Notes under the pieces: model-generated
Seen by the model: only the letters and a program-made list of their open reading frames with translations
Databases searched by the model: none
What the model was told of the DNA's origin: nothing
In this document: positions 1-64,000 of the stretch, piece by piece
Layout of the letters: the number at the start of each line of letters is the position of its first letter
How positions within the stretch are numbered: position 1 is the stretch's first letter
Position numbers and translations under genes: made by a program
DNA from: Solibacillus merdavium
GTDB lineage: Bacteria > Bacillota > Bacilli > Bacillales_A > Planococcaceae
Length of the DNA: 64,000 nt
Assembly (NCBI RefSeq): GCF_014836935.1
Contig: NZ_JACSPW010000001.1
Span: 496,001-560,000 of the forward strand
Direction of reading: 5' to 3'

Positions 1-1
1 A

Positions 2-556
2 GCGGGTGAAGTAGTTAAGGGGCCTTATGAATCAGCTGTTAAACAAGTACGGACAGAAGGTTTAACTGATAAAATTACAGTTCGCATGGCCGATGGTTTA
101 GCCGCAGTAGAAGAAGGGGATGAGATAACTGCGGTAACAATTGCAGGAATGGGTGGCCCTTTAATCGTTTCAATTCTAGAAAAGCATCCACAGGCATTAA
201 AAACGGTTACCCGCCTAATTTTACAGCCAAATATCCATGCTAAAGCGATACGGGAATGGGCGCTTGCGAATCAATGGGCAATTCAGGATGAAGTGATTTT
301 GGAAGAGGACGGCAAAGTTTATGAAGTGCTCGTTTTACAGCGCGGTGAAATGAAGCTAACGGAGGCGGAAATTTTACTAGGACCAAAGTTAATGAATGCA
401 AAAACACCTGTTTTTGTAGAAAAATGGTCTCGGGAAATCGCCAATTGGCAACGTGTTCAACAAGCGATTGAGCAAGCCGGTAAAACCCCTGAAAATCAGG
501 CAAAGCATGAAGAATTATCACATTTAATAAAACTAGTACAGGAGGCGATTGCGTGA
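2..556 (+). CDS. trmK: tRNA (adenine(22)-N1)-methyltransferase TrmK, 5' end missing
   Basis: The reading frame is open from base 2, so the N-terminus and probably the SAM-binding start lie outside the window; 184 codons are visible. The motif AGMGGPLI (about residues 56-63 of the visible part) is the characteristic catalytic-loop signature of the TrmK/YqfN family of Rossmann-fold methyltransferases, which make m1A22 in tRNA. The C-terminal third is helical and charged, as expected for the family's coiled-coil tail. The gene overlaps the next one by 4 nt (GTGA), and trmK followed by a Nif3 gene is the B. subtilis yqfN-yqfO order. The function is from family knowledge. Confidence 0.9.
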   Translation, partial: AGEVVKGPYESAVKQVRTEGLTDKITVRMADGLAAVEEGDEITAVTIAGMGGPLIVSILEKHPQALKTVTRLILQPNIHAKAIREWALANQWAIQDEVILEEDGKVYEVLVLQRGEMKLTEAEILLGPKLMNAKTPVFVEKWSREIANWQRVQQAIEQAGKTPENQAKHEELSHLIKLVQEAIA

Positions 557-1674
557 AGTCAGTAAATGGCAACGAAATTATTCAACTGTTCGAATCATGG
601 TCACCGAAAAAATATGCATGCATGCCTAATGACCCTATTGGCTTAGCTATCGGAACATTAAATAAACCCGTCTCAAAAGTGCTTGTTACTCTAGACGTGA
701 CACATGAAATTGTTAATGAAGCGATTGAAAATGGGTGTGAACTTATCATTGCGCATCATCCACCTATTTTTATGAAATTATCCAATTTACGGACAGATAA
801 TCCGCAGGGGGCATTATATGAAAAGTGTCTGAAAAACGATATTGCGGTATATGCAGCCCATACAAATTTAGATGTTGCACCGGGTGGGGTAAATGACTTA
901 TTAGCAGATGCACTGCAATTGGAAGAGCGCAGGATTTTAGATATTTCCTATGAGGAAAAAATGATGAAGCTTGCTGTTTTTGTTCCTGTTGACGATGCCG
1001 ATGCTTTACGCGAGGTTTTAGCAAAAGCCGGTGCCGGACGTTTAGGGAATTATGAGGCTTGCAGCTACACATTGGCTGGTAAAGGGCGTTTCCGTGCTGT
1101 AGAAGGAGCGGATCCTGCTGTAGGGGAAATAGGAGAACTGCATATCGAGCAGGAAGAGAAAGTTGAAGTCGTATTCCCGCAGTCTATGAAAAACAAAATA
1201 CTAAAGGCTATGTTAAATAGTCATCCATATGAAGAGCCGGCGTATGATTTGTTTACGATGGATGTGGCGACAAACGAAGAAGGATTGGGACGTATCGGAA
1301 AATTAAAAGAACCGATGACGTTACGTGAATTTGCGGAGTTTGTGAAAGTTCAATTAGATGTCCCTTGCCTGCGTGCAGTAGGTCCTCTTGATCAGCCTGT
1401 GCAAAAGGTTGCTATCGTCGGTGGTGACGGCAATAAGTACATTCGTACAGCAAAATTTGCAGGTGCCGATGTATTTGTAACAGGAGATATTGGCTTCCAT
1501 ATGGCTCAAAGTGCGGAATTGGATGGCTTAAGCATAATTGACCCTGGTCATCATGTAGAAAAAGTGATGATTAAAGGGGTTGCAGAAAAAATGGCGACAT
1601 TATGTACTGATAAAAAATTACCTGTCGAATTTCTTCAATCCAAGGTTCATACAGAGCCGTTTAAATTTATTTAG
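553..1674 (+). CDS. Nif3-like dinuclear metal centre protein (YqfO family)
   Basis: A 373-residue protein starting at a GTG that overlaps the trmK stop. It has the Nif3/DUF34 metal ligands: AHHPPIF (about residue 68), HTNLDVAPGGVND (about 103) and the C-terminal GDIGFHMA and DPGHHVEK segments. It is longer than the roughly 250-residue core because of a central insertion (about residues 130-235) that resembles the PII-like/CutA-type domain of Bacillus YqfO. Nif3 proteins form toroidal hexamers binding two metals. The biochemical role is unsettled; GTP cyclohydrolase-like names are often transferred without proof. Probably co-translated with trmK. Confidence 0.9.
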   Translation: MKSVNGNEIIQLFESWSPKKYACMPNDPIGLAIGTLNKPVSKVLVTLDVTHEIVNEAIENGCELIIAHHPPIFMKLSNLRTDNPQGALYEKCLKNDIAVYAAHTNLDVAPGGVNDLLADALQLEERRILDISYEEKMMKLAVFVPVDDADALREVLAKAGAGRLGNYEACSYTLAGKGRFRAVEGADPAVGEIGELHIEQEEKVEVVFPQSMKNKILKAMLNSHPYEEPAYDLFTMDVATNEEGLGRIGKLKEPMTLREFAEFVKVQLDVPCLRAVGPLDQPVQKVAIVGGDGNKYIRTAKFAGADVFVTGDIGFHMAQSAELDGLSIIDPGHHVEKVMIKGVAEKMATLCTDKKLPVEFLQSKVHTEPFKFI

Positions 1675-1694
1675 AATGTGATTAGAGATTAAAA

Positions 1695-1882
1695 TAAGCG
1701 GAGTATTTCCCCTTATTTTCAGAATTCCGCTCATTTTAAGTGAAATAAAGGAAGTAATTCCGGTTATTTACATGAAATTCTTTAAATTACATGCTTTTTT
1801 AATCAATAGGCGTAATATCTCCGCTTATTTTGGTTGTTTTTTCGTTAAATTAATAATTAAGCGGAATTTGTCCGTCTATTTT
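1695..1882. repeat. Four degenerate palindromic AAGCGGA...TCCGCTT units
   Basis: In the gap after the Nif3 gene four related units of about 25 bp start at 1695, 1746, 1807 and 1858 (spacings 51, 61, 51). Each is an imperfect inverted repeat of the type TAAGCGGA-N4-6-TCCGCTTATTTT; the second and third units are the most diverged. Intervening DNA holds weaker fragments such as TTCCGCTCATTTT at 1725. No coding frame crosses the region. Function unknown. Confidence 0.6.
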
Positions 1883-1900
1883 GCGCACTATAGCAAACCC

Positions 1901-2199
1901 AAAAATGCCAATATTCTCCTTGAGGGAAATGGCATTTTTTTGCTGGCGTAGAAAATTGATTTCCATTCCGGGACGCTTTCCGCGGGCACGGCCTTAGCCT
2001 GTAGTCTGAGGCGTCGGTGCTCCTGCGGTTACTCGTCGCAAAATAAATTTTGCTGTTCCCGCAGGAAGCTTTGCTTGTAGCGAAAGGCGTTAGCCGTCAG
2101 CTACACTCGCCCTCCATTCCAATCAATTTTTAAAGTATCGTTTTTTTATTAAGGATCTTTTCCTTAATCAATGAAATCTCTACTTCTGTCCCAGCCCCT
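1901..2199. repeat. GC-rich composite intergenic repeat, copy 1
   Basis: This shares its layout and sequence with 21122-21391. It starts with a terminator-like hairpin (AAAAATGCCA at 1901-1910, TGGCATTTTT at 1930-1939), then a GC-rich core 1954-2130 bounded by inverted AATTGATTTCCATTCC / CCATTCCAATCAATT, then a T-rich tail ending in CTCTACTTCTGTCCCAGCC. The core contains ACGCTTTCCGCGGGCACGGC at 1973, identical in both copies. The hairpin probably also terminates transcription of the Nif3 gene. Together with 1695-1882 this accounts for the 536-base gap. Confidence 0.75.
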
Positions 2200-2210
2200 T
2201 TAATTTTGAA

Positions 2211-4025
2211 TTAATTTTTTTCCGGTTGCTGCATTAAATAAGGATACGTCACTACTAATCCCAGTAAATAAATGACAACCAAAAAATAGAGAGGAAGCAA
2301 GTGGATGAATGTTGTATAACCGATTGCAAAGTGTGTGCCTATACCTGCTAAAAAGGCGGGAAGGGCACCGAAAGCATACGTAAACCATAACCAGCGTTCC
2401 CCGGCGCGAAATCCCCAAAGTGATAAACATAATACAAGGATACCTACACTAATAAGTGCACTGCCAAACCCAGCACGATCATGTGCAATCACTGGTATTA
2501 ACATGTCGCTTATAGATTGCAGCATTTCAACAGGCATACATAAAAAGCTAATATCGGTTGAAACAAACACTTTTGTGATACCAATGAATGAAATCACGAC
2601 TCCGCCGGCCAACAGTAAAAAGCCGAGCATAACGAACAGCAGTTGCCCATAAACACCACGCATCCAAATCCGGTCATTTGTGTCATGCCAAGATTGCGGG
2701 CTGCGGTTTGCTGTTTTGCTTTCCCGCCAGCTCAGTGCATAAAGAGGCAGCAAGAGTAGCCAAAAAAGTCCGTGCAGCCAATCAAAATAACCATAGCCTA
2801 TAAATAATAAAATGCCTAAAAATCCAGTTATTGCTGCACTATGAAAAGTTACTTTGGCCCAGTGCAGCTGACGCCTTATCCCGAAATAGGAAAGCGACAT
2901 ATATAGAATACTTGCAGAAATCATCGTGCCAGCGAGTGACATCCGGTCATGTGCCATAAAGGCTAAAATCTGTGGATTAATGAGATTTAATTGTTGATGC
3001 GTTAAACCGATAAAATTTTCATCATAATTTAAAATGACGGTAGTAAGTGCAAAATATTGTGCAATTAAGCCACCGATCAAAATGGCAAGCCCGAATAAAA
3101 ATGACCAATGCCAGCTCTGTGATGAGCTATGGATCTCTTTTTCATAGAGCAGCCGTTCATGAATCCTTTTTGGTAAGCCAGGACCTGTTTTTACATAACC
3201 TTCTGAAAGCATGATTAAGTCCGTACCGTATTCCTTTAAACATAGTGCCTGTGATGGCGACTCTACTCCACCTCTAGTAACGATAGGGTAGTCAGGAAAG
3301 GACTTTTTTAATTCCTGTACAGCTTGTTGCAATAATGGGAAAGCATTACTGTGTTCACTGTAATGGTCTTTGGTAGCTGTAATAGGGGCATCGATAACAA
3401 AGCCACGCACTGTTGCTGGAACTTGCCTAATCGTTTTTGCTGAATCCACTGAAACTATTTGATATAGAGTTGCCCCTATATCCAAATCGAGTTGCGCAAT
3501 CTGATCTGAATATAGAAAGAATCCCTCTACATATGGGGTAAGCTGTGTTATGCATGTGTACAATTCTTGCTTACTTAAGTTTTCGTCGAAGCGGGCAAAC
3601 AGTGGTATACGAATATTTTTCGTAATTACTAGTTTTAACACACTTTTTAGCAGTACTTTTTCCTCTGTATGGGAAAATGAGATATGCTGATCGTGCCATT
3701 GAGGTGGTAGCTGTACTGCAGGCTTTTTAACTACTATAGGGCCTATTTCAATAAAACTAAAGCCAAGTTCCTGAAAAGCGGTTACCCCAGTAAGTTGGGG
3801 GTCCAATTTACTGCTAAGACCTATTGGTGAATTAACGTGAGTACCGTTTACCTGTTGCTTCAAAAGTGGGTTAGTTCGGTTGTGACCTAAAAATTCGATG
3901 AGGTGCTTTCCACCGGGAATGGCAGCAATAGTCCGCATGGAATGATGGATAAATTGCCTACTGTTTTTCGCTTCCATCTTAGATAAAGCTATCTTTTTTA
4001 AAGGATGATAGGACCAATCAGGCAT
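2211..4025 (-). CDS. DHODH-like TIM-barrel fused to a duplicated membrane domain
   Basis: 604 residues. Residues about 50-295 resemble class 2 dihydroorotate dehydrogenase: an N-terminal SPIGLSSKLD / FIEIGPIVVKKP segment matches the conserved GlAaGfDk...fvEiGtvtp region, and TRGGVESPSQA (250-260) with SEGYVKTGPGL (274-284) matches the FMN-phosphate loop. The usual NxSSPNTPG substrate loop is not present (FFLYSDQI at that place), so orotate chemistry is doubtful. Residues about 306-595 are hydrophobic membrane helices in two similar halves, each with an AHDR motif (358-361 and 514-517). It is transcribed convergently to the Nif3 gene. A true pyrD is normally in the pyr operon, so this is probably a specialised paralogue; function unknown. 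Confidence 0.65.
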   Translation of the reverse strand: MPDWSYHPLKKIALSKMEAKNSRQFIHHSMRTIAAIPGGKHLIEFLGHNRTNPLLKQQVNGTHVNSPIGLSSKLDPQLTGVTAFQELGFSFIEIGPIVVKKPAVQLPPQWHDQHISFSHTEEKVLLKSVLKLVITKNIRIPLFARFDENLSKQELYTCITQLTPYVEGFFLYSDQIAQLDLDIGATLYQIVSVDSAKTIRQVPATVRGFVIDAPITATKDHYSEHSNAFPLLQQAVQELKKSFPDYPIVTRGGVESPSQALCLKEYGTDLIMLSEGYVKTGPGLPKRIHERLLYEKEIHSSSQSWHWSFLFGLAILIGGLIAQYFALTTVILNYDENFIGLTHQQLNLINPQILAFMAHDRMSLAGTMISASILYMSLSYFGIRRQLHWAKVTFHSAAITGFLGILLFIGYGYFDWLHGLFWLLLLPLYALSWRESKTANRSPQSWHDTNDRIWMRGVYGQLLFVMLGFLLLAGGVVISFIGITKVFVSTDISFLCMPVEMLQSISDMLIPVIAHDRAGFGSALISVGILVLCLSLWGFRAGERWLWFTYAFGALPAFLAGIGTHFAIGYTTFIHLLPLYFLVVIYLLGLVVTYPYLMQQPEKN

Positions 4026-4112
4026 TTGAAGTCACCCCATTTTTGTTTTATTTCCAGTTTACCATACGGAAAAGGTATATTTGGAAACTGATTTTATGTA
4101 ATAGTATAGAGG

Positions 4113-4153
4113 AAAAAATCGATTATATCGCCGATGAGCAATATAATCGATTT
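4113..4153 (-). terminator. Terminator of ispH
   Basis: A perfect 13-bp inverted repeat, AAATCGATTATAT (4116-4128) and its complement (4141-4153), separated by 12 nt. On the minus strand it is followed by a T6 run, so it can end ispH transcription. A T8 run on the plus side makes it potentially bidirectional. Confidence 0.85.
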
Positions 4154-4179
4154 ACGTTTTTTTTGGAAGTCCTCATAGA

Positions 4180-5148
4180 TTAGTGAGGCATAATTTTTTC
4201 TACTGGCTTTGGTGTTTTGATTTTCGGTAAAATTTTATCCAACGTTACCGAACGTACAATTTCGTGTGTTGCCGGATCGTTTTTATCGAATTTCTCCAAA
4301 AATGCAATGACTTCCTTTACGATTGGTGTTGGTGTTGAAGCTCCGGCTGTAACCGCAACTGTTTCAACATTTTCCAACCACTCGATTTGGAGCTCTGAAA
4401 TATCGGAAATGCGGTAAGACGGGGTACCTGCTATTTCCACTGATACTTGAGTTAAACGGTTAGAGTTGTTTGATTTTGGGTCTCCGACGACGATTAATAA
4501 ATCAGAAGCCCCGGCTTGGTCAGCTACTGCTTCTTGACGTACTTGTGTCGCTAAACAAATTTCTTTGTGTACTTCTACATGTGGAAATTTTTCTTTTAAA
4601 CTATCCATTAGGAAAGCTACATCCCATTGACTCATCGTCGTTTGGTTCGTAACGAGAATTTTTTGGTTTTCAAATGATAGATTATCAATATCTTTCATCG
4701 ATTGGACTAAGTGAACATGGTCCGGTGCTACACCAATAGCACCTTCTGGTTCTGGATGTCCTTTTTTACCGATGTAAATAATGTCATAACCTTCTGCTGT
4801 TTTTTCGCGAATTAAATCATGTGTAACCGTGACGTCCGGACATGTGGCATCAATTGATACCAATCCTTTACGCTTCGCAATTTCACGTATTTCAGGTGAT
4901 ACCCCATGTGCTGTAAAAATAACCGTCCCTTGTTCTACTTGCTCAATAATATCTTTTCTGTTATCGCCATCAAGCGTAATAATACCATCTTGTTCAAATG
5001 CATCTGTTACATGTTTATTGTGGACAATCATACCTAAAATATAAATTGGTCTTGGTAATGACTTGTCAAGTGCAGCATTGCGAGCGATTACCATAGCGTC
5101 AACTACGCCATAGCAGTAACCACGCGGATTAATTTTAATTACTTTCAT
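4180..5148 (-). CDS. ispH: 4-hydroxy-3-methylbut-2-enyl diphosphate reductase
   Basis: A 322-residue IspH/LytB protein, the last step of the MEP isoprenoid pathway, giving IPP and DMAPP. The three cysteines for the [4Fe-4S] cluster are visible in GYCYGV (about residue 12), DATCPDV (about 104) and EICLAT (about 198), and FTAHGVSPE carries the conserved His. Length matches Bacillus YqfP. The start has an AAAGGAGT ribosome binding site just upstream. It lies between the yqfO and yqfQ equivalents as in B. subtilis but is separated from yqfQ by two inserted genes. Confidence 0.96.
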
Positions 5149-5303
5149 TTTACGTAACTCCTTTCAAAGCCCTGTAAGTTCATTATATAGGACGTATATA
5201 CTTTATTCAAAGTTCGCTTACTGAATTTGATAACAAATTATGAAGTAGGCTGCTAAAGAAAGAGACTAAGCACGAATCACATGGAGAAACCATATGAGTT
5301 TGC

Positions 5304-5309
5304 TATAAT
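5304..5309 (+). promoter_or_regulatory. Extended -10 promoter of the DUF1450 gene
   Basis: TTTGCTATAATG contains an extended -10 (TGCTATAAT) 36 nt before the chosen ATG at 5345. No good -35 is visible, as is common when the TG extension is present. Confidence 0.55.
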
Positions 5310-5344
5310 GAAAGAAATAAATGGAAGTAAAGCGGGGGGATGAC

Positions 5345-5623
5345 ATGGTATTTTCTTTTTTAAAACGTAGCAAGACAAAAGAGTTAAAAAATCAGGTTGA
5401 GTTTTGCATGACAAATTTATCGCTCGGTGCAGCAGATGTATATGATGTATTGGTCGAAAGAGATGATGTAGAAATTACTGAATTAGGCTGTACATCCAAC
5501 TGTGAAATATGTGAAGCCAATCTTTTTACTATAGTTAATGGCGATATTATTAAAGCGGAAGATTCTCAGCAATTGCTGGATTTAGTTGAAAGAGAGTTGG
5601 AAGAAAACTCTGTCCTATCTTAA
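5345..5623 (+). CDS. DUF1450 family protein (YuzB-like)
   Basis: A 92-residue protein chosen from ATG 5345 because a GCGGGGGG ribosome binding site lies 5-10 nt before it; an in-frame ATG at 5321 has none. VEFCMTNLS (about residue 20) and GCTSNCEICEANLFTIVNGDII (about 50-71) match the DUF1450/YuzB family, whose CxxxCxxC-type cysteine cluster (here GCTSNCEIC) suggests a metal or redox site. No function is established for the family. It sits divergently from ispH with its own promoter. Confidence 0.8.
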   Translation: MVFSFLKRSKTKELKNQVEFCMTNLSLGAADVYDVLVERDDVEITELGCTSNCEICEANLFTIVNGDIIKAEDSQQLLDLVERELEENSVLS

Positions 5624-5631
5624 GTTCACTT

Positions 5632-5656
5632 GTTTTAAATAATTTCAATAGGGAAG
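5632..5656 (+). promoter_or_regulatory. Candidate sigma-B promoter before the general-stress SDR
   Basis: GTTTTA (5632-5637), a 13-bp spacer, and GGGAAG (5651-5656) fit the sigma-B consensus GTTTaa-N12-15-GGGwAw. It lies 65 bp before the original SDR start at 5721. The closest B. subtilis relative by sequence pattern, YdaD, is a sigma-B general stress gene, which supports the call. Confidence 0.6.
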
Positions 5657-5798
5657 AAATATTACGGAAATGAAAAAAATATTTTTATTTCAAATTGTTC
5701 ATTAGAGGAGTGTTTCTTTCATGACAAATGTTGAAAATAAACAAGTTGGTGGCACACCCGCACAAACGTAACCATCCCAGCCTGGTATCGAAAGTGAA

Positions 5799-6593
5799 AT
5801 GAATCCCTTGCCAACGCAGCCTTATGATTATATAGGCAGCAATAAGCTAAAAGGGAAAGTAGCGATTATTACAGGTGGCGATTCAGGAATTGGTCGAGCT
5901 GTAGCGGTTGCATATGCAAAAGAAGGTGCAAACCTTGTCATAAACTATTTGGAAAAAGAACAATCTGATGCGGAAGATACAAAACGCATTGTTGAAAAAG
6001 AAGGTATTAAAGCCATTTTGGTTGAAGGGGACATTGCAGACTATGAAACAAGTAAAAAGCTTGTTCAGTCAGCGATTGATCATTTCGGTCAAATTAATAT
6101 TGTTGTCAATAATGCAGCGGTTCAATATCCGGTAGATTCATTTTTGGATATTACAGTAGAGCAATGGGACAAAACGTTCCGTACAAATATTGATAGCATG
6201 TTTTATTTAAGTAAGGAAGCCCTCCCACATTTGGGACAGGGAGATTCCATTATATGTACGACATCCGTCAATGCATATAGAGGACATTCTATTTTAATCG
6301 ATTATACAGCGACTAAAGGAGCTATCGTAGGCTTTGTAAGAAGTCTCGCACAAAATGTAGCAGACAAAGGAATTCGAGTTAATATGGTTGCCCCAGGACC
6401 TATTTGGACGCCATTAATCCCATCAACCTTTGATGCAAGCCAAGTTGAAGAGTTTGGTACAGATACACCATTGAAACGACCTGGTCAACCGAGTGAGCTG
6501 GCGGGATCGTATGTTTTATTGGCATCTCAGGATGGCTCATATATTACAGGACAGTGTATTCATGTAAACGGTGGAAGTATAATGAGTTCTTAA
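5799..6593 (+). CDS. SDR oxidoreductase, general-stress type, with interrupted N-terminus
   Basis: 264 residues from ATG 5799. It has the classical SDR cofactor loop TGGDSGIGRA (about residue 28), NNAA (about 107), the catalytic Ser/Tyr/Lys around TTSVN and YTATKGA (about 170), and the family tail GGS near the end; it resembles B. subtilis YdaD/YhdF. The natural start is ATG 5721 (AGAGGAG at 5704), but its frame hits TAA at 5769-5771, codon 17, where relatives have Gln-rich sequence. The frame is otherwise open through to 5799 (QPGIESEMNP). Only the disordered leader is lost, so a shortened enzyme could be made by reinitiation at 5799, which has a weak ribosome binding site. Confidence 0.85.
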   Translation: MNPLPTQPYDYIGSNKLKGKVAIITGGDSGIGRAVAVAYAKEGANLVINYLEKEQSDAEDTKRIVEKEGIKAILVEGDIADYETSKKLVQSAIDHFGQINIVVNNAAVQYPVDSFLDITVEQWDKTFRTNIDSMFYLSKEALPHLGQGDSIICTTSVNAYRGHSILIDYTATKGAIVGFVRSLAQNVADKGIRVNMVAPGPIWTPLIPSTFDASQVEEFGTDTPLKRPGQPSELAGSYVLLASQDGSYITGQCIHVNGGSIMSS

Positions 6594-6616
6594 AAAAGAA
6601 TATATGATGAAATAAT

Positions 6617-6701
6617 AAACTACCCCATATTCGAATTAGAGGTGACTCGTTACTTAATTGACGAATCACCCCTAATTTGTTAAATGTGGGGTAGTTTTTT
6701 T
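6617..6701. terminator. Bidirectional terminator between SDR gene and yqfQ
   Basis: A long nested hairpin: AAACTACCCC (6617-6626) pairs with GGGGTAGTTT (6688-6697), with an inner pairing of AATTAGAGGTGA and TCACCCCTAATT. A T7 run follows on the plus side and an A-rich flank serves the minus side. The two flanking genes converge on it. Confidence 0.85.
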
Positions 6702-6708
6702 GTTGTTA

Positions 6709-7245
6709 TTAGTCAAAGGGTGGCTGAAATATCATTGGTCGGGAAGGTTTTGTTGCTATAGGTTGAACCGGCTCAGGATTTTGTCTTGACCCTCTACCTC
6801 TGCCGGACCGTTCTCTCTGCGACCGTTCTCCAGGTGTTGTATCTCCCCTAGGACGTTCTGTTGGCATAGCAACAGTGGATGATTCAAGTGGATCCGGAGA
6901 ATCTTTGAAACCTCTGTACATACGCCATAAAGCTGGCAAATTTTTAAACATTGGAGCAGCTTGCTGAATATAAGGGGTGAACTTTTGTGCATTACTAAAT
7001 AAAGAGTTTGCTCCTGCTAAAAAACCTTCTAGCCTAGGTGCACCTGCTGCAACACCAGCAGCACCTGCCGCGGCAGCAGCGCCTGCAGCATCCATAGGTA
7101 TTTGTGGCGGCATTTGCATTGGCATTTGGTTCATCATTGGTGTCCGCATCATATAAGGTGCATACATTGGAAAACGTGGTGCAACAGGTGCAGCAGGCAT
7201 TTGATTCATCATACCTTGAGGTGGAAAATAATAGGGTGGGCGCAT
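6709..7245 (-). CDS. YqfQ-like (VrrA-type) low-complexity protein
   Basis: 178 residues from the ATG at 7245, chosen because AAAGGAGT sits just upstream; an upstream in-frame ATG (7272) lacks a site. The N-terminal half is rich in Met, Pro, Gln and Ala (MPMQMPP, an Ala/Gly run), the middle (FLAGANSLFSNAQKFTPYIQQAAPMFKNLP, about residues 75-105) is the conserved YqfQ-like core, and the C-terminus is Arg/Ser/Pro-rich. Position between ispH and cshB equals B. subtilis yqfQ. B. anthracis VrrA of this family carries variable-number repeats. Possibly spore- or envelope-associated; function unknown. Confidence 0.75.
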   Translation of the reverse strand: MRPPYYFPPQGMMNQMPAAPVAPRFPMYAPYMMRTPMMNQMPMQMPPQIPMDAAGAAAAAGAAGVAAGAPRLEGFLAGANSLFSNAQKFTPYIQQAAPMFKNLPALWRMYRGFKDSPDPLESSTVAMPTERPRGDTTPGERSQRERSGRGRGSRQNPEPVQPIATKPSRPMIFQPPFD

Positions 7246-7293
7246 AATGAACTCCTTTCTTAATGTCCTCATGAAATTGTAATTTCTTTTATG

Positions 7294-7459
7294 CCTCGGC
7301 GTAATTGCTTCCAGATTTTTTTAAGATACTAAAAAAATCTATGACATGCGCCGGGGTCTTTCTTCATTCAGTGGGCGCCTTAGACACCTGCTGAGCCTAA
7401 CAAAACCAAGCATTCATTAGCCCCTTGAAGATGAGAGTGATTTTTGCTGAATGAAGAAA
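7294..7459. other. Structured intergenic element (two strong hairpins)
   Basis: Between yqfQ and cshB (gap 7246-7569). First hairpin: CCTCGGCG (7294-7301) with CGCCGGGG (7349-7356) encloses AGATTTTTTT (7313-7322) with AAAAAAATCT (7331-7340). Second: TTTCTTCATTCAG (7359-7371) pairs perfectly with CTGAATGAAGAAA (7447-7459), enclosing a 75-nt GC-richer loop. The element lies upstream of the cshB promoter, so it is not in the cshB leader; it could be transcribed with yqfQ or be an independent RNA or mobile repeat. Confidence 0.5.
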
Positions 7460-7534
7460 ATTCATCTCAACTGTTTGACGTTGAAACTATTTATAAGTTA
7501 TGATATGCAGATGGTCACTTAAATGTACGAAACA

Positions 7535-7543
7535 TGGTACAAT
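7535..7543 (+). promoter_or_regulatory. Extended -10 promoter of cshB
   Basis: TGGTACAAT gives an extended -10 (TACAAT at 7538-7543) 26 nt before the cshB ATG, leaving a leader of roughly 20 nt. No convincing -35. Confidence 0.5.
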
Positions 7544-7569
7544 AGGAAAGATGTAAGGAGGTACGAAAC

Positions 7570-8886
7570 ATGTCAAAATATACTGATTATCAATTCAAGC
7601 CATTTTTGCAGGACGCCATTGCAAAGCTTGGATTTACAGAACCGACACCAATTCAAAAAGAAATAATTCCACTCGTACTAAAAGGAAAGAGTGCGATTGG
7701 ACAAGCTCATACAGGTACAGGGAAAACACATAGTTTTTTATTGCCAATTGTTGAGCGTATTGTAGAAGAAAAACAAGAAGTACAGGCCGTAATTACTTCA
7801 CCAACACGTGAATTAGCCCAACAGATTTTTGATGCATTAAATCAACTTGTTGAAGGAACGGAAATTTCAACGAAGTTATTTATCGGAGGTACGGATAAAC
7901 AACGTACAATTGACCGCTTAAAAACTCAACCACAAATTGTTGTTGGTACACCAGGACGCATTAGGGATCTAGTGAAAGAAAATGCGCTACTCGTACACAC
8001 GGCACCAATACTTGTGGTGGATGAAGCAGATTTAGCATTTGATATGGGATTCATTGAAGAAATTGACGGATTTGCTTCCGCAATGCCTGAAAAGCTTGAA
8101 ATGTTTGTGTTCTCCGCAACCATTCCAGAAAAATTAAAACCATTCCTAAAAAAATATATGGATGCACCTATCCATATTCATATGAATGACAAACGCCCTG
8201 TAGCTGAAGGAATTAACTTCCTATTAGTACCTGTGCGTTCTAAGTCACGTAATACCCGCCTGCTTGAAGTTATGAAAGCAATCAATCCATTTTTAGCTGT
8301 TATTTTCTGTAACACACGTAAAAATGCAGAGGCTGTAGCGAACTTCTTAGCTGAAGAAGGTATTCGTGCCGGTCAAATTCACGGAGATTTAAGCCCGCGT
8401 GATCGTAAAAAAATGATGAAACAAGTTCGTGATTTAGAATTCCAATACATCGTTGCAACAGACTTAGCTGCACGTGGTATCGATATTCAAGGTATTTCAC
8501 ACGTTATTAACTACGAAATCCCGGAAGATTTAGAATTCTTCATTCACCGAGTGGGCCGTACAGCCCGTGCAGGTACAAAAGGGACAGCCATTACTTTGTT
8601 CCAGCCTGAAGATGAAGATGCAGTAGTACGCATCGAAAAAATGGGTATTCCATTTGAGCAAAAAGATGTGAAAAATGGTGAATGGACAGACTTAAAAGAC
8701 CGTCACCAGCGTGCAAATCGTAAGACTGAGCGGAAGCAAGATGAAATCGATGTAAAAGCAAAAGCCCTCGTACGTAAGCCGAAGAAAGTAAAACCAGGCT
8801 ATAAACGTAATATGAAGTGGGAAATGGAAAAAGTGAAGAAGCGCGAACGCCGTATTAAAGCGCGTCGTAATAATAGAGAACAATAA
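7570..8886 (+). CDS. cshB: DEAD-box RNA helicase CshB
   Basis: 438 residues with all helicase motifs in order: Q motif GFTEPTPIQ (about 21), motif I AHTGTGKT (about 46), PTRELAQQ (about 77), TPGRI, DEAD in VVDEADLAF (about 148), SAT (about 180), and HRVGRTARAG (about 324). The basic C-terminal tail (about 390-438, KKVKPGYKRNMKWEMEKVKKRERR) is typical of CshB. The start has a TAAGGAGG site. CshB remodels RNA in cold adaptation and is linked to ribosome biogenesis. The position next to nfo equals B. subtilis yqfR-yqfS. Confidence 0.94.
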   Translation: MSKYTDYQFKPFLQDAIAKLGFTEPTPIQKEIIPLVLKGKSAIGQAHTGTGKTHSFLLPIVERIVEEKQEVQAVITSPTRELAQQIFDALNQLVEGTEISTKLFIGGTDKQRTIDRLKTQPQIVVGTPGRIRDLVKENALLVHTAPILVVDEADLAFDMGFIEEIDGFASAMPEKLEMFVFSATIPEKLKPFLKKYMDAPIHIHMNDKRPVAEGINFLLVPVRSKSRNTRLLEVMKAINPFLAVIFCNTRKNAEAVANFLAEEGIRAGQIHGDLSPRDRKKMMKQVRDLEFQYIVATDLAARGIDIQGISHVINYEIPEDLEFFIHRVGRTARAGTKGTAITLFQPEDEDAVVRIEKMGIPFEQKDVKNGEWTDLKDRHQRANRKTERKQDEIDVKAKALVRKPKKVKPGYKRNMKWEMEKVKKRERRIKARRNNREQ

Positions 8887-8971
8887 ATAATTTTCGCAAG
8901 GGGCTGCTTAGAATGTATTTCTTTGCGGTCTCTTTTGTTTTTTATGGACAGCAAATTTGGAGGGAAGAGTA

Positions 8972-9859
8972 ATGTTATTAGGTTCACATGTTTCAATGAG
9001 TGGTAAGAAAATGCTGTTAGGCGCTAGTGAAGAAGCATTAAGCTACGGTGCCAATACATTTATGATTTATACAGGTGCTCCTCAAAATACGCGCCGTAAA
9101 CCGATTGAAGAGCTTAATATTATGAAGGGCTTACTTCATATGCAGGAAAATAATATTTCGAATATTATTGTGCACGCACCATATATTATTAACTTAGGTA
9201 ATACGACGAAGCCAGAAACATTTGAGCTAGGCGTAAATTTCTTGCAAGAAGAAATTAAACGAACAGCAGCATTAGAAGCGACGCAAATCGTTTTGCATCC
9301 AGGTGCTCATGTTGGTGCAGGTGTCGATGAAGGCATTGCACGAATTGTAGAAGGCTTAAACGAAGTACTGACACAAGACTACCCTGTGCAAATCGCATTG
9401 GAAACGATGGCTGGAAAAGGCTCTGAAATCGGTCGTACATTTGAAGAGTTAGCCCGTATTATAGATGGTGTAACGAATAATGAACGTTTATCAATTTGTA
9501 TGGATACTTGTCATATTCACGACGCAGGTTATGATGTAGTGAATGATTTTGATGGGGTTTTAAATGAATTTGATAAAGTGATTGGTTTAGATCGTTTAAA
9601 AGTGATCCATGTTAATGATTCAAAAAATGTGCGCGGTGCAGCAAAAGACCGCCATGAAAATATTGGATTTGGTGAAATTGGCTTTGATGCAATGAAATAT
9701 ATTGTTCATCATCCGCAACTAATGCATTTACCTAAAATATTGGAAACACCATTTGTCGGTATTGATGCAAAAAATAAAAAAGCACCTTATTTACATGAAA
9801 TTGCAATGCTACGTGATGGGGAATTCCGCCCAGCATTAATTGATCAATTGCGTAATTAA
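8972..9859 (+). CDS. nfo: Deoxyribonuclease IV (AP endonuclease)
   Basis: 295 residues from ATG 8972, preceded by GGAGGGAAG; an in-frame TTG 15 nt earlier overlaps that site and is rejected. Family signatures are [11 protein letters not shown] at the start, VHAPYIINL (about 70), [11 protein letters not shown] (about 111), [11 protein letters not shown] (about 146), [13 protein letters not shown] (about 178) and IHVNDSK (about 216), carrying the His, Glu and Asp ligands of the three-zinc centre. It cleaves abasic sites in base-excision repair. Confidence 0.96.
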
Positions 9860-9872
9860 TAAGAATAAATGA

Positions 9873-9911
9873 ACATACTTTGCACGAATTTGATGCAAAG
9901 TATGTTTTTTT
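9873..9911 (+). terminator. Terminator of nfo
   Basis: ACATACTTTGCA (9873-9884) pairs with TGCAAAGTATGT (9894-9905) and is followed by a T run, 14 nt after the nfo stop. Confidence 0.9.
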
Positions 9912-9932
9912 ACATTTTTTTATTACATTATT

Positions 9933-9941
9933 TGCTATAAT
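9933..9941 (+). promoter_or_regulatory. Extended -10 promoter of the dacC-like gene
   Basis: TGCTATAAT, an extended -10 with TATAAT at 9936-9941, 42 nt before the start codon and after the nfo terminator. Confidence 0.55.
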
Positions 9942-9982
9942 TAATTAACTGTAAATTTCAAAAATTAAACGGGGGTACTGTT

Positions 9983-11401
9983 ATGAAAAAAGTTATACAA
10001 CTTATCATTTTATTTGCATTATTCTTTTCATTACCTATTCAAGGTTTCGCCTCGGTCAGCGGTGCCGTTACGTCGAACTTAGGGAAAAGCAATGCAGCGG
10101 TGACAATCCGCGATATTGATAGTGGGAAAATCGTTTATTCTCAAAATGGGAATAAGCTTATGCGTCCAGCTTCTAATATGAAATTAATCTCCGGTGGTGC
10201 CGCACTATCCATTTTAGGAGAAGATTACCGTTTTACTACAGACTTATTTATTGATGGAAAGGTTGTCAACAAAACGTTGAACGGCAACGTTTACATAAAA
10301 GGCAGTGGAGATCCGACTTTGAATAAAGAGGATTTTCAGGAGTTTGCTAAAATATTGAAGCGCAATGGCATACGGACTATTAACGGCCATTTAATAGGTG
10401 ATGACACAGCCTTTTCTGGCAGTACATTACCGCCAGGAGTCGACAAAACAGATGAGACGTATTACTTCGGTGCACGTACATCAGCTATTACGATGTCTCA
10501 AAATGCTGACTTTGATGCAAGTACAATTATTATTACAGCAAAGCCAGGAAAAGTTGGGGCTAAACCAAGCTATTCAGTGGAGCCGAATTTAAGTGGCATG
10601 GTAATTACTAATCAGGCGAGAACTGTTAATAAAGGCAGTAAAAATACACTTACGATTAAACGATCCTACAATACGAATCGCATTATTATTTCCGGAAACA
10701 TTCCACAGGGGAGTAGCAAAAAAGAGTGGGTAACACTGCAGGATCCTTCGCAAAACACGATGCAGGCAATTAAGCTAACATGGCAAAGTGCAGGCATCAA
10801 GTTCTCAAAGGATTCAAAAATTCAATTGGGTAAAGTACCACAAAAGGCTAAGTTGCTCTACACAAATGAATCACGTACTTTAGCGTCCATTTTCCCTGCA
10901 TTTATGAAGCTGAGTAATAATAGTATTGCAGATATCCTCGTAAAAGCGATGGGCAAGGAGCAGCTAGGGGAAGGAAGCACGAAAAAGGGCGTAACGCTAT
11001 TAAAGAGCTATGCAGAGTCATTGGATATTCCTGTGGATAATTGGCGTATCGTAGATGGTTCAGGGTTGTCCAATTCAAATCTTGTGACGACAAATAGTTT
11101 GTCCCAATTATTATTTAAAGTTCAAAAAGAACCTTATTTCAATACGTTTTATCGATCATTGCCAATCGCAGGTAATGATGAACGTTTTGTCGGAGGGACA
11201 TTGCGTAAGCGTTTAACGAGCGCTAATTTACAAAACCGGATTTATGCGAAGACTGGATATATCCCAAATGTTTATACATTATCAGGCTATATTAAAGGAC
11301 AAAGTGGCAAAGAGTATATATTCTCGATTTTATTGCATAACACGGCGAACGGAAATGCATATATAGATCGTACAATGACAGCGCTTGTTAAAAATTTGTA
11401 G
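9983..11401 (+). CDS. dacC: D-alanyl-D-alanine carboxypeptidase/endopeptidase, peptidase family S13
   Basis: 472 residues with a Sec signal peptide (residues 1-23, cleavage probably after GFA). The penicillin-binding motifs are SNMK (about residue 68), SNN in LSNNSIAD (about 311) and KTG in AKTGYIPN (about 424). The long insert between the first two motifs (about residues 95-275) is typical of the S13 class (E. coli PBP4, B. subtilis DacC). It would act outside the membrane trimming or cleaving peptidoglycan side chains. Site GGGGG precedes ATG. Pcp follows after 12 nt and may share the transcript. Confidence 0.9.
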   Translation: MKKVIQLIILFALFFSLPIQGFASVSGAVTSNLGKSNAAVTIRDIDSGKIVYSQNGNKLMRPASNMKLISGGAALSILGEDYRFTTDLFIDGKVVNKTLNGNVYIKGSGDPTLNKEDFQEFAKILKRNGIRTINGHLIGDDTAFSGSTLPPGVDKTDETYYFGARTSAITMSQNADFDASTIIITAKPGKVGAKPSYSVEPNLSGMVITNQARTVNKGSKNTLTIKRSYNTNRIIISGNIPQGSSKKEWVTLQDPSQNTMQAIKLTWQSAGIKFSKDSKIQLGKVPQKAKLLYTNESRTLASIFPAFMKLSNNSIADILVKAMGKEQLGEGSTKKGVTLLKSYAESLDIPVDNWRIVDGSGLSNSNLVTTNSLSQLLFKVQKEPYFNTFYRSLPIAGNDERFVGGTLRKRLTSANLQNRIYAKTGYIPNVYTLSGYIKGQSGKEYIFSILLHNTANGNAYIDRTMTALVKNL

Positions 11402-11413
11402 AGGTGTAATGAG

Positions 11414-12025
11414 ATGAAAAAAGTATTAGTAACAGGATTCGAGCCATTCCTGACAAATCCGATTAATCCAACGATGGATATTGTACAGGCACTGAACGGG
11501 AAAACTATTGGTCAATATGAAGTAGTTGGGCATGTACTATCTGTTGATTTTCAAAAAGCACCTGAACAATTTTTGAACCTTATTGAAGAAGTACAGCCTA
11601 CAATCATTGTTTCACTGGGACTTGCAGCAGGTATTTCGAAAATTTCACCGGAACGTGTTGCCATCAATGTAAAGGATGGAGAAAAAGATAATGCAGGTCA
11701 TGAATTTGAAGATGCATCAATTCGAACAGATGGCGATGTTGCCTATTTTTCAACATTGCCAATACGAAAAATTATCAATCGTTTGAATTCGGCAGGGTAT
11801 CCAACGGCGATCTCTAATTCAGCAGGAACGTACCTCTGCAATAATATTATGTATGAAGGACTGTATTACGCAGTAAATCATGAGTCGATTCGTGCTGCCG
11901 GGTTTATCCATATACCGGCGTCATTTGAATTGGCTATCCAACATGGTAGAATACCCGGCTGGTCTGGACGTGATTTGGAAGCTGCAATAGAGCTTGCATT
12001 AGAAGTATGTATAGAAAACGTTTAA
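11414..12025 (+). CDS. pcp: Pyroglutamyl-peptidase I
   Basis: 203 residues, the usual length of family C15. The catalytic triad is visible: Glu in ISPERVAIN (about residue 80), Cys in AGTYLCNN (about 142) and His in GFIHIPA (about 166). KVLVTGFEPF is the standard N-terminus. It removes N-terminal pyroglutamate from peptides in the cytoplasm. GAGGTG precedes ATG 11414; only 12 nt separate it from the dacC-like gene. Confidence 0.95.
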   Translation: MKKVLVTGFEPFLTNPINPTMDIVQALNGKTIGQYEVVGHVLSVDFQKAPEQFLNLIEEVQPTIIVSLGLAAGISKISPERVAINVKDGEKDNAGHEFEDASIRTDGDVAYFSTLPIRKIINRLNSAGYPTAISNSAGTYLCNNIMYEGLYYAVNHESIRAAGFIHIPASFELAIQHGRIPGWSGRDLEAAIELALEVCIENV

Positions 12026-12048
12026 TTGGAATATATTATTAAATAACT

Positions 12049-12106
12049 AAGCTTGGAAATTTATAAAGTTCTTAAAAAGGAACTAACTATAAATTCCAAG
12101 CTTTTT
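12049..12106 (+). terminator. Terminator of pcp
   Basis: AAGCTTGGAAATTTATA (12049 on) pairs with TATAAATTCCAAGCTT (to 12102), with an inner AGTTC/GAACT pairing, followed by T6. Confidence 0.85.
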
Positions 12107-12135
12107 TACTGGCCACAATAGCCTTTCAGATAAGA

Positions 12136-12384
12136 CTAAAATCCGATTACTTTTCTTAGTTTTTTATATCTTTTGGAGCCGATCAGCTGCTCTATTTCCT
12201 CGCGTACATTTTGTGGTATCCCGTAAATGCCCCAAGTAATGGAAGCATTACTTAAAATTTTGCGCAGCTTTTTAATTTCTTCAATAGAAAATTCAAGCTC
12301 CTGTTGTTTGGCAAACTTCTGTAACTGTTTATCATTCATTCCTTTAAGATTTTCAAACCATTGTAACATTTGAATAGTCATCAT
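12136..12384 (-). CDS. YqfT-like small protein (DUF2624-type, tentative)
   Basis: 82 residues, charged and helical, no membrane segment or cysteine. The pattern NDKQLQKFAKQQELEFSIEEIKKLRKIL (about 17-44) resembles the DUF2624/YqfT family, which lies directly after nfo in B. subtilis; here it lies after the inserted dacC-pcp pair and is in the opposite orientation. AAAGGATG precedes the ATG. The resemblance is moderate and the function unknown. Confidence 0.55.
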   Translation of the reverse strand: MMTIQMLQWFENLKGMNDKQLQKFAKQQELEFSIEEIKKLRKILSNASITWGIYGIPQNVREEIEQLIGSKRYKKLRKVIGF

Positions 12385-12441
12385 CCTTTCAAGTTTATTT
12401 CCTTTACATGAACCAAAAAGTCTATTATACTAACATGATGT

Positions 12442-12462
12442 AAATCGTAATGATTTTGAATT
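12442..12462 (+). promoter_or_regulatory. Zur operator upstream of znuC
   Basis: AAATCGTAATGATTTTGAATT closely fits the Bacillus Zur box AAATCGTAATnATTwCGATTT, diverging only in the right arm. A -10-like TATACT (12425-12430) just upstream would place the transcription start at the operator edge, so zinc-loaded Zur would block the znuCB-zur operon. Confidence 0.75.
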
Positions 12463-12479
12463 AGAAAGAAGCGAACGAT

Positions 12480-13226
12480 ATGAAAAAAATACTAATTGAA
12501 TTGAAGGATGTTTCATTTCAATATGAATACACACAAGCTTTGAAAAATATTTCTTTACGCGTTCATGAGGGCGACTTTTTGGCGTTAATGGGGCAAAATG
12601 GCTCTGGAAAATCGACACTTTTAAAATTAATTTTAGGTCTATTGAAGCCAATGTCTGGAGAAATTAAATTATTTGGCGAACAAGCCAATCATTTTAAGCA
12701 CCGTGAATGGATTGGCTATGTGTCGCAAAAGTCCAATGCCTTTAATTCCGGTTTCCCTGCAACAGTTGAAGAAGTTGTAAAAAGCGGTTTGGTACAAAAG
12801 GTTGGGTTATTTAAACGATATCCAAAAGATGCTGACATTTTAGTGAAGGGTGCTTTAAAGGATGTCGGTATGGAAAAATATTTGAAGCGTAATATTGGGC
12901 AGCTTTCTGGTGGCCAACAGCAACGCGTATTTATCGCACGTGCTTTAGTGTCAGACCCTAAGCTCCTTATTTTAGACGAACCTACAGTAGGAATTGACCG
13001 CGAAAATGTGCAGGCATTCTATGATATGCTTGCACACTTGAATAAGCATCACAATATGACGATGATTTTAGTTACGCATGATGTTGATACGGTTTCGGAT
13101 CGTGTCAGTCATGTAGCATGCCTAAATCAATCGATCCATTTCCACGGATATAAAAATGATTTTGATACGATTTCGGAAGAACAGATCGCTAGCTGGAACG
13201 GTCACTCTGTTCGAAAGATTCATTAA
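12480..13226 (+). CDS. znuC: Zinc ABC transporter ATP-binding protein
   Basis: 248 residues. Walker A is GQNGSGKST (about 37-45), Q-loop VSQKSNAF (about 80), signature LSGGQQQR (about 138-145), Walker B LLILDEPTVG (about 160-169) and switch His in VTHDVD (about 196). It is the ZnuC/AdcC type, judged by the adjoining ABC-3 permease and zur and by the upstream Zur box. Substrate zinc is therefore well supported; manganese is the alternative for this family. No substrate-binding protein is encoded nearby. Confidence 0.92.
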   Translation: MKKILIELKDVSFQYEYTQALKNISLRVHEGDFLALMGQNGSGKSTLLKLILGLLKPMSGEIKLFGEQANHFKHREWIGYVSQKSNAFNSGFPATVEEVVKSGLVQKVGLFKRYPKDADILVKGALKDVGMEKYLKRNIGQLSGGQQQRVFIARALVSDPKLLILDEPTVGIDRENVQAFYDMLAHLNKHHNMTMILVTHDVDTVSDRVSHVACLNQSIHFHGYKNDFDTISEEQIASWNGHSVRKIH

Positions 13227-13242
13227 GGAGTAGACCGCCGTT

Positions 13243-14109
13243 ATGATAGAAGCAATATTAAACTATGAATTTTTACAAAATGCCTTTTTCTCGGGATTGA
13301 TTATTGGCGTGATTGCACCGCTTCTAGGGGTGTTTATCGTTGTTCGTCGATTGTCGTTAATAGCAGATGCTTTATCGCATGTAACACTTGCCGGTATCGC
13401 TGGAAGTCTTTACTTAAGTCAGTCATTCGCAGGACTGGCATTGCTAAACCCTATTTATCTAGGTATTGTGGCATCTGTAAGTGGCTCGATTTTAATTGAG
13501 CGTTTACGTCGACTGTATAAACATTATGAAGAACTTGCGATTCCGATTATTATGTCAGGTGGTATCGGAATTAGCGCGATATTTATTTCGTTGGCAAGTG
13601 GCTTTAATACCGATCTGATGAGCTATTTATTCGGCTCAGTTTCCGCTGTATCGCGGCAGGATTTGTATGTTGTGATGGCGATTGCGGTCGTTGTCGTATT
13701 ATTTTTAGTTCTGTTTTTTAAAGAACTCTTTGTTTTATCGTTTGATGAAGAATACGCTAAAGCGAGTGGCTTACCTGCAAAGTGGATTCATCTGCTGTTT
13801 ATGGTAGTGGTTGCATTAGTCATTGCCGCAAGTATGCGAATCGTAGGGATTTTACTTGTATCAAGCTTGATGACATTACCGGTAGCCGCTGCGATGCGGT
13901 TGGCGCGTGGATTTAAAGAAGCCATTATTTTAGCAATTGTATTTGGAGAGCTGGCAGTAATTATTGGATTGATTTCTGCATTTTACTTAAACTTAGCACC
14001 TGGTGGAACAATTGTTGTCACATCGATCATTATTTTATTGCTAGTTATATTTATCAAAAAAATTGTGCTAAAAGTATCGATTAAATCGAAAGGGGAAGAA
14101 GTACTATGA
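13243..14109 (+). CDS. znuB: Zinc ABC transporter permease
   Basis: 288 residues, ABC-3 family, with about eight hydrophobic segments. [25 protein letters not shown] (about 28-52) is the characteristic family block, and [18 protein letters not shown] (about 204-221) the cytoplasmic coupling region. TAAGGAG lies 14 nt upstream of ATG and znuC is 16 nt upstream. It would form the channel of the zinc importer with ZnuC. Confidence 0.92.
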
Positions 14110-14516
14110 ATGCAACTCGCGCGTGGGAAATATTAAAGGAAAACGGCTATAAAAAGACCGATAAACGAGAATTGATTTTGGATATGTTTGCAGCTACTGA
14201 TAAATATTTGACTGCCCGTGATTTGCTGTCAGTATTGAAAAAGGATTTCCCTGGGATGAGCTTCGATACGATCTATCGCAACTTAGCGACTTTTGTCGAG
14301 CTTGATATTTTGGAAGAAACGGAATTAAACGGTGAGCGTAATTTCCGCATGCACTGCGAGTCAGACCACCATCACCATCATTTTATTTGCCGTGATTGTG
14401 GTAAAGTAAAAGAGCTATCCGTCTGCCCAATGGAAATGCTTGGTGAAAAGTTGCCGGGGTATGCTGTAGAAGCACATAAATTTGAGATTTACGGCAAATG
14501 TCCTGAATGTTTATAA
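14106..14516 (+). CDS. zur: Zinc uptake regulator, Fur family
   Basis: 136 residues, starting in a 4-nt ATGA overlap with znuB. Winged-helix DNA-binding residues lie about 10-85 ([17 protein letters not shown]), followed by a His-rich DHHHHHF regulatory site (about 80-86) and two CxxC zinc pairs, CRDCG (about 88) and CPEC at the end. Location in the zinc transporter operon behind a Zur box separates it from the fur gene at 38282 in this window. It corresponds to B. subtilis yqfV. Confidence 0.93.
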
Positions 14517-14574
14517 AATGTAGTTTGCATAAAATTTTTTATATGCTAAAGTGATAAAGACAAATTGAATAAAT

Positions 14575-14740
14575 TTGCAGGAAAAAGATGCATGATGCAT
14601 AAATGGGAATTCGGTGTAAATCCGAAGCTATATCCGTAACTGTAAGCGTTGATGAAAATAAGTGTAATACCACTGCTAATATAGCGGGAAGGTACTTGTG
14701 AGTAAAGTGAAACGCAGAGCCAGGAGACCAATCTTTTTCT
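14575..14740 (+). ncRNA. Cobalamin (B12) riboswitch aptamer
   Basis: The conserved B12 box GAGCCAGGAGACC lies at 14717-14729. Upstream are the other hallmark elements: GGGAATTCGGTG..AATCCGAAGC (about 14603-14629), CCGTAACTGTAAGCG (14634-14648), CCACTGC...GCGGGAAGG (about 14670-14692). A Rho-independent hairpin follows at 14829, so control is by termination when B12 is bound. Outer limits are estimates. Confidence 0.95.
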
Positions 14741-14828
14741 TATCGTAACATCCCTCTTCGGAATTAAAGAGAATGTACGGCAATCACTGATCGAATGAGC
14801 GTTTTGCACCCTTTTATTGATTTTTGAA

Positions 14829-14857
14829 GCCATCCATTTTCTTGGGTGGCTTTTTTT
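14829..14857 (+). terminator. Terminator of the B12 riboswitch expression platform
   Basis: GCCATCCA (14829-14836) pairs with TGGGTGGC (14843-14850), followed by T7, ending 51 nt before the first gene. It completes the riboswitch; no gene lies in the 391-base gap 14517-14907. Confidence 0.9.
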
Positions 14858-14907
14858 CGTTCACTCAATAATTGCGAGGAGGCACTACTTGAAGTGAGGA
14901 GAACTAT

Positions 14908-15468
14908 ATGAAAAAAGATATTCGTTATTCCTGCTATCCGTTTATGCGGGAAAAATCAAGCTGTGTTGACTATGAGATTCGGACGGATTCTTTAACAACG
15001 CGAATCGGCGCAGTATTTCCAACATTAGTCGATGATGCATTAGGTCAGATTGTGCTTGAAGATTTAAAAAAGATTCAGCCGCTAGCCTATCATGCCAATG
15101 GTTCGGTCCGCGGTAAATTAGCTATTACATCTGAAGATTTACTATGGTTAAGCGATCGATACGATTTTTATGTAAGTGAAGTCGGGGAAACGATTCAGCA
15201 GTTTGTCCTGCCACAGGGAATTGAAAGTGCCGCAAGACTGCATATTTGTCGCAGCGAGGCGAAAAAGTCTTACAGGGCATTACATAAAGTAAGCGAAGAA
15301 AGAGAAGTGGATGAAATTCTGTTTGATTTTCTCGGGCTGCTTGCCAATGTATTTTTTGTCATGGCGGTCTATATGAATCAACAGCATCAGCAGGAAGAAA
15401 TTCCATTTATCTCAAAATCTTATCCAACGAAAAAGAAAAAAGGAGTTACAACAAATGAAATTGAATAA
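14908..15468 (+). CDS. Cobalamin adenosyltransferase-like protein, divergent
   Basis: 186 residues, first gene after the B12 riboswitch. The block FVLPQGIESAARLHICRSEAKKSYRAL (about 102-128) matches the PduO-type ATP:cob(I)alamin adenosyltransferase core (FVLPGG..AA.LH.AR...RRAE), and FLGLLANVFFVMA (about 141-153) the C-terminal LNRLSD..F..AR block. In both blocks usual active-site residues are changed (LNRLSD is LGLLAN, RR is KK), and the N-terminal nucleotide loop is RTDSLTTRIG. It may bind corrinoid or act as a weak enzyme. Overlaps the next gene by 14 nt. Confidence 0.6.
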   Translation: MKKDIRYSCYPFMREKSSCVDYEIRTDSLTTRIGAVFPTLVDDALGQIVLEDLKKIQPLAYHANGSVRGKLAITSEDLLWLSDRYDFYVSEVGETIQQFVLPQGIESAARLHICRSEAKKSYRALHKVSEEREVDEILFDFLGLLANVFFVMAVYMNQQHQQEEIPFISKSYPTKKKKGVTTNEIE

Positions 15469-16408
15469 CAAATGGGTCGTTGCATTAGCGGCAACATTAT
15501 TACTAGCAGCATGTGGATCAGATGAGGAAAAAACAGAAAAGGACGTTAAAAATGAGGAGCAAGCTACAACCAAAAATGATGGCGCTCCTTATACAGTTGT
15601 CGATGACCGTGGTGTTGAGGTGACATTTGATGAAGTCCCGGAAACGATTATTTCACTACAGCCAAGCAATACAGAGATTTTGTTTGAACTAGGAGTAGGT
15701 GAACAAATTATCGGTGCAACGGACTTTGATACATATCCGGAAGCAGCACAAAAAATTGAACGTGTTTCAACGTCTACCGTCATTAATGCAGAACGAATTT
15801 TGGAATTGGATCCGGATGTAGTTGTGGCATATACAATTGGGGAGGAAGCACAAATTGCTCAACTGGAAGATGCGGGTCTGAAAGTATTTGTTATTGCTTC
15901 TGCCACGACATTCGATGATGTTTATTCAGATATTATTCAGTTGTCAGAAGTAATGGGTATCGAAGAAAAAGGTGAAGAAGTTGTAGCCGATATTAAAGCA
16001 CAAATTAAGACAGTACAAGAAAAAACAGAAACAATCGATACGAAGAAAAAAGTGTATTACGAAGTGTCCCCAGCTCCGGATCTTTGGACAACCGGCAACA
16101 GTACTTTCCAGCAAGAAATAATGGATTATGCAAATATCGAAAATATTTATGCTGATCAGACGAGCTGGATTAGTGTGACAGAAGAGGATGTTATTACTCG
16201 CAATCCTGAAATTATTATTTCACCTGCAACTTATATGGAAAATGCGGTCGAAGAAATTTTAGGACGTACAGGGTGGGATAAAATACAAGCAGTCACAGAC
16301 AAGGCAGTTTATTTAGTGGATGGCGATATTATGTCACGTCCTGGACCACGTATTGGTGAAGCAGTAGAAATTATGGCACAATCAGTATATCCGGAATTGT
16401 TTAAATAG
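15455..16408 (+). CDS. BtuF-like corrinoid-binding lipoprotein
   Basis: 317 residues with a lipoprotein signal: hydrophobic stretch 7-19 and lipobox LLAACGSD, Cys about residue 20, followed by a charged linker. The rest is the two-lobe class III binding fold (PETIISLQPSNTEILFELG, about 62-80; long central helix about 160-180). The riboswitch upstream makes a corrinoid the likely ligand; siderophore is the alternative for this fold. AAAGGAG precedes the ATG. No BtuC or BtuD gene accompanies it in this window, so the permease and ATPase must come from elsewhere. Confidence 0.8.
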   Translation: MKLNNKWVVALAATLLLAACGSDEEKTEKDVKNEEQATTKNDGAPYTVVDDRGVEVTFDEVPETIISLQPSNTEILFELGVGEQIIGATDFDTYPEAAQKIERVSTSTVINAERILELDPDVVVAYTIGEEAQIAQLEDAGLKVFVIASATTFDDVYSDIIQLSEVMGIEEKGEEVVADIKAQIKTVQEKTETIDTKKKVYYEVSPAPDLWTTGNSTFQQEIMDYANIENIYADQTSWISVTEEDVITRNPEIIISPATYMENAVEEILGRTGWDKIQAVTDKAVYLVDGDIMSRPGPRIGEAVEIMAQSVYPELFK

Positions 16409-16420
16409 TTATAGAATAGA

Positions 16421-16451
16421 AGAACATGCCTTAGTTGGGCATGTTCTTTTT
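16421..16451 (+). terminator. Hairpin terminator after the btuF-like gene
   Basis: AGAACATGCC (16421-16430) pairs with GGCATGTTCT (16438-16447), followed by T5. It may reduce read-through into cobU. It also argues against an upstream cobU start at 16435, which would lie inside this hairpin. Confidence 0.75.
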
Positions 16452-16473
16452 GAACTGGAAAGGAGGCATACGA

Positions 16474-17016
16474 TTGATTTTTATAACAGGTGGTGTACGC
16501 AGCGGGAAAAGTGCTTTTGCAGAAAAATATGCGAGGCGGTTAGGTGAAAATAAGTTGCTTTACTATGTCGCTACGGGAGTATCATTTGATGATGAAATGA
16601 AAAAACGGATTGTCCGCCATCAGTGGGACCGTCAAAACCAAAACGCTACCTGGAACACGGTGGAAATGCAAGTACAGATTCCTTTAACGATACAACAACT
16701 TTCAAAAGATGCAGTCGTGCTTTTTGAATGTGTGACAACCTGGCTTTCGAATGTACTTTTTAACTATGAAGCAGAATGCAAAAATAGCGAATATATCAAT
16801 AATTGTATTGAATCGCTGCAAAAGCAATTGCTAGCTTGGCATCAGCAAGGTGCTACAATAGTAGTTGTATCAAATGAAGTGTTAGACGAATTGCCTTCTC
16901 GTTATAATGAGGTAAATTTATATCGTAAACTTTTGGGAGAACTTCATCAGTGGATTGTCCAACATAGCGATGAAGCATATGAAGTACAATATCAGCTTGT
17001 ACAGCAATGGAAATAA
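16474..17016 (+). CDS. cobU: Adenosylcobinamide kinase / adenosylcobinamide-phosphate guanylyltransferase
   Basis: 180 residues from TTG 16474, preceded by AAAGGAGG at the right distance. Walker A GGVRSGKS (about 6-13), VATG..DDEM (about 33-44), RHQWDRQNQNATWNTVE (about 49-65) and FECVTTWLSNVLF (about 85-97) are CobU/CobP signatures, with VVSNEV (about 130) near the end. It phosphorylates adenosylcobinamide and transfers GMP to give AdoCbi-GDP, the substrate of CobS, the next gene (12 nt). Confidence 0.9.
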   Translation: MIFITGGVRSGKSAFAEKYARRLGENKLLYYVATGVSFDDEMKKRIVRHQWDRQNQNATWNTVEMQVQIPLTIQQLSKDAVVLFECVTTWLSNVLFNYEAECKNSEYINNCIESLQKQLLAWHQQGATIVVVSNEVLDELPSRYNEVNLYRKLLGELHQWIVQHSDEAYEVQYQLVQQWK

Positions 17017-17028
17017 GGAGTGGGCAAG

Positions 17029-17802
17029 TTGAAAAACAGCTTTACAGGATTTTTATTAGCATGGCAGTTCTTCTCGGCAGTACCAATTAAGAGGCAGCTC
17101 GATATGAATGCCAAGTCGGTTACATGGATGTACGCTTTCTTACCGATCGTTGGTTTATTCATAGGCGTAATGATTAGTGGTGGTGTTTTTGTCATCTCAA
17201 GTTATAGTGACATTTCGAGTCTGCTTTTGGCGATTTTAATCGTAATTATGTTCATTATTCTGACAGGCGGTCTGCATTTAGATGGCTGGATTGATATGAG
17301 CGACGCCTTTTTTTCCTATGGTGAAAAAGAAAAACGATTGGAAATTTTGGATGATCCGCGTACAGGTGCTTTCGGTGTCATCAGTGTTTTTTGCTTATTG
17401 CTGTTAAAAGTCGGTGTTATTTATGAAATGCTTTTAAATGGTCATGAGGAGATTATTCCCTTTATTATTTTTATCCCTTTTATTGCACGTTTAGGGATGC
17501 TCATTTACTTTTTAACGATGCAAACGGCCAAGCAGACAGGGCTCGCAGCTTATTTTAAATCCATTATCATTCCAAAGAAACTGATGCTAATCATAAGCTT
17601 TTTTTCTATATTATTTTTAGGGGTATGGATTTATTTTTCGATGTACAGCTTATTTATTTTAGTTATTGTTATGCTGCTATCTATTTTCTTTTACCGGAAA
17701 TGGACGCAAAAGCATTTTGGCGGGATGAGCGGTGATTTACTCGGTGCTTTAGGAGAAGGGTTGGAGGTTGTACTATGGCTGACGGTATTACTTTGCATTT
17801 AA
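17029..17802 (+). CDS. cobS: Adenosylcobinamide-GDP ribazoletransferase (cobalamin synthase)
   Basis: 257 residues from TTG 17029, 8 nt after TAAGGAG; the in-frame GTG at 17020 overlaps that site. GGLHLDGWIDMSDAFF (about 81-96) is the CobS metal-binding signature and HFGGMSGDLLGALGE (about 227-241) the conserved C-terminal block; several membrane helices lie between. It joins AdoCbi-GDP and alpha-ribazole (phosphate) at the membrane. Overlaps the phosphatase gene by 28 nt. Confidence 0.93.
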   Translation: MKNSFTGFLLAWQFFSAVPIKRQLDMNAKSVTWMYAFLPIVGLFIGVMISGGVFVISSYSDISSLLLAILIVIMFIILTGGLHLDGWIDMSDAFFSYGEKEKRLEILDDPRTGAFGVISVFCLLLLKVGVIYEMLLNGHEEIIPFIIFIPFIARLGMLIYFLTMQTAKQTGLAAYFKSIIIPKKLMLIISFFSILFLGVWIYFSMYSLFILVIVMLLSIFFYRKWTQKHFGGMSGDLLGALGEGLEVVLWLTVLLCI

Positions 17803-18371
17803 TTCGTCATGAAAAGACAAAAGCGAATATAGAAAGAAAATATATTGGCTGGACAGATGAGCCGATATTAAAGATGGTTCAGGCACAGATGCCAATCCAC
17901 ACAAATGAAGTATTTGGAAGTGATTTGTTGCGTTGCCGTGAAACAGCGCAATGCTATTTTCCGCATGCTTCATATTATCAAAACAAAAACTTAAGGGAAC
18001 TGCATTTCGGGGATTTTGAAATGTGTACATATGAACAACTACAGCATAACGATACTTACCGGGCCTGGATAGATGATCCGGTAAATATGCCAACTCCTAA
18101 CGGGGAGCACTTTTTACAGTTTCAACAGCGCGTTTTAACGGGTGTTCATGAAATTGTTCAACAAGAGAAAGAATATACATTGATTGTTCATGGTGGTGTC
18201 ATTCGGATACTGCTTGCGAAATATGGTTTTACAGAGCAGACATTTCAGCAAACGATTGCCAACCACCGAACAATTTATACGCTTAGCTGGGATTCCATTG
18301 AAGACTTTATAGGAGGTGCAAGATGTTCATTATACTCGGAGGCGCACATAACGGTAAACGAGCATATGTAG
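17775..18371 (+). CDS. cobC: Histidine phosphatase, probable alpha-ribazole phosphatase
   Basis: 198 residues of the phosphoglycerate-mutase fold. LHLIRHEKTKAN (about 6-17) has the phosphorylated His (RHE rather than RHG), YIGWTDEPI follows, LRELHFGDFE (about 74-83) and VHGGVIRILL (about 138-147) supply the second Arg, Glu and His. Position between cobS and further B12 genes makes CobC-type dephosphorylation of alpha-ribazole-5'-P or cobalamin-5'-P the likely role. GGAGG precedes the ATG. Its last 49 nt overlap the next gene. Confidence 0.82.
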   Translation: MADGITLHLIRHEKTKANIERKYIGWTDEPILKMVQAQMPIHTNEVFGSDLLRCRETAQCYFPHASYYQNKNLRELHFGDFEMCTYEQLQHNDTYRAWIDDPVNMPTPNGEHFLQFQQRVLTGVHEIVQQEKEYTLIVHGGVIRILLAKYGFTEQTFQQTIANHRTIYTLSWDSIEDFIGGARCSLYSEAHITVNEHM

Positions 18372-18751
18372 AGGATTTAATTGCACAATTACCGACAAAA
18401 AAGCTTGTCAAATACGAAGGGATATTACCTCGGATAGAGGAAGAAACTGAAGATAAACGAATTATTATTAGCAATTTCGAACAGATTGTATTACCGCATC
18501 TTCATCAGCCAGAGGAGCTGGTTGCACAGCAGATTTTTGAACGTATTGCTGAAACTTCCGCACTCGCTGAAGTATTTTGTATTTGTACAGATACGAGCAG
18601 GGGGATAGTGCCGCTTGAAAAGGAAGCACGTCAATTAAGAGATACTTGTGGTCGACTATACCAAAAGCTTTGCAACGAAGGGCATACGGTTGTTCGTGTA
18701 TGGTACGGTATTCCACAAATTTTAAAAGGAGCACATTATGGACAAAACTAA
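18323..18751 (+). CDS. Short CobU paralogue with altered P-loop
   Basis: 142 residues. The start MFIILGGAHNGKR lines up with the CobU P-loop but ends GKR instead of GK(S/T), and TDTSRGIVPLEKEARQLRDTCGRLYQ (about 93-118) matches the CobU C-terminal TNEVG.GIVP...R.FRD..G..NQ block. The central guanylylation His segment (RHxxxR) is missing. It lies in the middle of the cob operon, with 49- and 14-nt overlaps to its neighbours, so is probably expressed. A regulatory or non-catalytic role is possible; function unproven. Confidence 0.65.
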   Translation: MFIILGGAHNGKRAYVEDLIAQLPTKKLVKYEGILPRIEEETEDKRIIISNFEQIVLPHLHQPEELVAQQIFERIAETSALAEVFCICTDTSRGIVPLEKEARQLRDTCGRLYQKLCNEGHTVVRVWYGIPQILKGAHYGQN

Positions 18752-19232
18752 ATTACGTTATATCATTTTAACCGCTTTAATCGCTGCAATGTGTGCGATT
18801 GGAAGTTTTATTAAAATACCGGTAGGCATTGTTACAACAGCAGCACTGGATTCGGCTCCCGCATTTATTAGTGCCATTTTTTTACCGCCTATTTTCGCAG
18901 GCGCAGCAGGATCACTCGGTCATATTGCAACAGGACTCACATCCGGCTTTCCATTGGGTGTTTTTCATATCATTATTGCAGTAGAGATGTTCATTATTGT
19001 CGCAATTTTCGCTGTAATGCATCGAAAAGGACTGCATATTTCAAAATGGATATTTGTCGTAATTGGAAATGGAGTTATTGCACCACTACCATTTTACTTC
19101 CTTATTTCGCCGGCATTTTATATCGGATCCATTGCTTCACTTTCTATTGCAACATTAGTGAACTGTCTCATTGCCATTGGCGTAATGCCGCTCATTAAAA
19201 ACGTTGTACAGCGTGTTGGAGTGAACGCATGA
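18738..19232 (+). CDS. cblT: ECF-type S component, probable alpha-ribazole transporter CblT
   Basis: 164 residues, about five or six membrane helices, with the N-terminal ALIAAMCAIGSFIKIP of ECF S components and an AGAAGSLGHIATGLTSGFP segment. The adjoining gene looks like CblS, and CblT-CblS pairs in Listeria and Geobacillus import and phosphorylate alpha-ribazole, replacing CobT. AAAGGAG precedes ATG 18738. Identification rests on pairing and context more than on sequence signatures; a shared ECF energising module would come from elsewhere. Confidence 0.7.
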   Translation: MDKTKLRYIILTALIAAMCAIGSFIKIPVGIVTTAALDSAPAFISAIFLPPIFAGAAGSLGHIATGLTSGFPLGVFHIIIAVEMFIIVAIFAVMHRKGLHISKWIFVVIGNGVIAPLPFYFLISPAFYIGSIASLSIATLVNCLIAIGVMPLIKNVVQRVGVNA

Positions 19233-19900
19233 GAAACGCGATAGAAGTAAACGGGTTAATCGTAACAATCGATAATTCAGGATGTATTGGAACAAAAGAG
19301 CATGATCTTGTGAAAGTGCCAAATGAAATTACAGCATATTTTACAGCACGTACCGCCATTTTGGAGCAGTTATGTGCGGGGGCAATCCCTGTACAGTTAT
19401 TAATGGCCAACTTTTCGGGTGACAACGTATGGAATGAGTATGCAGAAGGGTTTAAAAAGACGTTTAATGAAATGGCGTTAAATATGCCACCATTGACCGG
19501 CTCGAGTGAAACGAATTTCTCCGCTCTGCAGTCGGCTGTCTCCTTAACAATAATAGGGAAAAAGCAATTTAACGGTGATCGGTCGAACTGCCTGTATTAT
19601 GTTGTCGGTGAACCGCTAGTAGGCAATGATGTAATGAAAAACCTTCACAAAATTGCAAACTTAAAAGAGCTGTTCGAAGGGTTACAAAGTGGGGTCATTG
19701 AAGCAATCTGGCCTACAGGTTCAAAAGGAATTGGTGCCGAAATTAAGCGCTTTATCGGTGAAGGATACAGTGCACATATCAATTTAGAAATATCGGCCGG
19801 ACCATCATGTGCTGTTCTAGTCGCAGTAAAAAAGGAACACGAGGAGACTTTCAAAAATAATATGACAGCACCTTTAACTGGAATTGTAAAAATGAATTAA
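19229..19900 (+). CDS. cblS: Probable alpha-ribazole kinase CblS (PurM/ThiL-like fold)
   Basis: 223 residues, start in a 4-nt overlap with cblT. GLIVTIDNSGCIGTKEHD (about 9-26), TARTAILEQLCAGAIP (about 38-53), NFSGD (about 60) and GSSETNFSALQSAVSLTIIG (about 89-108) show the two-part AIR-synthase-like ATP-binding pattern of CblS annotated as alpha-ribazole-5'-phosphate synthase. It would phosphorylate imported alpha-ribazole for CobS. Last gene of the operon; no obvious terminator follows. Confidence 0.72.
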   Translation: MRNAIEVNGLIVTIDNSGCIGTKEHDLVKVPNEITAYFTARTAILEQLCAGAIPVQLLMANFSGDNVWNEYAEGFKKTFNEMALNMPPLTGSSETNFSALQSAVSLTIIGKKQFNGDRSNCLYYVVGEPLVGNDVMKNLHKIANLKELFEGLQSGVIEAIWPTGSKGIGAEIKRFIGEGYSAHINLEISAGPSCAVLVAVKKEHEETFKNNMTAPLTGIVKMN

Positions 19901-19997
19901 TTTTAAATGCCGAAATATGCTCGAAAACTATTTGAACTGCTAGGAAAAAATATTTTTTGTTTAAAATTAAAAAATACTAAATATTCTAAAAATAAAG

Positions 19998-20006
19998 TGG
20001 TATGAT
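19998..20006 (+). promoter_or_regulatory. Extended -10 promoter of ilvE
   Basis: TGGTATGAT, with TATGAT at 20001-20006, lies 39 nt before the ilvE start in an AT-rich gap. No T-box or CodY operator is clear. Confidence 0.5.
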
Positions 20007-20044
20007 AGAGTGTATCAATTTCAATAAGTTAAGGAGCATGAATT

Positions 20045-21115
20045 ATGACAACGTACCAAATTACAACTGAGTTATCAACAAACAAAAAAGAAAAGACACC
20101 TGCAGAAAAGCTTGGTTTTGGTCAAATTTTTACGGACCACATGTTTGTAATGGATTATGAAGAAGGTAAAGGGTGGCATAATGCATCTATTGAACCTTAT
20201 GAACCGATTACATTAAGCCCTGCTGCAATGGTATTTCATTACGGACAAGCGGTTTTTGAAGGTTTAAAAGCATACATGACAGAGCAAGGTGACGTACAAT
20301 TATTCCGTCCTGAACGTAACTTCCAACGGTTGAATACTTCAAATGCACGCCTTTGCATCCCACCAATCGATGAGGATTTTGCACTGGAAGCATTAAAGGA
20401 ATTAATCCGAGTGGACCGCGAATGGGTACCAACAGAACCAGGTACATCTCTTTATATTCGTCCATTCATTATTGCAACGGAAAGCTATTTAGGTGTAAAC
20501 CCTGCGAAAAGCTATAAATTCATGATTATTATGTCACCAGTTGGCTCTTATTATAAAGAAGGCATTAACCCGGTTAAAATTTTAGTAGAGCAGCATTATG
20601 TACGTGCTGTAGTTGGGGGTACCGGCGAAGCAAAAACAGCGGGTAACTACGCTTCAAGCTTAAAAGGTTCGGAACTTGCCGCAAAACAAGGATACTCTCA
20701 AACATTATGGTTAGACGGTAAGGAAAATAAGTATGTAGAAGAAGTAGGAAGCATGAACATCTTCTTCAAAATTGCAGGAACAGTCATTACACCTGCATTA
20801 AATGGCAGTATTTTACCCGGTATTACACGTGACTCGATGATTCAAGTATTAAAATCAAAAAACATTCCGCTTGAAGAACGTGCAATCGAGTTTGCAGAAA
20901 TTGTCGCTGCAGCCCAAAACGGTACGCTGGAAGAAGCGTTCGGTACAGGTACAGCTGCAGTTATTTCTCCAGTTGGTGAATTAAAGTGGCTGGATGATGT
21001 GATTACAGTCAACAACGGCCAAATTGGTGAAGTGACACAAATGCTGTATGATACATTAACAGGCATTCAGTACGGTAAAATGGAAGATCCATTTGGCTGG
21101 ACGGTTAAAATCTAA
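20045..21115 (+). CDS. ilvE: Branched-chain amino acid aminotransferase
   Basis: 356 residues, the larger class IV type (as B. subtilis YwaA/YbgE). The PLP lysine lies in GGTGEAKTAGNYA (about 191-203); YGQAVFEGLKAY (about 65-76), LYIRPF (about 138) and EVGSMNIFF (about 238) are family blocks; the phosphate-binding loop is GTGTAAVISPVG (about 300). It interconverts Leu, Ile and Val with their oxo acids. TAAGGAG precedes the ATG. It stands alone with its own promoter and terminator. Confidence 0.95.
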   Translation: MTTYQITTELSTNKKEKTPAEKLGFGQIFTDHMFVMDYEEGKGWHNASIEPYEPITLSPAAMVFHYGQAVFEGLKAYMTEQGDVQLFRPERNFQRLNTSNARLCIPPIDEDFALEALKELIRVDREWVPTEPGTSLYIRPFIIATESYLGVNPAKSYKFMIIMSPVGSYYKEGINPVKILVEQHYVRAVVGGTGEAKTAGNYASSLKGSELAAKQGYSQTLWLDGKENKYVEEVGSMNIFFKIAGTVITPALNGSILPGITRDSMIQVLKSKNIPLEERAIEFAEIVAAAQNGTLEEAFGTGTAAVISPVGELKWLDDVITVNNGQIGEVTQMLYDTLTGIQYGKMEDPFGWTVKI

Positions 21116-21121
21116 TTTAGA

Positions 21122-21391
21122 GGCCGGGACAAAACAAAACTACAATTTTTCTCCGCGGAGAAAAATTGTAGTTTTTTGAATGTCCTAAAAATTGGTTTCC
21201 GTTACGGGTACGCTTTCCGCGGGCACGGCCTTACACGAACGTCTCAGGCGTCGTGCTCCTGCGATTACTCGTAGCAAAATAATTTCGCTGGTCCCGCTGG
21301 AGTCGACCCTTCACTTCAACCAATTTTAATAAAGATTATTTTTATTATACAGTTTCTGCTCATTTAATAAATTCTCTACTTAGGTCCCGGT
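21122..21391. repeat. GC-rich composite intergenic repeat, copy 2
   Basis: Same architecture as 1901-2199: a hairpin (here the perfect palindrome 21136-21175), a core 21187-21328 bounded by AATTGGTTTCC and CAACCAATT and containing ACGCTTTCCGCGGGCACGGC at 21210, a T-rich tail, then TTCTCTACTTAGGTCCCGG. The outer ends CCGGGAC (21125-21131) and GTCCCGG (21384-21390) are inverted repeats in this copy. It fills the gap between convergent ilvE and floT. Confidence 0.78.
21136..21175. terminator. Perfect 40-bp palindrome, probable terminator of ilvE
   Basis: The 20 bases from 21136 are the exact complement of the 20 bases ending at 21175, with CCGCGG at the centre and AAAAC/GTTTT at the ends. Two further T residues follow on the plus strand. 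As RNA it would fold into a very stable hairpin; as DNA it could form a cruciform. Confidence 0.85.
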
Positions 21392-21404
21392 CACTATTTT
21401 CACT

Positions 21405-22943
21405 TTATTTTTCCACTAATTCCTCTACATGGTTAAATCTTTCGTGAGAAACGGGAGCTGCTTTTTCAAATGCATTTTTACCGACATATGATTCGATTAA
21501 TGTTTTTACATCAATACCAGATGATGCTTTTAAAGTTTCCTGCAGACCGGCCATTAAGTCTGTTGCATAGCCTGTAACTTTACCGGCGCCACCATTTGCA
21601 CCGCCTCCAGTATCAACAACAGTAATTTTATCGATATTGGCAAGTGGACTTGCAACTTGTTTTGCATATTCAGGTAACATTTTCACAATCATATCAAGGA
21701 CAGCTGCCTGACCGTATTGTTCAAACGCTTCTGCAATTTTTTCCTTCGCTTCTGCTTCCGCAAGACCGCGTAGACGGATAATTTCTGCCTCTGCCGTACC
21801 TTGTGCACGCTCTGCATCAGCTTTAGCAAGACCATCTAATCGAATACGTTCTGCTTCAGCTTGTGCATGTGTTTCGATACGATATTTCTCAGCATCTGCC
21901 TGCGCTAGCTCTTTCCGTTTTTGGGCTTCTGCGTTTTGCTCGATAGCATAACGATCAGCATCTGCCTTTTTCTTCACTTCAGAATCATATTGCTTTTCTC
22001 GACGCAGAATCTCTTTTTCTTCTAATTCGATTTGCTTTTGACGTTCAATGATCTTAACTTGCATTTCCTGTTCTGTTACTTCCTGTTTTGCACGTGCGGA
22101 TTCCAATTCATAAGCCTGGTCGGCACGAGCTTTTGCGATATCTTGCTCACGACGGAATTCAGCCACTTTTAACTGGTTATTTTTTTCAGCTTCTGCAATC
22201 TCAGTAGCGCGCTCTAATTCGGCTTGTTGTGCTTCCTGAGCTGCCTGAGCACGTTTAATACGTGTTTCTTTATCCGCCTCAGCTGTTGCAATATCAGCAT
22301 CACGCTTAACTTGAGCAATTCGAGGTTTACCGAGTGAATCTAAATAGCCGTTTTTATCGCGGACATCTTTAATCGTAAATGAAACAATGACTAAGCCCAT
22401 TTTTGCTAAATCCTGTGATGCGACACGCTGTACTTCCTGCGAGAATTTATCACGATTTTTATAAATTTCTTCAACAGTCATCGATCCTAAAATAGAACGC
22501 AGATGACCTTCTAGTACTTCACGTGCTTCACTTTCACGGTCTTGCTTTGCTTTCCCTAAAAACTGTTCGGCAGCTGTAGCAATTTCCGCAATGGAACCGC
22601 CAATCTTAATGATGGCTGTACCATCTGCCATAACCGGTACACCTTGCTCTGTGTATACTTCAGGTGTTGTTACTTCTAATTTACTAGAAAGTAAACTAAG
22701 CGGTTTTGCCTGTTGGAAGACAGGGAACACAAATGTACCACCACCACGGATAATCTTAATGCGATTACCTGATTCGTCTGTATGTACATTTTTACTCCCT
22801 AAATAACTACCTGTTACGATTAATGCTTCATCTGGACCTGCTGTACGGTATTTCATTATATAAACCGCTACAAGAGCAACAATCAGAAATACGACAACCC
22901 CCACTGCAATTAAAATACCTGACATTTCTACAATACTTGACAT
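21405..22943 (-). CDS. floT: Flotillin-like protein FloT
   Basis: 512 residues. One N-terminal hydrophobic segment (about 9-30), an SPFH/band-7 domain (about 35-215), then a long coiled coil rich in EA-repeats (about 220-395: AEADKETRIK, QAEAERIRLDG) and a C-terminal oligomerisation region ending about 500. It matches B. subtilis YuaG/FloT, which organises membrane microdomains. Second gene of an operon with the NfeD-like gene 19 nt upstream, driven by a sigma-W-type promoter. Confidence 0.94.
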   Translation of the reverse strand: MSSIVEMSGILIAVGVVVFLIVALVAVYIMKYRTAGPDEALIVTGSYLGSKNVHTDESGNRIKIIRGGGTFVFPVFQQAKPLSLLSSKLEVTTPEVYTEQGVPVMADGTAIIKIGGSIAEIATAAEQFLGKAKQDRESEAREVLEGHLRSILGSMTVEEIYKNRDKFSQEVQRVASQDLAKMGLVIVSFTIKDVRDKNGYLDSLGKPRIAQVKRDADIATAEADKETRIKRAQAAQEAQQAELERATEIAEAEKNNQLKVAEFRREQDIAKARADQAYELESARAKQEVTEQEMQVKIIERQKQIELEEKEILRREKQYDSEVKKKADADRYAIEQNAEAQKRKELAQADAEKYRIETHAQAEAERIRLDGLAKADAERAQGTAEAEIIRLRGLAEAEAKEKIAEAFEQYGQAAVLDMIVKMLPEYAKQVASPLANIDKITVVDTGGGANGGAGKVTGYATDLMAGLQETLKASSGIDVKTLIESYVGKNAFEKAAPVSHERFNHVEELVEK

Positions 22944-22962
22944 GTACTTTTCCTCCTAAAAT

Positions 22963-23493
22963 TTAAAATTGAAACTCCTCTTTCTCATAAACCGCAACCA
23001 TTGCCGTACCATTACGCATCTCGATTATTAAAACTTTTGTATCATATGGAATTTCTACATGATGAAAGCTCGCCGCACGTTTGGAAATGATACCGTTTGC
23101 GGATTCTATTACGATTTCCCCGAAGCCATCTAAAGGAACAGGTACAATGACTTTTCCAGCCTGGCCTTCAAGCGATTCATCTGTATAAGCAAGAGATACT
23201 TCAGCTGAGCGTAAAGGAACGAGTAAGAAATAATAAAGAAGTGCTGTGAGTAAACACGCTATAATGAATGCGATTATTAAGATGATGAAGCTTGTAAAAC
23301 CTGTAAAACGCTCAAAAATATAACCGGCAGCAGAAGTGAATGTGATAAACGAAAGGATAACAGCCGGATCTAAAAAAGGAAGTCCATCGATAGATACATC
23401 AGCAAAATCTGCAAAAAATAAATAAAGAATCGTACAGCATCCGATAACGATTAAGATGGTTAAATAAATGGTTTCAATGGAATACCCAAACAA
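22963..23493 (-). CDS. yuaF: NfeD-like membrane protein YuaF
   Basis: 176 residues from TTG 23493 preceded by AAGGAGGTGA. Three to four membrane helices (about 8-28, 42-60, 67-92) are followed by a C-terminal beta-barrel OB-like domain (about 105-175: GQAGKVIVPVPLDGFGEIVIE). This is the NfeD short form that always accompanies flotillins. It heads the floT operon. Confidence 0.88.
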   Translation of the reverse strand: MFGYSIETIYLTILIVIGCCTILYLFFADFADVSIDGLPFLDPAVILSFITFTSAAGYIFERFTGFTSFIILIIAFIIACLLTALLYYFLLVPLRSAEVSLAYTDESLEGQAGKVIVPVPLDGFGEIVIESANGIISKRAASFHHVEIPYDTKVLIIEMRNGTAMVAVYEKEEFQF

Positions 23494-23525
23494 GTTGTCA
23501 CCTCCTTAAGTCCTTTGTATTAGTA

Positions 23526-23553
23526 AATACGGATGGAACTGGAAAAAGTTTCA
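23526..23553 (-). promoter_or_regulatory. Sigma-W-type promoter of yuaF-floT
   Basis: Read on the minus strand, TGAAAC (23553-23548), a 16-bp spacer and CGTATT (23531-23526) match the sigma-W consensus TGAAAC-N16-CGTA. It lies 33 nt before the yuaF start. yuaFG is in the sigma-W regulon of B. subtilis. Confidence 0.82.
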
Positions 23554-23583
23554 GAAAAAACAAAATTTTAAAGGAATAACAAA

Positions 23584-23712
23584 TTGAAAGTTAAAAATAA
23601 TATCTCTTCCTTAAATCTCGCTGTCAATACGGTCAAGACAAGATTGCGTCGTGCACGTCAAATGCTCGGCATAGAGTTAACAAGGGAAGGTGAACTATAT
23701 GGATCCAATTAA
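23584..23712 (+). pseudogene. Remnant of an ECF sigma factor (region 4 tail)
   Basis: A 42-codon frame from TTG 23584 reads SLNLAVNTVKTRLRRARQML, the helix-turn-helix end of sigma region 4, then a short tail. Regions 2 and most of 4 are gone and an in-frame TAA precedes the TTG at 23569-23571. AAAGGA at 23571 sits at ribosome-binding distance, so the fragment may still be translated. Its end overlaps the next gene by 14 nt, the usual sigma/anti-sigma arrangement. Confidence 0.7.
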
Positions 23713-24919
23713 AGAGGCCATGAAGGAATCATATAAGGGACACGGTTTATCAAAATTAAAAAAGATGGAAACGCAGCAAAAAGTTCGTGAGCAACGTAAA
23801 ACGATGTTACCTGTCGTTATTTCAACGGTAGTAACATTTACGATTTTTTTATTCATTTTTCTGACGATTAATGAGCAGAATCCTGAATTAAAAATGTCAG
23901 CTAGTATTTCAAGCAAAGTAGAAGGACAGGATGCAGTCAACGAAATGATGGAAAGGAAACTTCAATTTCAAACAATTATAGAGGACGAAGAAATAACAGC
24001 AGCGGAACGAGTAGAATATTTGCGGACGAGTGATTGGAAATTGCAACTAGCTTTTGAGCATATTACTAATTCAACATATGAGATTCCTGACGTAACAGAG
24101 AAACAGGGGATGCTGTATGCGACATTATTATTTTATATGCGCCAATTTATGCTGGAGCCTCATAGTATTACAGAAGTAGCGGATGCCTTTTCACAAGTAA
24201 GGAGGTTCCAACAATTACCTGAATTGGTTCCGGTATTAGATGCGCTTATTTTAGCCAATTATCAACCTACGAAAGCAGAACAGATGCCAGCTAACCAGAA
24301 ATTTTTCTTAGTCAATCGTACGTTACAAACTGTCATCGTATGTATGTATATCCTTAGTATTTTTTTCATTATAAAAAATATTTTAAAGCGTCAGCTTTTG
24401 TGGATTACTCTTTTGAATATAGGTATCGTAATTGCGACATTAGTATTCCTTTTTAAACCGCTTCCTCATTTTTATGCTAACGATGAAACGACATTATCAA
24501 TATCAAGTATAAAAGCAATAAAAGAGGCGGGGTTACCTACTGATCAAGCTCAATTCATTTCGGCAGCAACATTTGATAATAGCCGTTTTGCCTTAATTAA
24601 AGAGCAGCAAAACCATATGCTAGTGAAATTTCAAAAAGGGGATAACTACTACCAGTTTACAGACTTTACATCGTTGGGTGAGAATACACCAGTAATAACA
24701 GGTATTTATCATGTTCGTAACGATGGGCAAGCAATCTATGTTATGGCGTTTACAGAAGGACATCCAATTGTTAAAGGAGTGCTGATTGATCATGCTAGTA
24801 AGGAAATAGAGTTTCAGGTAGAGCAAGGGAAAGCTGGGATTGAAGCAATTTACCTACCTCAAAGAAATACGAGTTTTGGATTGAAGTTTTATGATGCCAA
24901 TGGGGAAATAGTAAGGTAG
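23699..24919 (+). CDS. Membrane protein of unknown function, possibly an orphan anti-sigma-like protein
   Basis: 406 residues from ATG 23699, 8-10 nt after GGAAGG. Residues 1-35 are charged (DPIKEAMKESYKGHG, KMETQQKVREQRK), followed by a membrane helix about 37-57, an outside region of about 150 residues, two more helices about 210-230 and 238-258, and a C-terminal 145-residue soluble domain. No family is recognised. Short cytoplasmic N-terminus plus membrane helix directly behind an ECF sigma remnant recalls an anti-sigma factor that outlived its partner; this is inference. Confidence 0.6.
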   Translation: MDPIKEAMKESYKGHGLSKLKKMETQQKVREQRKTMLPVVISTVVTFTIFLFIFLTINEQNPELKMSASISSKVEGQDAVNEMMERKLQFQTIIEDEEITAAERVEYLRTSDWKLQLAFEHITNSTYEIPDVTEKQGMLYATLLFYMRQFMLEPHSITEVADAFSQVRRFQQLPELVPVLDALILANYQPTKAEQMPANQKFFLVNRTLQTVIVCMYILSIFFIIKNILKRQLLWITLLNIGIVIATLVFLFKPLPHFYANDETTLSISSIKAIKEAGLPTDQAQFISAATFDNSRFALIKEQQNHMLVKFQKGDNYYQFTDFTSLGENTPVITGIYHVRNDGQAIYVMAFTEGHPIVKGVLIDHASKEIEFQVEQGKAGIEAIYLPQRNTSFGLKFYDANGEIVR

Positions 24920-24927
24920 CAATTAAA

Positions 24928-24966
24928 AGCGTATGTCGTTTTGTTCGGAGCGACATACGCTATTTT
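24928..24966. terminator. Bidirectional terminator
   Basis: AGCGTATGTCG (24928-24938) pairs with CGACATACGCT (24951-24961), with T5 after and A4 before, between two convergent genes. Confidence 0.88.
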
Positions 24967-24973
24967 TGAGTAT

Positions 24974-26416
24974 TTATTTCATTGTAAAAAAGTTTTTTAG
25001 CTCTACTGTTAATGGGCTGTTCTGTTCAATATATTCCATCATTAAGTCAGGTATGAATTTTTTTGATTTACGAATAGGCTGCTTTTTAAACATGTGGAAA
25101 TGATGGGCACCTGTCGCGCGGTAGCTGTTGACCGCTACTTCAAACAATGAAGTGTCTTGTATAGGGCAACCATTATAGTTTAGTTTAACTACACGTTGTC
25201 CGACTGGTTTACTTAAATCAATTTCATAGTCAATGCCACCCCATAAATCATAAATATAAGGCTGCGGCTCTGGATAAAAAACAGAAAGACTAAAATCGAC
25301 TTCGCCTTTGTTATTCAGTGCAAAGACGGCTGCGCTTTGTTCAATTGCTTCGCGAATGTCAGCTCCAGTCAGTTCAACAACTAGCAAACGATTGGCGCGC
25401 GGCATATTGTGTATAACTTGTTCCCGCGTTATAACTTTGTGAAAGCCGCCTGATGAATGGTAGGGGAGCTCAATGACAGAAATCTGAGCTCCTGAATAAT
25501 GAAGCTGCATGTTATGTATCAATTGCGTGTACGATGTTGATATTATTCGCGGAGTAAAAAAATCCGAGTATGTTAAATCGTTTTCTGTATTACCGATTTC
25601 TTCCCTTTTCCAGTGGTTAAATTCGGGAAAGGGCTGTATTGGAATGTTTGAATCCACGTGTACAAGAGATGGTTCGTGAATTATTTGGTCATTTTCTATC
25701 GTTACATCGATTTGGGCAAAGCAATGCGCATTCGCTCCAGGCTGCACGACAGAAATTCCGTTAATCTTTGTCGCGATTTCTAAATGCTGATGACCAGTAA
25801 TGAATACGTCAATACCCTCTATTTCATAAAGCATGCGGTAGCCTTCATTTTCCCCATGTTCAAGATCAATTTGATTCCCATTATGCAAATCCCGTTCAAA
25901 GCCGCCATGATAGCTTAAAATTACGAATTGGGCTTTTTCTACTTCTCGTACGTACTTCACAGTATTTTTCGCACTTTCAAATGCCTGTTCAAAATGTAAA
26001 TTCTTTATCGTGTTTACTTCATCCCAAAGCTTCGTGAAATGCGTCACAACGCCTACTACCGCTATCCGTATTCCGTGAATTTCCTTTATAAAATACGGTT
26101 TTGCAAAGCCTGTAATATTGGCAGCTATCCATGGGAAGTTACAGGCTTTCTGTATTTTTCGCACTTTTTCGAGTGGATAATTAAATTCATGATTTCCGAA
26201 AATGCCAACATCATAGCCGAGCTTATTAGCCAGCTCTATTTGAGGATGCTGTTTATGTATAATATGGTCGTAATAGTAGCTTAAATGGCTGCCCTGAAGA
26301 AAATCACCGTTATCAATTAACAATGCAGGCTGTCTTTTTGAAATCATTTGAGCAAGCTGCGAAAACCGCTCTGTATGGCCATGTATGTCACTAGTGGCAA
26401 TAATAGAAAACTGCAT
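24974..26416 (-). CDS. 5'-nucleotidase / metallophosphoesterase family protein, no signal peptide
   Basis: 480 residues. N-terminal calcineurin-like phosphoesterase with TSDIHGH (about 8-14), IDNGDFLQGS (about 34-43), GNHEFNY (about 75-81), LSYHGG (about 168) and ITGHQHLE (about 206-213), the full two-metal ligand set. The C-terminal 5'-nucleotidase domain (about 285-470) includes NRLLVVELTGADIREAIEQSA. Family members are usually exported, but this one starts directly with MQFSIIATSD, so it should act in the cytoplasm, probably on nucleotides or cyclic nucleotides. No operon partner. Confidence 0.86.
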   Translation of the reverse strand: MQFSIIATSDIHGHTERFSQLAQMISKRQPALLIDNGDFLQGSHLSYYYDHIIHKQHPQIELANKLGYDVGIFGNHEFNYPLEKVRKIQKACNFPWIAANITGFAKPYFIKEIHGIRIAVVGVVTHFTKLWDEVNTIKNLHFEQAFESAKNTVKYVREVEKAQFVILSYHGGFERDLHNGNQIDLEHGENEGYRMLYEIEGIDVFITGHQHLEIATKINGISVVQPGANAHCFAQIDVTIENDQIIHEPSLVHVDSNIPIQPFPEFNHWKREEIGNTENDLTYSDFFTPRIISTSYTQLIHNMQLHYSGAQISVIELPYHSSGGFHKVITREQVIHNMPRANRLLVVELTGADIREAIEQSAAVFALNNKGEVDFSLSVFYPEPQPYIYDLWGGIDYEIDLSKPVGQRVVKLNYNGCPIQDTSLFEVAVNSYRATGAHHFHMFKKQPIRKSKKFIPDLMMEYIEQNSPLTVELKNFFTMK

Positions 26417-26471
26417 ATGTAAAAACTTCCTTCAACTATTCATTTTCCTTCATTATAGCGTGTGTGAATTA

Positions 26472-26517
26472 TTGCGCAACAGTGATGAAAGTGCTTTAAT
26501 AAAAAGTGAATACACTT
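26472..26517 (+). promoter_or_regulatory. Promoter and candidate operator of the heme monooxygenase gene
   Basis: TTGCGC (26472-26477), 17 bp, TTTAAT (26495-26500) form a sigma-A-type promoter. Immediately downstream, AAGTG-AATA-CACTT (26504-26517) is a perfect 5-bp inverted repeat placed at the expected transcription start, suitable for a repressor. No typical Fur box is seen. Confidence 0.5.
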
Positions 26518-26543
26518 ACTTTTAAATTTTAGGAGTTGGAATA

Positions 26544-26873
26544 ATGATTACAGTAACAAACCGCATTAAAGTAAAAAAAGGCTTTGCCGAAATGATGGCG
26601 CCAAAATTTGTGCAACCAGGTCCATTACAACAGTTTGAAGGATTCCAAAAGGTTGAAGTATTAGTTTCGACTCAATTTGAAGAGTATGATGAAATGAGTG
26701 TCGTAATGTACTGGGATTCGAAAGAAAGCTTCGCAGTATGGCGTGAAAGTGATGCATTTAAAGAGTCACATAAACGTCCATCTGAAGGACAAGGTCATGG
26801 TGAGCAAGGTGACTCTCCAATGCTAGGTTCAGAAATTATTATTGCTGAAGTAGCAGGCACTATTTCAAAATAA
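26544..26873 (+). CDS. Heme-degrading monooxygenase, IsdG/HmoA type
   Basis: 109 residues of the ABM/IsdG ferredoxin-like fold. The catalytic N-W-H set is seen as Asn in VTNRIKVKKG (residue 6), Trp in FAVWRESDAF (about 69) and His in KESHKRP (about 79), matching staphylococcal IsdG spacing. The C-terminus SPMLGSEIIIAEV also fits. It would open heme to release iron, in the cytoplasm. GGAGTTGG precedes ATG. It stands alone between terminators. Confidence 0.9.
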   Translation: MITVTNRIKVKKGFAEMMAPKFVQPGPLQQFEGFQKVEVLVSTQFEEYDEMSVVMYWDSKESFAVWRESDAFKESHKRPSEGQGHGEQGDSPMLGSEIIIAEVAGTISK

Positions 26874-26882
26874 GTTAAAAAA

Positions 26883-26917
26883 AAGCGTCCTAATGATGAT
26901 TAGGGCGCTTCTTTTTC
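26883..26917 (+). terminator. Terminator of the heme monooxygenase gene
   Basis: AAGCGTCCTAAT (26883-26894) pairs with ATTAGGGCGCTT (26899-26910) over a 4-nt loop, followed by CTTTTT. Confidence 0.88.
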
Positions 26918-26953
26918 ATACGATGATTCATCAAGATTAGGAAGGTGCTTTTC

Positions 26954-27655
26954 GTGTTATTAATGGAAAAATATTTTTATGACGGGCAATTTTTGAAATG
27001 CTATGAAGAGTCTACACGTCAGTTACAGGACGGCAATGACGCATTAGCTACACAATTTTTAAATTTATTTAAAAAATACGAGTATGAAAATTTCCCTAAG
27101 CCGACTGAGAAACATACGCAAAGTATTGAACGTGCCAATGAAAGCTATGAAGAAAATGATGAACTAGAACAATTGCGAAGCATTAAAGACGAACAGGAAT
27201 TTTCAGCTAAAGTGAAGCAGCTTGAGCATGATGCACGAACAGCCGATGATAAACGGAAAGCACAGTCGTTTTATGTACAAGGTCATTTGTTTTTAATGGC
27301 ACATCAATATGATGAAAGTGTTCATTGTTTTATCGAGGCAGTAAAGCATAATCCGAATAAAGCACTTTATTACGGAATAGCAGGTCAGACGATGAACCGG
27401 TTTAATTGGTCTCCTTTTGAGATAATGGTTTACATAGAACGGGCCATTGATCTGGATCCGGATAACGCACGCTGGTATTGGAACAAGGCACTTGTATTAA
27501 CAAGACTTTATAAAGACTTAAATGCTGAGCCATTTTTAGAGCAGGCACTCGTTACTATTGAAAAGGCAATCGAGACTTGCCGTGAAGACCAAGCTTCACT
27601 TCGCAATGGCATTGATTCAACATTAGAAAACTTAAAAGAATATCTTTTCAATTAG
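26954..27655 (+). CDS. Tetratricopeptide-repeat protein
   Basis: 233 residues from GTG 26954, 8 nt after TAGGAAGG; an in-frame GTG 9 nt earlier overlaps that site. The N-terminal about 90 residues are charged (EENDELEQLRSIKDEQEF). Two TPR-like units follow: SFYVQGHLFLMAHQYDESVHCFIEAVKHNPNKALYY (about 95-130) and WSPFEIMVYIERAIDLDPDNARWYWNKALVLTRL (about 141-174). No enzymatic domain; probably a cytoplasmic scaffold. No recognised orthologue. Confidence 0.75.
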   Translation: MLLMEKYFYDGQFLKCYEESTRQLQDGNDALATQFLNLFKKYEYENFPKPTEKHTQSIERANESYEENDELEQLRSIKDEQEFSAKVKQLEHDARTADDKRKAQSFYVQGHLFLMAHQYDESVHCFIEAVKHNPNKALYYGIAGQTMNRFNWSPFEIMVYIERAIDLDPDNARWYWNKALVLTRLYKDLNAEPFLEQALVTIEKAIETCREDQASLRNGIDSTLENLKEYLFN

Positions 27656-27722
27656 GAGAGGCGTACAGTTGCTCGCTGTAAAAAACATTAGATACAATTA
27701 AATGATCTGAAATAAAATGGGG

Positions 27723-27760
27723 CTCACGAACGGTTTCAATAAGTAGGTTCGTGAGTTTTT
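27723..27760 (+). terminator. Terminator of the TPR gene
   Basis: CTCACGAAC (27723-27731) pairs with GTTCGTGAG (27747-27755) and is followed by T5. Confidence 0.82.
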
Positions 27761-27773
27761 CTTGTTAAAAAAG

Positions 27774-27958
27774 TTCTAATATCGGTCCGTGATTTTCTAA
27801 TAAACTAAAAAAAGTTCTAATATAGTTTTGATCTTCTAATATATCTCCGAGATTTTCAAATAAAGGTATCAGATATTCAAATATCTTCCCCAGAAGTTCT
27901 AAAATCCCCACCGAATGTTCTAATAAACTGTGAAAACTTCTAATATCGTAAAACGAGA
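27774..27958. repeat. Nine-unit phased TTCTAATA repeat array
   Basis: TTCTAATA or a one-base variant (TTCAAATA twice, TTCTAAAA once) begins at 27774, 27795, 27815, 27834, 27855, 27876, 27897, 27918 and 27938: spacings 21, 20, 19, 21, 21, 21, 21, 20. The rest of each unit is variable but tends to TCnnnCCnnGAtT. No coding frame. Together with the hairpins on each side this accounts for the 362-base gap 27656-28017. Function unknown. Confidence 0.85.
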
Positions 27959-27960
27959 AA

Positions 27961-28008
27961 AAAAGCTATCTAAAAAGGACTTAAAAATCCCTTCAAGACA
28001 GCCTTTTC
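27961..28008 (-). terminator. Probable terminator of the lia-type operon
   Basis: On the minus strand AAAAGGCTGTCT...AGATAGCTTTT forms an imperfect hairpin (one bulge, G-U pairs) followed by T7, 10 nt after the stop of the last gene. Confidence 0.6.
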
Positions 28009-28017
28009 CACTATAAG

Positions 28018-28332
28018 TTATTTCTTCTTTTTGTCCCTCACAAATGCAAACACTATTAATCCAACTTGTATCACGACGATTGCAATAAAAAAGTAAAAAT
28101 TCTTCGATGAACCGACTAAATTAAGTTCATCTGCCAAAATGCCTTCAATTGACTGCAATTGTGCACTTAGCAAAATAATTAATGCACCAATAAATAACAT
28201 GATTTTAGGATTTATTGCAAAGCGCAGCAGCACAATAATGAACAGTGCTGAAAAAATCAGCAATAGTGTGAAGAGGGGATCCAATAATGTAAGGGTCCCA
28301 TCCTGTGCAAATTTTTCATATGTGAATGTCAC
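28018..28332 (-). CDS. Small membrane protein at the end of the lia-type operon
   Basis: 104 residues, three predicted membrane helices (about 19-36, 42-59, 79-97) and a KKKK tail. It starts 16 nt after liaR with AAGGAGG as binding site. I do not recognise the family. Location suggests a role in, or regulation by, the envelope-stress system. Confidence 0.7.
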   Translation of the reverse strand: MTFTYEKFAQDGTLTLLDPLFTLLLIFSALFIIVLLRFAINPKIMLFIGALIILLSAQLQSIEGILADELNLVGSSKNFYFFIAIVVIQVGLIVFAFVRDKKKK

Positions 28333-28348
28333 CGTATAACAAACCTCC

Positions 28349-28978
28349 TTACTTAACTAAGCCGTTTTGAAATGCATAAACGACTGCTTGTGTACGATCC
28401 TGTACTTCGAGCTTGCTTAAAATATTGCTTACATGTGTTTTTACCGTTTTTAGTGCAATAAATAGCTCTTCGGCAATTTCCTGATTGGCAAGACCCCTAG
28501 TCATACACAATAACACTTCCATTTCCCGGTCTGTTAAATGATCGTGCAAAGCAGGTACAGTACCGCGCATACGGGCCATTACTTTTGTCGTAGCTTCAGG
28601 CTCAAGTACTGTTTCACCAGCCATCGTTTTACGGATTGCTTCAGCAATTTGTTTTGCGTTACTCGTTTTCAGTATATAACTGACAGCCCCTGCTTCAAGT
28701 GCCGGATATAATTTGTCGTCATCAATAAAGCTTGTGACAATCATTACTTTCGCTTGCGGCCACTGCGCTAAAATCTCGGCTGTCGCTTCCGCCCCTGTTT
28801 TTATTGGCATAACATTATCCATCAAGACAATATCAGGTTTTAATGATAGCACCTTTTCAACCGCTTCCTCACCGTTTGTTGCTTCTCCGATGACTTCGAT
28901 ATCAGGCTGTGCTGACAAATAGGCAGCGACACCGATACGTACCATTTCGTGATCATCTACAATGACAACTTTAATCAT
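28349..28978 (-). CDS. liaR: Response regulator LiaR/VraR type
   Basis: 209 residues, NarL/FixJ class. The receiver has acidic pair VDDHE (about 7-11), phosphorylation Asp in IVLMDNVMP (about 54), Thr in IVTSF and Lys in LKTSN (about 105). The C-terminal LuxR helix-turn-helix runs LTDREMEVLLCMTRGLANQEIAEE (about 143-166) through VKTHVSNILSKL. Overlaps the kinase gene by 8 nt. With the kinase and LiaF it would sense cell-envelope damage. Confidence 0.9.
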   Translation of the reverse strand: MIKVVIVDDHEMVRIGVAAYLSAQPDIEVIGEATNGEEAVEKVLSLKPDIVLMDNVMPIKTGAEATAEILAQWPQAKVMIVTSFIDDDKLYPALEAGAVSYILKTSNAKQIAEAIRKTMAGETVLEPEATTKVMARMRGTVPALHDHLTDREMEVLLCMTRGLANQEIAEELFIALKTVKTHVSNILSKLEVQDRTQAVVYAFQNGLVK

Positions 28979-29996
28979 TTAATTGTTCCTCCTTTTTGAT
29001 CGGAACTTTTACTTCTACAATGGTCCCTTCATTTGGAACGGAGACGATTTTATACGTACACCCAATTTCGACAGCTCGCTCGGCAATATTTCTTAATCCG
29101 TACGAAGATGTTTTGTCGCCATCATTACTAAAACCAAGACCGTTATCCTGAATCCGTAAAATGGCTAACTGATCACGTGCAATTAATAACAGTTCAACCT
29201 CTGTCGCTTTTGCATGCCTTAAAGTATTGGATAATGCTTCTTGTGCAATACGGAATAAATGGTCTTCCTCCGCTTTAGATAAATTGATTTCCTCTATTTG
29301 ATAATCAATATTAAAGTAGACTTTTTCCTGTAATTCGACAATTAAATCTTCCAATCCTTCTGCCAGACTTTTATTGTGCAAAGCAATTGGGCGTAAATGC
29401 AGGAGCAGTGCCCGCATTTCAAGCTGGGCTTGCTGGACAACCTTTTCTACTTGAGCCAGCTGTTTTTGGGCGTGCTCGTCTTGCTGCTGTTCTGTCAGGG
29501 CAGATAATAGCAAGGAAGCTGCAAAAAGCTGTTGCGATACGGAATCATGGAGCTCACGTGCTAGACGTTGACGTTCTGCAAGAAGCCGCTCCTGAACGAT
29601 TGCATCATTTGTTTCGACCTTCTCATGTGAAAGCCGTTGCAGAGAAGCACGCTGGGTATCAATTAATTCGTTGGCATCACGCAATGCTTTATTTAAAGAA
29701 CCGTTAGTTTTCTTTAATTTTTGTGCAAAATCAGGTTCTGCAATTTTTTTGACGATCCGTGTCGTCTGATTTTCCTTTATTTTCACGGTGACAGCCATCC
29801 ATAATGCAATGAAGAAGCTAATACCGGTAGCGCTAATGGCGATAATTCCAAGCAATGGAATGTCATAATCAACATTTTCCCATAAAAAGCGCCACGTTTC
29901 TTCTTCTGGCTGTCCAAGTACAAAAATTAGTATATTCATTGTAAAAGAGGCAAAAATTAAAATGAGTACGAAGAATCGAGCAATAAATGCAATCAT
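28971..29996 (-). CDS. liaS: Sensor histidine kinase LiaS/VraS type
   Basis: 341 residues with two N-terminal membrane helices (about 4-26 and 48-69) and only about 20 residues between them, the short-loop intramembrane-sensing type. A coiled linker leads to the HisKA_3 dimerisation helix ARELHDSVSQQLFAA (His about 147), then the ATPase domain with EALSNTLRHA (N box, about 238) and DNGLGF (about 280). Overlaps both neighbours by 4-8 nt, so it is translated with LiaF and LiaR. Confidence 0.9.
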   Translation of the reverse strand: MIAFIARFFVLILIFASFTMNILIFVLGQPEEETWRFLWENVDYDIPLLGIIAISATGISFFIALWMAVTVKIKENQTTRIVKKIAEPDFAQKLKKTNGSLNKALRDANELIDTQRASLQRLSHEKVETNDAIVQERLLAERQRLARELHDSVSQQLFAASLLLSALTEQQQDEHAQKQLAQVEKVVQQAQLEMRALLLHLRPIALHNKSLAEGLEDLIVELQEKVYFNIDYQIEEINLSKAEEDHLFRIAQEALSNTLRHAKATEVELLLIARDQLAILRIQDNGLGFSNDGDKTSSYGLRNIAERAVEIGCTYKIVSVPNEGTIVEVKVPIKKEEQLND

Positions 29997-30691
29997 CCGC
30001 GTTGCACCTCCACATCGCCTATCCAGGAAGTAACGTACAGTACGAGTACACGTTTTGCATCCGGGTCGCCATCTTCAATATAGAACTGCTCATTTATACA
30101 TAACTTAGGCGAGTAGTGTAAGCAATTTGCCTCACCATATATCGTAGAATAGTGGAGCTGAAGCGATACTTCATACGGGACAGTAATCCGCACTTTTCCT
30201 AGTGATTGATTAATGACAATAATTGATTTCCCTTGTGGTAAAATCGTTTCTGTTGTATCAACTGTAATATCTCCAATGAAGCGTTGAATGTGAATGTCAC
30301 GCCATTGGTAGCTTTCTGTCGGGATGCCCGTAGTGCCAATCAATTTATTTTTTCCGGCCGTATCAATTACTTGATTTTTGATTTCTATAATTTTTTCTTT
30401 TTTCGTTAAGTATTGGTAGAGTAAAAAAATTAATGAACCGATGATTAAAAGGCGTAATGTCCATAGATGAATTATTGCAAAGAATATTAAGATGAGACCG
30501 GCCCAGAGTGAGTATTGTTTTTTCTTTTTAAAGCTGTAGAATAATAGAATTGCACCGACAACGAGTAAAAATACACTGCTATTATTGAATAGTGTCAATT
30601 CGATCAAAACGACAAGTGCCATACTAATAACGATTATCGTAAGCTGATCTGACGTAATTTTCGGCATATTGCCTCCTCCTAAAACGAGCAA
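29993..30691 (-). CDS. liaF: LiaF-type regulator of the two-component system
   Basis: 232 residues: four short hydrophobic helices in the first 95 residues, then a cytoplasmic DUF2154/YvqF-type domain with YQWRDIHIQRFIGDITVD (about 133-150) and LGKVRITVPYEVSL (about 169-182). LiaF holds LiaS inactive without stress in Bacillus. GGAGGAGGCAATATG is the start context; either of two close starts is possible. Confidence 0.85.
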   Translation of the reverse strand: MLVLGGGNMPKITSDQLTIIVISMALVVLIELTLFNNSSVFLLVVGAILLFYSFKKKKQYSLWAGLILIFFAIIHLWTLRLLIIGSLIFLLYQYLTKKEKIIEIKNQVIDTAGKNKLIGTTGIPTESYQWRDIHIQRFIGDITVDTTETILPQGKSIIVINQSLGKVRITVPYEVSLQLHYSTIYGEANCLHYSPKLCINEQFYIEDGDPDAKRVLVLYVTSWIGDVEVQRG

Positions 30692-30734
30692 AATGGAGAA
30701 AGCACGACGCCTTCTCCTTTAAAACATTATAGCA

Positions 30735-31361
30735 TTATTTTGGTTGTTCAATGAGCTTTTGTTCTTTTTCCAACTGAGCTAAACGGGATTCAAATGATGT
30801 CACTTCATATTTGCGCTCGATATTTTGAGAGAGCTCATCGATATATATCGAAAGTTCATCGAAGTTTTCATTGTTATTGGAAGTTAACACTTTGTCCATC
30901 TGATGGTTGGCACGTACAACATTTTCTTTCCCCATTAACTGAAGTTGGCGTACTTTCATATCTTTAATTTTATGCTTCATTGTTTCAAACTTGCGTTCCA
31001 AAGCAAAGTATTCCTCGTTTGCTGCATCAATGCTTGTCAGCAATGTGTGCTTACGTGCAGTATAGGCAGCAACTTCTTCCTGTGCAAAAGTAATGAGTTC
31101 TACTTCCTCGCTAGCCTGTGCTAAGTGTAGTTGCTTTTCTCGTTTTTCCAGCATCTCTACTGTTTGAGATAGCTGTAACTCCAATTCTTTTTTTAGATGT
31201 GCCTGACGTGCAAGCAGTTTGCCAGTTTGCTCCGTTTGTTTTTCTGCTTCACGAATGTAATGATTTAACATCTTAATTGGATTTTTTTCTACTTTTTTAT
31301 CAAATAAATCATGTAAGTCCGCTTGAATCGAGTATTTAAATTTTGTGAATAAATTTTTCAT
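30735..31361 (-). CDS. liaH: PspA/IM30 family phage-shock protein (LiaH-like)
   Basis: 208 residues, almost all coiled coil, beginning LFTKFKYSIQADLHDLFDK, with DPIKMLNHYIREAEKQ-type first helix (NPIKMLNHYIREAE, about 27-40). These proteins form membrane-protecting ESCRT-III-like assemblies. It lies between a small membrane protein and liaF, as in B. subtilis liaIHGFSR minus liaG. Confidence 0.9.
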   Translation of the reverse strand: MKNLFTKFKYSIQADLHDLFDKKVEKNPIKMLNHYIREAEKQTEQTGKLLARQAHLKKELELQLSQTVEMLEKREKQLHLAQASEEVELITFAQEEVAAYTARKHTLLTSIDAANEEYFALERKFETMKHKIKDMKVRQLQLMGKENVVRANHQMDKVLTSNNNENFDELSIYIDELSQNIERKYEVTSFESRLAQLEKEQKLIEQPK

Positions 31362-31374
31362 TATGTTTCGCCCC

Positions 31375-31725
31375 TTATTTGTTTAAATTTGCCCATTCGC
31401 GTTCAAAGTTCATAAATGGATCCTCTTCTTTATTGCTTGTAAAAATTTCGACTTTCTCATTTTTACGTGATTTGTAAATATAAAAAATAATTCCAATTGC
31501 CACTAGACCAATAAAACCAGGAATGTTTGAAATTGCACTAACTAATCCTACAAATGCAACAACTAAACTCATTACTTTCCCAAATGTAGATGTGCTTTCC
31601 GTGTAATAATGTAGACCGGCTGCTAAAAGTGCACCTGATATTAATAGTGCGACTACTGGTGCCAATAGGCATAGTGCAATAATTGCTGCGACGAAACCAG
31701 CAGAATATAAGAAAAACTTTTTCAT
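31375..31725 (-). CDS. LiaI-like / Lmo0954-type small membrane protein
   Basis: 116 residues with three hydrophobic segments (about 5-26, 28-46, 50-85) and a charged C-terminus. It resembles the Lmo0954-type membrane proteins that head PspA/lia operons and is in the LiaI position (LiaI is the membrane anchor of LiaH). GGAGGAAC precedes the ATG. First gene of a six-gene operon ending at 28018. Confidence 0.72.
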   Translation of the reverse strand: MKKFFLYSAGFVAAIIALCLLAPVVALLISGALLAAGLHYYTESTSTFGKVMSLVVAFVGLVSAISNIPGFIGLVAIGIIFYIYKSRKNEKVEIFTSNKEEDPFMNFEREWANLNK

Positions 31726-31809
31726 TTGTGTTCCTCCTTGTATTTGATAACTTAATGTTACTTTAATTACTAAAACTAAATAACGACCTGCAACTGTATT
31801 TTCATCTAG

Positions 31810-31835
31810 GTCTGGAGGCTGATTGGAACTCAGAC
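31810..31835. promoter_or_regulatory. Inverted repeat upstream of the lia-type operon
   Basis: GTCTGGAG (31810-31817) and CTCAGAC (31829-31835) form an inverted repeat with one bulged base, 85 bp before the first lia gene and 100 bp before yneF. It is placed where an activator of the LiaR type could bind; it does not match the B. subtilis LiaR box closely. Confidence 0.35.
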
Positions 31836-31938
31836 ATATAACTCAAATTAAATATATAGAAACGTAATAACTTTTATTGTATAATGCTTGTTGGAGAGTT
31901 TTTCTCGGTACATATGTAATGGAGGAGGTAGTTTAGTT

Positions 31939-32157
31939 ATGACATGGGCATGGATTTTAGGTATTGTAGTTGCATTAATCGCTGGTGTAGCAATAGGTTT
32001 CTACGCGGCTCGTCAATATATGTTTAAGTATTTGAAAGAGAACCCGCCAATTAATGAACAAATGATTCGCGTTATGATGGCGCAAATGGGACGTAAACCG
32101 TCGGAAAAACAAGTACGTCAAATGATGTCTCAAATGAACAAGTTCCAAGATAAATAA
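31939..32157 (+). CDS. yneF: YneF family (UPF0154) membrane protein
   Basis: 72 residues from ATG 31939, preceded by GGAGGAGG; an in-frame ATG 51 nt upstream has no site. A single N-terminal membrane helix (about 4-24) and the signature [32 protein letters not shown] (about 33-64) identify UPF0154. Function unknown; widely conserved in Bacilli. Confidence 0.92.
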
Positions 32158-32163
32158 TAAATT

Positions 32164-32203
32164 AAGCTACCTTTTGCATTCTTAAGAGTGATGGAGGTAG
32201 TTT
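32164..32203 (+). terminator. Terminator of yneF
   Basis: GCTACCT (32165 on) pairs with AGGTAG (to 32199), with inner TGCATTC/GAGTGATG pairing, followed by TTTTTG. Confidence 0.7.
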
Positions 32204-32322
32204 TTGTTTTGTGAAAATTTGGCGCTTCATTAAATTAGAGTTAAAAATCTGAATATTCTATTGATTTGGATATGATTCTAGTCTATCCTTATAAGGATTG
32301 TAAGTATTGGAGGGACAAAAAG

Positions 32323-32796
32323 ATGACAACAGAAAAAACGAATGTAGAGAGCTTCGATTTAGATCATACGAAAGTGGTTGCACCATATGTACGTTTAGCA
32401 GGAACAAAAGAGGGGGCTAAAGGAGATGTCGTGACAAAATACGATATTCGCTTTAAACAGCCGAATAAAGAACATATGGAAATGCCTGCATTGCATTCAT
32501 TGGAGCATTTAATGGCAGACCGGATCCGCAACCATAGTGATGCAGTAGTCGATATTTCACCTATGGGTTGTCAAACAGGTTTTTATGTAGCATTTATGAA
32601 TTATGATGATTATGAAGGTGTGTTAGCGATTTTGGAAAAAACATTGGATGATGTTTTAGCAGCTACATCCGTACCTGCTTGTAACGAAGTGCAATGCGGC
32701 TGGGCAGCAAGCCATAGCCTGGAAGGTGCACAAGAGCTGGCGAAACAATTTTTGGATAAACGTGATGAATGGCATATCGTTTTTAATGAGCAGTAA
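32323..32796 (+). CDS. luxS: S-ribosylhomocysteine lyase
   Basis: 157 residues from ATG 32323, preceded by TTGGAGGG; the in-frame ATG 57 nt upstream lacks a site. The metal-binding HxxEH is in [11 protein letters not shown] (about 53-57), the catalytic Cys in [10 protein letters not shown] (about 84) and the third ligand in [11 protein letters not shown] (about 126). It splits S-ribosylhomocysteine to homocysteine and DPD, the AI-2 precursor. Stands alone; no SAM riboswitch precedes it. Confidence 0.97.
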
Positions 32797-32828
32797 ACGA
32801 AAGATCTTATAATATGCGGAATAGAAAT

Positions 32829-32875
32829 AAAGCAGTTTAAATTTTTACGATTAGTAAAATTTAAACTGCTTTTGA
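32829..32875. terminator. Bidirectional terminator between luxS and the hydrolase gene
   Basis: A perfect 17-bp inverted repeat: AAAGCAGTTTAAATTTT (32829-32845) and its complement (32856-32872), 10-nt loop, between convergent genes. Confidence 0.9.
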
Positions 32876-32930
32876 TTTTAAAGTGGGTTTTATAAAAATA
32901 TGACCCAAACTATTTGGCGGATTCTGTATT

Positions 32931-33884
32931 TTACAGCAGTGTTTCCGTTTCATTACGATATGCGGGTACATAATCATGTAAAAACTTTGCGACTGTTTGT
33001 TCATAATCTCCTGGGTTTTCATTGAATGATTTCGCATGTTCTCCTTTGTCAAAAATTTTCATCATTTTTGGCTCGGGTTTTTGTTCAAATAGTTCTTTAG
33101 TCATTGACGAAGGAATGAAATCATCCGGTTCACTATGAATAAACAGAACAGGTCGTTCAATTTGCTTTACCGCATCAATGGGCATGATTTCTTTGACAGA
33201 ATAGCCATCGCGAATTCGCATGAAAAAGTCTGCAAAAGGAAGTGTATATTTTGCATCAATCGGCACGACACTTTCGAAAATTCGTTTTAATAGCTGGGGA
33301 AAGTTTGAAAAAGCGCAGTCCGAAATATAAAAGTCCGCATTATCAGCCAGAGTGCCGGCATAAAGTAATGTCGTGGCAGCACCCATTGATTCGCCATGAA
33401 TACCTAACAAAGCATCTTCTCCTGTAAGTTCCCGGACTTTATCGACTACAGCCTGTAAATCGAATTTTTCATAATGGCCATAACTCGTTGTTTTACCCTG
33501 TGACTCTCCATGGCGGCGGTGATCATAAACGACTGCGTTAAAGCCAAGACGTTCAAACATACGTGCATACCGCATTGAGTTGATTTTATTTTCAGTTACC
33601 CCATGGCAAATAATTACTGTATTATTCGTTTCCAACGGTTTCAGAAAGATGCCGCTAATTGTATAGCCATTTGGGGAATTAATCGTTAATATTTCTTTTG
33701 AACAGCCGTCATACCATGCTTCGTCAAAGCGTTTTGCTGTTATTTCACGCTCCCTAATAAACGCATCATCTTTTTTCTTAATATACATAATGCGATTCGT
33801 CATGAAGACACCTGTCACTGTAGTAGCGGCGGCCAGCAAAGTTGTTACGATACTACCTGATAATACTAATGTGCGTTTTTTCAT
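32931..33884 (-). CDS. Alpha/beta hydrolase, membrane-anchored
   Basis: 317 residues from ATG 33884 (AAGGAGTGATTTCC upstream; the in-frame GTG 9 nt earlier overlaps the site). Residues 7-27 form a signal anchor. Nucleophile Ser is in GIHGESMGAA (about 154-163), with oxyanion strand VIICHGVTEN (about 88-97), acid in HSEPDDFIP (about 252) and His in KGEHAKSF (about 283). It resembles YqkD-type serine hydrolases of Bacillus; substrate unknown. Confidence 0.82.
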   Translation of the reverse strand: MKKRTLVLSGSIVTTLLAAATTVTGVFMTNRIMYIKKKDDAFIREREITAKRFDEAWYDGCSKEILTINSPNGYTISGIFLKPLETNNTVIICHGVTENKINSMRYARMFERLGFNAVVYDHRRHGESQGKTTSYGHYEKFDLQAVVDKVRELTGEDALLGIHGESMGAATTLLYAGTLADNADFYISDCAFSNFPQLLKRIFESVVPIDAKYTLPFADFFMRIRDGYSVKEIMPIDAVKQIERPVLFIHSEPDDFIPSSMTKELFEQKPEPKMMKIFDKGEHAKSFNENPGDYEQTVAKFLHDYVPAYRNETETLL

Positions 33885-33990
33885 GGAAATCACTCCTTAT
33901 TTAATTTAATATTCAATGAATTTTTAGGATAAATCAAATATTATGTAGGAAATTGGCGGTAGAATATTTTGTGTGAAAAGTAAGGAATAT

Positions 33991-34019
33991 TTGATAAAAT
34001 TTTGTTAAGCAACTATATA
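33991..34019 (+). promoter_or_regulatory. Sigma-A promoter of the thiolase gene
   Basis: TTGATA (33991-33996), 17-bp spacer, TATATA (34014-34019), 43 nt before the start. One of the clearest -35/-10 pairs in the window. Confidence 0.75.
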
Positions 34020-34062
34020 TATTGCCTACAAAGGGATTCACATCAAAAAGGGGGATTTTTTC

Positions 34063-35241
34063 ATGACAGAAGTAGTAATTGTAAGTGCAGTCCGTACACC
34101 GATAGGGGCTTTTCAAGGGACATTGAAAGATATTTCGGCTCCAGTATTGGGGAGTATCGTAATAAAAGAAGCATTAAATCGTATACAGTTGGATCCAACG
34201 ACTATTGATGAAGTAATTATGGGGAATGTACTTGCAGCAGGTTTAGGTCAAAATCCAGCAAGACAGGCAAGCATTGCAGCGGGTGTTCCTCATACAGTTC
34301 CTGCCATGACTATTAATAAAGTATGCGGTTCTGGGTTAAAGGCGGTTCATTTAGCAGCCCAGGCAATTATTGCTGGAGATGCAGAAGTTATTGTTGCAGG
34401 GGGCTTTGAAAATATGAGTCAAGCACCTTATATTATGCAAAATGCGCGGGAAGGTTTCCGTATGGGCGATCAAAAAATTATCGATACACTCATAAAAGAT
34501 GGGTTATGGTGTGCTTTTAATGATTACCATATGGGTGTAACGGCGGAAAATCTATGCGATCAGTATGGTATTACTAGGGAAGAACAAGATGAATTCTCGG
34601 CTCGCTCACAAGCTCGTGCATCAGAGGCTATCGAGAAAAATAGATTTGTAGAAGAAATTGTTCCTGTCGAAATCCCTCAACGGAAAGGGGAACCAATCGT
34701 TTTTGCACAGGATGAATATGTAAAGCATGGCACGACTACGGAAAAATTGAATGGATTGCGCCCGGCCTTCAAAAAGGAAGGCTCTGTAACAGCCGGCAAC
34801 GCTTCAGGTATTAACGACGGGGCAGCAGCAGTTGTTGTAATGTCGAAACAGCGCGCTTTCGAATTAGGGCTTAAACCAATGGCTACGATTGTTGCAAATG
34901 CGAGTGCAGGGGTAGACCCCGCCATTATGGGGGTAGGGCCTGTATCAGCTGTAAAAAAAGCATTAGCAAAGGCAAATGTAACATTAGATAAAATGGACCT
35001 GATTGAAGCGAATGAAGCATTTGCTGCCCAGGCAATTGCAGTTGATCGCGAATTAGCGTTCAATCATGATAAACTAAACGTAAACGGTGGGGCAATTGCA
35101 CTTGGACATCCGATTGGTGCGAGCGGCGCACGTATTTTAGTAACATTGCTCCACGAAATGCAAAAGCAAGATGCAGAATTTGGTCTTGCTACATTATGTA
35201 TCGGTGGCGGGCAAGGGGTAGCCACTATCGTACAGCGCTAA
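34063..35241 (+). CDS. Acetyl-CoA C-acetyltransferase (thiolase)
   Basis: 392 residues, typical biosynthetic thiolase length. Acyl-binding Cys in [10 protein letters not shown] (about 88), His in [16 protein letters not shown] (about 348) and second Cys in TLCIGGGQG (about 378) are all present. It condenses two acetyl-CoA to acetoacetyl-CoA or the reverse. It is monocistronic here, so the pathway (butanoate, mevalonate-independent acetoacetate, fatty acid degradation) cannot be told from context; relatives are named thlA, atoB, mmgA or yhfS. Confidence 0.92.
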
Positions 35242-35363
35242 ACGGTGGGGTTCAGAAACGCACTGAAAGGGATGAATGCAGACTACATGCAATGTTCAGT
35301 ATAAAGCCGAATCAGGATGCAATTACCCAAATCGTAATGGATTATATATAGAAGGTGAAAATT

Positions 35364-35621
35364 ATGGCAAAAAAGAAACAACAAAGAAGTACAAATGAAG
35401 AATTTAATGTCCCAAAAGAAAAACCGGCAACTTTAGCCGATCAGCTTGGTGGAGACGTGTTGGCCAAATTAAAGGCAGCAAAGCAGGATATGGTTGCCGA
35501 TGAAAAAGCAAAAGAAGAAGAGCGTATAGCTAAAGCCGCTTTCGAACGGAAACAACGTGAGAAAAACATGAGCTTTGAAGAACTATTAAATCAATACGGG
35601 GATCAAGGTTCCAAATTTTAA
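35364..35621 (+). CDS. YqkE-like protein (DUF3886)
   Basis: 85 residues from ATG 35364 preceded by AGAAGGTG; an in-frame GTG 9 nt earlier overlaps that site. Highly charged, helical, with MSFEELLNQYGDQGSKF at the end, the signature of DUF3886/YqkE. It lies next to the yqkF-like and nudF genes as in B. subtilis. Function unknown. Confidence 0.85.
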   Translation: MAKKKQQRSTNEEFNVPKEKPATLADQLGGDVLAKLKAAKQDMVADEKAKEEERIAKAAFERKQREKNMSFEELLNQYGDQGSKF

Positions 35622-35624
35622 GCA

Positions 35625-35664
35625 AAAAGCTAGTGCAACGTAAAGATTGCGCTAGCTTTTTTTT
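35625..35664. terminator. Bidirectional terminator
   Basis: AAAAGCTAGTGCAA (35625-35638) pairs with TTGCGCTAGCTTTT (35647-35660), one G-U, followed by T8. The distal arm overlaps the end of the convergent vanZ-like gene. Confidence 0.9.
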
Positions 35665-36122
35665 AATACTGCCTGTCCAATTTTTGTTAGTATTAGCAAT
35701 GTGATTGCACCACAAGCATCGATTACTACATCTTCTATAAGCCCCCTGCGCCCAGGAATCATACTTTGACGATACTCATCCAGGGATGCAATTACAGTTA
35801 CTGTGAAAAAAGCAAGTACAGTAGGGAATTTCCATTTCAGCCTACTATAGAAAATATAAAAGATGACCGCGAGTAATCCATAGCCCAAAAAATGGACACC
35901 TTTTCTGAACAGGAATTCCAAAAACTTATAGTAGCCTTCAGATTCAACCGATATTATTTTCCCCCAATAAGGAATTTGGAATTGACTTAAAAAGTCTTCA
36001 AAAGGTTTATCCTCTAAAACTTCTTTTAATAAGGGAATTATCGTTTGCTGTTCATACCTCATATTGGACATGACTGCAACAATGATAAGACCAATTATTA
36101 CGAATGATATAGCTTTTTTCAT
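35652..36122 (-). CDS. VanZ family membrane protein
   Basis: 156 residues with about four membrane helices. VanZ signatures are FRKGVHFLGYGLLAV (about 72-86) and SLDEYRQSMIPGRRGLIEDVVID (about 114-136). Some family members raise glycopeptide resistance, but most have no known role. Overlaps the aldo/keto reductase gene by 4 nt, so probably co-translated with it. Confidence 0.85.
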   Translation of the reverse strand: MKKAISFVIIGLIIVAVMSNMRYEQQTIIPLLKEVLEDKPFEDFLSQFQIPYWGKIISVESEGYYKFLEFLFRKGVHFLGYGLLAVIFYIFYSRLKWKFPTVLAFFTVTVIASLDEYRQSMIPGRRGLIEDVVIDACGAITLLILTKIGQAVLKKS

Positions 36123-37009
36123 CGATGCTCTGTATACCGTTCAGTTTTCGTCCAATTATGGATGTCAGTAATATTGTGCAATGTTTGAGCTTTTTCGTAG
36201 GCATCCAGATTTTGTTCCAACTGTGTGATTGTATGTGCACCAATCACTGTAGAGGCAATCGTATGATATTGCAGATTGAATGCAAGCGCAGCAGCATGGA
36301 CATCGCTGTACTGTTGTTCAATTTTCTGTAAAATTTCCTCGGCAGTAGATTCCTCATAGCCCATATATGAACCCAATCGTTGGCGCCATTCATTAGTAAG
36401 TAGTCCTTTTGCAATGGAGCCACGTGTAACGACTGATGCGTCCGTCTTTTCAATTACCTCAAAAAACTCACTTGCTCGTTCATCAAAAATATTAAACTGC
36501 ATCATATTGCTGACAGCGTTACTTTTTTGTAGAAAAGGAACGAATACATTCGGTCGAATAGAAGAGATACCGTATTCACGAATCAGTCCTTCTTTTTTTA
36601 AGCTTTCAAATGTGTCGATTACTTCTTCCAAATTGTCATCAGTTGTTCCGCCATGCAGCTGGTATAAATCCAAATAATCCGTTTGTAAACGACGCAAACT
36701 ATCACGAATAGCCGCATTAATATAGTCTGGAGAAGCATCCCATTTCCAGCCGTCTTTTCCTTCCTCCCAACGATTACCTACTTTCGAAGCTAAATAAATA
36801 TGTTGTCGATGCTTCTTCAATGCTATTCCGACATTTTTTTCATTTTCTCCACGATCATATAAATCTGCTGTATCAAAGTAATTGATGCCTGCATCTATAG
36901 CAGCGTATATTATTTCTTTTGCTTCTGATAGATTCAGAGGCAATGACATACAGCCTAAACTCAATTCCGAGATATGCAGATCGCTCGTACCTAATTGTCT
37001 TTTTTTCAT
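36119..37009 (-). CDS. Aldo/keto reductase (YqkF-like)
   Basis: 296 residues of the AKR TIM barrel. Catalytic tetrad: Asp in YFDTADLYDRGENE (about 44), Tyr (about 52), Lys in LASKVG (about 75) and His in YQLHGG (about 119). The C-terminus TIASTVIGAHTITQLEQNLDA binds the NADP phosphate. It equals yqkF by position, beside yqkE and nudF. Substrate unknown. It is divergent from nudF. Confidence 0.9.
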   Translation of the reverse strand: MKKRQLGTSDLHISELSLGCMSLPLNLSEAKEIIYAAIDAGINYFDTADLYDRGENEKNVGIALKKHRQHIYLASKVGNRWEEGKDGWKWDASPDYINAAIRDSLRRLQTDYLDLYQLHGGTTDDNLEEVIDTFESLKKEGLIREYGISSIRPNVFVPFLQKSNAVSNMMQFNIFDERASEFFEVIEKTDASVVTRGSIAKGLLTNEWRQRLGSYMGYEESTAEEILQKIEQQYSDVHAAALAFNLQYHTIASTVIGAHTITQLEQNLDAYEKAQTLHNITDIHNWTKTERYTEHR

Positions 37010-37097
37010 AAATTATCCCTCCAACATTCGATATTTTAGAAAAGCTCTTACTAATGGTACAATGAATGGAAGTAAGAGAACAAGTGGAGGCGTAGTC

Positions 37098-37649
37098 ATG
37101 AAAAAATTTGAAGAAAAAACGATCCATTCTGAATCTATTTTTAAAGGAAAAGTAATCTCACTGAAAGTTGATGATGTTAAGCTCCCGAATGGAGAAACGG
37201 GAAAGCGCGAAATTATTAATCATCCCGGTGCTGTTGCTGTAATAGCTATTACAGAAAACAATAAAATTCTGTTTGTTGAGCAATACCGCAAAGCTCTGGA
37301 GCGTTCAATTGTAGAAATTCCCGCAGGCAAGATGGAAAAAGGTGAGGAGCCAATTGTGACAGCGCGCAGGGAATTGGAGGAAGAAACAGGTTATACGTCA
37401 GAGGATTTGAAATTTGTTCAAGCCTTTGCAACTTCACCTGGGTTTGCAGATGAAGTTATCCATATCTATGTTGCGGAAAAGTTAAAAAAATTGGACATTC
37501 CCGTGGACTTAGATGAAGATGAGTTTGTAGACCTAATGGAACTATCATTGGAAGAAGCTGAAGCTATGGTTGCTGATGGAAGAATATTCGATGCGAAAAC
37601 TGCTTTTGCAGTTTTATGGGTGAAAATGAAAATGAATTTAAAACAGTAA
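37098..37649 (+). CDS. nudF: ADP-ribose pyrophosphatase (Nudix)
   Basis: 183 residues from ATG 37098, preceded by GTGGAGG. The Nudix box G-x5-E-x7-REUxEExGU is visible from GKMEKGEEP to RRELEEETGY (about 74-97), and the ADP-ribose-type Pro/Glu downstream is in SPGFADEVIHIY (about 113-124). It hydrolyses ADP-ribose to AMP and ribose-5-P. The much longer open frame upstream is non-coding overlap with the divergent gene. Confidence 0.93.
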   Translation: MKKFEEKTIHSESIFKGKVISLKVDDVKLPNGETGKREIINHPGAVAVIAITENNKILFVEQYRKALERSIVEIPAGKMEKGEEPIVTARRELEEETGYTSEDLKFVQAFATSPGFADEVIHIYVAEKLKKLDIPVDLDEDEFVDLMELSLEEAEAMVADGRIFDAKTAFAVLWVKMKMNLKQ

Positions 37650-37707
37650 ATGTTTACGCATAAGGACAATTTATGTGCATAAGTTGTATGGACAAGGAGG
37701 CGTCCAA

Positions 37708-38217
37708 ATGCGTAAATATTTATATATTCAATATACATCTATGATAGTCATATGTTTTATTTGTGGTGTAGCATGTTATCAATTGTTTCAAATTGAGCAA
37801 GTACAGCAAATTATTAAATATAGTGATCGAAGACTACTTAATTTGGAAAAACCGGAACTGCTTTGGAGTGTTGTTCCTTTCCTAGTTTCTTTAATTATAG
37901 TATTATTCTTTTCGACACATAAATATTTACCACGACTAGCCCTAGTTTTTATTTCTATAAAAGTCACTTTCCTAGGGTTTAGTTCGGTTTATTTACTTGT
38001 GCAGCATCAATCTATAAAATTGTATGCATTTTGGTGGTTTCCGTTCCAATTGATCTATTGTGTACTATTGATCGCTCTCTATCAAATTACGAATAACAAT
38101 AGTGGTAGACGAGCTTTGAAAAATGTAATGCCTTGGAAAAAAGTAATATTTCTGTTAATAATGATGGTAGTTTTTTTCGGACTTGAAAATATAGCAATTA
38201 CTTATTTATTTAAATAA
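37708..38217 (+). CDS. Membrane protein in the spoIIM position, divergent SpoIIM-like
   Basis: 169 residues from ATG 37708, preceded by ACAAGGAGGCG. Five hydrophobic helices (about 7-26, 52-70, 78-97, 111-131, 149-168). Its second half (KVTFLGFSSVYLLV... WWFPFQLIYCVLLIALY) follows the SpoIIM pattern K..vvGFtvgfLv...lPQNLLlvPay, and the place between nudF and fur is that of B. subtilis spoIIM. It is shorter than SpoIIM (about 214) and the N-terminus is not recognisable. SpoIIM acts with SpoIID and SpoIIP in engulfment; the assignment here is inference. Confidence 0.5.
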   Translation: MRKYLYIQYTSMIVICFICGVACYQLFQIEQVQQIIKYSDRRLLNLEKPELLWSVVPFLVSLIIVLFFSTHKYLPRLALVFISIKVTFLGFSSVYLLVQHQSIKLYAFWWFPFQLIYCVLLIALYQITNNNSGRRALKNVMPWKKVIFLLIMMVVFFGLENIAITYLFK

Positions 38218-38225
38218 TCATTGTC

Positions 38226-38255
38226 TTGTAATGAGTTTTACTCATTTGGTATAAT
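38226..38255 (+). promoter_or_regulatory. Promoter of fur with palindrome in the spacer
   Basis: TTGTAA (38226-38231), 18-bp spacer, TATAAT (38250-38255) with a TGG extension. The spacer holds ATGAGT-TTT-ACTCAT (38231-38245), a perfect 6-bp inverted repeat that could be an operator. It is not a consensus Fur or PerR box. Confidence 0.6.
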
Positions 38256-38281
38256 GAAAAGAGTTTAGGAGGGCGTCACAT

Positions 38282-38746
38282 ATGGAGAGCCGTATTGATA
38301 GAATTAAAAAGCAACTGCATAGTGCGAGCTATAAGCTGACGCCACAGCGAGAAGCAACAGTAGCGGTATTACTTGAGCATGAGGAAGATCATTTAAGTGC
38401 CGAGGATGTTTACTTATTAGTAAAAGATAAAGCACCTGAGATTGGACTGGCTACTGTATATCGTACACTTGAGCTTTTGACCGAGCTGAAAATTGTCGAT
38501 AAAATTAATTTTGGTGACGGGGTGTCTCGTTATGATTTACGTCAAGAGGGCGCAAAGCATTTCCACCATCATTTAGTTTGTATCGAGTGTGGCGCAGTAG
38601 ATGAAATTCAAGAAGATTTATTGGAAGATGTAGAAGAAATTGTGGAGAAACGTTGGAACTTTATAATTAAAGATCACCGCCTGACATTCCATGGCATCTG
38701 CTGGCGTTGTCATGATCATGATAACTCTGGAGACAGCAATGCATAA
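38282..38746 (+). CDS. fur: Ferric uptake regulator
   Basis: 154 residues, nearly continuous with B. subtilis Fur in pattern: RIDRIKKQLHSASYKLTPQREA at the start, winged helix with LATVYRTLELLTEL (about 58-71), HHHLVCIECG (about 94-103) for metal and structural zinc, and a second CxxC in CWRCHD near the end. TTAGGAGGG precedes the ATG. It represses iron uptake when iron-loaded. Followed by its own terminator. Confidence 0.96.
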   Translation: MESRIDRIKKQLHSASYKLTPQREATVAVLLEHEEDHLSAEDVYLLVKDKAPEIGLATVYRTLELLTELKIVDKINFGDGVSRYDLRQEGAKHFHHHLVCIECGAVDEIQEDLLEDVEEIVEKRWNFIIKDHRLTFHGICWRCHDHDNSGDSNA

Positions 38747-38762
38747 TCTATAATCAAAAAAG

Positions 38763-38793
38763 AAGAACAGCGCAAGTGGCTGTTCTTTTTTTG
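38763..38793 (+). terminator. Terminator of fur
   Basis: AAGAACAG (38763-38770) pairs with CTGTTCTT (38780-38787), followed by T7. Confidence 0.85.
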
Positions 38794-38813
38794 TTTTCTT
38801 ATAGAACATAAAA

Positions 38814-38841
38814 GAGACGATTAGGATTTCCTAATCGTCTC
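38814..38841 (-). terminator. Terminator of the yflT-like gene
   Basis: A perfect 13-bp inverted repeat GAGACGATTAGGA (38814-38826) / complement (38829-38841) with a 2-nt centre; on the minus strand TTTT follows. Confidence 0.85.
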
Positions 38842-38858
38842 AAGTATTACTATTTAAA

Positions 38859-39203
38859 TTAAGTACGTGGATGATGTGCAATAATAAGGATTTTTCCTGC
38901 TTCTAAATCATCTTTAGCAGTAGCATGCTCATGTTCACCTATTCCTAAGTTAGACAGTTGATGATGAAGATCATCAGGCGTCATTTGGAAAAAGTTTTTA
39001 ATCGCTGCCAAAACCCCTTTATCATTTTTGGTTGTTTCCGCCGTTGCTCCGGCATCTACATTGAAAAATTCTGCGATATCTTCTGCACGCTTATTGCTAT
39101 TCGCAAAAATATGAATGTGATCACGATCATAGCCTTCTGCAACGAAAGATTCAATTACTGATTTAGCCTGTACACCATTTTCCACTGATTTTAAAATTGC
39201 CAT
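38859..39203 (-). CDS. yflT: General stress protein YflT-like
   Basis: 114 residues of the heat-induced stress protein YflT family: IESFVAEGYDRDHIHIFANSNKRAEDIAEFF (about 18-48) and an FFQMTPDDLHHQLSNLGI segment (about 71-88). Soluble, no catalytic motif seen. A sigma-B promoter lies 38 bp upstream, consistent with the general stress regulon. AAGGAGAG precedes the ATG. Confidence 0.85.
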   Translation of the reverse strand: MAILKSVENGVQAKSVIESFVAEGYDRDHIHIFANSNKRAEDIAEFFNVDAGATAETTKNDKGVLAAIKNFFQMTPDDLHHQLSNLGIGEHEHATAKDDLEAGKILIIAHHPRT

Positions 39204-39240
39204 TTACATACACTCTCCTTAACTTAAGAATAGTTATATG

Positions 39241-39266
39241 ATTCCCTAACATTAGTTAATTAAAAC
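39241..39266 (-). promoter_or_regulatory. Sigma-B promoter of the yflT-like gene
   Basis: On the minus strand GTTTTA (39266-39261), 14-bp spacer, GGGAAT (39246-39241), fitting GTTTaa-N12-15-GGGwAw. Confidence 0.75.
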
Positions 39267-39312
39267 TTTGGGAAAATACTAGTTCTTTTGGAGGGTTGTG
39301 AAGAAATATAGG

Positions 39313-40635
39313 TTACAGCACTGTTTCAATTAAATCATCTAGCATTTTTATCTCTAAAAATTGAATTTGATGTCCATCGATTTCCTGGATTTTAAATAGA
39401 TAATTTTCATAAATGAATGAATCCTCAATATTTAAATCTGGCATATTTGTAAAGTACCAGCCACCGATTGTATCGACGTTAGGACTTTCAATATTCAAGA
39501 ACAGCAACTTTGAAACGTCATCAAGTAATACTTTAGAATAGACTAAATAATGATTTTCGCCAATTTTACGAATATCCGGAATTTCATCGTCATCAAATTC
39601 ATCGCGAATTTCTCCGACTAACTCTTCCAGAATATCTTCTACAGTAATCATTCCGCTCGTTCCACCGTATTCATCCAATAATATCGCAATATGGATTCTT
39701 TTCTTTTGCATAATTTGCAATAAACTTTGAATAGGAGTGGTCTCGATCATATGGATTACGGGATTGATGAAGTCCTCAAGCTTAAATGTAGCGGGATTAA
39801 TTCGGTTATTCATCCCGAGTGTTAAAAAGTCTTTAATATTTAAAAAACCTAATATATTATCACGGTCGCCCTCATAGACTGGATAACGCGTATAGCGCTC
39901 TTCAGATACTTGAGTTAACACTTCTTCAAACGTAGCGGATATATCAAATCCAATAATATCCGTTCGCGGTACCATAATTTCACGTGCAATCTTATCGTCG
40001 AATTCAAATACATTGTTTACATATTTCAATTCATTCACGTTAATCTCGCCTGATTTATAACTTTCCGATAAAAGTAATCGTAATTCTTCTTCCGTATGTG
40101 ATAATTCATGTTCACTCGCTGGTTGCATACCGAACACTTTCAATAATAAACGTGCAGAACCATTTAATAGCCAGATTAAAGGGAACATTAGTTTATAGAA
40201 AAATTGAATAGGTTTCGCAAATGCCATAGTTACGGCCTCCGCTTTTTGGATAGCAATTGTTTTAGGTGCCAATTCACCAACTACAACGTGGAAAAACGTT
40301 GCCAAAAAGAAAGCTCCGCCTAATGTAAACCAGTGAATATAATCTGTACCAATTCCGATGGATTCGAATAGCGGGTGTAATATAAACTCAAAAGTAGATT
40401 CACCAACCATACCAATTCCTAATGCTGTTACGGTAATCCCCAGCTGGCAGGCAGATAAATATTCATCTAAATGTGTTGTTACATTTTTAGCTGAGAGTGA
40501 ACCAGATTTCCCTTCAGCAACGAGCTGATCAATACGTGATTGACGTACTTTTACGATAGCGAATTCAGTTGCTACGAAAAAGGCGGTTAAAGCGATTAAA
40601 ACCGAGAAAATTATTAAGTTAATGATTGTGGTCAA
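39313..40635 (-). CDS. CNNM/CBS-domain transporter-like protein (TlyC/CorC family)
   Basis: 440 residues: DUF21 membrane domain with four helices (about 4-195, including VTALGIGMVGESTFE and VVGELAPKTIAIQKAE), two CBS domains (about 210-335, MVPRTDIIGFDISATFEEVL and HIAILLDEYGGTSGMITVEDILEELVGEI) and a C-terminal CorC_HlyC domain (about 350-430). The family exports Mg2+ (MpfA) or affects ion balance; 'hemolysin' labels are historic. The start is TTG 40635 with an unusually distant Shine-Dalgarno, bridged by a hairpin (see 40633-40673). Probably in an operon with the MerR gene just upstream. Confidence 0.9.
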   Translation of the reverse strand: MTTIINLIIFSVLIALTAFFVATEFAIVKVRQSRIDQLVAEGKSGSLSAKNVTTHLDEYLSACQLGITVTALGIGMVGESTFEFILHPLFESIGIGTDYIHWFTLGGAFFLATFFHVVVGELAPKTIAIQKAEAVTMAFAKPIQFFYKLMFPLIWLLNGSARLLLKVFGMQPASEHELSHTEEELRLLLSESYKSGEINVNELKYVNNVFEFDDKIAREIMVPRTDIIGFDISATFEEVLTQVSEERYTRYPVYEGDRDNILGFLNIKDFLTLGMNNRINPATFKLEDFINPVIHMIETTPIQSLLQIMQKKRIHIAILLDEYGGTSGMITVEDILEELVGEIRDEFDDDEIPDIRKIGENHYLVYSKVLLDDVSKLLFLNIESPNVDTIGGWYFTNMPDLNIEDSFIYENYLFKIQEIDGHQIQFLEIKMLDDLIETVL

Positions 40636-40673
40636 ACGAGCGTTCTACTCACGAAGTAGAACGTTCACCTCCT
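40633..40673 (-). promoter_or_regulatory. Hairpin-bridged ribosome binding site
   Basis: On the minus strand AGGAGGTG (40673-40666) is 30 nt from the TTG start (40635-40633). Between them CGTTCTACT (40663-40655) pairs perfectly with AGTAGAACG (40649-40641), loop TCGTG. If folded, the site and start are 2 + 5 = 7 nt apart. An in-frame TAG four codons before the TTG rules out an earlier start. Confidence 0.65.
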
Positions 40674-41067
40674 AGTTATTTAAAATTAATAAAAGTGACT
40701 GCATGAGTGCTACACTTTCAGGCGAAACTTTTTTACGAAGCTTTTGTCGCTCCTTCTCATCTAAATGTTCCATTAATACTGTTACATCATGTTCGAGCTT
40801 GCGCATTTGTAAACGAATGTCTTGAATATCGATTTCTTCAGGCTCATTTTCTGTAGGAGCAATTAAACGATGGATTTCATCTAAACATTTACCTTGCTTT
40901 TTTTGCTCCTCAATCCAGTGGATGCGATTAATCATTTCTTTATCATAATAGCGATAATTGGATGCCGATCTCTCAACTTTTAAAAGGCCTAAATTTGTAT
41001 AATAATCAATTGTCCGTTTTGTTACCCCAGTAGCAGTGGCAAGCTCTCCAATTTTTAGTTTTTCGAT
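40672..41067 (-). CDS. MerR family transcriptional regulator with ATC start
   Basis: 131 residues when read from ATC 41067. The N-terminus IEKLKIGELATATGVTKRTI then DYYTNLGLLKVERSASNYRYY is a complete MerR helix-turn-helix and wing, followed by a coiled coil (about 85-115). No ATG, GTG or TTG occurs in frame between the upstream TAA (41076-41074) and an internal ATG at residue 45, which would delete the HTH. GAGGTGAT lies 8 nt before the ATC. Either ATC is used or the start codon has been lost. The stop overlaps the Shine-Dalgarno of the next gene. Confidence 0.7.
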   Translation of the reverse strand: MEKLKIGELATATGVTKRTIDYYTNLGLLKVERSASNYRYYDKEMINRIHWIEEQKKQGKCLDEIHRLIAPTENEPEEIDIQDIRLQMRKLEHDVTVLMEHLDEKERQKLRKKVSPESVALMQSLLLILNN

Positions 41068-41253
41068 CCCAAGTTATCACCTCAATCATAACGTTTTACT
41101 TTCAAGAATAACGCAGAAAGTACATTTTGTAAACATAATCCATATATAAACAGAAAAACAAATATTAGTAAAAATGTATGGAGGCGCAATTATATCGACT
41201 GTCTAAGTAAAATGGTAAAATGAGTTTATATAATGCTAGAGGGGCGATTTTTT

Positions 41254-42156
41254 ATGCAAGCTTTGAAAGATTCAATAGACGATTATCTTCATTTTATTAA
41301 GGTTGAACGGCAGCTTTCTGATAATACTTTACAATCGTATAAACGAGATTTAATCGCTTATGCTCGTCATATCCATTATGAACAGCATATTAATGCATTT
41401 CATGAAGCTGTTCGTGAACATATTTTGCTTTATTTGGAGAGTTTACGGACAGCAGGTAAGTCTTCGAAAACGATTTCGAGACAAATTTCTTCGATTCGAT
41501 CCTTTCATCAATTTTTACTTAGAGAAAAGGTAACCGATCAAGATCCTACTGTACATTTGGAAATGCCGAAAAAAGAGCAATCATTACCAAAGGTGTTATC
41601 AGTAGAAGAAATTGAGGATCTCATAGCTGCACCTTCCATAGAAAAACCACAGGGTGTTCGGGATATAGCGATTTTAGAGATTATGTACGGCTCCGGAATG
41701 CGTATAAGTGAGCTTATTGAATTAAATTTGGAAGATATCCACATTACGATGGGCTTTGTTCGCGTATTTGGTAAAGGTGGAAAGGAACGGATTATTCCGC
41801 TTGGTCGAGGAGCACTGAAAGCATGCAGCACATATTTAGAAGAAGCAAGACCAAAGCTATTAGGAAATGCTCCTAAAAATGATGCGTTTTTCATCACGCA
41901 AAGAGGGAAACGATTTACTCGACAAGGCTGTTGGAAAATTATAAAAGAACATGCGGAAACGGCAAATATTTCAAAAGAAATAACACCACATGTATTGAGG
42001 CACTCATTTGCTACTCATTTAATCGAAAATGGAGCAGATTTACGAGCTGTCCAGGAGCTGCTAGGTCATGCAGACATTTCTACAACACAAATCTATACAC
42101 ATGTAAGCAAAACTCGTTTGTCCGAAGTATATAAACAATTCCATCCACGTGCCTAA
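41254..42156 (+). CDS. xerD: Tyrosine recombinase XerD
   Basis: 300 residues from ATG 41254 (AGAGGGGCG upstream; the in-frame ATG 21 nt earlier has no site). N-terminal SAM-like core-binding domain (about 5-90), catalytic domain with Arg in [10 protein letters not shown] (about 148), Lys in [10 protein letters not shown] (about 172), [11 protein letters not shown] (about 244-254), [14 protein letters not shown] (His about 270, nucleophile Tyr about 279). It resolves chromosome dimers at dif with XerC or CodV. The position fur-xerD-deoB equals B. subtilis. Confidence 0.94.
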
Positions 42157-42245
42157 AAATAAATTCTATCGAAATCGGATGTCTGACCTTTATTTGTTTA
42201 GGCCTTTTATGTAAAATAGAGAGGAAGAATAGGAGTGAAAGCATT

Positions 42246-43424
42246 ATGCAACCGTTTAAAAAGATACATGTAATCGTAATGGACTCTGTAGGTATTGGTG
42301 AAGCACCGGACGCACATAATTTTGGCGATGCCGGCTCAAACACATTAGGTCATATAGCAGAAAAAATGAATGGCTTAAACATGCCGAATATGGAAAAAAT
42401 GGGCTTAGCCAATATACGTGAACTTAAAGGTATTAATAAAGTCGAAACACCTACAGCTTATTTTGGCATGATGCAAGAAGCGTCTGTAGGAAAAGATACG
42501 ATGACAGGTCACTGGGAAATAATGGGTCTAAATATTGATACCCCATTCAAAGTTTATCCGAAAGGCTTTCCACAAGAACTGATTACTCAATTAGAAACGG
42601 CAATAGGGCGCAAAGTGCTTTGCAACATGCCGTATAGTGGAACCGCTGTCATTGATGATTACGGTAAGGAACATATGGAAACAGGCGCAATAATCGTCTA
42701 TACATCTGCTGACCCTGTTTTACAGATTGCAGCACATGAAGACGTTATTCCTTTGGACGAATTATATAGAATTTGTGAAATTGCACGAGAATTAACTTTA
42801 AATCCGGAATTTTTAGTTGGTCGTGTTATTGCACGTCCCTTCGTCGGAGTGCCGGGCAACTTTAAGCGTACGGCCAATCGTCATGACTATGCATTAACAC
42901 CATTTGGGCGTACAACAATGGCAGAAATGAAAGACTCGAATCTAGAAGTAATTGCAATTGGTAAAATTTCGGATATATTTAATGGTGATGGGGTTACCGA
43001 ATCAATTCGTACAAAAGACAACAGTGATGGTATGGATAAAATGGCTGAAGTTGTTCGTCGTGACTTCCATGGGATAAGTTTCCTGAACCTTGTTGATTTT
43101 GATGCGAACTTCGGACACCGTCGTGATCCATTAGGTTACGGTGAAGCATTAGAGGAATTCGATCGTCGATTACCGGAAGTATTGGATGCGTTATCAGACG
43201 ATGATTTACTAATCATTACGGCTGATCACGGAAACGATCCAACATTCCCAGGTACAGACCATACACGTGAATTTGTGCCATTAATTGTTTATTCTCCTCG
43301 CTTTAATGGTGGAACACAGCTGCCATTACGTGAAACATTTGCAGATATTGCAGCAACAATTGCTGATAATTTTAAGGTTGCAGCACCACAGTTCGGAAAA
43401 AGCTTTTTAGAAGAGCTTAAATAA
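42246..43424 (+). CDS. deoB: Phosphopentomutase
   Basis: 392 residues, alkaline phosphatase superfamily. Metal-binding [12 protein letters not shown] (about 11-22), catalytic Thr in [10 protein letters not shown] (about 84-93), [13 protein letters not shown] (about 283-295) and [19 protein letters not shown] (about 322-340) are all present. It interconverts (deoxy)ribose-1-P and -5-P. AGGAGTG precedes the ATG. It forms a nucleoside catabolism pair with pdp, 14 nt downstream. Confidence 0.96.
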
Positions 43425-43438
43425 GGGGGACAATCATC

Positions 43439-44743
43439 ATGAGAATGGTAGATATTATTGAAAAAAAGCGAAATGGCGAAGAATTGACGACAGAGGAAAT
43501 CCGCTTTTTCGTTGAAGGTTATACAGATGGTACGATTCCTGATTATCAGGCAAGTGCTTTATGTATGGCGATTTACTTTAAAGATATGACGGATCGTGAA
43601 CGAGCGGACCTTACGATGGCAATGGTGGAATCTGGTGACCAAATTAACCTTTCTTCTATTGAAGGTGTTAAAGTAGACAAGCATTCAACAGGCGGTGTAG
43701 GAGATACGACAACTTTACCACTTGCAGCAATGGTAGCGGCTGTCGGTGTACCTGTTGCCAAAATGAGCGGTCGTGGCTTAGGTCATACAGGTGGAACGAT
43801 TGATAAATTGGAAGCAATTGAAGGCTTCCATGTAGAATTATCAAGTGAAGAATTCTCCAACCAAGTAAATGAAATCGGCATGGCTGTTATCGGTCAATCA
43901 GGTAACCTAACGCCGGCAGACAAAAAGCTATATGCACTTCGTGATGTAACAGGAACGGTTTCAAGCATTCCATTAATCGCAGGTTCCATAATGTCCAAAA
44001 AAATCGCAGCTGGTGCTGATGCAATCGTTCTTGATGTAAAAACAGGTGACGGTGCGTTTATGAAAACAGTCGAAGATTCGGTTAAACTGGCAGAAGCTAT
44101 GGTGAAAATCGGAAACAGTGTCGGTCGTAAAACGATGGCAATTATTTCGGATATGAGCCAACCTTTAGGTTATGCAATTGGTAATGCATTGGAAGTACAG
44201 GAAGCGATTGATACATTAAAAGGTCAAGGCCCAGCAGATTTAAATGAACTATGCTACACATTAGGTTCCCAAATGGTTGTTTTAGGCGGAAAAGCCGAAA
44301 CAATCGAGGAAGCACGAAAAATGCTGGAGGAAGTTGTAGCAAATGGCGCGGCATTGGAAGTATTGAAAAAGTTTATCGCTGCTCAAGGTGGCGATGCTTC
44401 AGTAGTGGATGATCCATCACGCTTACCTCAAGCAAAATATCAAATTGACGTTCCAGCGAAACAAGCGGGCTATATTTCAAAAATTGAAGCTGATGATATT
44501 GGTACAGCAGCTATGTTACTTGGTGCGGGGCGTGCTACTAAGGAGTCTGAAATCGATTTAGCCGTAGGACTTGTCCTGCATAAAAAAGTAGGCGATCAAG
44601 TTGCACAAGGTGAATCTTTAATGACAATTCATGCTAATAGCGAAAATATAGAACATGTAATGGAAAAAATCTATGCACATGTATTCATTTCCGCTGAAAA
44701 AGTAGAAGCACCGAAGTTAATTGAAGCGATTATAACTCAATAA
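43439..44743 (+). CDS. pdp: Pyrimidine-nucleoside phosphorylase
   Basis: 434 residues: N-terminal helical domain, [16 protein letters not shown] (about 81-96) phosphate loop, [19 protein letters not shown] (about 109-127) and C-terminal barrel-hybrid domain. It splits uridine, thymidine and deoxyuridine with phosphate; the pentose phosphate then goes to DeoB. AAGGGGG precedes ATG 43439. B. subtilis has the purine phosphorylase pupG in this place, which is absent here. Confidence 0.95.
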
Positions 44744-44750
44744 TATAGGT

Positions 44751-44795
44751 AAAGCTTTTTATTGTCCGAAAGGGTAGTAAAAGGCTTTTTTTATG
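44751..44795 (+). terminator. Terminator of deoB-pdp
   Basis: AAAGCTTTTTA (44751-44761) pairs with TAAAAGGCTTT (44778-44788), followed by a T run. Confidence 0.75.
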
Positions 44796-44893
44796 CTTTT
44801 GAAAATACATAAATATGGTAAAATATGAATTAAATTACTGTACTATGTACGATAATAACTATATAAATGAATAAATAGTGAAGAAGGGATTGT

Positions 44894-46624
44894 ATGCAAG
44901 TTAAATGGTCAGGTAGATTTGAAGGCTATTCATTCGCCCATTTTAAAAAGGATTTACTGTCAGGGATAATCGTAGGGATTATCGCTGTACCTTTGGCTAT
45001 GTCCTTTGCGATAGCATCTGGTGTTAACCCAGAATATGGGATTTACACGGCGATTATTGCGGGGATTTTGATATCGATATTTGGTGGCTCAAAATTTCAA
45101 ATTGGCGGTCCGACTGGTGCATTCGTTCCGATTTTACTTGGAATCGTATTAGTCTACGGGTATGAAAACCTGCTCATTGCAGGATTGATGGCAGGTATTA
45201 TGCTGGTATTAATGGGAGTTTTCAAACTAGGGACACTCATCAAATATATTCCCAGACCTGTTACTGTTGGATTTACGGCAGGTATTGCCATCATCATTTT
45301 TGCAGGACAAATCGGGAATTTTTTAGGTTTGTCGAATATGGAGCAGCATGAAAAATTCCATATGAATATTATAGAGATTGCCTCCAATATAGGAACAATA
45401 AACTTCTATAGCGTTCTCATAGCGATCATCAGTTTAACCATGATTATTATTACTCCGAAATTTTTACCTAAAATTCCGGGGGCACTCGTTGGAATTTTAG
45501 TTTCCTCTCTTGTTGCAGTGCTTTTTTTACAAGGTCAAGTGACAACAATCGGCTCGACCTATGGAGCAATCCCAAATACATTACCGCAATTTCAAATTCC
45601 GGAAATAACAATTGAACGGATTTACATGTTAATAGGTCCAGCCTTTGTTATAGCAATGCTTGGGGGGATTGAGTCCTTACTGTCTGCAGTTGTTGCAGAT
45701 GGTATGACAAACAGCAAGCATCATAGTAATAGGGAGCTTATTGGGCAAGGGATAGCTAATATTGTTACACCATTCTTTGGAGGAATACCAGCTACAGGGG
45801 CAATTGCACGAACAGCTACTAATATTAAAACAGGAGCAACTTCGCCAATGTCAGGTATTATCCACGGAATATTTGTTCTTTTGACACTACTAATCTTGGC
45901 GCCGTTTGCTGTACATATTCCACTAGCAAGCTTAGCACCGGTACTAATGATTGTGGCATGGAATATGAGTGAACGCCATCATTTTTCACATATTCTAAAA
46001 TTGAAATCCGGGGATTCGCTTGTACTTGTAATTACATTTTTGTTAACGGTGTTTACAAGTTTAACTTTGGCAGTTGAGGTTGGTCTTGTTTTAGCAGTGG
46101 TGCTTTTTGCAAAAAGAATGAGTGAAATGCTCGTCGTATCGAAAGTATTACCTAATTTAGAGGAAGATGGTAGTAAACTGAAACCCCAGATGGTGTCGGA
46201 TTTACATGATTGTCCGCAGATTAGTGTATATACAATAGAAGGTCCCCTCTTTTTCGGTGCAGCACAAACTTTTGAACAATCGATATTAAATACTATTAAC
46301 TACCGACCTGATGTATTTATTATGCGTTTAGGAAAGGTACCTTATATTGATTCGACAGGGGAAGAATATTTCCGCAGTATCGTAAAAAATTTCAAGTCGA
46401 ATGGCGGTGAAGTCTTCGTTACGGGGGTTAAGCCTAGTTTAGAGGAAATGCTGAGACGTAGTGGATTATACGACTTAATTGAAGAACGGAATTTTTATCA
46501 GAATACAGGGGAAGCAATTACGGCAGCTTTTGATTATATTAACATAAAAAAATGTATTGGCTGCAAGCATTTAGCGTTTAAGGAATGCCAAGTTTTATCA
46601 CAAGGGGAAGGAGATAAACTTTGA
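44894..46624 (+). CDS. SulP family anion permease with STAS domain
   Basis: 576 residues: SulP membrane domain of about 12-14 helices (about 15-415, with GVNPEYGIYTAIIAG and GGIPATGAIARTATN), then a cytoplasmic STAS domain (about 430-550, GPLFFGAAQTF, RLGKVPYIDSTGEEYF). The C-terminal 25 residues add KKCIGCKHLAFKEC, a cysteine cluster beyond the STAS fold. Substrate could be sulfate, bicarbonate or dicarboxylate. It is inserted between pdp and spoIIA, where B. subtilis has dacF. Confidence 0.9.
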   Translation: MQVKWSGRFEGYSFAHFKKDLLSGIIVGIIAVPLAMSFAIASGVNPEYGIYTAIIAGILISIFGGSKFQIGGPTGAFVPILLGIVLVYGYENLLIAGLMAGIMLVLMGVFKLGTLIKYIPRPVTVGFTAGIAIIIFAGQIGNFLGLSNMEQHEKFHMNIIEIASNIGTINFYSVLIAIISLTMIIITPKFLPKIPGALVGILVSSLVAVLFLQGQVTTIGSTYGAIPNTLPQFQIPEITIERIYMLIGPAFVIAMLGGIESLLSAVVADGMTNSKHHSNRELIGQGIANIVTPFFGGIPATGAIARTATNIKTGATSPMSGIIHGIFVLLTLLILAPFAVHIPLASLAPVLMIVAWNMSERHHFSHILKLKSGDSLVLVITFLLTVFTSLTLAVEVGLVLAVVLFAKRMSEMLVVSKVLPNLEEDGSKLKPQMVSDLHDCPQISVYTIEGPLFFGAAQTFEQSILNTINYRPDVFIMRLGKVPYIDSTGEEYFRSIVKNFKSNGGEVFVTGVKPSLEEMLRRSGLYDLIEERNFYQNTGEAITAAFDYINIKKCIGCKHLAFKECQVLSQGEGDKL

Positions 46625-46700
46625 TCGTCGAAGGCATAAATTGACAGGGGAGACTGATAGGACAAGTGCTACCCAGAAGTTTGTGCTATGAATATGCAAT

Positions 46701-46744
46701 GAGAGACTAAGCAGAAAGTTTAACTTTCTACTTAGTCTCTTTTT
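46701..46744 (+). terminator. Terminator of the SulP gene
   Basis: AGAGACTAAG-C-AGAAAGTT (46701-46719) pairs with its complement up to 46739, with one mismatch, then T6. The remainder of the gap 46625-46898 holds the spoIIA promoter. Confidence 0.9.
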
Positions 46745-46845
46745 TCGTACTATGAATGATTAAAAATTAATTGTAATACCTATACTAAAATCAGTTGTCG
46801 CACGAGCACTACTTTTAACGAATTAACACTAGTTTTGTCAGCTGT

Positions 46846-46872
46846 AAAGGAAATTATCCGACCTTGCCGAAT
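46846..46872 (+). promoter_or_regulatory. Sigma-H promoter of the spoIIA operon
   Basis: AAAGGAAAT (46846-46854), an 11-bp spacer and GCCGAAT (46866-46872) fit the sigma-H consensus RnAGGAwWW-N11-12-RnnGAAT at every defined position. It lies 26 bp before spoIIAA, as expected for Spo0A/sigma-H-driven expression. Confidence 0.85.
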
Positions 46873-46898
46873 TTGCATGCAAGAAGGAGGCGATGTAG

Positions 46899-47261
46899 TT
46901 GAATTTTAATTTAACAATGTATCCAAATGATATATTGATTGTCCAACTTTTCGGTGAACTGGATCATCATGAAACAGAAAAAGTGCGAACACATATATCA
47001 AAAGCAATTTTACAAGGAAATGTAAAGCTACTCGTTTGGAATTTAGAGCATTTAAATTTTATGGACAGTTCTGGTATTGGGTTAGTGCTTGGCAGAATGC
47101 GAGAACTCCGAGCTGTCGATGGGGAAACGATACTCTTAAATCCATCAAAAACAATGCAAAAAATATTTCAATATTCAGGGTTAGGAAATTGCGTACAATT
47201 TGCATCTGAACAGCAAGTTATTTTACACAGCGAGGGGGATTGTCAATGGATAACGAAATGA
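46899..47261 (+). CDS. spoIIAA: Anti-sigma-F factor antagonist
   Basis: 120 residues from TTG 46899, preceded by AAGGAGGCGATG. STAS fold with the phosphorylated Ser in [14 protein letters not shown] (about 57) and [11 protein letters not shown] (about 23-33) near the start. Dephosphorylated SpoIIAA frees sigma-F from SpoIIAB in the forespore. It overlaps spoIIAB by 16 nt. Confidence 0.96.
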
Positions 47262-47686
47262 CGCTAACTTTTCTAGCGCGTAGTGAAAATGAAGGGTTAG
47301 CGCGTATTGCAGTTACAAGCTTTATGGCGCAACTTGATCCGACAATTGAGGAACTATCAGAATGTAAAACCATCGTATCTGAAGCCGTATCAAATGCCAT
47401 TATTCATGGATATGCAAACAATCCAAATGGGATTGTTACTGTTTATGCGGTAAGGTATGGCGCGGAAATTAGCGTAACAATTAAGGACGAGGGATGCGGC
47501 ATCGAAAATATCGAAGAAGCACGCGAACCATTATTTACAACAAAACCGGAGCTTGAAAGGTCTGGAATGGGCTTTACGATTATGGAAAGCTTCTCGGATT
47601 TTTTACAAGTGGAATCCGTAATTGGACAAGGAACAATCGTTACATTTACAAAGCAAATTATGCCAATACAGACACTCGTGACATAA
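47246..47686 (+). CDS. spoIIAB: Anti-sigma-F factor, serine kinase
   Basis: 146 residues from ATG 47246 preceded by GAGGGGG. GHKL ATPase with [15 protein letters not shown] (N box, about 42-56), [30 protein letters not shown] (G1 box and lid, about 80-109). It binds sigma-F and phosphorylates SpoIIAA. Standard length and position. Confidence 0.97.
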
Positions 47687-47698
47687 CGAAATAAGGGG

Positions 47699-48478
47699 AT
47701 GGGGAACATCGAACAGTCATCTGAAACGTTATTAACACAAGCGTATATGCGCGAGTTAATCGCAAAGTCACAAGAGGGAGATCAACTTGCGAGAAAAACG
47801 ATGATTGAAGGAAATACTAGACTTGTTTGGTCTATCGTTCAACGCTTTGCATCAAGAGGGGTTGAGCTGGAAGATTTATTTCAAATAGGCTGTATTGGCT
47901 TAATGAAATCGATTGATAAATTCGACTTGTCCTATGAAGTAAAGTTTTCTACGTATGCAGTACCGATGATTATTGGAGAGATTCAACGCTTTTTAAGAGA
48001 TGACGGAATGGTAAAAGTAAGTCGATCCATCCGGGAGTTGAATTTTAAAATTCGGCATGCAACGGATGATTATTTAAAGACAAATGAAAAGCCGCCATCT
48101 ATCGCGGAGTTAGCGGAAATACTTCAAGTATCACAAGATGATATTTTATTAGCGACAGATGCAATGCGGGACCCGGCAAGTCTGCATGATCAGCTATTTG
48201 AAAATGATGGTGATTCCATTACATTGATGGATCAAATGCGAGATGATAAATCTGAGCTGGCATTTGACTATGTACCATTGAAAGATATGCTAAAACGCTT
48301 AGGGAAACGAGAGCAGTCGATTATTTACTTCCGTTATTATTTAGATTTAACGCAAACGGAAATCGCCGATCGTCTCGGGATTTCCCAAGTACAAGTTTCG
48401 AGATTGGAAAAGAAAATATTGGCCCAATTGAAAACCTGGATGGAACTATCAACTATGAGTAAGCCGGTGAAAAAATGA
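47699..48478 (+). CDS. sigF: RNA polymerase sigma-F factor
   Basis: 259 residues. Region 2 has LFQIGCIGLMKSIDKFD (about 59-75) and FSTYAVPMIIGEIQRFLRDDG, region 4 has TQTEIADRLGISQVQVSRLEKK (about 218-239). It directs early forespore genes. The only good start is ATG 47699, but AAGGGG directly abuts it, so spacing is atypically short. It overlaps the next gene by 4 nt, which is spoVAF rather than spoVAA. Confidence 0.95.
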   Translation: MGNIEQSSETLLTQAYMRELIAKSQEGDQLARKTMIEGNTRLVWSIVQRFASRGVELEDLFQIGCIGLMKSIDKFDLSYEVKFSTYAVPMIIGEIQRFLRDDGMVKVSRSIRELNFKIRHATDDYLKTNEKPPSIAELAEILQVSQDDILLATDAMRDPASLHDQLFENDGDSITLMDQMRDDKSELAFDYVPLKDMLKRLGKREQSIIYFRYYLDLTQTEIADRLGISQVQVSRLEKKILAQLKTWMELSTMSKPVKK

Positions 48479-49917
48479 CGAATCAGCTTTTTACATCTAA
48501 GGATATTGCAAGAGGTTATTTTGAGTCCCAGTTCGATACAGGAAAAACATTTGATCTTTGTGTTAAGGATATTACGATAAAGAATTTACCCACGCTTATC
48601 GTATACGTTAGTGGTCTGGTAAATGGAGAAAGCTTAGCTGAGATGCTTGCAAATACCCAGTGGGATCAAGAAGAGGAAATTGATGACGAACAAGATTACT
48701 TCCACTACCATTTCAATTATCATGGTAAAGAAGATGCAACATCAGTTGATGCTTTTATGCTCGGTGTTTTAAGCGGAAATGTAGGATTTGTTACAGAAAG
48801 CGGCTATTGCTATTTAGCGGAATTCCGCAATTATCCCGGTCGTAGCCCAGAAGAACCCGATAACGAAAAAGTTATTCGAGGATCCAGGGATGGTTTTTCT
48901 GAAAATATTATTACAAATACGGCATTAATCCGTCGTAGAATAAGAAGCGAGAAGCTAAGATTTGAAATGCATCATGTTTCAACTTACGGGCAAACAGATG
49001 TTGTTCTTTCCTATATGAGTGATTTGGTTAATGAGTCCCATTTAAAATGGCTTATTGAGCGGCTACAGCAAATTCAGCATGATGGTTTAACAATGAGCGA
49101 TAAATCGTTGGAAGAATGGCTGTTTAAGCAGAAATTCCATCCATTGCCTTTCGTTCGTTATACTGAGCGTCCTGATATTGTCGCAGCCCATGTATTAGAA
49201 GGTCATATCGCGATTATGGTAGATACCTCGCCTTCAGTAATGTTGATTCCTGTAACAATGTTCCATTTGCTGCAGCATGCTGAAGAATATCGGCAGGCAC
49301 CGTTAGTCGGGACGATGATGCGGTTCCTTCGTTTTGGAGCGGTCATTCTAAGCTTTCTTTTGCTTCCTTTCTGGTATTTACTAGTTACACATCCGGATTT
49401 ACTCCCCGATAGCTTAGCCTTTATCGGGATAAATGAAAAAGGCCAAATTCCAATATTTCTGCAAATATTATTTGCGGATATCGGAATTGAATATTTGCGG
49501 ATTGCAGCAATTCATACTCCGACACCGTTATCAACTGCAATGGGTTTAATCGCCGGTATCATCATCGGACAAATTGCAATTGATGTAGGGCTATTTTCAA
49601 GTGAAGTAGTATTATATACCGCAGTTACGGCCATCTTTACGTTTGCCATTCCAAACTACGAATTGAGTATTTCCGTTAAAGTATTCCGATTAGCGCTTTT
49701 AGCGGCAACCGCATTGTTTGGTGTAAGTGGATTCTTTATAGGTATCTTTATTATTTTCACATATTTATGTTCATTAAAGCCGATGAAAGTGCCATATTTG
49801 TGGCCTCTTGTTCCGTTTTTCCCAAAAGCATTTGCTCGGGTCATTATCCGAACACCAATGTCACAGGATGCACTTAGACCGTTTGTAGTAGGTGCAAAAC
49901 AGCGAAAACGAGCTTGA
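48475..49917 (+). CDS. spoVAF: Stage V sporulation protein AF (GerA family)
   Basis: 480 residues: soluble N-terminal GerA-type domain (about 1-260, with SGLVNGESL and the GRSPEEPDNEKVIRGSRDGF segment about 122-141, then TALIRRRIRS) and about five membrane helices (about 285-465). C-terminal RTPMSQDALRPF is typical of SpoVAF. SpoVAF affects germinant response at the spore inner membrane. In B. subtilis five to six spoVA genes separate it from sigF; here it starts within the sigF stop. lysA follows as in B. subtilis. Confidence 0.88.
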   Translation: MTNQLFTSKDIARGYFESQFDTGKTFDLCVKDITIKNLPTLIVYVSGLVNGESLAEMLANTQWDQEEEIDDEQDYFHYHFNYHGKEDATSVDAFMLGVLSGNVGFVTESGYCYLAEFRNYPGRSPEEPDNEKVIRGSRDGFSENIITNTALIRRRIRSEKLRFEMHHVSTYGQTDVVLSYMSDLVNESHLKWLIERLQQIQHDGLTMSDKSLEEWLFKQKFHPLPFVRYTERPDIVAAHVLEGHIAIMVDTSPSVMLIPVTMFHLLQHAEEYRQAPLVGTMMRFLRFGAVILSFLLLPFWYLLVTHPDLLPDSLAFIGINEKGQIPIFLQILFADIGIEYLRIAAIHTPTPLSTAMGLIAGIIIGQIAIDVGLFSSEVVLYTAVTAIFTFAIPNYELSISVKVFRLALLAATALFGVSGFFIGIFIIFTYLCSLKPMKVPYLWPLVPFFPKAFARVIIRTPMSQDALRPFVVGAKQRKRA

Positions 49918-49975
49918 ACACACATTGCATCAGTAAGTCTCCTATGTTAAAGTTCTCATATGATATATTTGATTT

Positions 49976-50005
49976 TTGAGAATATTAGCTCGAACAGGCT
50001 ATAGT
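49976..50005 (+). promoter_or_regulatory. Candidate promoter of lysA
   Basis: TTGAGA (49976-49981), 18-bp spacer, TATAGT (50000-50005), 15 bp before the start codon, so the leader would be very short. No lysine riboswitch is seen. Confidence 0.4.
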
Positions 50006-50019
50006 TAGGGGAGAAAACT

Positions 50020-51339
50020 ATGCATTTATACGGAACACAGCAAATTAATGAACAAGGCCATTTAACAATAGGTGGTATAGATACAATTGAGTTGGCCCAA
50101 CAATATGGTACACCGCTATTCATTTATGATACAGCGCTTATTCGTAAACGTGCACGTGGCTTTATCCAGACGTTTGAAAATCTTGGTGTAAAAGCGCAGG
50201 TTGCATACGCATCAAAAGCATTTGCCTGTGTTGCGGCATATCAGTTAGCAGCTCAGGAAAACCTATCTTTGGATGTTGTATCCGGCGGCGAGCTTTTCAC
50301 GGCAATTAAAGCAGGTTTCCCAGCAGATCGCATTCATTTCCATGGGAACAATAAATCAATTGCTGAACTTGAGCTAGCGTTTGAAACTGAGATTGGTTGT
50401 ATTGTTGTGGATAACTTTTATGAAATCTCTTTACTTAAAGAGATGGCAAAACAAAGAAATCAAAAAATGAAAATTCTGTTGCGCGTGACACCAGGTGTTG
50501 AAGCACATACTCATGACTTTATTACTACAGGTCAAGCTGACTCTAAATTTGGCTTCGATTTAAATAATGGACAAGCTGATGAGGCATTTAAACAAGTAGT
50601 ATATGATGAAAATATCGAACTATTGGGTTTACATTGCCACATCGGCTCTCAAATTTTTGAAACAGAAGGCTTCAGTTTGGCGGCGGGTAAAGTAATGCAA
50701 AAAATGGGTGCGTGGAAAACACAATATGCTTTCGAAGCACAAGTATTAAATTTAGGTGGCGGCTTTGGAATCCGATATACAGAAGAAGATAAGCCACTGG
50801 AACCTCATGAATATGTAGCAGATATGATTCAGACAGTGAAAGCCGAAAGTACAAAACTTAATCTGGCAATGCCTGAAATTTGGATTGAGCCAGGTCGTTC
50901 TTTAGTAGGGGATGCGGGTACTTCGCTTTATACAGTAGGATCACAAAAGACAGTACCGGGTGTACGTGAATATATTGCAGTCGATGGTGGTATGAGCGAT
51001 AATATTCGCCCTGCACTATATGATGCAAAATATGAAGCGGTTATTGCCAACAGAGCTAATGAAACTAAAACAAGTACATATACTGTTGCCGGAAAATTAT
51101 GTGAGTCAGGCGATAAGTTAATCATTGATGCAACTTTGCAAAAAGCAGAGACAGGCGATATTTTAGCAATGTTCTGTACAGGTGCATATGGCTATTCAAT
51201 GGCTTCCAACTATAATCGAGTTCCAAGACCAGCAGTAGTATTCGTTGAAAATGGTGTGCATCAACTTGCGATTAAGCGAGAAAGCTATGAAAATCTTGTA
51301 GTAAATGATCTGCCGTTAACATTGGTAAAGGGTGAATAA
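50020..51339 (+). CDS. lysA: Diaminopimelate decarboxylase
   Basis: 439 residues, fold-type III PLP enzyme. PLP Lys in VAYASKAFAC (about 62), GGGFGIRYTEEDKPL (about 247-261) for the phosphate, EPGRSLVGDAG (about 290), CESGDKL (about 355) and a C-terminal YGYSMASNYNRVPRPA substrate segment. It makes L-lysine from meso-DAP. GGGGAGAA precedes the ATG. It follows spoVAF as in B. subtilis. Confidence 0.96.
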   Translation: MHLYGTQQINEQGHLTIGGIDTIELAQQYGTPLFIYDTALIRKRARGFIQTFENLGVKAQVAYASKAFACVAAYQLAAQENLSLDVVSGGELFTAIKAGFPADRIHFHGNNKSIAELELAFETEIGCIVVDNFYEISLLKEMAKQRNQKMKILLRVTPGVEAHTHDFITTGQADSKFGFDLNNGQADEAFKQVVYDENIELLGLHCHIGSQIFETEGFSLAAGKVMQKMGAWKTQYAFEAQVLNLGGGFGIRYTEEDKPLEPHEYVADMIQTVKAESTKLNLAMPEIWIEPGRSLVGDAGTSLYTVGSQKTVPGVREYIAVDGGMSDNIRPALYDAKYEAVIANRANETKTSTYTVAGKLCESGDKLIIDATLQKAETGDILAMFCTGAYGYSMASNYNRVPRPAVVFVENGVHQLAIKRESYENLVVNDLPLTLVKGE

Positions 51340-51342
51340 TCG

Positions 51343-51456
51343 TTGAAATTATCGAAGCAAGCGAAATGGGGTTTCGGCCTGTTAATGGGAATTATCATTT
51401 GGTCACTCCTTTTCATATATATTATTAGTCCATTTATTTACAAATTCTCAAACTAG
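51343..51456 (+). CDS. Small single-pass membrane peptide after lysA
   Basis: 37 codons from TTG 51343, 3 nt after the lysA stop; GGGTGA at the lysA end serves as a modest binding site. The product is KLSKQAKWGFGLLMGIII followed by more hydrophobic residues (helix about 10-29) and a short FIYKFSN tail. A positively charged N-terminus before one membrane helix is typical of small membrane proteins. Not recognised; no hairpin follows immediately. Confidence 0.55.
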   Translation: MKLSKQAKWGFGLLMGIIIWSLLFIYIISPFIYKFSN

Positions 51457-51555
51457 TATAAGTGCCTTTTACATTAGACGTTGGAAAATTGTGTTATTGC
51501 ATTTCCACTGGACTTTTGTTAGGATTTGCAATGGTAGAATTGAGGGAATGTTAAA

Positions 51556-51915
51556 ATGTTAGTTAGATATAAAAAAGCACTTGAAAAGATTGCTATGGGA
51601 TTGATTTCGTTAATGCCGCAGGAAAAAGACATTAAACGTTTAATGGAAACCATTCACCAATATGAGCAAAATGAAAATTGGACGCTTTTTTTATGGAAAA
51701 AAGGTGACGAATATGTGGGAGCAGTAGGAATCGCGGAAGAAAATGATGCCGCAGTAATTCAACATATTACTGTCATCCCATCCTATCGTGGAGAAGGTGT
51801 TGCCTTGACCATGCTAAGACAGCTCCAAGAGATGGGATTCAAAAATATTCAACCAAACGAAGACACAAGTGCATTTGTCCAAAAGTGTATAACTATACTA
51901 AAAGAAGTCGACTAG
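51556..51915 (+). CDS. ribT: RibT-like GNAT acetyltransferase
   Basis: 119 residues. LVRYKKALEKIAMGLISLMP at the start and the GNAT core ITVIPSYRGEGVALTMLRQL (about 75-94, the R-x-x-G-x-G/A loop as YRGEGVA) match B. subtilis RibT closely. RibT is normally the last gene of ribDEAHT; the riboflavin genes are not in this window. Substrate unknown. Its stop lies inside a shared terminator hairpin. Confidence 0.88.
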   Translation: MLVRYKKALEKIAMGLISLMPQEKDIKRLMETIHQYEQNENWTLFLWKKGDEYVGAVGIAEENDAAVIQHITVIPSYRGEGVALTMLRQLQEMGFKNIQPNEDTSAFVQKCITILKEVD

Positions 51916-51936
51916 TTCAGTCGACTTCTTTTTTTA
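51902..51936. terminator. Bidirectional terminator overlapping ribT and ypuF stops
   Basis: AAGAAGTCGACT (51902-51913) pairs perfectly with AGTCGACTTCTT (51919-51930), then T7. The arms encode the last codons of both convergent genes, which overlap by 4 nt. Confidence 0.9.
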
Positions 51937-52415
51937 AATTGTCTTGCTTCAAGTATTTCTGTGCGGTCTCTAAGCATATGTTTATTGAAAATAAAGTGTG
52001 AATCCATTGGTGTGCATGTACTTATTTTTTGTTGAACCAAGGATTGTAGCTGCTCATTTTTAAGAGGAAGTGCAAATTTCAGAAACGGTTCATTTGCCTG
52101 CATTTTCTGTAATCTATCTTTCAAAATCAAAAGGAGTTGCTTGAAATCAATGTAATCAAAAAACTCGCTTTCTCTATTTTGCTCAAAGTTTAAGACTGCT
52201 TTACTCATCATACGTGTTGCACCATTAAAGTTAGCCCGTCTCCAATGGTACATACTTGTCGCAAGTTGTACATAGCCAACAAGCGGATGAAGCTTTTCTT
52301 TTGGGGCAATCTCTTTCCAATACTCTTCCAATACTTCGTGACATTCAAAGTAGTCCTCATTGCCATTGAAATATGCACAATAATCGATAAACAGTGGGTG
52401 AAACAAAGGATGCAT
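51912..52415 (-). CDS. DUF309 family protein (YpuF)
   Basis: 167 residues, helical, with FIDYCAYFNGNEDYFECHEVLEEYWKE (about 9-35) and YVQLATSMYHWRRANFNGATRM (about 48-69), the DUF309 signature (E-C-HE-LEE-W and H-R-N). It is YpuF by position, between ribT and scpA. Function unknown; the conserved acidic/His residues could bind metal. Confidence 0.88.
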   Translation of the reverse strand: MHPLFHPLFIDYCAYFNGNEDYFECHEVLEEYWKEIAPKEKLHPLVGYVQLATSMYHWRRANFNGATRMMSKAVLNFEQNRESEFFDYIDFKQLLLILKDRLQKMQANEPFLKFALPLKNEQLQSLVQQKISTCTPMDSHFIFNKHMLRDRTEILEARQFKKRSRLN

Positions 52416-52612
52416 TGTGATCTCCTTTCATCTATACTTAAATAGGTTCTGCTTGTTTTTGTAGAACGATGTCGAATAAAAATAACTAGTAAATGCAAAT
52501 TTCAATTATAGCTTAATTTACATATTTATGATAAATTTCGATTCAACTTTTCCGGTAATTATTTTTCTTGAAAAGCGATTAAGGCACAATTGATTAGGAT
52601 AGGTGGTATTTT

Positions 52613-53389
52613 ATGTCTTACGAAGTGAAACTAGATGCCTTTAGTGGGCCACTAGATTTATTATTACATTTAATTCATCGCTTGGAAATTGATATCTATG
52701 ATATTCCGATGTCGGAGTTAACAGAACAGTATATTGATCATATCCATGCGATGCAAACATTGGAACTAAACGAAGCAAGTGAATATTTAGTAATGGCGGC
52801 CACATTATTAGCTATTAAAAGCCGCATGCTTATCCCCATTAATGAAGGTGAAATCGATACAGCTGAACTAGAAGTGGATGAAGCCGATCCACGTGAAGAG
52901 CTTGTCGCCCGTTTAATCGAATATAAAAAATATAAGGAAGCAGCTGTACAGCTTCAGGAGCTTGAAACTGAACGCGGGCACGTCTTTACAAAAGCGCCAA
53001 GCGATTTATCTGAATTTATACCGGATGAACAGATGGTACTTTTTGATCAAAATGTAAATGTTTATGACATGCTTAGTGCGTTTCAGAAACTAATGCGCCG
53101 CAAACAATTGAGAAAACCATTGTCCACTCGAGTAGCTAGGCAGGAGATTTCTGTAAAAGACCAAATGCGCTCTGTTGTAAAAATATTAAAAAATTCAGGC
53201 GGAAGAGTAATGTTTACTCAATTGTTTGAAGCAGACGATAAACCAATGCTTGTCTTAACTTTTTTAACATTATTAGAATTGATGAAGCGCCAAATCGTTG
53301 TCGTTGAACAACAAAACAACTTCGACGATTTATCGGTATTACTGCAAAAGGAGGACATAGAGGATGAATTCGAACAAATTATTGAGTAG
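52613..53389 (+). CDS. scpA: Segregation and condensation protein A
   Basis: 258 residues, kleisin family: N-terminal FSGPLDLLLHLIHRLEIDIYDIPMSELT-type helix pair (about 10-37) that binds the Smc neck and C-terminal winged helix (about 190-240) for the Smc cap. Links Smc and ScpB in chromosome condensation. AGGTGG precedes ATG. Overlaps scpB by 26 nt. Confidence 0.95.
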   Translation: MSYEVKLDAFSGPLDLLLHLIHRLEIDIYDIPMSELTEQYIDHIHAMQTLELNEASEYLVMAATLLAIKSRMLIPINEGEIDTAELEVDEADPREELVARLIEYKKYKEAAVQLQELETERGHVFTKAPSDLSEFIPDEQMVLFDQNVNVYDMLSAFQKLMRRKQLRKPLSTRVARQEISVKDQMRSVVKILKNSGGRVMFTQLFEADDKPMLVLTFLTLLELMKRQIVVVEQQNNFDDLSVLLQKEDIEDEFEQIIE

Positions 53390-53951
53390 AATCGAGGCAC
53401 TGTTATTTGTAGCTGGTGATGAAGGTATGACCGTAAAACAATTGACACAATATATAGAAGTGGAACCAATGGATATCGAGGCAGGATTAAGTGAACTCCA
53501 ATCTCAGTATAATGATGACGAAAAGCGCGGAATAGCTTTAAAACAACTTGCTGGAACTTATCAATTAACAACAAAGCCAGAAGTAAACGACACATTGAAG
53601 AAGCTGATTGAAAATCCCACAAATCAAGTATTAACTGCAGCCTCATTGGAGGTATTGGCGATTATAGCCTATAAGCAGCCAATTACACGTGCAGAAGTGG
53701 AAAATATACGGGGTGTTAAGAGTGAACGACCGATAGCCAAGCTAGTTTCACGTGCACTTGTACAGGAAGTGGGACGCGCAGAAGGGACAGGGCGTGCAAT
53801 ATTATATGGAACGACAAAAGAGTTTTTAAATTATTTTGGGTTGAAAAGTATTAAAGAATTGCCGCCGTTACCGGAAGAAGTCGATCAGGAAGATGATCAG
53901 CCTACAGATTTATTTTTAACGAAGTTCCAGGAAACATTTAATCAAAATTAA
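53364..53951 (+). CDS. scpB: Segregation and condensation protein B
   Basis: 195 residues, two winged helices: SRIEALLFVAGDEGMTVKQL (about 8-27) and ASLEVLAIIAYKQPITRAEVENIRGV (about 93-118), the strongest ScpB signature. It dimerises on the central part of ScpA. AAAAGGAGG precedes the ATG. Confidence 0.96.
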   Translation: MNSNKLLSRIEALLFVAGDEGMTVKQLTQYIEVEPMDIEAGLSELQSQYNDDEKRGIALKQLAGTYQLTTKPEVNDTLKKLIENPTNQVLTAASLEVLAIIAYKQPITRAEVENIRGVKSERPIAKLVSRALVQEVGRAEGTGRAILYGTTKEFLNYFGLKSIKELPPLPEEVDQEDDQPTDLFLTKFQETFNQN

Positions 53952-53963
53952 AGGAGTGACTTG

Positions 53964-54938
53964 TTGAAAAAGTGGTTTGTATCTATTGTTATGTTGTTTG
54001 TGTTTTTTAGTAGTACCATGCAAATAGAGGCTGCGGGAAATAGCTATGTTGTTATCGATGCAGAAAACGGCCGTACATTAATGGGGGTCAATGAACATGC
54101 TCGATTGCCGATAGCCAGTTTAACGAAAATTTGGACTGCGTTAATTGTTTTGGAGAATAGTGAACTTTCCGATGAAGTAGTTATTTCAAAAGAAGCTGCA
54201 ATGGTCGAAGGCTCCTCCATTTATTTATTGGAAAATGAGACATATACAATTGACTATCTGCTTCACGGCTTAATGATGCAGTCAGGAAATGATGCGGCAA
54301 CTGCGTTGGCGGAGCATGTGGGTGGATCGGTCGAAGGCTTTGTGAAGCTAATGAATGAAAAGGCTCAGCTTTATCGTCTGCATGAAACGACTTTTACAAA
54401 TCCTACAGGGTTACACAATGAAGCCCACCTTTCCTCAGCATACGATACGGCAAAAATGCTGCAAATTGCGATGATGAACCCGCAGTTCAAGAAAATTGCA
54501 TCCACACAAAATTTTTCGGATGGCAGGCAGTGGAAAAATAAACATCGCCTTATGCATGAAAAAATTGGGGCTATTTCTGGAAAAACAGGCTATACAAAAG
54601 TTGCAGGGCGCACACTTGCGACATTTTTCGAACGGAAACAAAAATCATTTGTTATCGTTACAATCAATGAAGGAAATGATTGGAATGTTCACCGGAATTT
54701 GGCGGACTTTATCGACAAGAATTTTGATCGGGAAACAATTGTAAAAAAAGGGGAATACAAGGCGAATGGATTATCGATAGAACTGGATGAGCCATTACAA
54801 ATGCTTCTTCATAAGAAGGAAAAACCAAACTTTCAGCATATCGTAAAAATTTCAAGACTTAAGGATTCAAATAGAGGAGTATGGCTTTTGTATGCAGATG
54901 ATGTATTAGTCGCCTCCAAATTAGTTACGATAAGGTGA
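53964..54938 (+). CDS. D-alanyl-D-alanine carboxypeptidase, family S11 (DacB/DacF type)
   Basis: 324 residues from TTG 53964, 6 nt after AAAGGAG (the preceding in-frame TTG is too close). Signal peptide about 1-23. SLTK in PIASLTKIWTA (about 50), SGN in MQSGNDAATALAEH (about 108), KTG in ISGKTGYTKVAGR (about 211). It is shorter than DacA/DacB (about 380-440) because the C-terminal domain is reduced. Position after scpB is that of sporulation gene dacB; function in spore cortex is therefore likely but not shown. Confidence 0.88.
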   Translation: MKKWFVSIVMLFVFFSSTMQIEAAGNSYVVIDAENGRTLMGVNEHARLPIASLTKIWTALIVLENSELSDEVVISKEAAMVEGSSIYLLENETYTIDYLLHGLMMQSGNDAATALAEHVGGSVEGFVKLMNEKAQLYRLHETTFTNPTGLHNEAHLSSAYDTAKMLQIAMMNPQFKKIASTQNFSDGRQWKNKHRLMHEKIGAISGKTGYTKVAGRTLATFFERKQKSFVIVTINEGNDWNVHRNLADFIDKNFDRETIVKKGEYKANGLSIELDEPLQMLLHKKEKPNFQHIVKISRLKDSNRGVWLLYADDVLVASKLVTIR

Positions 54939-55153
54939 CCGGATGTATTGTTGGAAAAGCGAAATTTCTTTAATAAGTATTGAAAGTATGCCATAATTTT
55001 TATTCGTTAAGGAAATTTATGGCGTACGTAATGTGGATGACGAGTCATAGATTTAATTTACATCAAATTATTTATAGCAATAAAGGAAAAGTGCAAATTC
55101 GAATGCTGTAGAAGCGTGCGTCTTTGCAGTTTATCAATCAATGAGGTGAACTT

Positions 55154-55897
55154 ATGGAAAGATTACAGAAAGTAATTGCATATGCAGGCGTTGCATCACG
55201 ACGTAAAGCAGAGCAATTAATCGTAGAAGGTAAAGTAAAAGTTAATGGAGTAGTGGTAAAAGAGCTTGGAACAAAGGTTTCAAATTCGGACACGATTGAA
55301 GTAGAAGGCGTAAAGCTTGAAAAAGAGGATAAAGTATATTTCCTATTATATAAACCACGTGCCTATATTTCAGCTGTTACAGATGATAAAGGACGTAAAA
55401 CAGTAACGGATATTTTCAAAAAGCATGTTCATCAACGTATATTCCCAGTAGGTCGTTTGGACTATGATACGACAGGCTTATTATTATTGACGAATGACGG
55501 GGATTTTTCAAACTTAATGACACACCCGAAATTTAAAATAGACAAAACATATATTGCACGTGTTAAAGGAATACCTACAAAGCAAGGGCTAATGAAGCTT
55601 CAAAATGGAATTAAGCTAGAAGACGGGAAAACTGCTCCAGCAAAAGTAAGCATGACAAGTTTTGATGAAAGTGCTGGGAAAGCAATTTGTGAAATTACAA
55701 TCCATGAAGGGCGTAACCGTCAAGTGCGTCGTATGTTTGAAGCAATTGGGACACCGGTTGTGAAGTTAAAACGTGAGCGCTTTGCATTTTTGGATTTAAC
55801 AGGATTGTCGCCTGGGGAATATCGTCAGCTAACAAAGCATGAAGTAAAACTATTGCGGGTACTGGCTGAAACAGGAAAAATAGATTACAACAATTAA
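55154..55897 (+). CDS. rluB: 23S rRNA pseudouridine synthase RluB
   Basis: 247 residues. N-terminal S4 domain (ERLQKVIAYAGVASRRKAEQLI, about 2-23), catalytic Asp in VGRLDYDTTGLLLLTNDG (about 100-117) and EGRNRQVRRMFEAIG (about 187-201), the RsuA/RluB family. It modifies 23S rRNA near U2605 (E. coli numbering). TGAGGTG precedes the ATG. The spmA-spmB genes that precede it in B. subtilis are absent; the 215-nt gap upstream holds only a weak GCCATAA/TTATGGC hairpin at 54990-55023. Confidence 0.94.
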   Translation: MERLQKVIAYAGVASRRKAEQLIVEGKVKVNGVVVKELGTKVSNSDTIEVEGVKLEKEDKVYFLLYKPRAYISAVTDDKGRKTVTDIFKKHVHQRIFPVGRLDYDTTGLLLLTNDGDFSNLMTHPKFKIDKTYIARVKGIPTKQGLMKLQNGIKLEDGKTAPAKVSMTSFDESAGKAICEITIHEGRNRQVRRMFEAIGTPVVKLKRERFAFLDLTGLSPGEYRQLTKHEVKLLRVLAETGKIDYNN

Positions 55898-55956
55898 AAT
55901 AGTGGAAACGTTCATAAATCATTCATAATTAAAATAATTATCATTTTGTAATTATT

Positions 55957-55965
55957 TGCTATAAT
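55957..55965 (+). promoter_or_regulatory. Extended -10 promoter of resA
   Basis: TTTGCTATAATAGG, with TATAAT at 55960-55965 and a TG extension, 39 nt before the resA start, giving resABC its own promoter distinct from rluB. Confidence 0.55.
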
Positions 55966-56003
55966 AGGCAACAGTAGTTGCTAAAAGGAAGGAGGTTTTT
56001 TGT

Positions 56004-56537
56004 TTGGAAAAAAAAAGAAAACGTTCTGTGACACGTGGCATTATACTAGCAATTTTAGCAATAGCGATTGGATATACAGTTTATGGTGCTGTAACGAAAG
56101 ATAAACTAGAGGTAGTAAAGGCAGGGGCACAAGCGCCTGATTTTGAAGTAGTAGATTTGAATGGTGAAAAACATAGATTAAAAGATTACGAAGGAAAAGG
56201 TGTCGTTTTAAATTTTTGGGGAACATGGTGTGAACCATGTGAACGAGAATTCCCTGCTATGACACGCCAATATTCAGCATTTGCTAATAAAGGTGTACAA
56301 ATTATTGCTGTCAATTTTGCACAGTCCGAATTTGAGGTTAAGAAGTATGTTGCCAATATGGGGATGACGTTCCCGGTTGCGATCGACAAAACGAAAAGCG
56401 TATTTACAGCCTACAGCATTGGGCCTCTTCCTACATCAATATTTATTAAACCAGATGGTACTATTGACCGTATTATAACTGGTGAAATGAGCGAGGAAAA
56501 AATCGCACAGTATATGGAGTCAATAAAGCCGGAATAG
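56004..56537 (+). CDS. resA: Extracytoplasmic thiol-disulfide oxidoreductase ResA
   Basis: 177 residues from TTG 56004, 9 nt after GGAGG. An N-terminal signal anchor (about 10-29) is followed by a thioredoxin fold with WGTWCEPCEREFP (CEPC, about 71-77), LPTSIFIKPDG near the end (cis-Pro). It reduces apocytochrome c heme-binding cysteines. First gene of resABC. Confidence 0.94.
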   Translation: MEKKRKRSVTRGIILAILAIAIGYTVYGAVTKDKLEVVKAGAQAPDFEVVDLNGEKHRLKDYEGKGVVLNFWGTWCEPCEREFPAMTRQYSAFANKGVQIIAVNFAQSEFEVKKYVANMGMTFPVAIDKTKSVFTAYSIGPLPTSIFIKPDGTIDRIITGEMSEEKIAQYMESIKPE

Positions 56538-56550
56538 GAGTTTTAACGCA

Positions 56551-58209
56551 ATGAATATAATACTTTGTGAATGCGGGCATGAAAATCCTGAAGGTACTAA
56601 TCTCTGTCAAAAATGTGGATCTCCTTTAACATTGGAGGAAAAAAGCAAAAAAATTGCAGACATGCGGTACGAAGGGACAGCCATTCGTTCAAAAACTTAC
56701 AACAAATCGATTATTGATAAAATATGGAATTTTTTCTCGAGTGTAAAGGTCGGCATTTCACTTATCATAATAAATTTAGTGGCAGCTTCCATCGGGACGA
56801 TTTTACCACAGGAATTTTACGTTAGTGTAGCGACGGATGCAGAGAAGGAAAAATACTATTCAGATGTATATGGCTGGTTTGGAGAAATATATTATGCGTT
56901 AGGGTTATCGGATCTTTATTCTTCCCTTTGGTTCCAAATACTAGTATTAATGCTGGGCGTTTCTATTATTATTGCGAGTATTGACCGTGGTATCCCATTA
57001 CATAAATCTTTAAAAAATCAGCGAGTAAAAAGACATACGAGCTTTATGAAGCGTCAACGCATTTATAGTGAAGGCAAGCCGAGTGAGAATACTGACCAAA
57101 CATTACAGCTTGCTGAACAAACTTTAAAAAATCTAAAATATAATGTACGCCGTGAAGATGACGCGATATTGGCAGAGCGTGGGCGTTTTTCTCGCTATGG
57201 CGCTTATATAAACCATGTCGGACTTATCATATTTATAATAGCTGTTATGCTCCATTTAGTTCCTGGCTTCTACGTAGATGAGTCTATCTGGTTACGTGAA
57301 GGAGAAACACGGGCAATTCCGGGTATGGATGGTTATTTTTTGAAAAACGACCAATTTATATTGGAAACATACGATAATGATCCACAAGGTGAGCAAATTA
57401 AACAAGGAATTAATGTTGTCGCAAAAAATTACCAAACAGATGTTACATTATATAAACAACAGGAAAATGCTGTTCCAGGACAAGCTGAAGATTTGGAAGA
57501 AGTGAAGCAGTTTAATATCCGTGTGAATCATCCATTAAAGCATGAAGGTTATGCAGTTTACCAGATGGACTTCAGGCTGAATGAAATTAAAACAATGGTT
57601 TTTGACTTAACGCTTAAAGAAACTGAAGAATCACTTGGACAGGTTAGTATAGATTTAACAAATCCTCAAGACGAATACTTATTGGATAATGGAGCAAAAG
57701 TAGAATTAATGGGCTTTTATCCTGATTTTTCTGGGTTTAAGGAAGGTGTGCCGCAAACTGCTACACAAACACCGAATAATCCGGCATTTATATTTAAAAT
57801 GAGTACTCCTGAGAAACCAGAAGGGGAAACAAGTTTTGTAGCTATTCAGCAAACCTTGGAGCCAGAAGGTAACAACATGTACAAAATGAAATTTGCAAAT
57901 GTTGAAACACGTCATATGTCGGGCTTAATGGTCCGATACGATCGCACAATCCCTCTACTTATAGTCGGAGCGATTATCTTCATGGTCGGTGTAGTGATTG
58001 GTTCGTATTGGAATCACCGTCGTATATGGATTGAACAGTTGGAAGACGGTACAGTTCGTTTAGCAGCCCATACAAACAAAAACTGGTTTGGTATGAAGAA
58101 AGATTTAGACGTCTTAAAGAAGCATGCCCATATACCACAATACGTAGATCAGCTGGAATCAGAAAATAATGAACATGTTGAAACAGAAAAGGATGGTAAA
58201 ACCTTATGA
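56551..58209 (+). CDS. resB: Cytochrome c biogenesis protein ResB
   Basis: 552 residues. It opens with a short zinc-ribbon-like segment CECGHENPEGTNLCQKCG (residues 5-22), as in B. subtilis ResB-type proteins. Membrane helices about 70-90, 130-148, 217-235 and 470-490 flank a large outside domain (about 240-465) with HPLKHEGYAVYQMDF, the ResB core. Works with ResC as heme handling and ligation machinery. Overlaps resC by 4 nt. Confidence 0.93.
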   Translation: MNIILCECGHENPEGTNLCQKCGSPLTLEEKSKKIADMRYEGTAIRSKTYNKSIIDKIWNFFSSVKVGISLIIINLVAASIGTILPQEFYVSVATDAEKEKYYSDVYGWFGEIYYALGLSDLYSSLWFQILVLMLGVSIIIASIDRGIPLHKSLKNQRVKRHTSFMKRQRIYSEGKPSENTDQTLQLAEQTLKNLKYNVRREDDAILAERGRFSRYGAYINHVGLIIFIIAVMLHLVPGFYVDESIWLREGETRAIPGMDGYFLKNDQFILETYDNDPQGEQIKQGINVVAKNYQTDVTLYKQQENAVPGQAEDLEEVKQFNIRVNHPLKHEGYAVYQMDFRLNEIKTMVFDLTLKETEESLGQVSIDLTNPQDEYLLDNGAKVELMGFYPDFSGFKEGVPQTATQTPNNPAFIFKMSTPEKPEGETSFVAIQQTLEPEGNNMYKMKFANVETRHMSGLMVRYDRTIPLLIVGAIIFMVGVVIGSYWNHRRIWIEQLEDGTVRLAAHTNKNWFGMKKDLDVLKKHAHIPQYVDQLESENNEHVETEKDGKTL

Positions 58210-59390
58210 GTTTAATAGATTTAAGCGGTTATTTACTGTATGTTGCATTTTTTTGTTATTTATTTGGCACATTCCTATTTGGAGGGGCAATTAAAGAAAA
58301 AAATGATACAGCGGCAAGTCGAGCAGACAAATACGGTAAATTAGCAATCACCGTTACAATTATCGGCTTTGTTGCACAATTAGGTTATTTCATAACACGT
58401 TGGATTTATACAGGACATGCACCAGTTAGTAATATGTTTGAATTTACGACAGCATTCGGTATGTTCATCATCTTGTCTTTCATAGTTATTTTCTTTATGT
58501 ATAAAGTGTCTGCATTGGGTGTTGTAGCGTTACCAATTGCACTTCTAATCATTGCATATGCTTCGATGTTCCCGACAGAGGTAAGTCCGTTAGTACCATC
58601 ATTACAAAGTCATTGGTTAACAATTCATGTAATTACGGCAGCAATAGGTCAATCCATTTTTGGAATCAGTGCGGTAGCTGGTCTAATTTATTTACTGAAA
58701 AATGTAAATATGAATGAACGCTCAAAAGAGAGTTTTTGGCTGGAAACTGTTATGTTCTGCTGTGTATTAATTGTAGGTTTCGTGGCAGCTACTGTAACAT
58801 TCAATGTCATGGATTATGAAGCGAAGTATGAATATGTCGATACTTTGGATAAAGTAAGTACTTCAACATATATGATGCCGCCGATTTTTGGTATGAATGA
58901 GTATGTAGAGCTAACAGAGGATCGCATGACTCCATTAGTAGAATTGCCTGCACTGATTGATGCGCGTAAATTAACAACAGTAGTATGGTCCGTTCTATTT
59001 GGTACGGTTATATATATTTTGATCCGCCTCATCTTTAGAAGAAAGGTAGCAACTATGTTCCAGCCGTTGGTAAAGCGAGTAAACTCTACGTTAATGGATG
59101 AAATTGCATACCGTACAGTTTTAATTGCATTCCCAATATTTACGCTCGGAGCACTGATTTTTGCAATGATTTGGGCGCAAAAAGCATGGGGACGCTTCTG
59201 GGGCTGGGATCCAAAAGAAGTTTGGGCACTTGTCACATGGCTATTCTATGCAGCGTTTTTACATTTACGTCTATCAAAAGGCTGGGAAGGTAAAAAAACT
59301 GCCTGGTTAACGGTAATAGGATTCCTAATCATTTTATTTAATTTAGTTGTCGTAAACTTAGTAATTGCTGGGTTACACTCTTACGCATAA
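58206..59390 (+). CDS. resC: Cytochrome c biogenesis protein ResC (CcsA family)
   Basis: 394 residues with about eight membrane helices. The WWD-type heme motif is WGRFWGWDPKEVWALVTWLFYAAFLH (about 332-357), with conserved His in TIHVITAAIG (about 139) and LHLRLSKGW. It carries heme to apocytochrome c with ResB. Starts in the resB stop (ATGA). Confidence 0.94.
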   Translation: MSLIDLSGYLLYVAFFCYLFGTFLFGGAIKEKNDTAASRADKYGKLAITVTIIGFVAQLGYFITRWIYTGHAPVSNMFEFTTAFGMFIILSFIVIFFMYKVSALGVVALPIALLIIAYASMFPTEVSPLVPSLQSHWLTIHVITAAIGQSIFGISAVAGLIYLLKNVNMNERSKESFWLETVMFCCVLIVGFVAATVTFNVMDYEAKYEYVDTLDKVSTSTYMMPPIFGMNEYVELTEDRMTPLVELPALIDARKLTTVVWSVLFGTVIYILIRLIFRRKVATMFQPLVKRVNSTLMDEIAYRTVLIAFPIFTLGALIFAMIWAQKAWGRFWGWDPKEVWALVTWLFYAAFLHLRLSKGWEGKKTAWLTVIGFLIILFNLVVVNLVIAGLHSYA

Positions 59391-59415
59391 AAATATTAAT
59401 ATGTCAAAAAGTTAT

Positions 59416-59450
59416 AAAAGTTCAATCATTTTGGTTGAGCTTTTCTTTTC
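59416..59450 (+). terminator. Terminator of resABC
   Basis: AAAAGTTCAA (59416-59425) pairs with TTGAGCTTTT (59435-59444), one G-U, followed by CTTTTC. A separate promoter for resDE follows. Confidence 0.65.
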
Positions 59451-59451
59451 A

Positions 59452-59474
59452 ATTGTACTTTTAAAAGGTACAAT
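59452..59474 (+). promoter_or_regulatory. Palindrome overlapping the resD -10
   Basis: ATTGTAC (59452-59458) and GTACAAT (59468-59474) are perfect 7-bp inverted arms around TTTTAAAAG. The right arm contains a -10-like TACAAT (59469-59474), 38 bp before the resD start, so a protein binding here would block or control resDE transcription. Confidence 0.5.
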
Positions 59475-59511
59475 GGAGTAGAGAAATAGAGTTTTGAAAG
59501 GGGCAACATCA

Positions 59512-60228
59512 GTGTCAGAAAATATTTCTGTATTAATTGTAGATGATGAAGACCGCATTCGACGTTTATTAAAAATGTATTTAGAACGCGAAGGCTACGC
59601 AGTAGAAGAAGCAGAAAACGGAGAACAGGCACTTTCAATGGCGCTAGAAAAAGATTATCATTGTATTTTACTAGATATTATGATGCCTGAAAAAGACGGT
59701 TTGGAAGTTTGCGCTGAGCTGCGTGAAAAGAAAACAACACCGATTATTTTGTTGACAGCAAAAGGAGAAGAAGCAAACCGGGTTCAAGGTTTTGAACTAG
59801 GAGCTGATGACTATATTGTTAAACCATTTAGTCCACGTGAAGTTGTGCTGCGTGTAAAAGCTATTTTACGACGCTCAGCTGTATTTTCACCAGTATCGAA
59901 TGCATCTTCATCAAAGGATTTAGTTGTATTCCCGCATTTAACAATCGACCACGATGCACACCGTGTAACGGCGGATGGTACAGAAGTAAATTTAACACCG
60001 AAAGAATATGAATTATTATACTTTTTAGCGAAATCTCCTGATAAAGTATTTGACCGTGAACAACTGTTAAAAGAAGTTTGGCATTACGATTTCTTTGGTG
60101 ACCTCCGTACAGTAGATACACATGTTAAACGTTTACGAGAAAAGTTGAACCGCGTTTCTGAAAATGCGGCGAAAATGATTGTAACTGTTTGGGGTGTAGG
60201 CTATAAATTCGAGGTTGTAAATGATTAG
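59512..60228 (+). CDS. resD: Response regulator ResD
   Basis: 238 residues from GTG 59512, 8-10 nt after GAAAGGGG; the in-frame TTG 18 nt earlier overlaps that site. OmpR class: VDDEDR (about 10), phospho-Asp in CILLDIMMPEKDG (about 53), LLTAKGEE, Lys in VKPFSPREV (about 103) and winged helix with DLRTVDTHVKRLREKL (about 196-211). Regulates respiration and low-oxygen genes with ResE. Overlaps resE by 8 nt. Confidence 0.93.
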   Translation: MSENISVLIVDDEDRIRRLLKMYLEREGYAVEEAENGEQALSMALEKDYHCILLDIMMPEKDGLEVCAELREKKTTPIILLTAKGEEANRVQGFELGADDYIVKPFSPREVVLRVKAILRRSAVFSPVSNASSSKDLVVFPHLTIDHDAHRVTADGTEVNLTPKEYELLYFLAKSPDKVFDREQLLKEVWHYDFFGDLRTVDTHVKRLREKLNRVSENAAKMIVTVWGVGYKFEVVND

Positions 60229-61996
60229 AATAGCAACAAGTATTGTCGGGAAGCTATGGGTAACCATTTTGCTTCTCGTTTCATTTGTCCTGTTTATTTT
60301 CACGGTATTTATGCTGGAGTTTCTAGAAAGCTATCATAATGAACAATCTGAAATGTCTTTGAGACAAACTGCTGCAGCCATTGCTAGCATTGTTGATGAG
60401 GATGAATTGGATGATAAACAATTCGCAATCATTTCGGAGCTGTTAACAGAAACGACGAATGTCTTAATTGCGAAAAATCCAAATGAAGTGTTGTATTCAA
60501 TGCAAGAAGGATTGAATAAAGAGGAAATACAGAAAAATATTATTTCAAACGAAGAATTAAGGGAAGTTTATGCAACTAACGAGCCAATTGTCAAAGAGCT
60601 CCTTCTGCCTTCGAATATTGATGAAAATAAAAAAATGAAATATATCGTTCTTGGCTTTCCTTTAAAAAGTGAAGAAGAGTTACACGGGGCGGTATTTATT
60701 TATAAAAACCCGGACGCATTAAATCAGACAAGTAATGAAACAACGAAAATTGTTTTTTTGGCAGCGGCTATTGCATTCATATTAACAACTATTTTTGCGT
60801 TTTTCCTTTCCTCCAAAATTACGTTGCCATTACGTAACATGCGTGAGCACGCATTTGAATTGGCAAAGGGTCGATTTGATTCGAAAATTGAAATAAAGCA
60901 GAATGATGAAATTGGTCAGCTAGCAGTAGCCTTTAACCAAATGGGGCGCCAATTAAAGCACCATTTAGAAGTGATTAATCAAGAAAAAGAGCAATTATCC
61001 AGTATATTAACATCGATGACAGATTCTGTAATAACTTTTAATCGTGATAAAACAATTTTGGTCAGTAATCCTCCTGCAGAGCGCTTGCTTCAAAAATGGT
61101 TTATCGAAAAAGGCTTAAACAGTTCAAAGCCGATTCCTGAAGAGCTTTATCAAATGCTTGACCATGTCCTAAGTTTTGAAGATCAGCTTGACGAAGAGTT
61201 ACAGATGGGAAAATCTTATTATAGTATTACTATTAGCCCCCTCTATAGCGGAGATTCAATTCGTGGTGCAGTCGCTGTTATACGAGATAAAACAGAGGAG
61301 ACAAAGTTGGAAAAGCTGAAGTCGGACTTCATTGCCAATGTTTCGCATGAGTTGCGAACACCGATAGCGATGCTACAAGGTTATTCTGAAGCCATTATAG
61401 ATGGTGTTGTCACAACAGAAGAGGAACGCACTGATATGATTCGCATTATTTATGATGAGTCCCAACGGATGAGCCGACTCGTTACGGATTTACTGGATTT
61501 GGCACGAATGGAGTCAGGTCATATGAGTCTTTATAAAGATGATGTGCCATTAGTATCGGTAATTGAACGTATGACACATAAGTTTGATCAGACGGCAAAA
61601 GAAAACCATGTCCATCTTCTTTTTGAAACCGACTTTTCGGAAGATGCACTCATTCCGATTGATGAAGATCGCATTGAGCAAGTGTTAACGAATTTAATCG
61701 ATAATGCAATCCGCCATACGCCGGCTGAAGGCTCAGTTACAGTATCGATAACAAATGAGCAGAAATTTGCTAAGGTTCAAGTGAAGGACACTGGTCGAGG
61801 AATACACCAAGATGACTTACCTTATGTATTTGAACGCTTTTATAAAGCGGATAAAGCACGGACGCGTTCAAAAGGTGGAACAGGCTTAGGGTTAGCGATT
61901 ACAAAAAATATAGTAGAAGCGCATAACGGTACGATTTCTGTGGATAGTGTGGAACAGCAAGGAACAACCTTTACATTTTATTTACCATTAAATTAA
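60221..61996 (+). CDS. resE: Sensor histidine kinase ResE
   Basis: 591 residues. Two membrane helices (about 12-32 and 177-198) flank an outside sensor domain of about 140 residues; then HAMP (about 200-250), PAS (about 262-365, SMTDSVITFNRDK), HisKA with FIANVSHELRTPIAML (His about 376), and HATPase with LIDNAIRHTPAEG (N box), DTGRGIHQDDL and KGGTGLGLAITKN. Standard ResE layout. Confidence 0.93.
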   Translation: MIRIATSIVGKLWVTILLLVSFVLFIFTVFMLEFLESYHNEQSEMSLRQTAAAIASIVDEDELDDKQFAIISELLTETTNVLIAKNPNEVLYSMQEGLNKEEIQKNIISNEELREVYATNEPIVKELLLPSNIDENKKMKYIVLGFPLKSEEELHGAVFIYKNPDALNQTSNETTKIVFLAAAIAFILTTIFAFFLSSKITLPLRNMREHAFELAKGRFDSKIEIKQNDEIGQLAVAFNQMGRQLKHHLEVINQEKEQLSSILTSMTDSVITFNRDKTILVSNPPAERLLQKWFIEKGLNSSKPIPEELYQMLDHVLSFEDQLDEELQMGKSYYSITISPLYSGDSIRGAVAVIRDKTEETKLEKLKSDFIANVSHELRTPIAMLQGYSEAIIDGVVTTEEERTDMIRIIYDESQRMSRLVTDLLDLARMESGHMSLYKDDVPLVSVIERMTHKFDQTAKENHVHLLFETDFSEDALIPIDEDRIEQVLTNLIDNAIRHTPAEGSVTVSITNEQKFAKVQVKDTGRGIHQDDLPYVFERFYKADKARTRSKGGTGLGLAITKNIVEAHNGTISVDSVEQQGTTFTFYLPLN

Positions 61997-62088
61997 CAAA
62001 ATCGTAGTAGGAAAAGTTTATCATTTTGTTCTCAAAGTGGTAAACTTTTATTTTTAACAAGTTAATTCATAATTATATTCCATGGTAT

Positions 62089-62114
62089 TGTAACTTTTAC
62101 TGTTTGAAAACGAC
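62089..62114 (+). promoter_or_regulatory. Sigma-X-type autoregulatory promoter of sigX
   Basis: TGTAAC (62089-62094), 16-bp spacer, CGAC (62111-62114), matching the B. subtilis sigma-X promoter pattern TGTAAC-N16/17-CGAC, 27 bp before the sigX start. Confidence 0.8.
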
Positions 62115-62140
62115 AAATAATTAGAACGGAGGTGGGATGG

Positions 62141-62674
62141 GTGCAACAGTCCATTTTCCATCGATTATACGATATGTATCATCAGGATGTTTTTAATTTT
62201 CTTTTTTATTTAGTGAAAAACCGGACAGCGGCGGAGGATCTTTCTCATGAAGTGTACGTACGTGTACTGAAATCGTATGAACGTTTTGAAGGGAAAAGCT
62301 CTGAAAAAACGTGGCTTTTCTCAATTGCGAAAAATGTGGCAATTGATTATTTCAGAAAAAAACAGGTTCGGGATAAGCATGCATTTACCGCATTTGATTG
62401 GGAAACGGAGCAGCTTGTAAGCCCCGTACCTTCACCAGAACAGTCTATGGAATTAAACGATGAACTAAGTCGATTACTGCTTGCATTGGAACGATGCTCG
62501 GGGGATCAGAAAATGGTGATTATTATGCGCTATCTTCAGGAACTTACGATACAGGAAACGGCTGATATATTAGGATGGACCACAGGTAAGGTTAAAACGA
62601 CACAGCACCGGGCATTAAAAAATTTAAGACAGCTATTGGAAGCACAAGATGGAAAGGAGGCGAATTCATTATGA
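62141..62674 (+). CDS. sigX: ECF RNA polymerase sigma factor SigX
   Basis: 177 residues from GTG 62141, 6 nt after CGGAGGTG (an earlier in-frame GTG lies inside this site). Region 2: YHQDVFNFLFYLVKN and EDLSHEVYVRVLKSYERFEGKSSEKTWLFSIA (about 32-63); region 4: QELTIQETADILGWTTGKVKTTQHRALKNLR (about 133-163). The pattern and the place after resE match B. subtilis SigX, which controls surface-charge and cationic peptide resistance genes. Overlaps rsiX by 4 nt. Confidence 0.92.
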   Translation: MQQSIFHRLYDMYHQDVFNFLFYLVKNRTAAEDLSHEVYVRVLKSYERFEGKSSEKTWLFSIAKNVAIDYFRKKQVRDKHAFTAFDWETEQLVSPVPSPEQSMELNDELSRLLLALERCSGDQKMVIIMRYLQELTIQETADILGWTTGKVKTTQHRALKNLRQLLEAQDGKEANSL

Positions 62675-63882
62675 AAAAGGAGCGTTGGGATGAGGAAAAC
62701 CTGGAACAACTCCTAAAACAGGCCCCGAAAGTAACCGATCATCGAACAAAGGATGAAATATTCAATCGTTTAAAGGATGATGGAGCATTTAATGAACAGC
62801 CGCCTCAAATACAACAGCCTAATCAAAAAGGGATTCGCTGGGCACCGCTTCTAGTATCGATCGCATCCTTATTTATTATAGTTTTGATTGGTGCACAGTT
62901 TTTAGGGAATGATCAGTCCATCTCGATGGAACAGAATACATTTGATATGGCAACTACAGAATCGGAAGAAAGCGCCAAAATGAGTAGGACCGAGGATGTA
63001 AGTGACCCCTCGACAATTTCTAATTTTTCATTGGATGCACAAGCTGAACAGACATTAATTTATGAAAGCCAGCTTGAAGGAGTAACATTATTTAAAATTG
63101 GTCTTGCTGGTGATGATGCAGAAAGCGTTCCTGTCAGTATATTAATACCTAATGAAGTTGTGGTAGATAAGCTTGGGACCGATAACCCGACAACATTGGA
63201 GCTTTATAAAACTTTTAGTCCATTACTCGATGAACAAATGATGGGGTTTAATGAGTATCACCCGTTAAAAGGCGAATTGCGTGAAGAGGGAGATAGGCTT
63301 ATTCACACATTACCTGATGACCACGGATATGATACAAGTTCTGCTACACTATCTAATTATTTCGGCTCCCTTGTGGATACATTCGGAAATTCGTACGAAG
63401 AGGTACAAATTGAAGATGCAAAAGGGGAAGTCGTCTATTTTGATTATGTTGGCGAAACGGCACAGTCTTTTCAATTGAAAGGGGAGCAGACACAATACAA
63501 TTATTTTATGTATCAAATGAGGGATGGGGCAGTTTATTCAAGTCCTAATTTTCGTATGACCTTTCCTAACGTGACTGAGGCGATCGATAATATGACAACG
63601 GAAGCAAACGATATATATCGTACTGTCATTTTACCTGGAATTTCATTAAAAGTAGAGGATGAAGGGGATATCGTTACTGTAACATTCGAACAAGCACTTG
63701 ATTTGGAACAATATGATGCTGCCCAAGCAATGCGTATGATAGAAGGATTAATTTTAACGGCAGCAAGTTTTGATAAACAAATTAAATTTGAAAAAATTGT
63801 GCAAGAAAATTGGAGTGGTTTTGACTTCACGAAGCCTTTAGAGAAGCCAATCGCGGGGAACCTACTGTTCTATAACTTTTAA
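62671..63882 (+). CDS. rsiX: Anti-sigma-X factor RsiX
   Basis: 403 residues. A cytoplasmic N-terminal domain of about 53 residues (DEENLEQLLKQAPKVTDHRTKDEIFNRL) would bind SigX, a single helix (about 55-78) crosses the membrane, and a large outside domain of about 325 residues follows. AAAGGAGG precedes the ATG. Standard sigX-rsiX arrangement. Confidence 0.88.
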   Translation: MKKERWDEENLEQLLKQAPKVTDHRTKDEIFNRLKDDGAFNEQPPQIQQPNQKGIRWAPLLVSIASLFIIVLIGAQFLGNDQSISMEQNTFDMATTESEESAKMSRTEDVSDPSTISNFSLDAQAEQTLIYESQLEGVTLFKIGLAGDDAESVPVSILIPNEVVVDKLGTDNPTTLELYKTFSPLLDEQMMGFNEYHPLKGELREEGDRLIHTLPDDHGYDTSSATLSNYFGSLVDTFGNSYEEVQIEDAKGEVVYFDYVGETAQSFQLKGEQTQYNYFMYQMRDGAVYSSPNFRMTFPNVTEAIDNMTTEANDIYRTVILPGISLKVEDEGDIVTVTFEQALDLEQYDAAQAMRMIEGLILTAASFDKQIKFEKIVQENWSGFDFTKPLEKPIAGNLLFYNF

Positions 63883-63902
63883 ATAAAACAAATGAATTTA
63901 CT

Positions 63903-63942
63903 CGGAATTGTAAGCAATGGTCTTTACAATTCCGTTTTTATA
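63903..63942 (+). terminator. Terminator of sigX-rsiX
   Basis: CGGAATTGTAA (63903-63913) pairs with TTACAATTCCG (63924-63934), followed by T5. No further gene is seen to the window end. Confidence 0.88.
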
Positions 63943-64000
63943 TATATAATAGAAATTGTAACAAGAATTTTGTTGCACAATTTCATATTGATTCATCTTC

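Follow-up and report, generated by a model that had tools for sequence, protein, structure and literature searches.

A dispersed family of helically phased core arrays in intergenic DNA of Solibacillus

The array at the window locus

The window—the whole stretch of 64,000 nucleotides of Solibacillus merdavium DNA that was analysed—contains a 362-bp gap between the end of a TPR-protein gene at 27655 and the end of a minus-strand operon at 28018. This gap holds an array of nine short sequence cores, which is bracketed by two facing intrinsic terminators. The features of the locus are as follows:

26945..27655, plus strand: gene of a TPR-repeat protein, flanking context
27719..27762, plus strand: intrinsic terminator of this upstream gene, just before core 1; hairpin and T-run, predicted at -15.9 kcal/mol
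27774..27945, plus strand: nine-core phased array, 172 bp, spacings 21,20,19,21,21,21,21,20
27774..27781, plus strand: core 1, exact TTCTAATA
27795..27802, plus strand: core 2, exact TTCTAATA
27815..27822, plus strand: core 3, exact TTCTAATA, followed by the family-typical 11-nt linker
27834..27841, plus strand: core 4, exact TTCTAATA
27855..27862, plus strand: core 5, TTCAAATA, one mismatch
27876..27883, plus strand: core 6, TTCAAATA, one mismatch; the form in which this core occurs most often across the family
27897..27904, plus strand: core 7, TTCTAAAA, one mismatch
27918..27925, plus strand: core 8, exact TTCTAATA
27938..27945, plus strand: core 9, exact TTCTAATA
27957..28012, minus strand: intrinsic terminator serving the convergent minus-strand genes, immediately behind core 9; predicted at -20.0 kcal/mol on the reverse strand
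28018..28332, minus strand: small membrane-protein-like ORF without a Pfam match, flanking context
28349-28978, minus strand: LuxR-type response regulator, next after the small ORF, context
28971-29996, minus strand: histidine kinase of the same minus-strand operon, context

Six of the nine cores match TTCTAATA exactly and three carry one mismatch, which confirms on the plus strand the nine core starts from 27774 to 27938 and the 19–21 bp spacing given by a first-pass annotation of this DNA. The extent given there, 27774–27958, is right at its start; the last core itself ends at 27945, and 27958 is reached with its linker included. The linker behind core 3 ends in GATC here and in GATT or GATC in most copies of the family. 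Single cores with up to one mismatch are not enriched within the window (107 matches vs 114 expected), and Tandem Repeats Finder makes no call on the array because the linkers are non-repeating. Elsewhere in the window, at 14569-14750, lies a cobalamin riboswitch (RF00174, 100 bits) that is unrelated to the array.

Family, architecture and placement

The array is a member of a dispersed family of intergenic DNA elements, each of them a phased array of cores. The genome of S. merdavium contains 76 exact pairs of the form core-N11-14-core in about 25 arrays, and the congener G163 contains 410 such pairs, its arrays lying on both strands and all around the chromosome; the reversed pattern, which served as a control, gives 0 in either genome. 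These counts were drawn from pattern searches and targeted sequence stretches. A short-sequence-repeat family had been one of the initial suggestions and is borne out by these numbers; with many other arrays found in this genome and its relatives, the window array is hence not an isolated event.

Among 261 genomes of the bacterial family, 13 carry three-core matches—11 of the 16 Solibacillus genomes, S. merdavium included, and two Ureibacillus species—and the reversed control is 0 in every one. Eight Solibacillus species are array-rich and three congeners bear few arrays; in a tree of the liaRS region, the former make up one supported clade (100/99) and the latter another. Arrays are absent from five of the 16 congeners and from nearly all other relatives among the family genomes searched. 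In a collection of 84,980 species, the named matches include Solibacillus faecavium, S. palustris, Ureibacillus manganicus, and U. acetophenoni, the last two bearing a variant of the array. Most matches in other phyla and in viruses are ordinary tandem repeats whose linkers are nearly identical. Carriage by phages was rejected, as the matches on viral contigs are nearly all tandem repeats whose linkers are identical or near-identical, and a search for carriage on plasmids gave no match. A few short runs of three to five TTCTAATA cores with diverged linkers occur, each of them single, in unrelated genomes (L097, L147, L177, and L103) and may be chance occurrences or decayed tandem repeats. No earlier description of the array family was found in the literature searched.

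Most of these arrays share one architecture. All nine cores are non-palindromic 8-bp direct repeats that point in one direction, and about 140 of the 148 distinct nine-core arrays follow a common spacing of 20/21,20,19,21,21,21,21,20/21, in which the third linker measures 11 nt with few exceptions. Throughout the family, cores 1–4, 8, and 9 are strict and cores 5–7 are looser, with TTCAAATA, TTCTAAAA, and TGCTAATA as preferred variants. Many arrays then carry further blocks in the same direction, usually of four cores spaced 21,21,20, which are separated by gaps of 38, 50, 59–61, 71, 81–82, or 91 bp; all blocks within one intergenic gap share their direction. Extended arrays of this kind, with a nine-core block and four-core blocks, are seen at L189:479-1410, L310, L231, and L216, where gap lengths lie about one helical turn apart and modules of 348–367 bp are tandemly duplicated as a whole. 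A longer mixed array (L048:768-1250, contig C53 of G000) contains a multi-core repeat of about 100 bp that is itself duplicated. In Ureibacillus (L153:5735-6217, L162:239-864, and L114:6970-7400), the same core occurs in four-core blocks with a 40-bp gap, giving each block a super-period of about 103 bp; L114 also has an inverted TAGAA behind core 4.

The first-pass annotation placed every core on the same face of the helix. This holds at about 10.25 bp per turn, where the core offsets are most coherent (mean resultant R=0.90), and is weaker at 10.5 (0.69) because the third spacing is always 19 bp; with this 19-bp spacing and the additional 20-bp spacings, the phase is imperfect. The gaps between blocks likewise favour steps of about one helical turn, as a check on the helical period had been proposed to examine: they prefer about 10.35 bp with p 0.012–0.019 at the level of gap classes, of which only 8 to 13 are independent. 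On a larger set, the optimum at the level of counts is 10.65–10.75 and is dominated by the 81–82-bp class.

Regarding placement, the first-pass annotation described the array as lying between two operon ends. This is the case here, and convergent gaps are enriched in general (15 of 58 array gaps vs 21 of 235 control gaps, p=0.0012) while divergent gaps tend to be rarer (8/58 vs 59/235, p=0.08)—counts that include some orthologous loci of three species and are not fully independent—but arrays also occupy codirectional and some divergent gaps. In codirectional gaps, 13 arrays lie on the same strand as the genes and 22 on the opposite one (p=0.18), which does not amount to a significant strand rule, and the array lies directly behind the upstream gene's terminator in 74% of these cases vs 57% in control gaps. 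The neighbouring genes share no theme in the loci read, and where a partner gene was sought beside the arrays of an array-poor genome, the flanking genes were ordinary.

The arrays do occupy conserved intergenic places, a point on which a check had been suggested. Counterparts of the window array lie in the same gap in the other seven genomes of the rich clade, intact in some, reduced to seven cores in G152 and to four in G154, and elsewhere present in multiplied form; the remaining eight congeners lack a counterpart. In congeners with no array at this locus (L205, L204, L207, and L209), an extra ORF of about 150 codons, missing from the window, separates the TPR gene from the convergent operon, as read by eye. 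Of 399 syntenic gap pairs among the loci fetched, 394 have an array in common—a presence biased upward by fetching loci for their arrays, such that a loss rate is not readable from it—and the orientation, which is free of this bias, is identical in all 394. Dispersed copies with linkers more than 75% identical are rare (0–3 pairs per genome) and tandem copies at one locus reach linker identities of up to 97%. Dispersal is therefore mostly old, and growth is now local.

Core constraint, flanks and candidate explanations

That cores are kept and linkers vary, as was noted at the outset for this one array, applies both within and between arrays. Paralogous arrays show 93% identity in their cores and 41% in their linkers. 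Core divergence amounts to 0.09–0.15 of linker divergence for pairs at linker divergences from 5% to 72% (well-populated bins), which means that cores change at a rate 7–10 times lower than that of linkers, whatever the divergence. As this ratio is low at all divergences, the constraint on the cores is continuous. Along the 21-bp unit, the substitution rate climbs smoothly away from the core and peaks at positions 12–17, a profile that might be read as a periodic footprint.

The arrays are embedded in an unusual base composition. In the rich clade, the flanks of 60–80 bp differ on the two sides, the left one before core 1 being G/T-rich (G 0.30 and C 0.14 near the array) and the right one after core 9 A/C-rich (C 0.32, G 0.11), with the composition switching between linkers 5 and 6—a local GC-skew inversion centred on the array. 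All gene contexts show it, whether convergent, divergent, or codirectional in either sense, and control gaps do not; examples are L189:400-480, L310, L311, and L231. Beyond composition, the two flanks show no complementarity. Terminal inverted repeats were rejected, as was a long stem formed by the G-rich flank with the C-rich one, since an array's own flanks are no more complementary than swapped ones: the folding energy reaches p=0.03 in one of five genomes, and alignment gives none in six. A motif search of the flanks, which included the Bacillus Chi word AGCGG, returned only T-runs and G-runs. Either a mutational trace or a functional requirement could account for the skew.

The tests for an RNA or coding signal are all negative. 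All linker columns were tested against each other for base-pair covariation, and no helix exceeds the row-permutation controls; the apparent top signal, in column 7 of linker 2, was discarded as an artefact of a mostly gapped column. RNA folding energies are no better than those of shuffles on both strands, and Rfam holds no match for the array. Neither strand shows 3-periodicity or stop depletion, and a coding reading was rejected on these grounds; spurious ORFs of about 80–200 codons overlap some arrays. Taken together with the lack of a strand rule, the placement relative to terminators, and the helical phasing, these negative results favour a helically phased protein complex acting at the level of DNA.

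We hence consider it rather probable that the arrays direct a cooperative head-to-tail assembly of protein, which would wrap or coat about 170 bp of intergenic DNA. Each core would be the site for one subunit of a putative sequence-specific DNA-binding protein, and identical subunits would line up head to tail along a single helix face at intervals of two turns, their cooperative assembly leading to a filament or a wrapped complex over this length. In extended arrays, further four-core blocks would join across gaps that keep the helical phase. The first-pass annotation had proposed a cooperative protein-binding or nucleoid-organising site; cooperative DNA binding is the best-supported part of this, and the protein itself and a role in the nucleoid are putative. 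No partner protein was found for the arrays among the loci and the Y1 transposase examined.

The most probable alternative is still unlikely, namely that the arrays are non-autonomous mobile repeats, MITE- or REP-like, with the cores as transposase-binding sites, which expanded in the rich clade's ancestor and have since become mostly inert. Dispersed copies, subfamilies with related linkers, and a few array-free orthologous gaps, one with its right junction exactly at the array edge, would fit such a history; for a comparison of filled and empty sites and of target-site duplications, these few array-free gaps have diverged junctions. However, terminal inverted repeats are lacking (folding energy shows none in four of five genomes, and alignment none in any of six), there are no palindromes, and a RAYT/IS200 partner was rejected because the Y1 transposase domain (PF01797) is absent from several array-bearing genomes (G150, G151, G154, and G155). 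Moreover, closely similar dispersed pairs are few, yet the cores of old orthologous arrays are constrained, unlike those of dead transposon copies. Multi-site operators of a dedicated transcription factor that regulates the adjacent genes are quite unlikely: arrays are intergenic, and direct repeats on one helix face are common for cooperative regulators, but the promoter-bearing divergent gaps tend to be depleted and convergent ones enriched, and neither a common theme of neighbouring genes nor an orientation rule emerges from the loci read.

We regard an RNA element—a 3′ UTR or a rut-like, C-rich unstructured region with a role in termination or RNA stability—as very unlikely. The arrays do adjoin terminators, and C is frequent and G scarce in their right half and right flank, but their orientation is unrelated to gene direction, most lie past the terminator, neither fold nor covariation is seen, and a helical spacing would be unexpected for single-stranded RNA. 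An ordinary decaying tandem duplication, which the first-pass annotation had set against its own reading, is highly improbable despite the recent local copying of whole blocks and the prevalence of such repeats among the matches in other phyla and viruses. It is contradicted by the 7–10-fold difference between core and linker divergence at all ages and by the one irregular spacing pattern common to unlinked arrays; linkers are non-identical within arrays, and gaps are helically phased.

The role of the putative cooperative complex is less certain. Most likely it would be an architectural or insulating site—for a nucleoid domain, or as a supercoil or transcription barrier—rather than a single-gene operator, as the arrays hold no fixed relation to neighbouring genes and prefer gene 3′ ends. 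Any function would be lineage-specific and dispensable in the wider family, given that five of 16 congeners, like nearly all other relatives, have no arrays. More tentatively, the nine-site helically phased array in its dozens of copies might be the seed of a directional wrapped complex marking gene boundaries, and thus part of a lineage-specific insulator or chromatin-anchor system with a putative binding protein—possible, though on balance doubtful. If true, this would be a new class of chromosomal element, and the GC-skew reversal would be its mutational or functional trace. The usual intergenic repeats of bacteria are palindromes or mobile leftovers, whereas here a precise multi-site layout is kept in dozens of places while the DNA between the sites drifts. 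Such fixed sites and drifting linkers point to one protein with long-range cooperative binding, for which the array is an immediate bait. A role as nucleoid organiser or transcription-unit insulator would be directly testable by comparing array-bearing and array-free species within one genus.

Comparison with known systems

REP/BIME elements prefer gene 3′ ends, and the arrays are like them in doing so and in being dispersed, intergenic, and present in many copies. Two papers describe REP/BIME elements as many dispersed intergenic copies with proposed roles in protein binding and supercoiling (PMC2817692, PMC3733652). REP units, however, are RAYT-linked palindromes of 20–40 bp that alternate in orientation within BIMEs, whereas the arrays consist of non-palindromic direct 8-bp cores at 19–21 bp spacing; the hairpin-forming palindromic unit is missing, as the cores are direct, do not covary, and fold like shuffles. 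The terminal inverted repeats of MITEs, and the curated-family match or covarying helices of a structured RNA element in Rfam, are equally absent.

CRISPR arrays share the alternation of short constant units with variable spacers of near-constant length, but their repeats of 23–47 bp are near-identical and their spacers strain-unique, in contrast to an 8-bp core, linkers of 11–13 bp, and a fixed number of nine. Orthologous arrays share their linkers, with identities of up to 0.96 for G000 and G152; the linkers are hence inherited, not acquired. No cas genes stand next to the arrays in the loci read, where the neighbours are ordinary.

Closest in geometry are plasmid systems. ParR oligomerises on the parC repeats with the DNA wrapped around the protein, and the centromere repeat of pSK41 is 20 bp long; one paper reportedly treats ParR specificity (PMC9426499). 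Like this type II partition centromere, the arrays consist of direct repeats about two helical turns apart. However, a plasmid has one parC site, next to parMR, and the arrays occur in dozens of copies on the chromosome, next to ordinary genes and with no adjacent parM/parR operon: the flanking genes, by reading, are unrelated at the window locus, L215, L244, L101, and L155. Plasmid replication iterons are direct repeats of about 17–22 bp whose conserved core lies on one face of the helix; they sit at one origin beside rep, whereas the arrays are dispersed and their linkers drift. The family fails defining features of REP/BIME, CRISPR, and MITE elements and is filed under none of them; its geometry is like that of parC and iteron arrays, and its distribution is like that of BIMEs.
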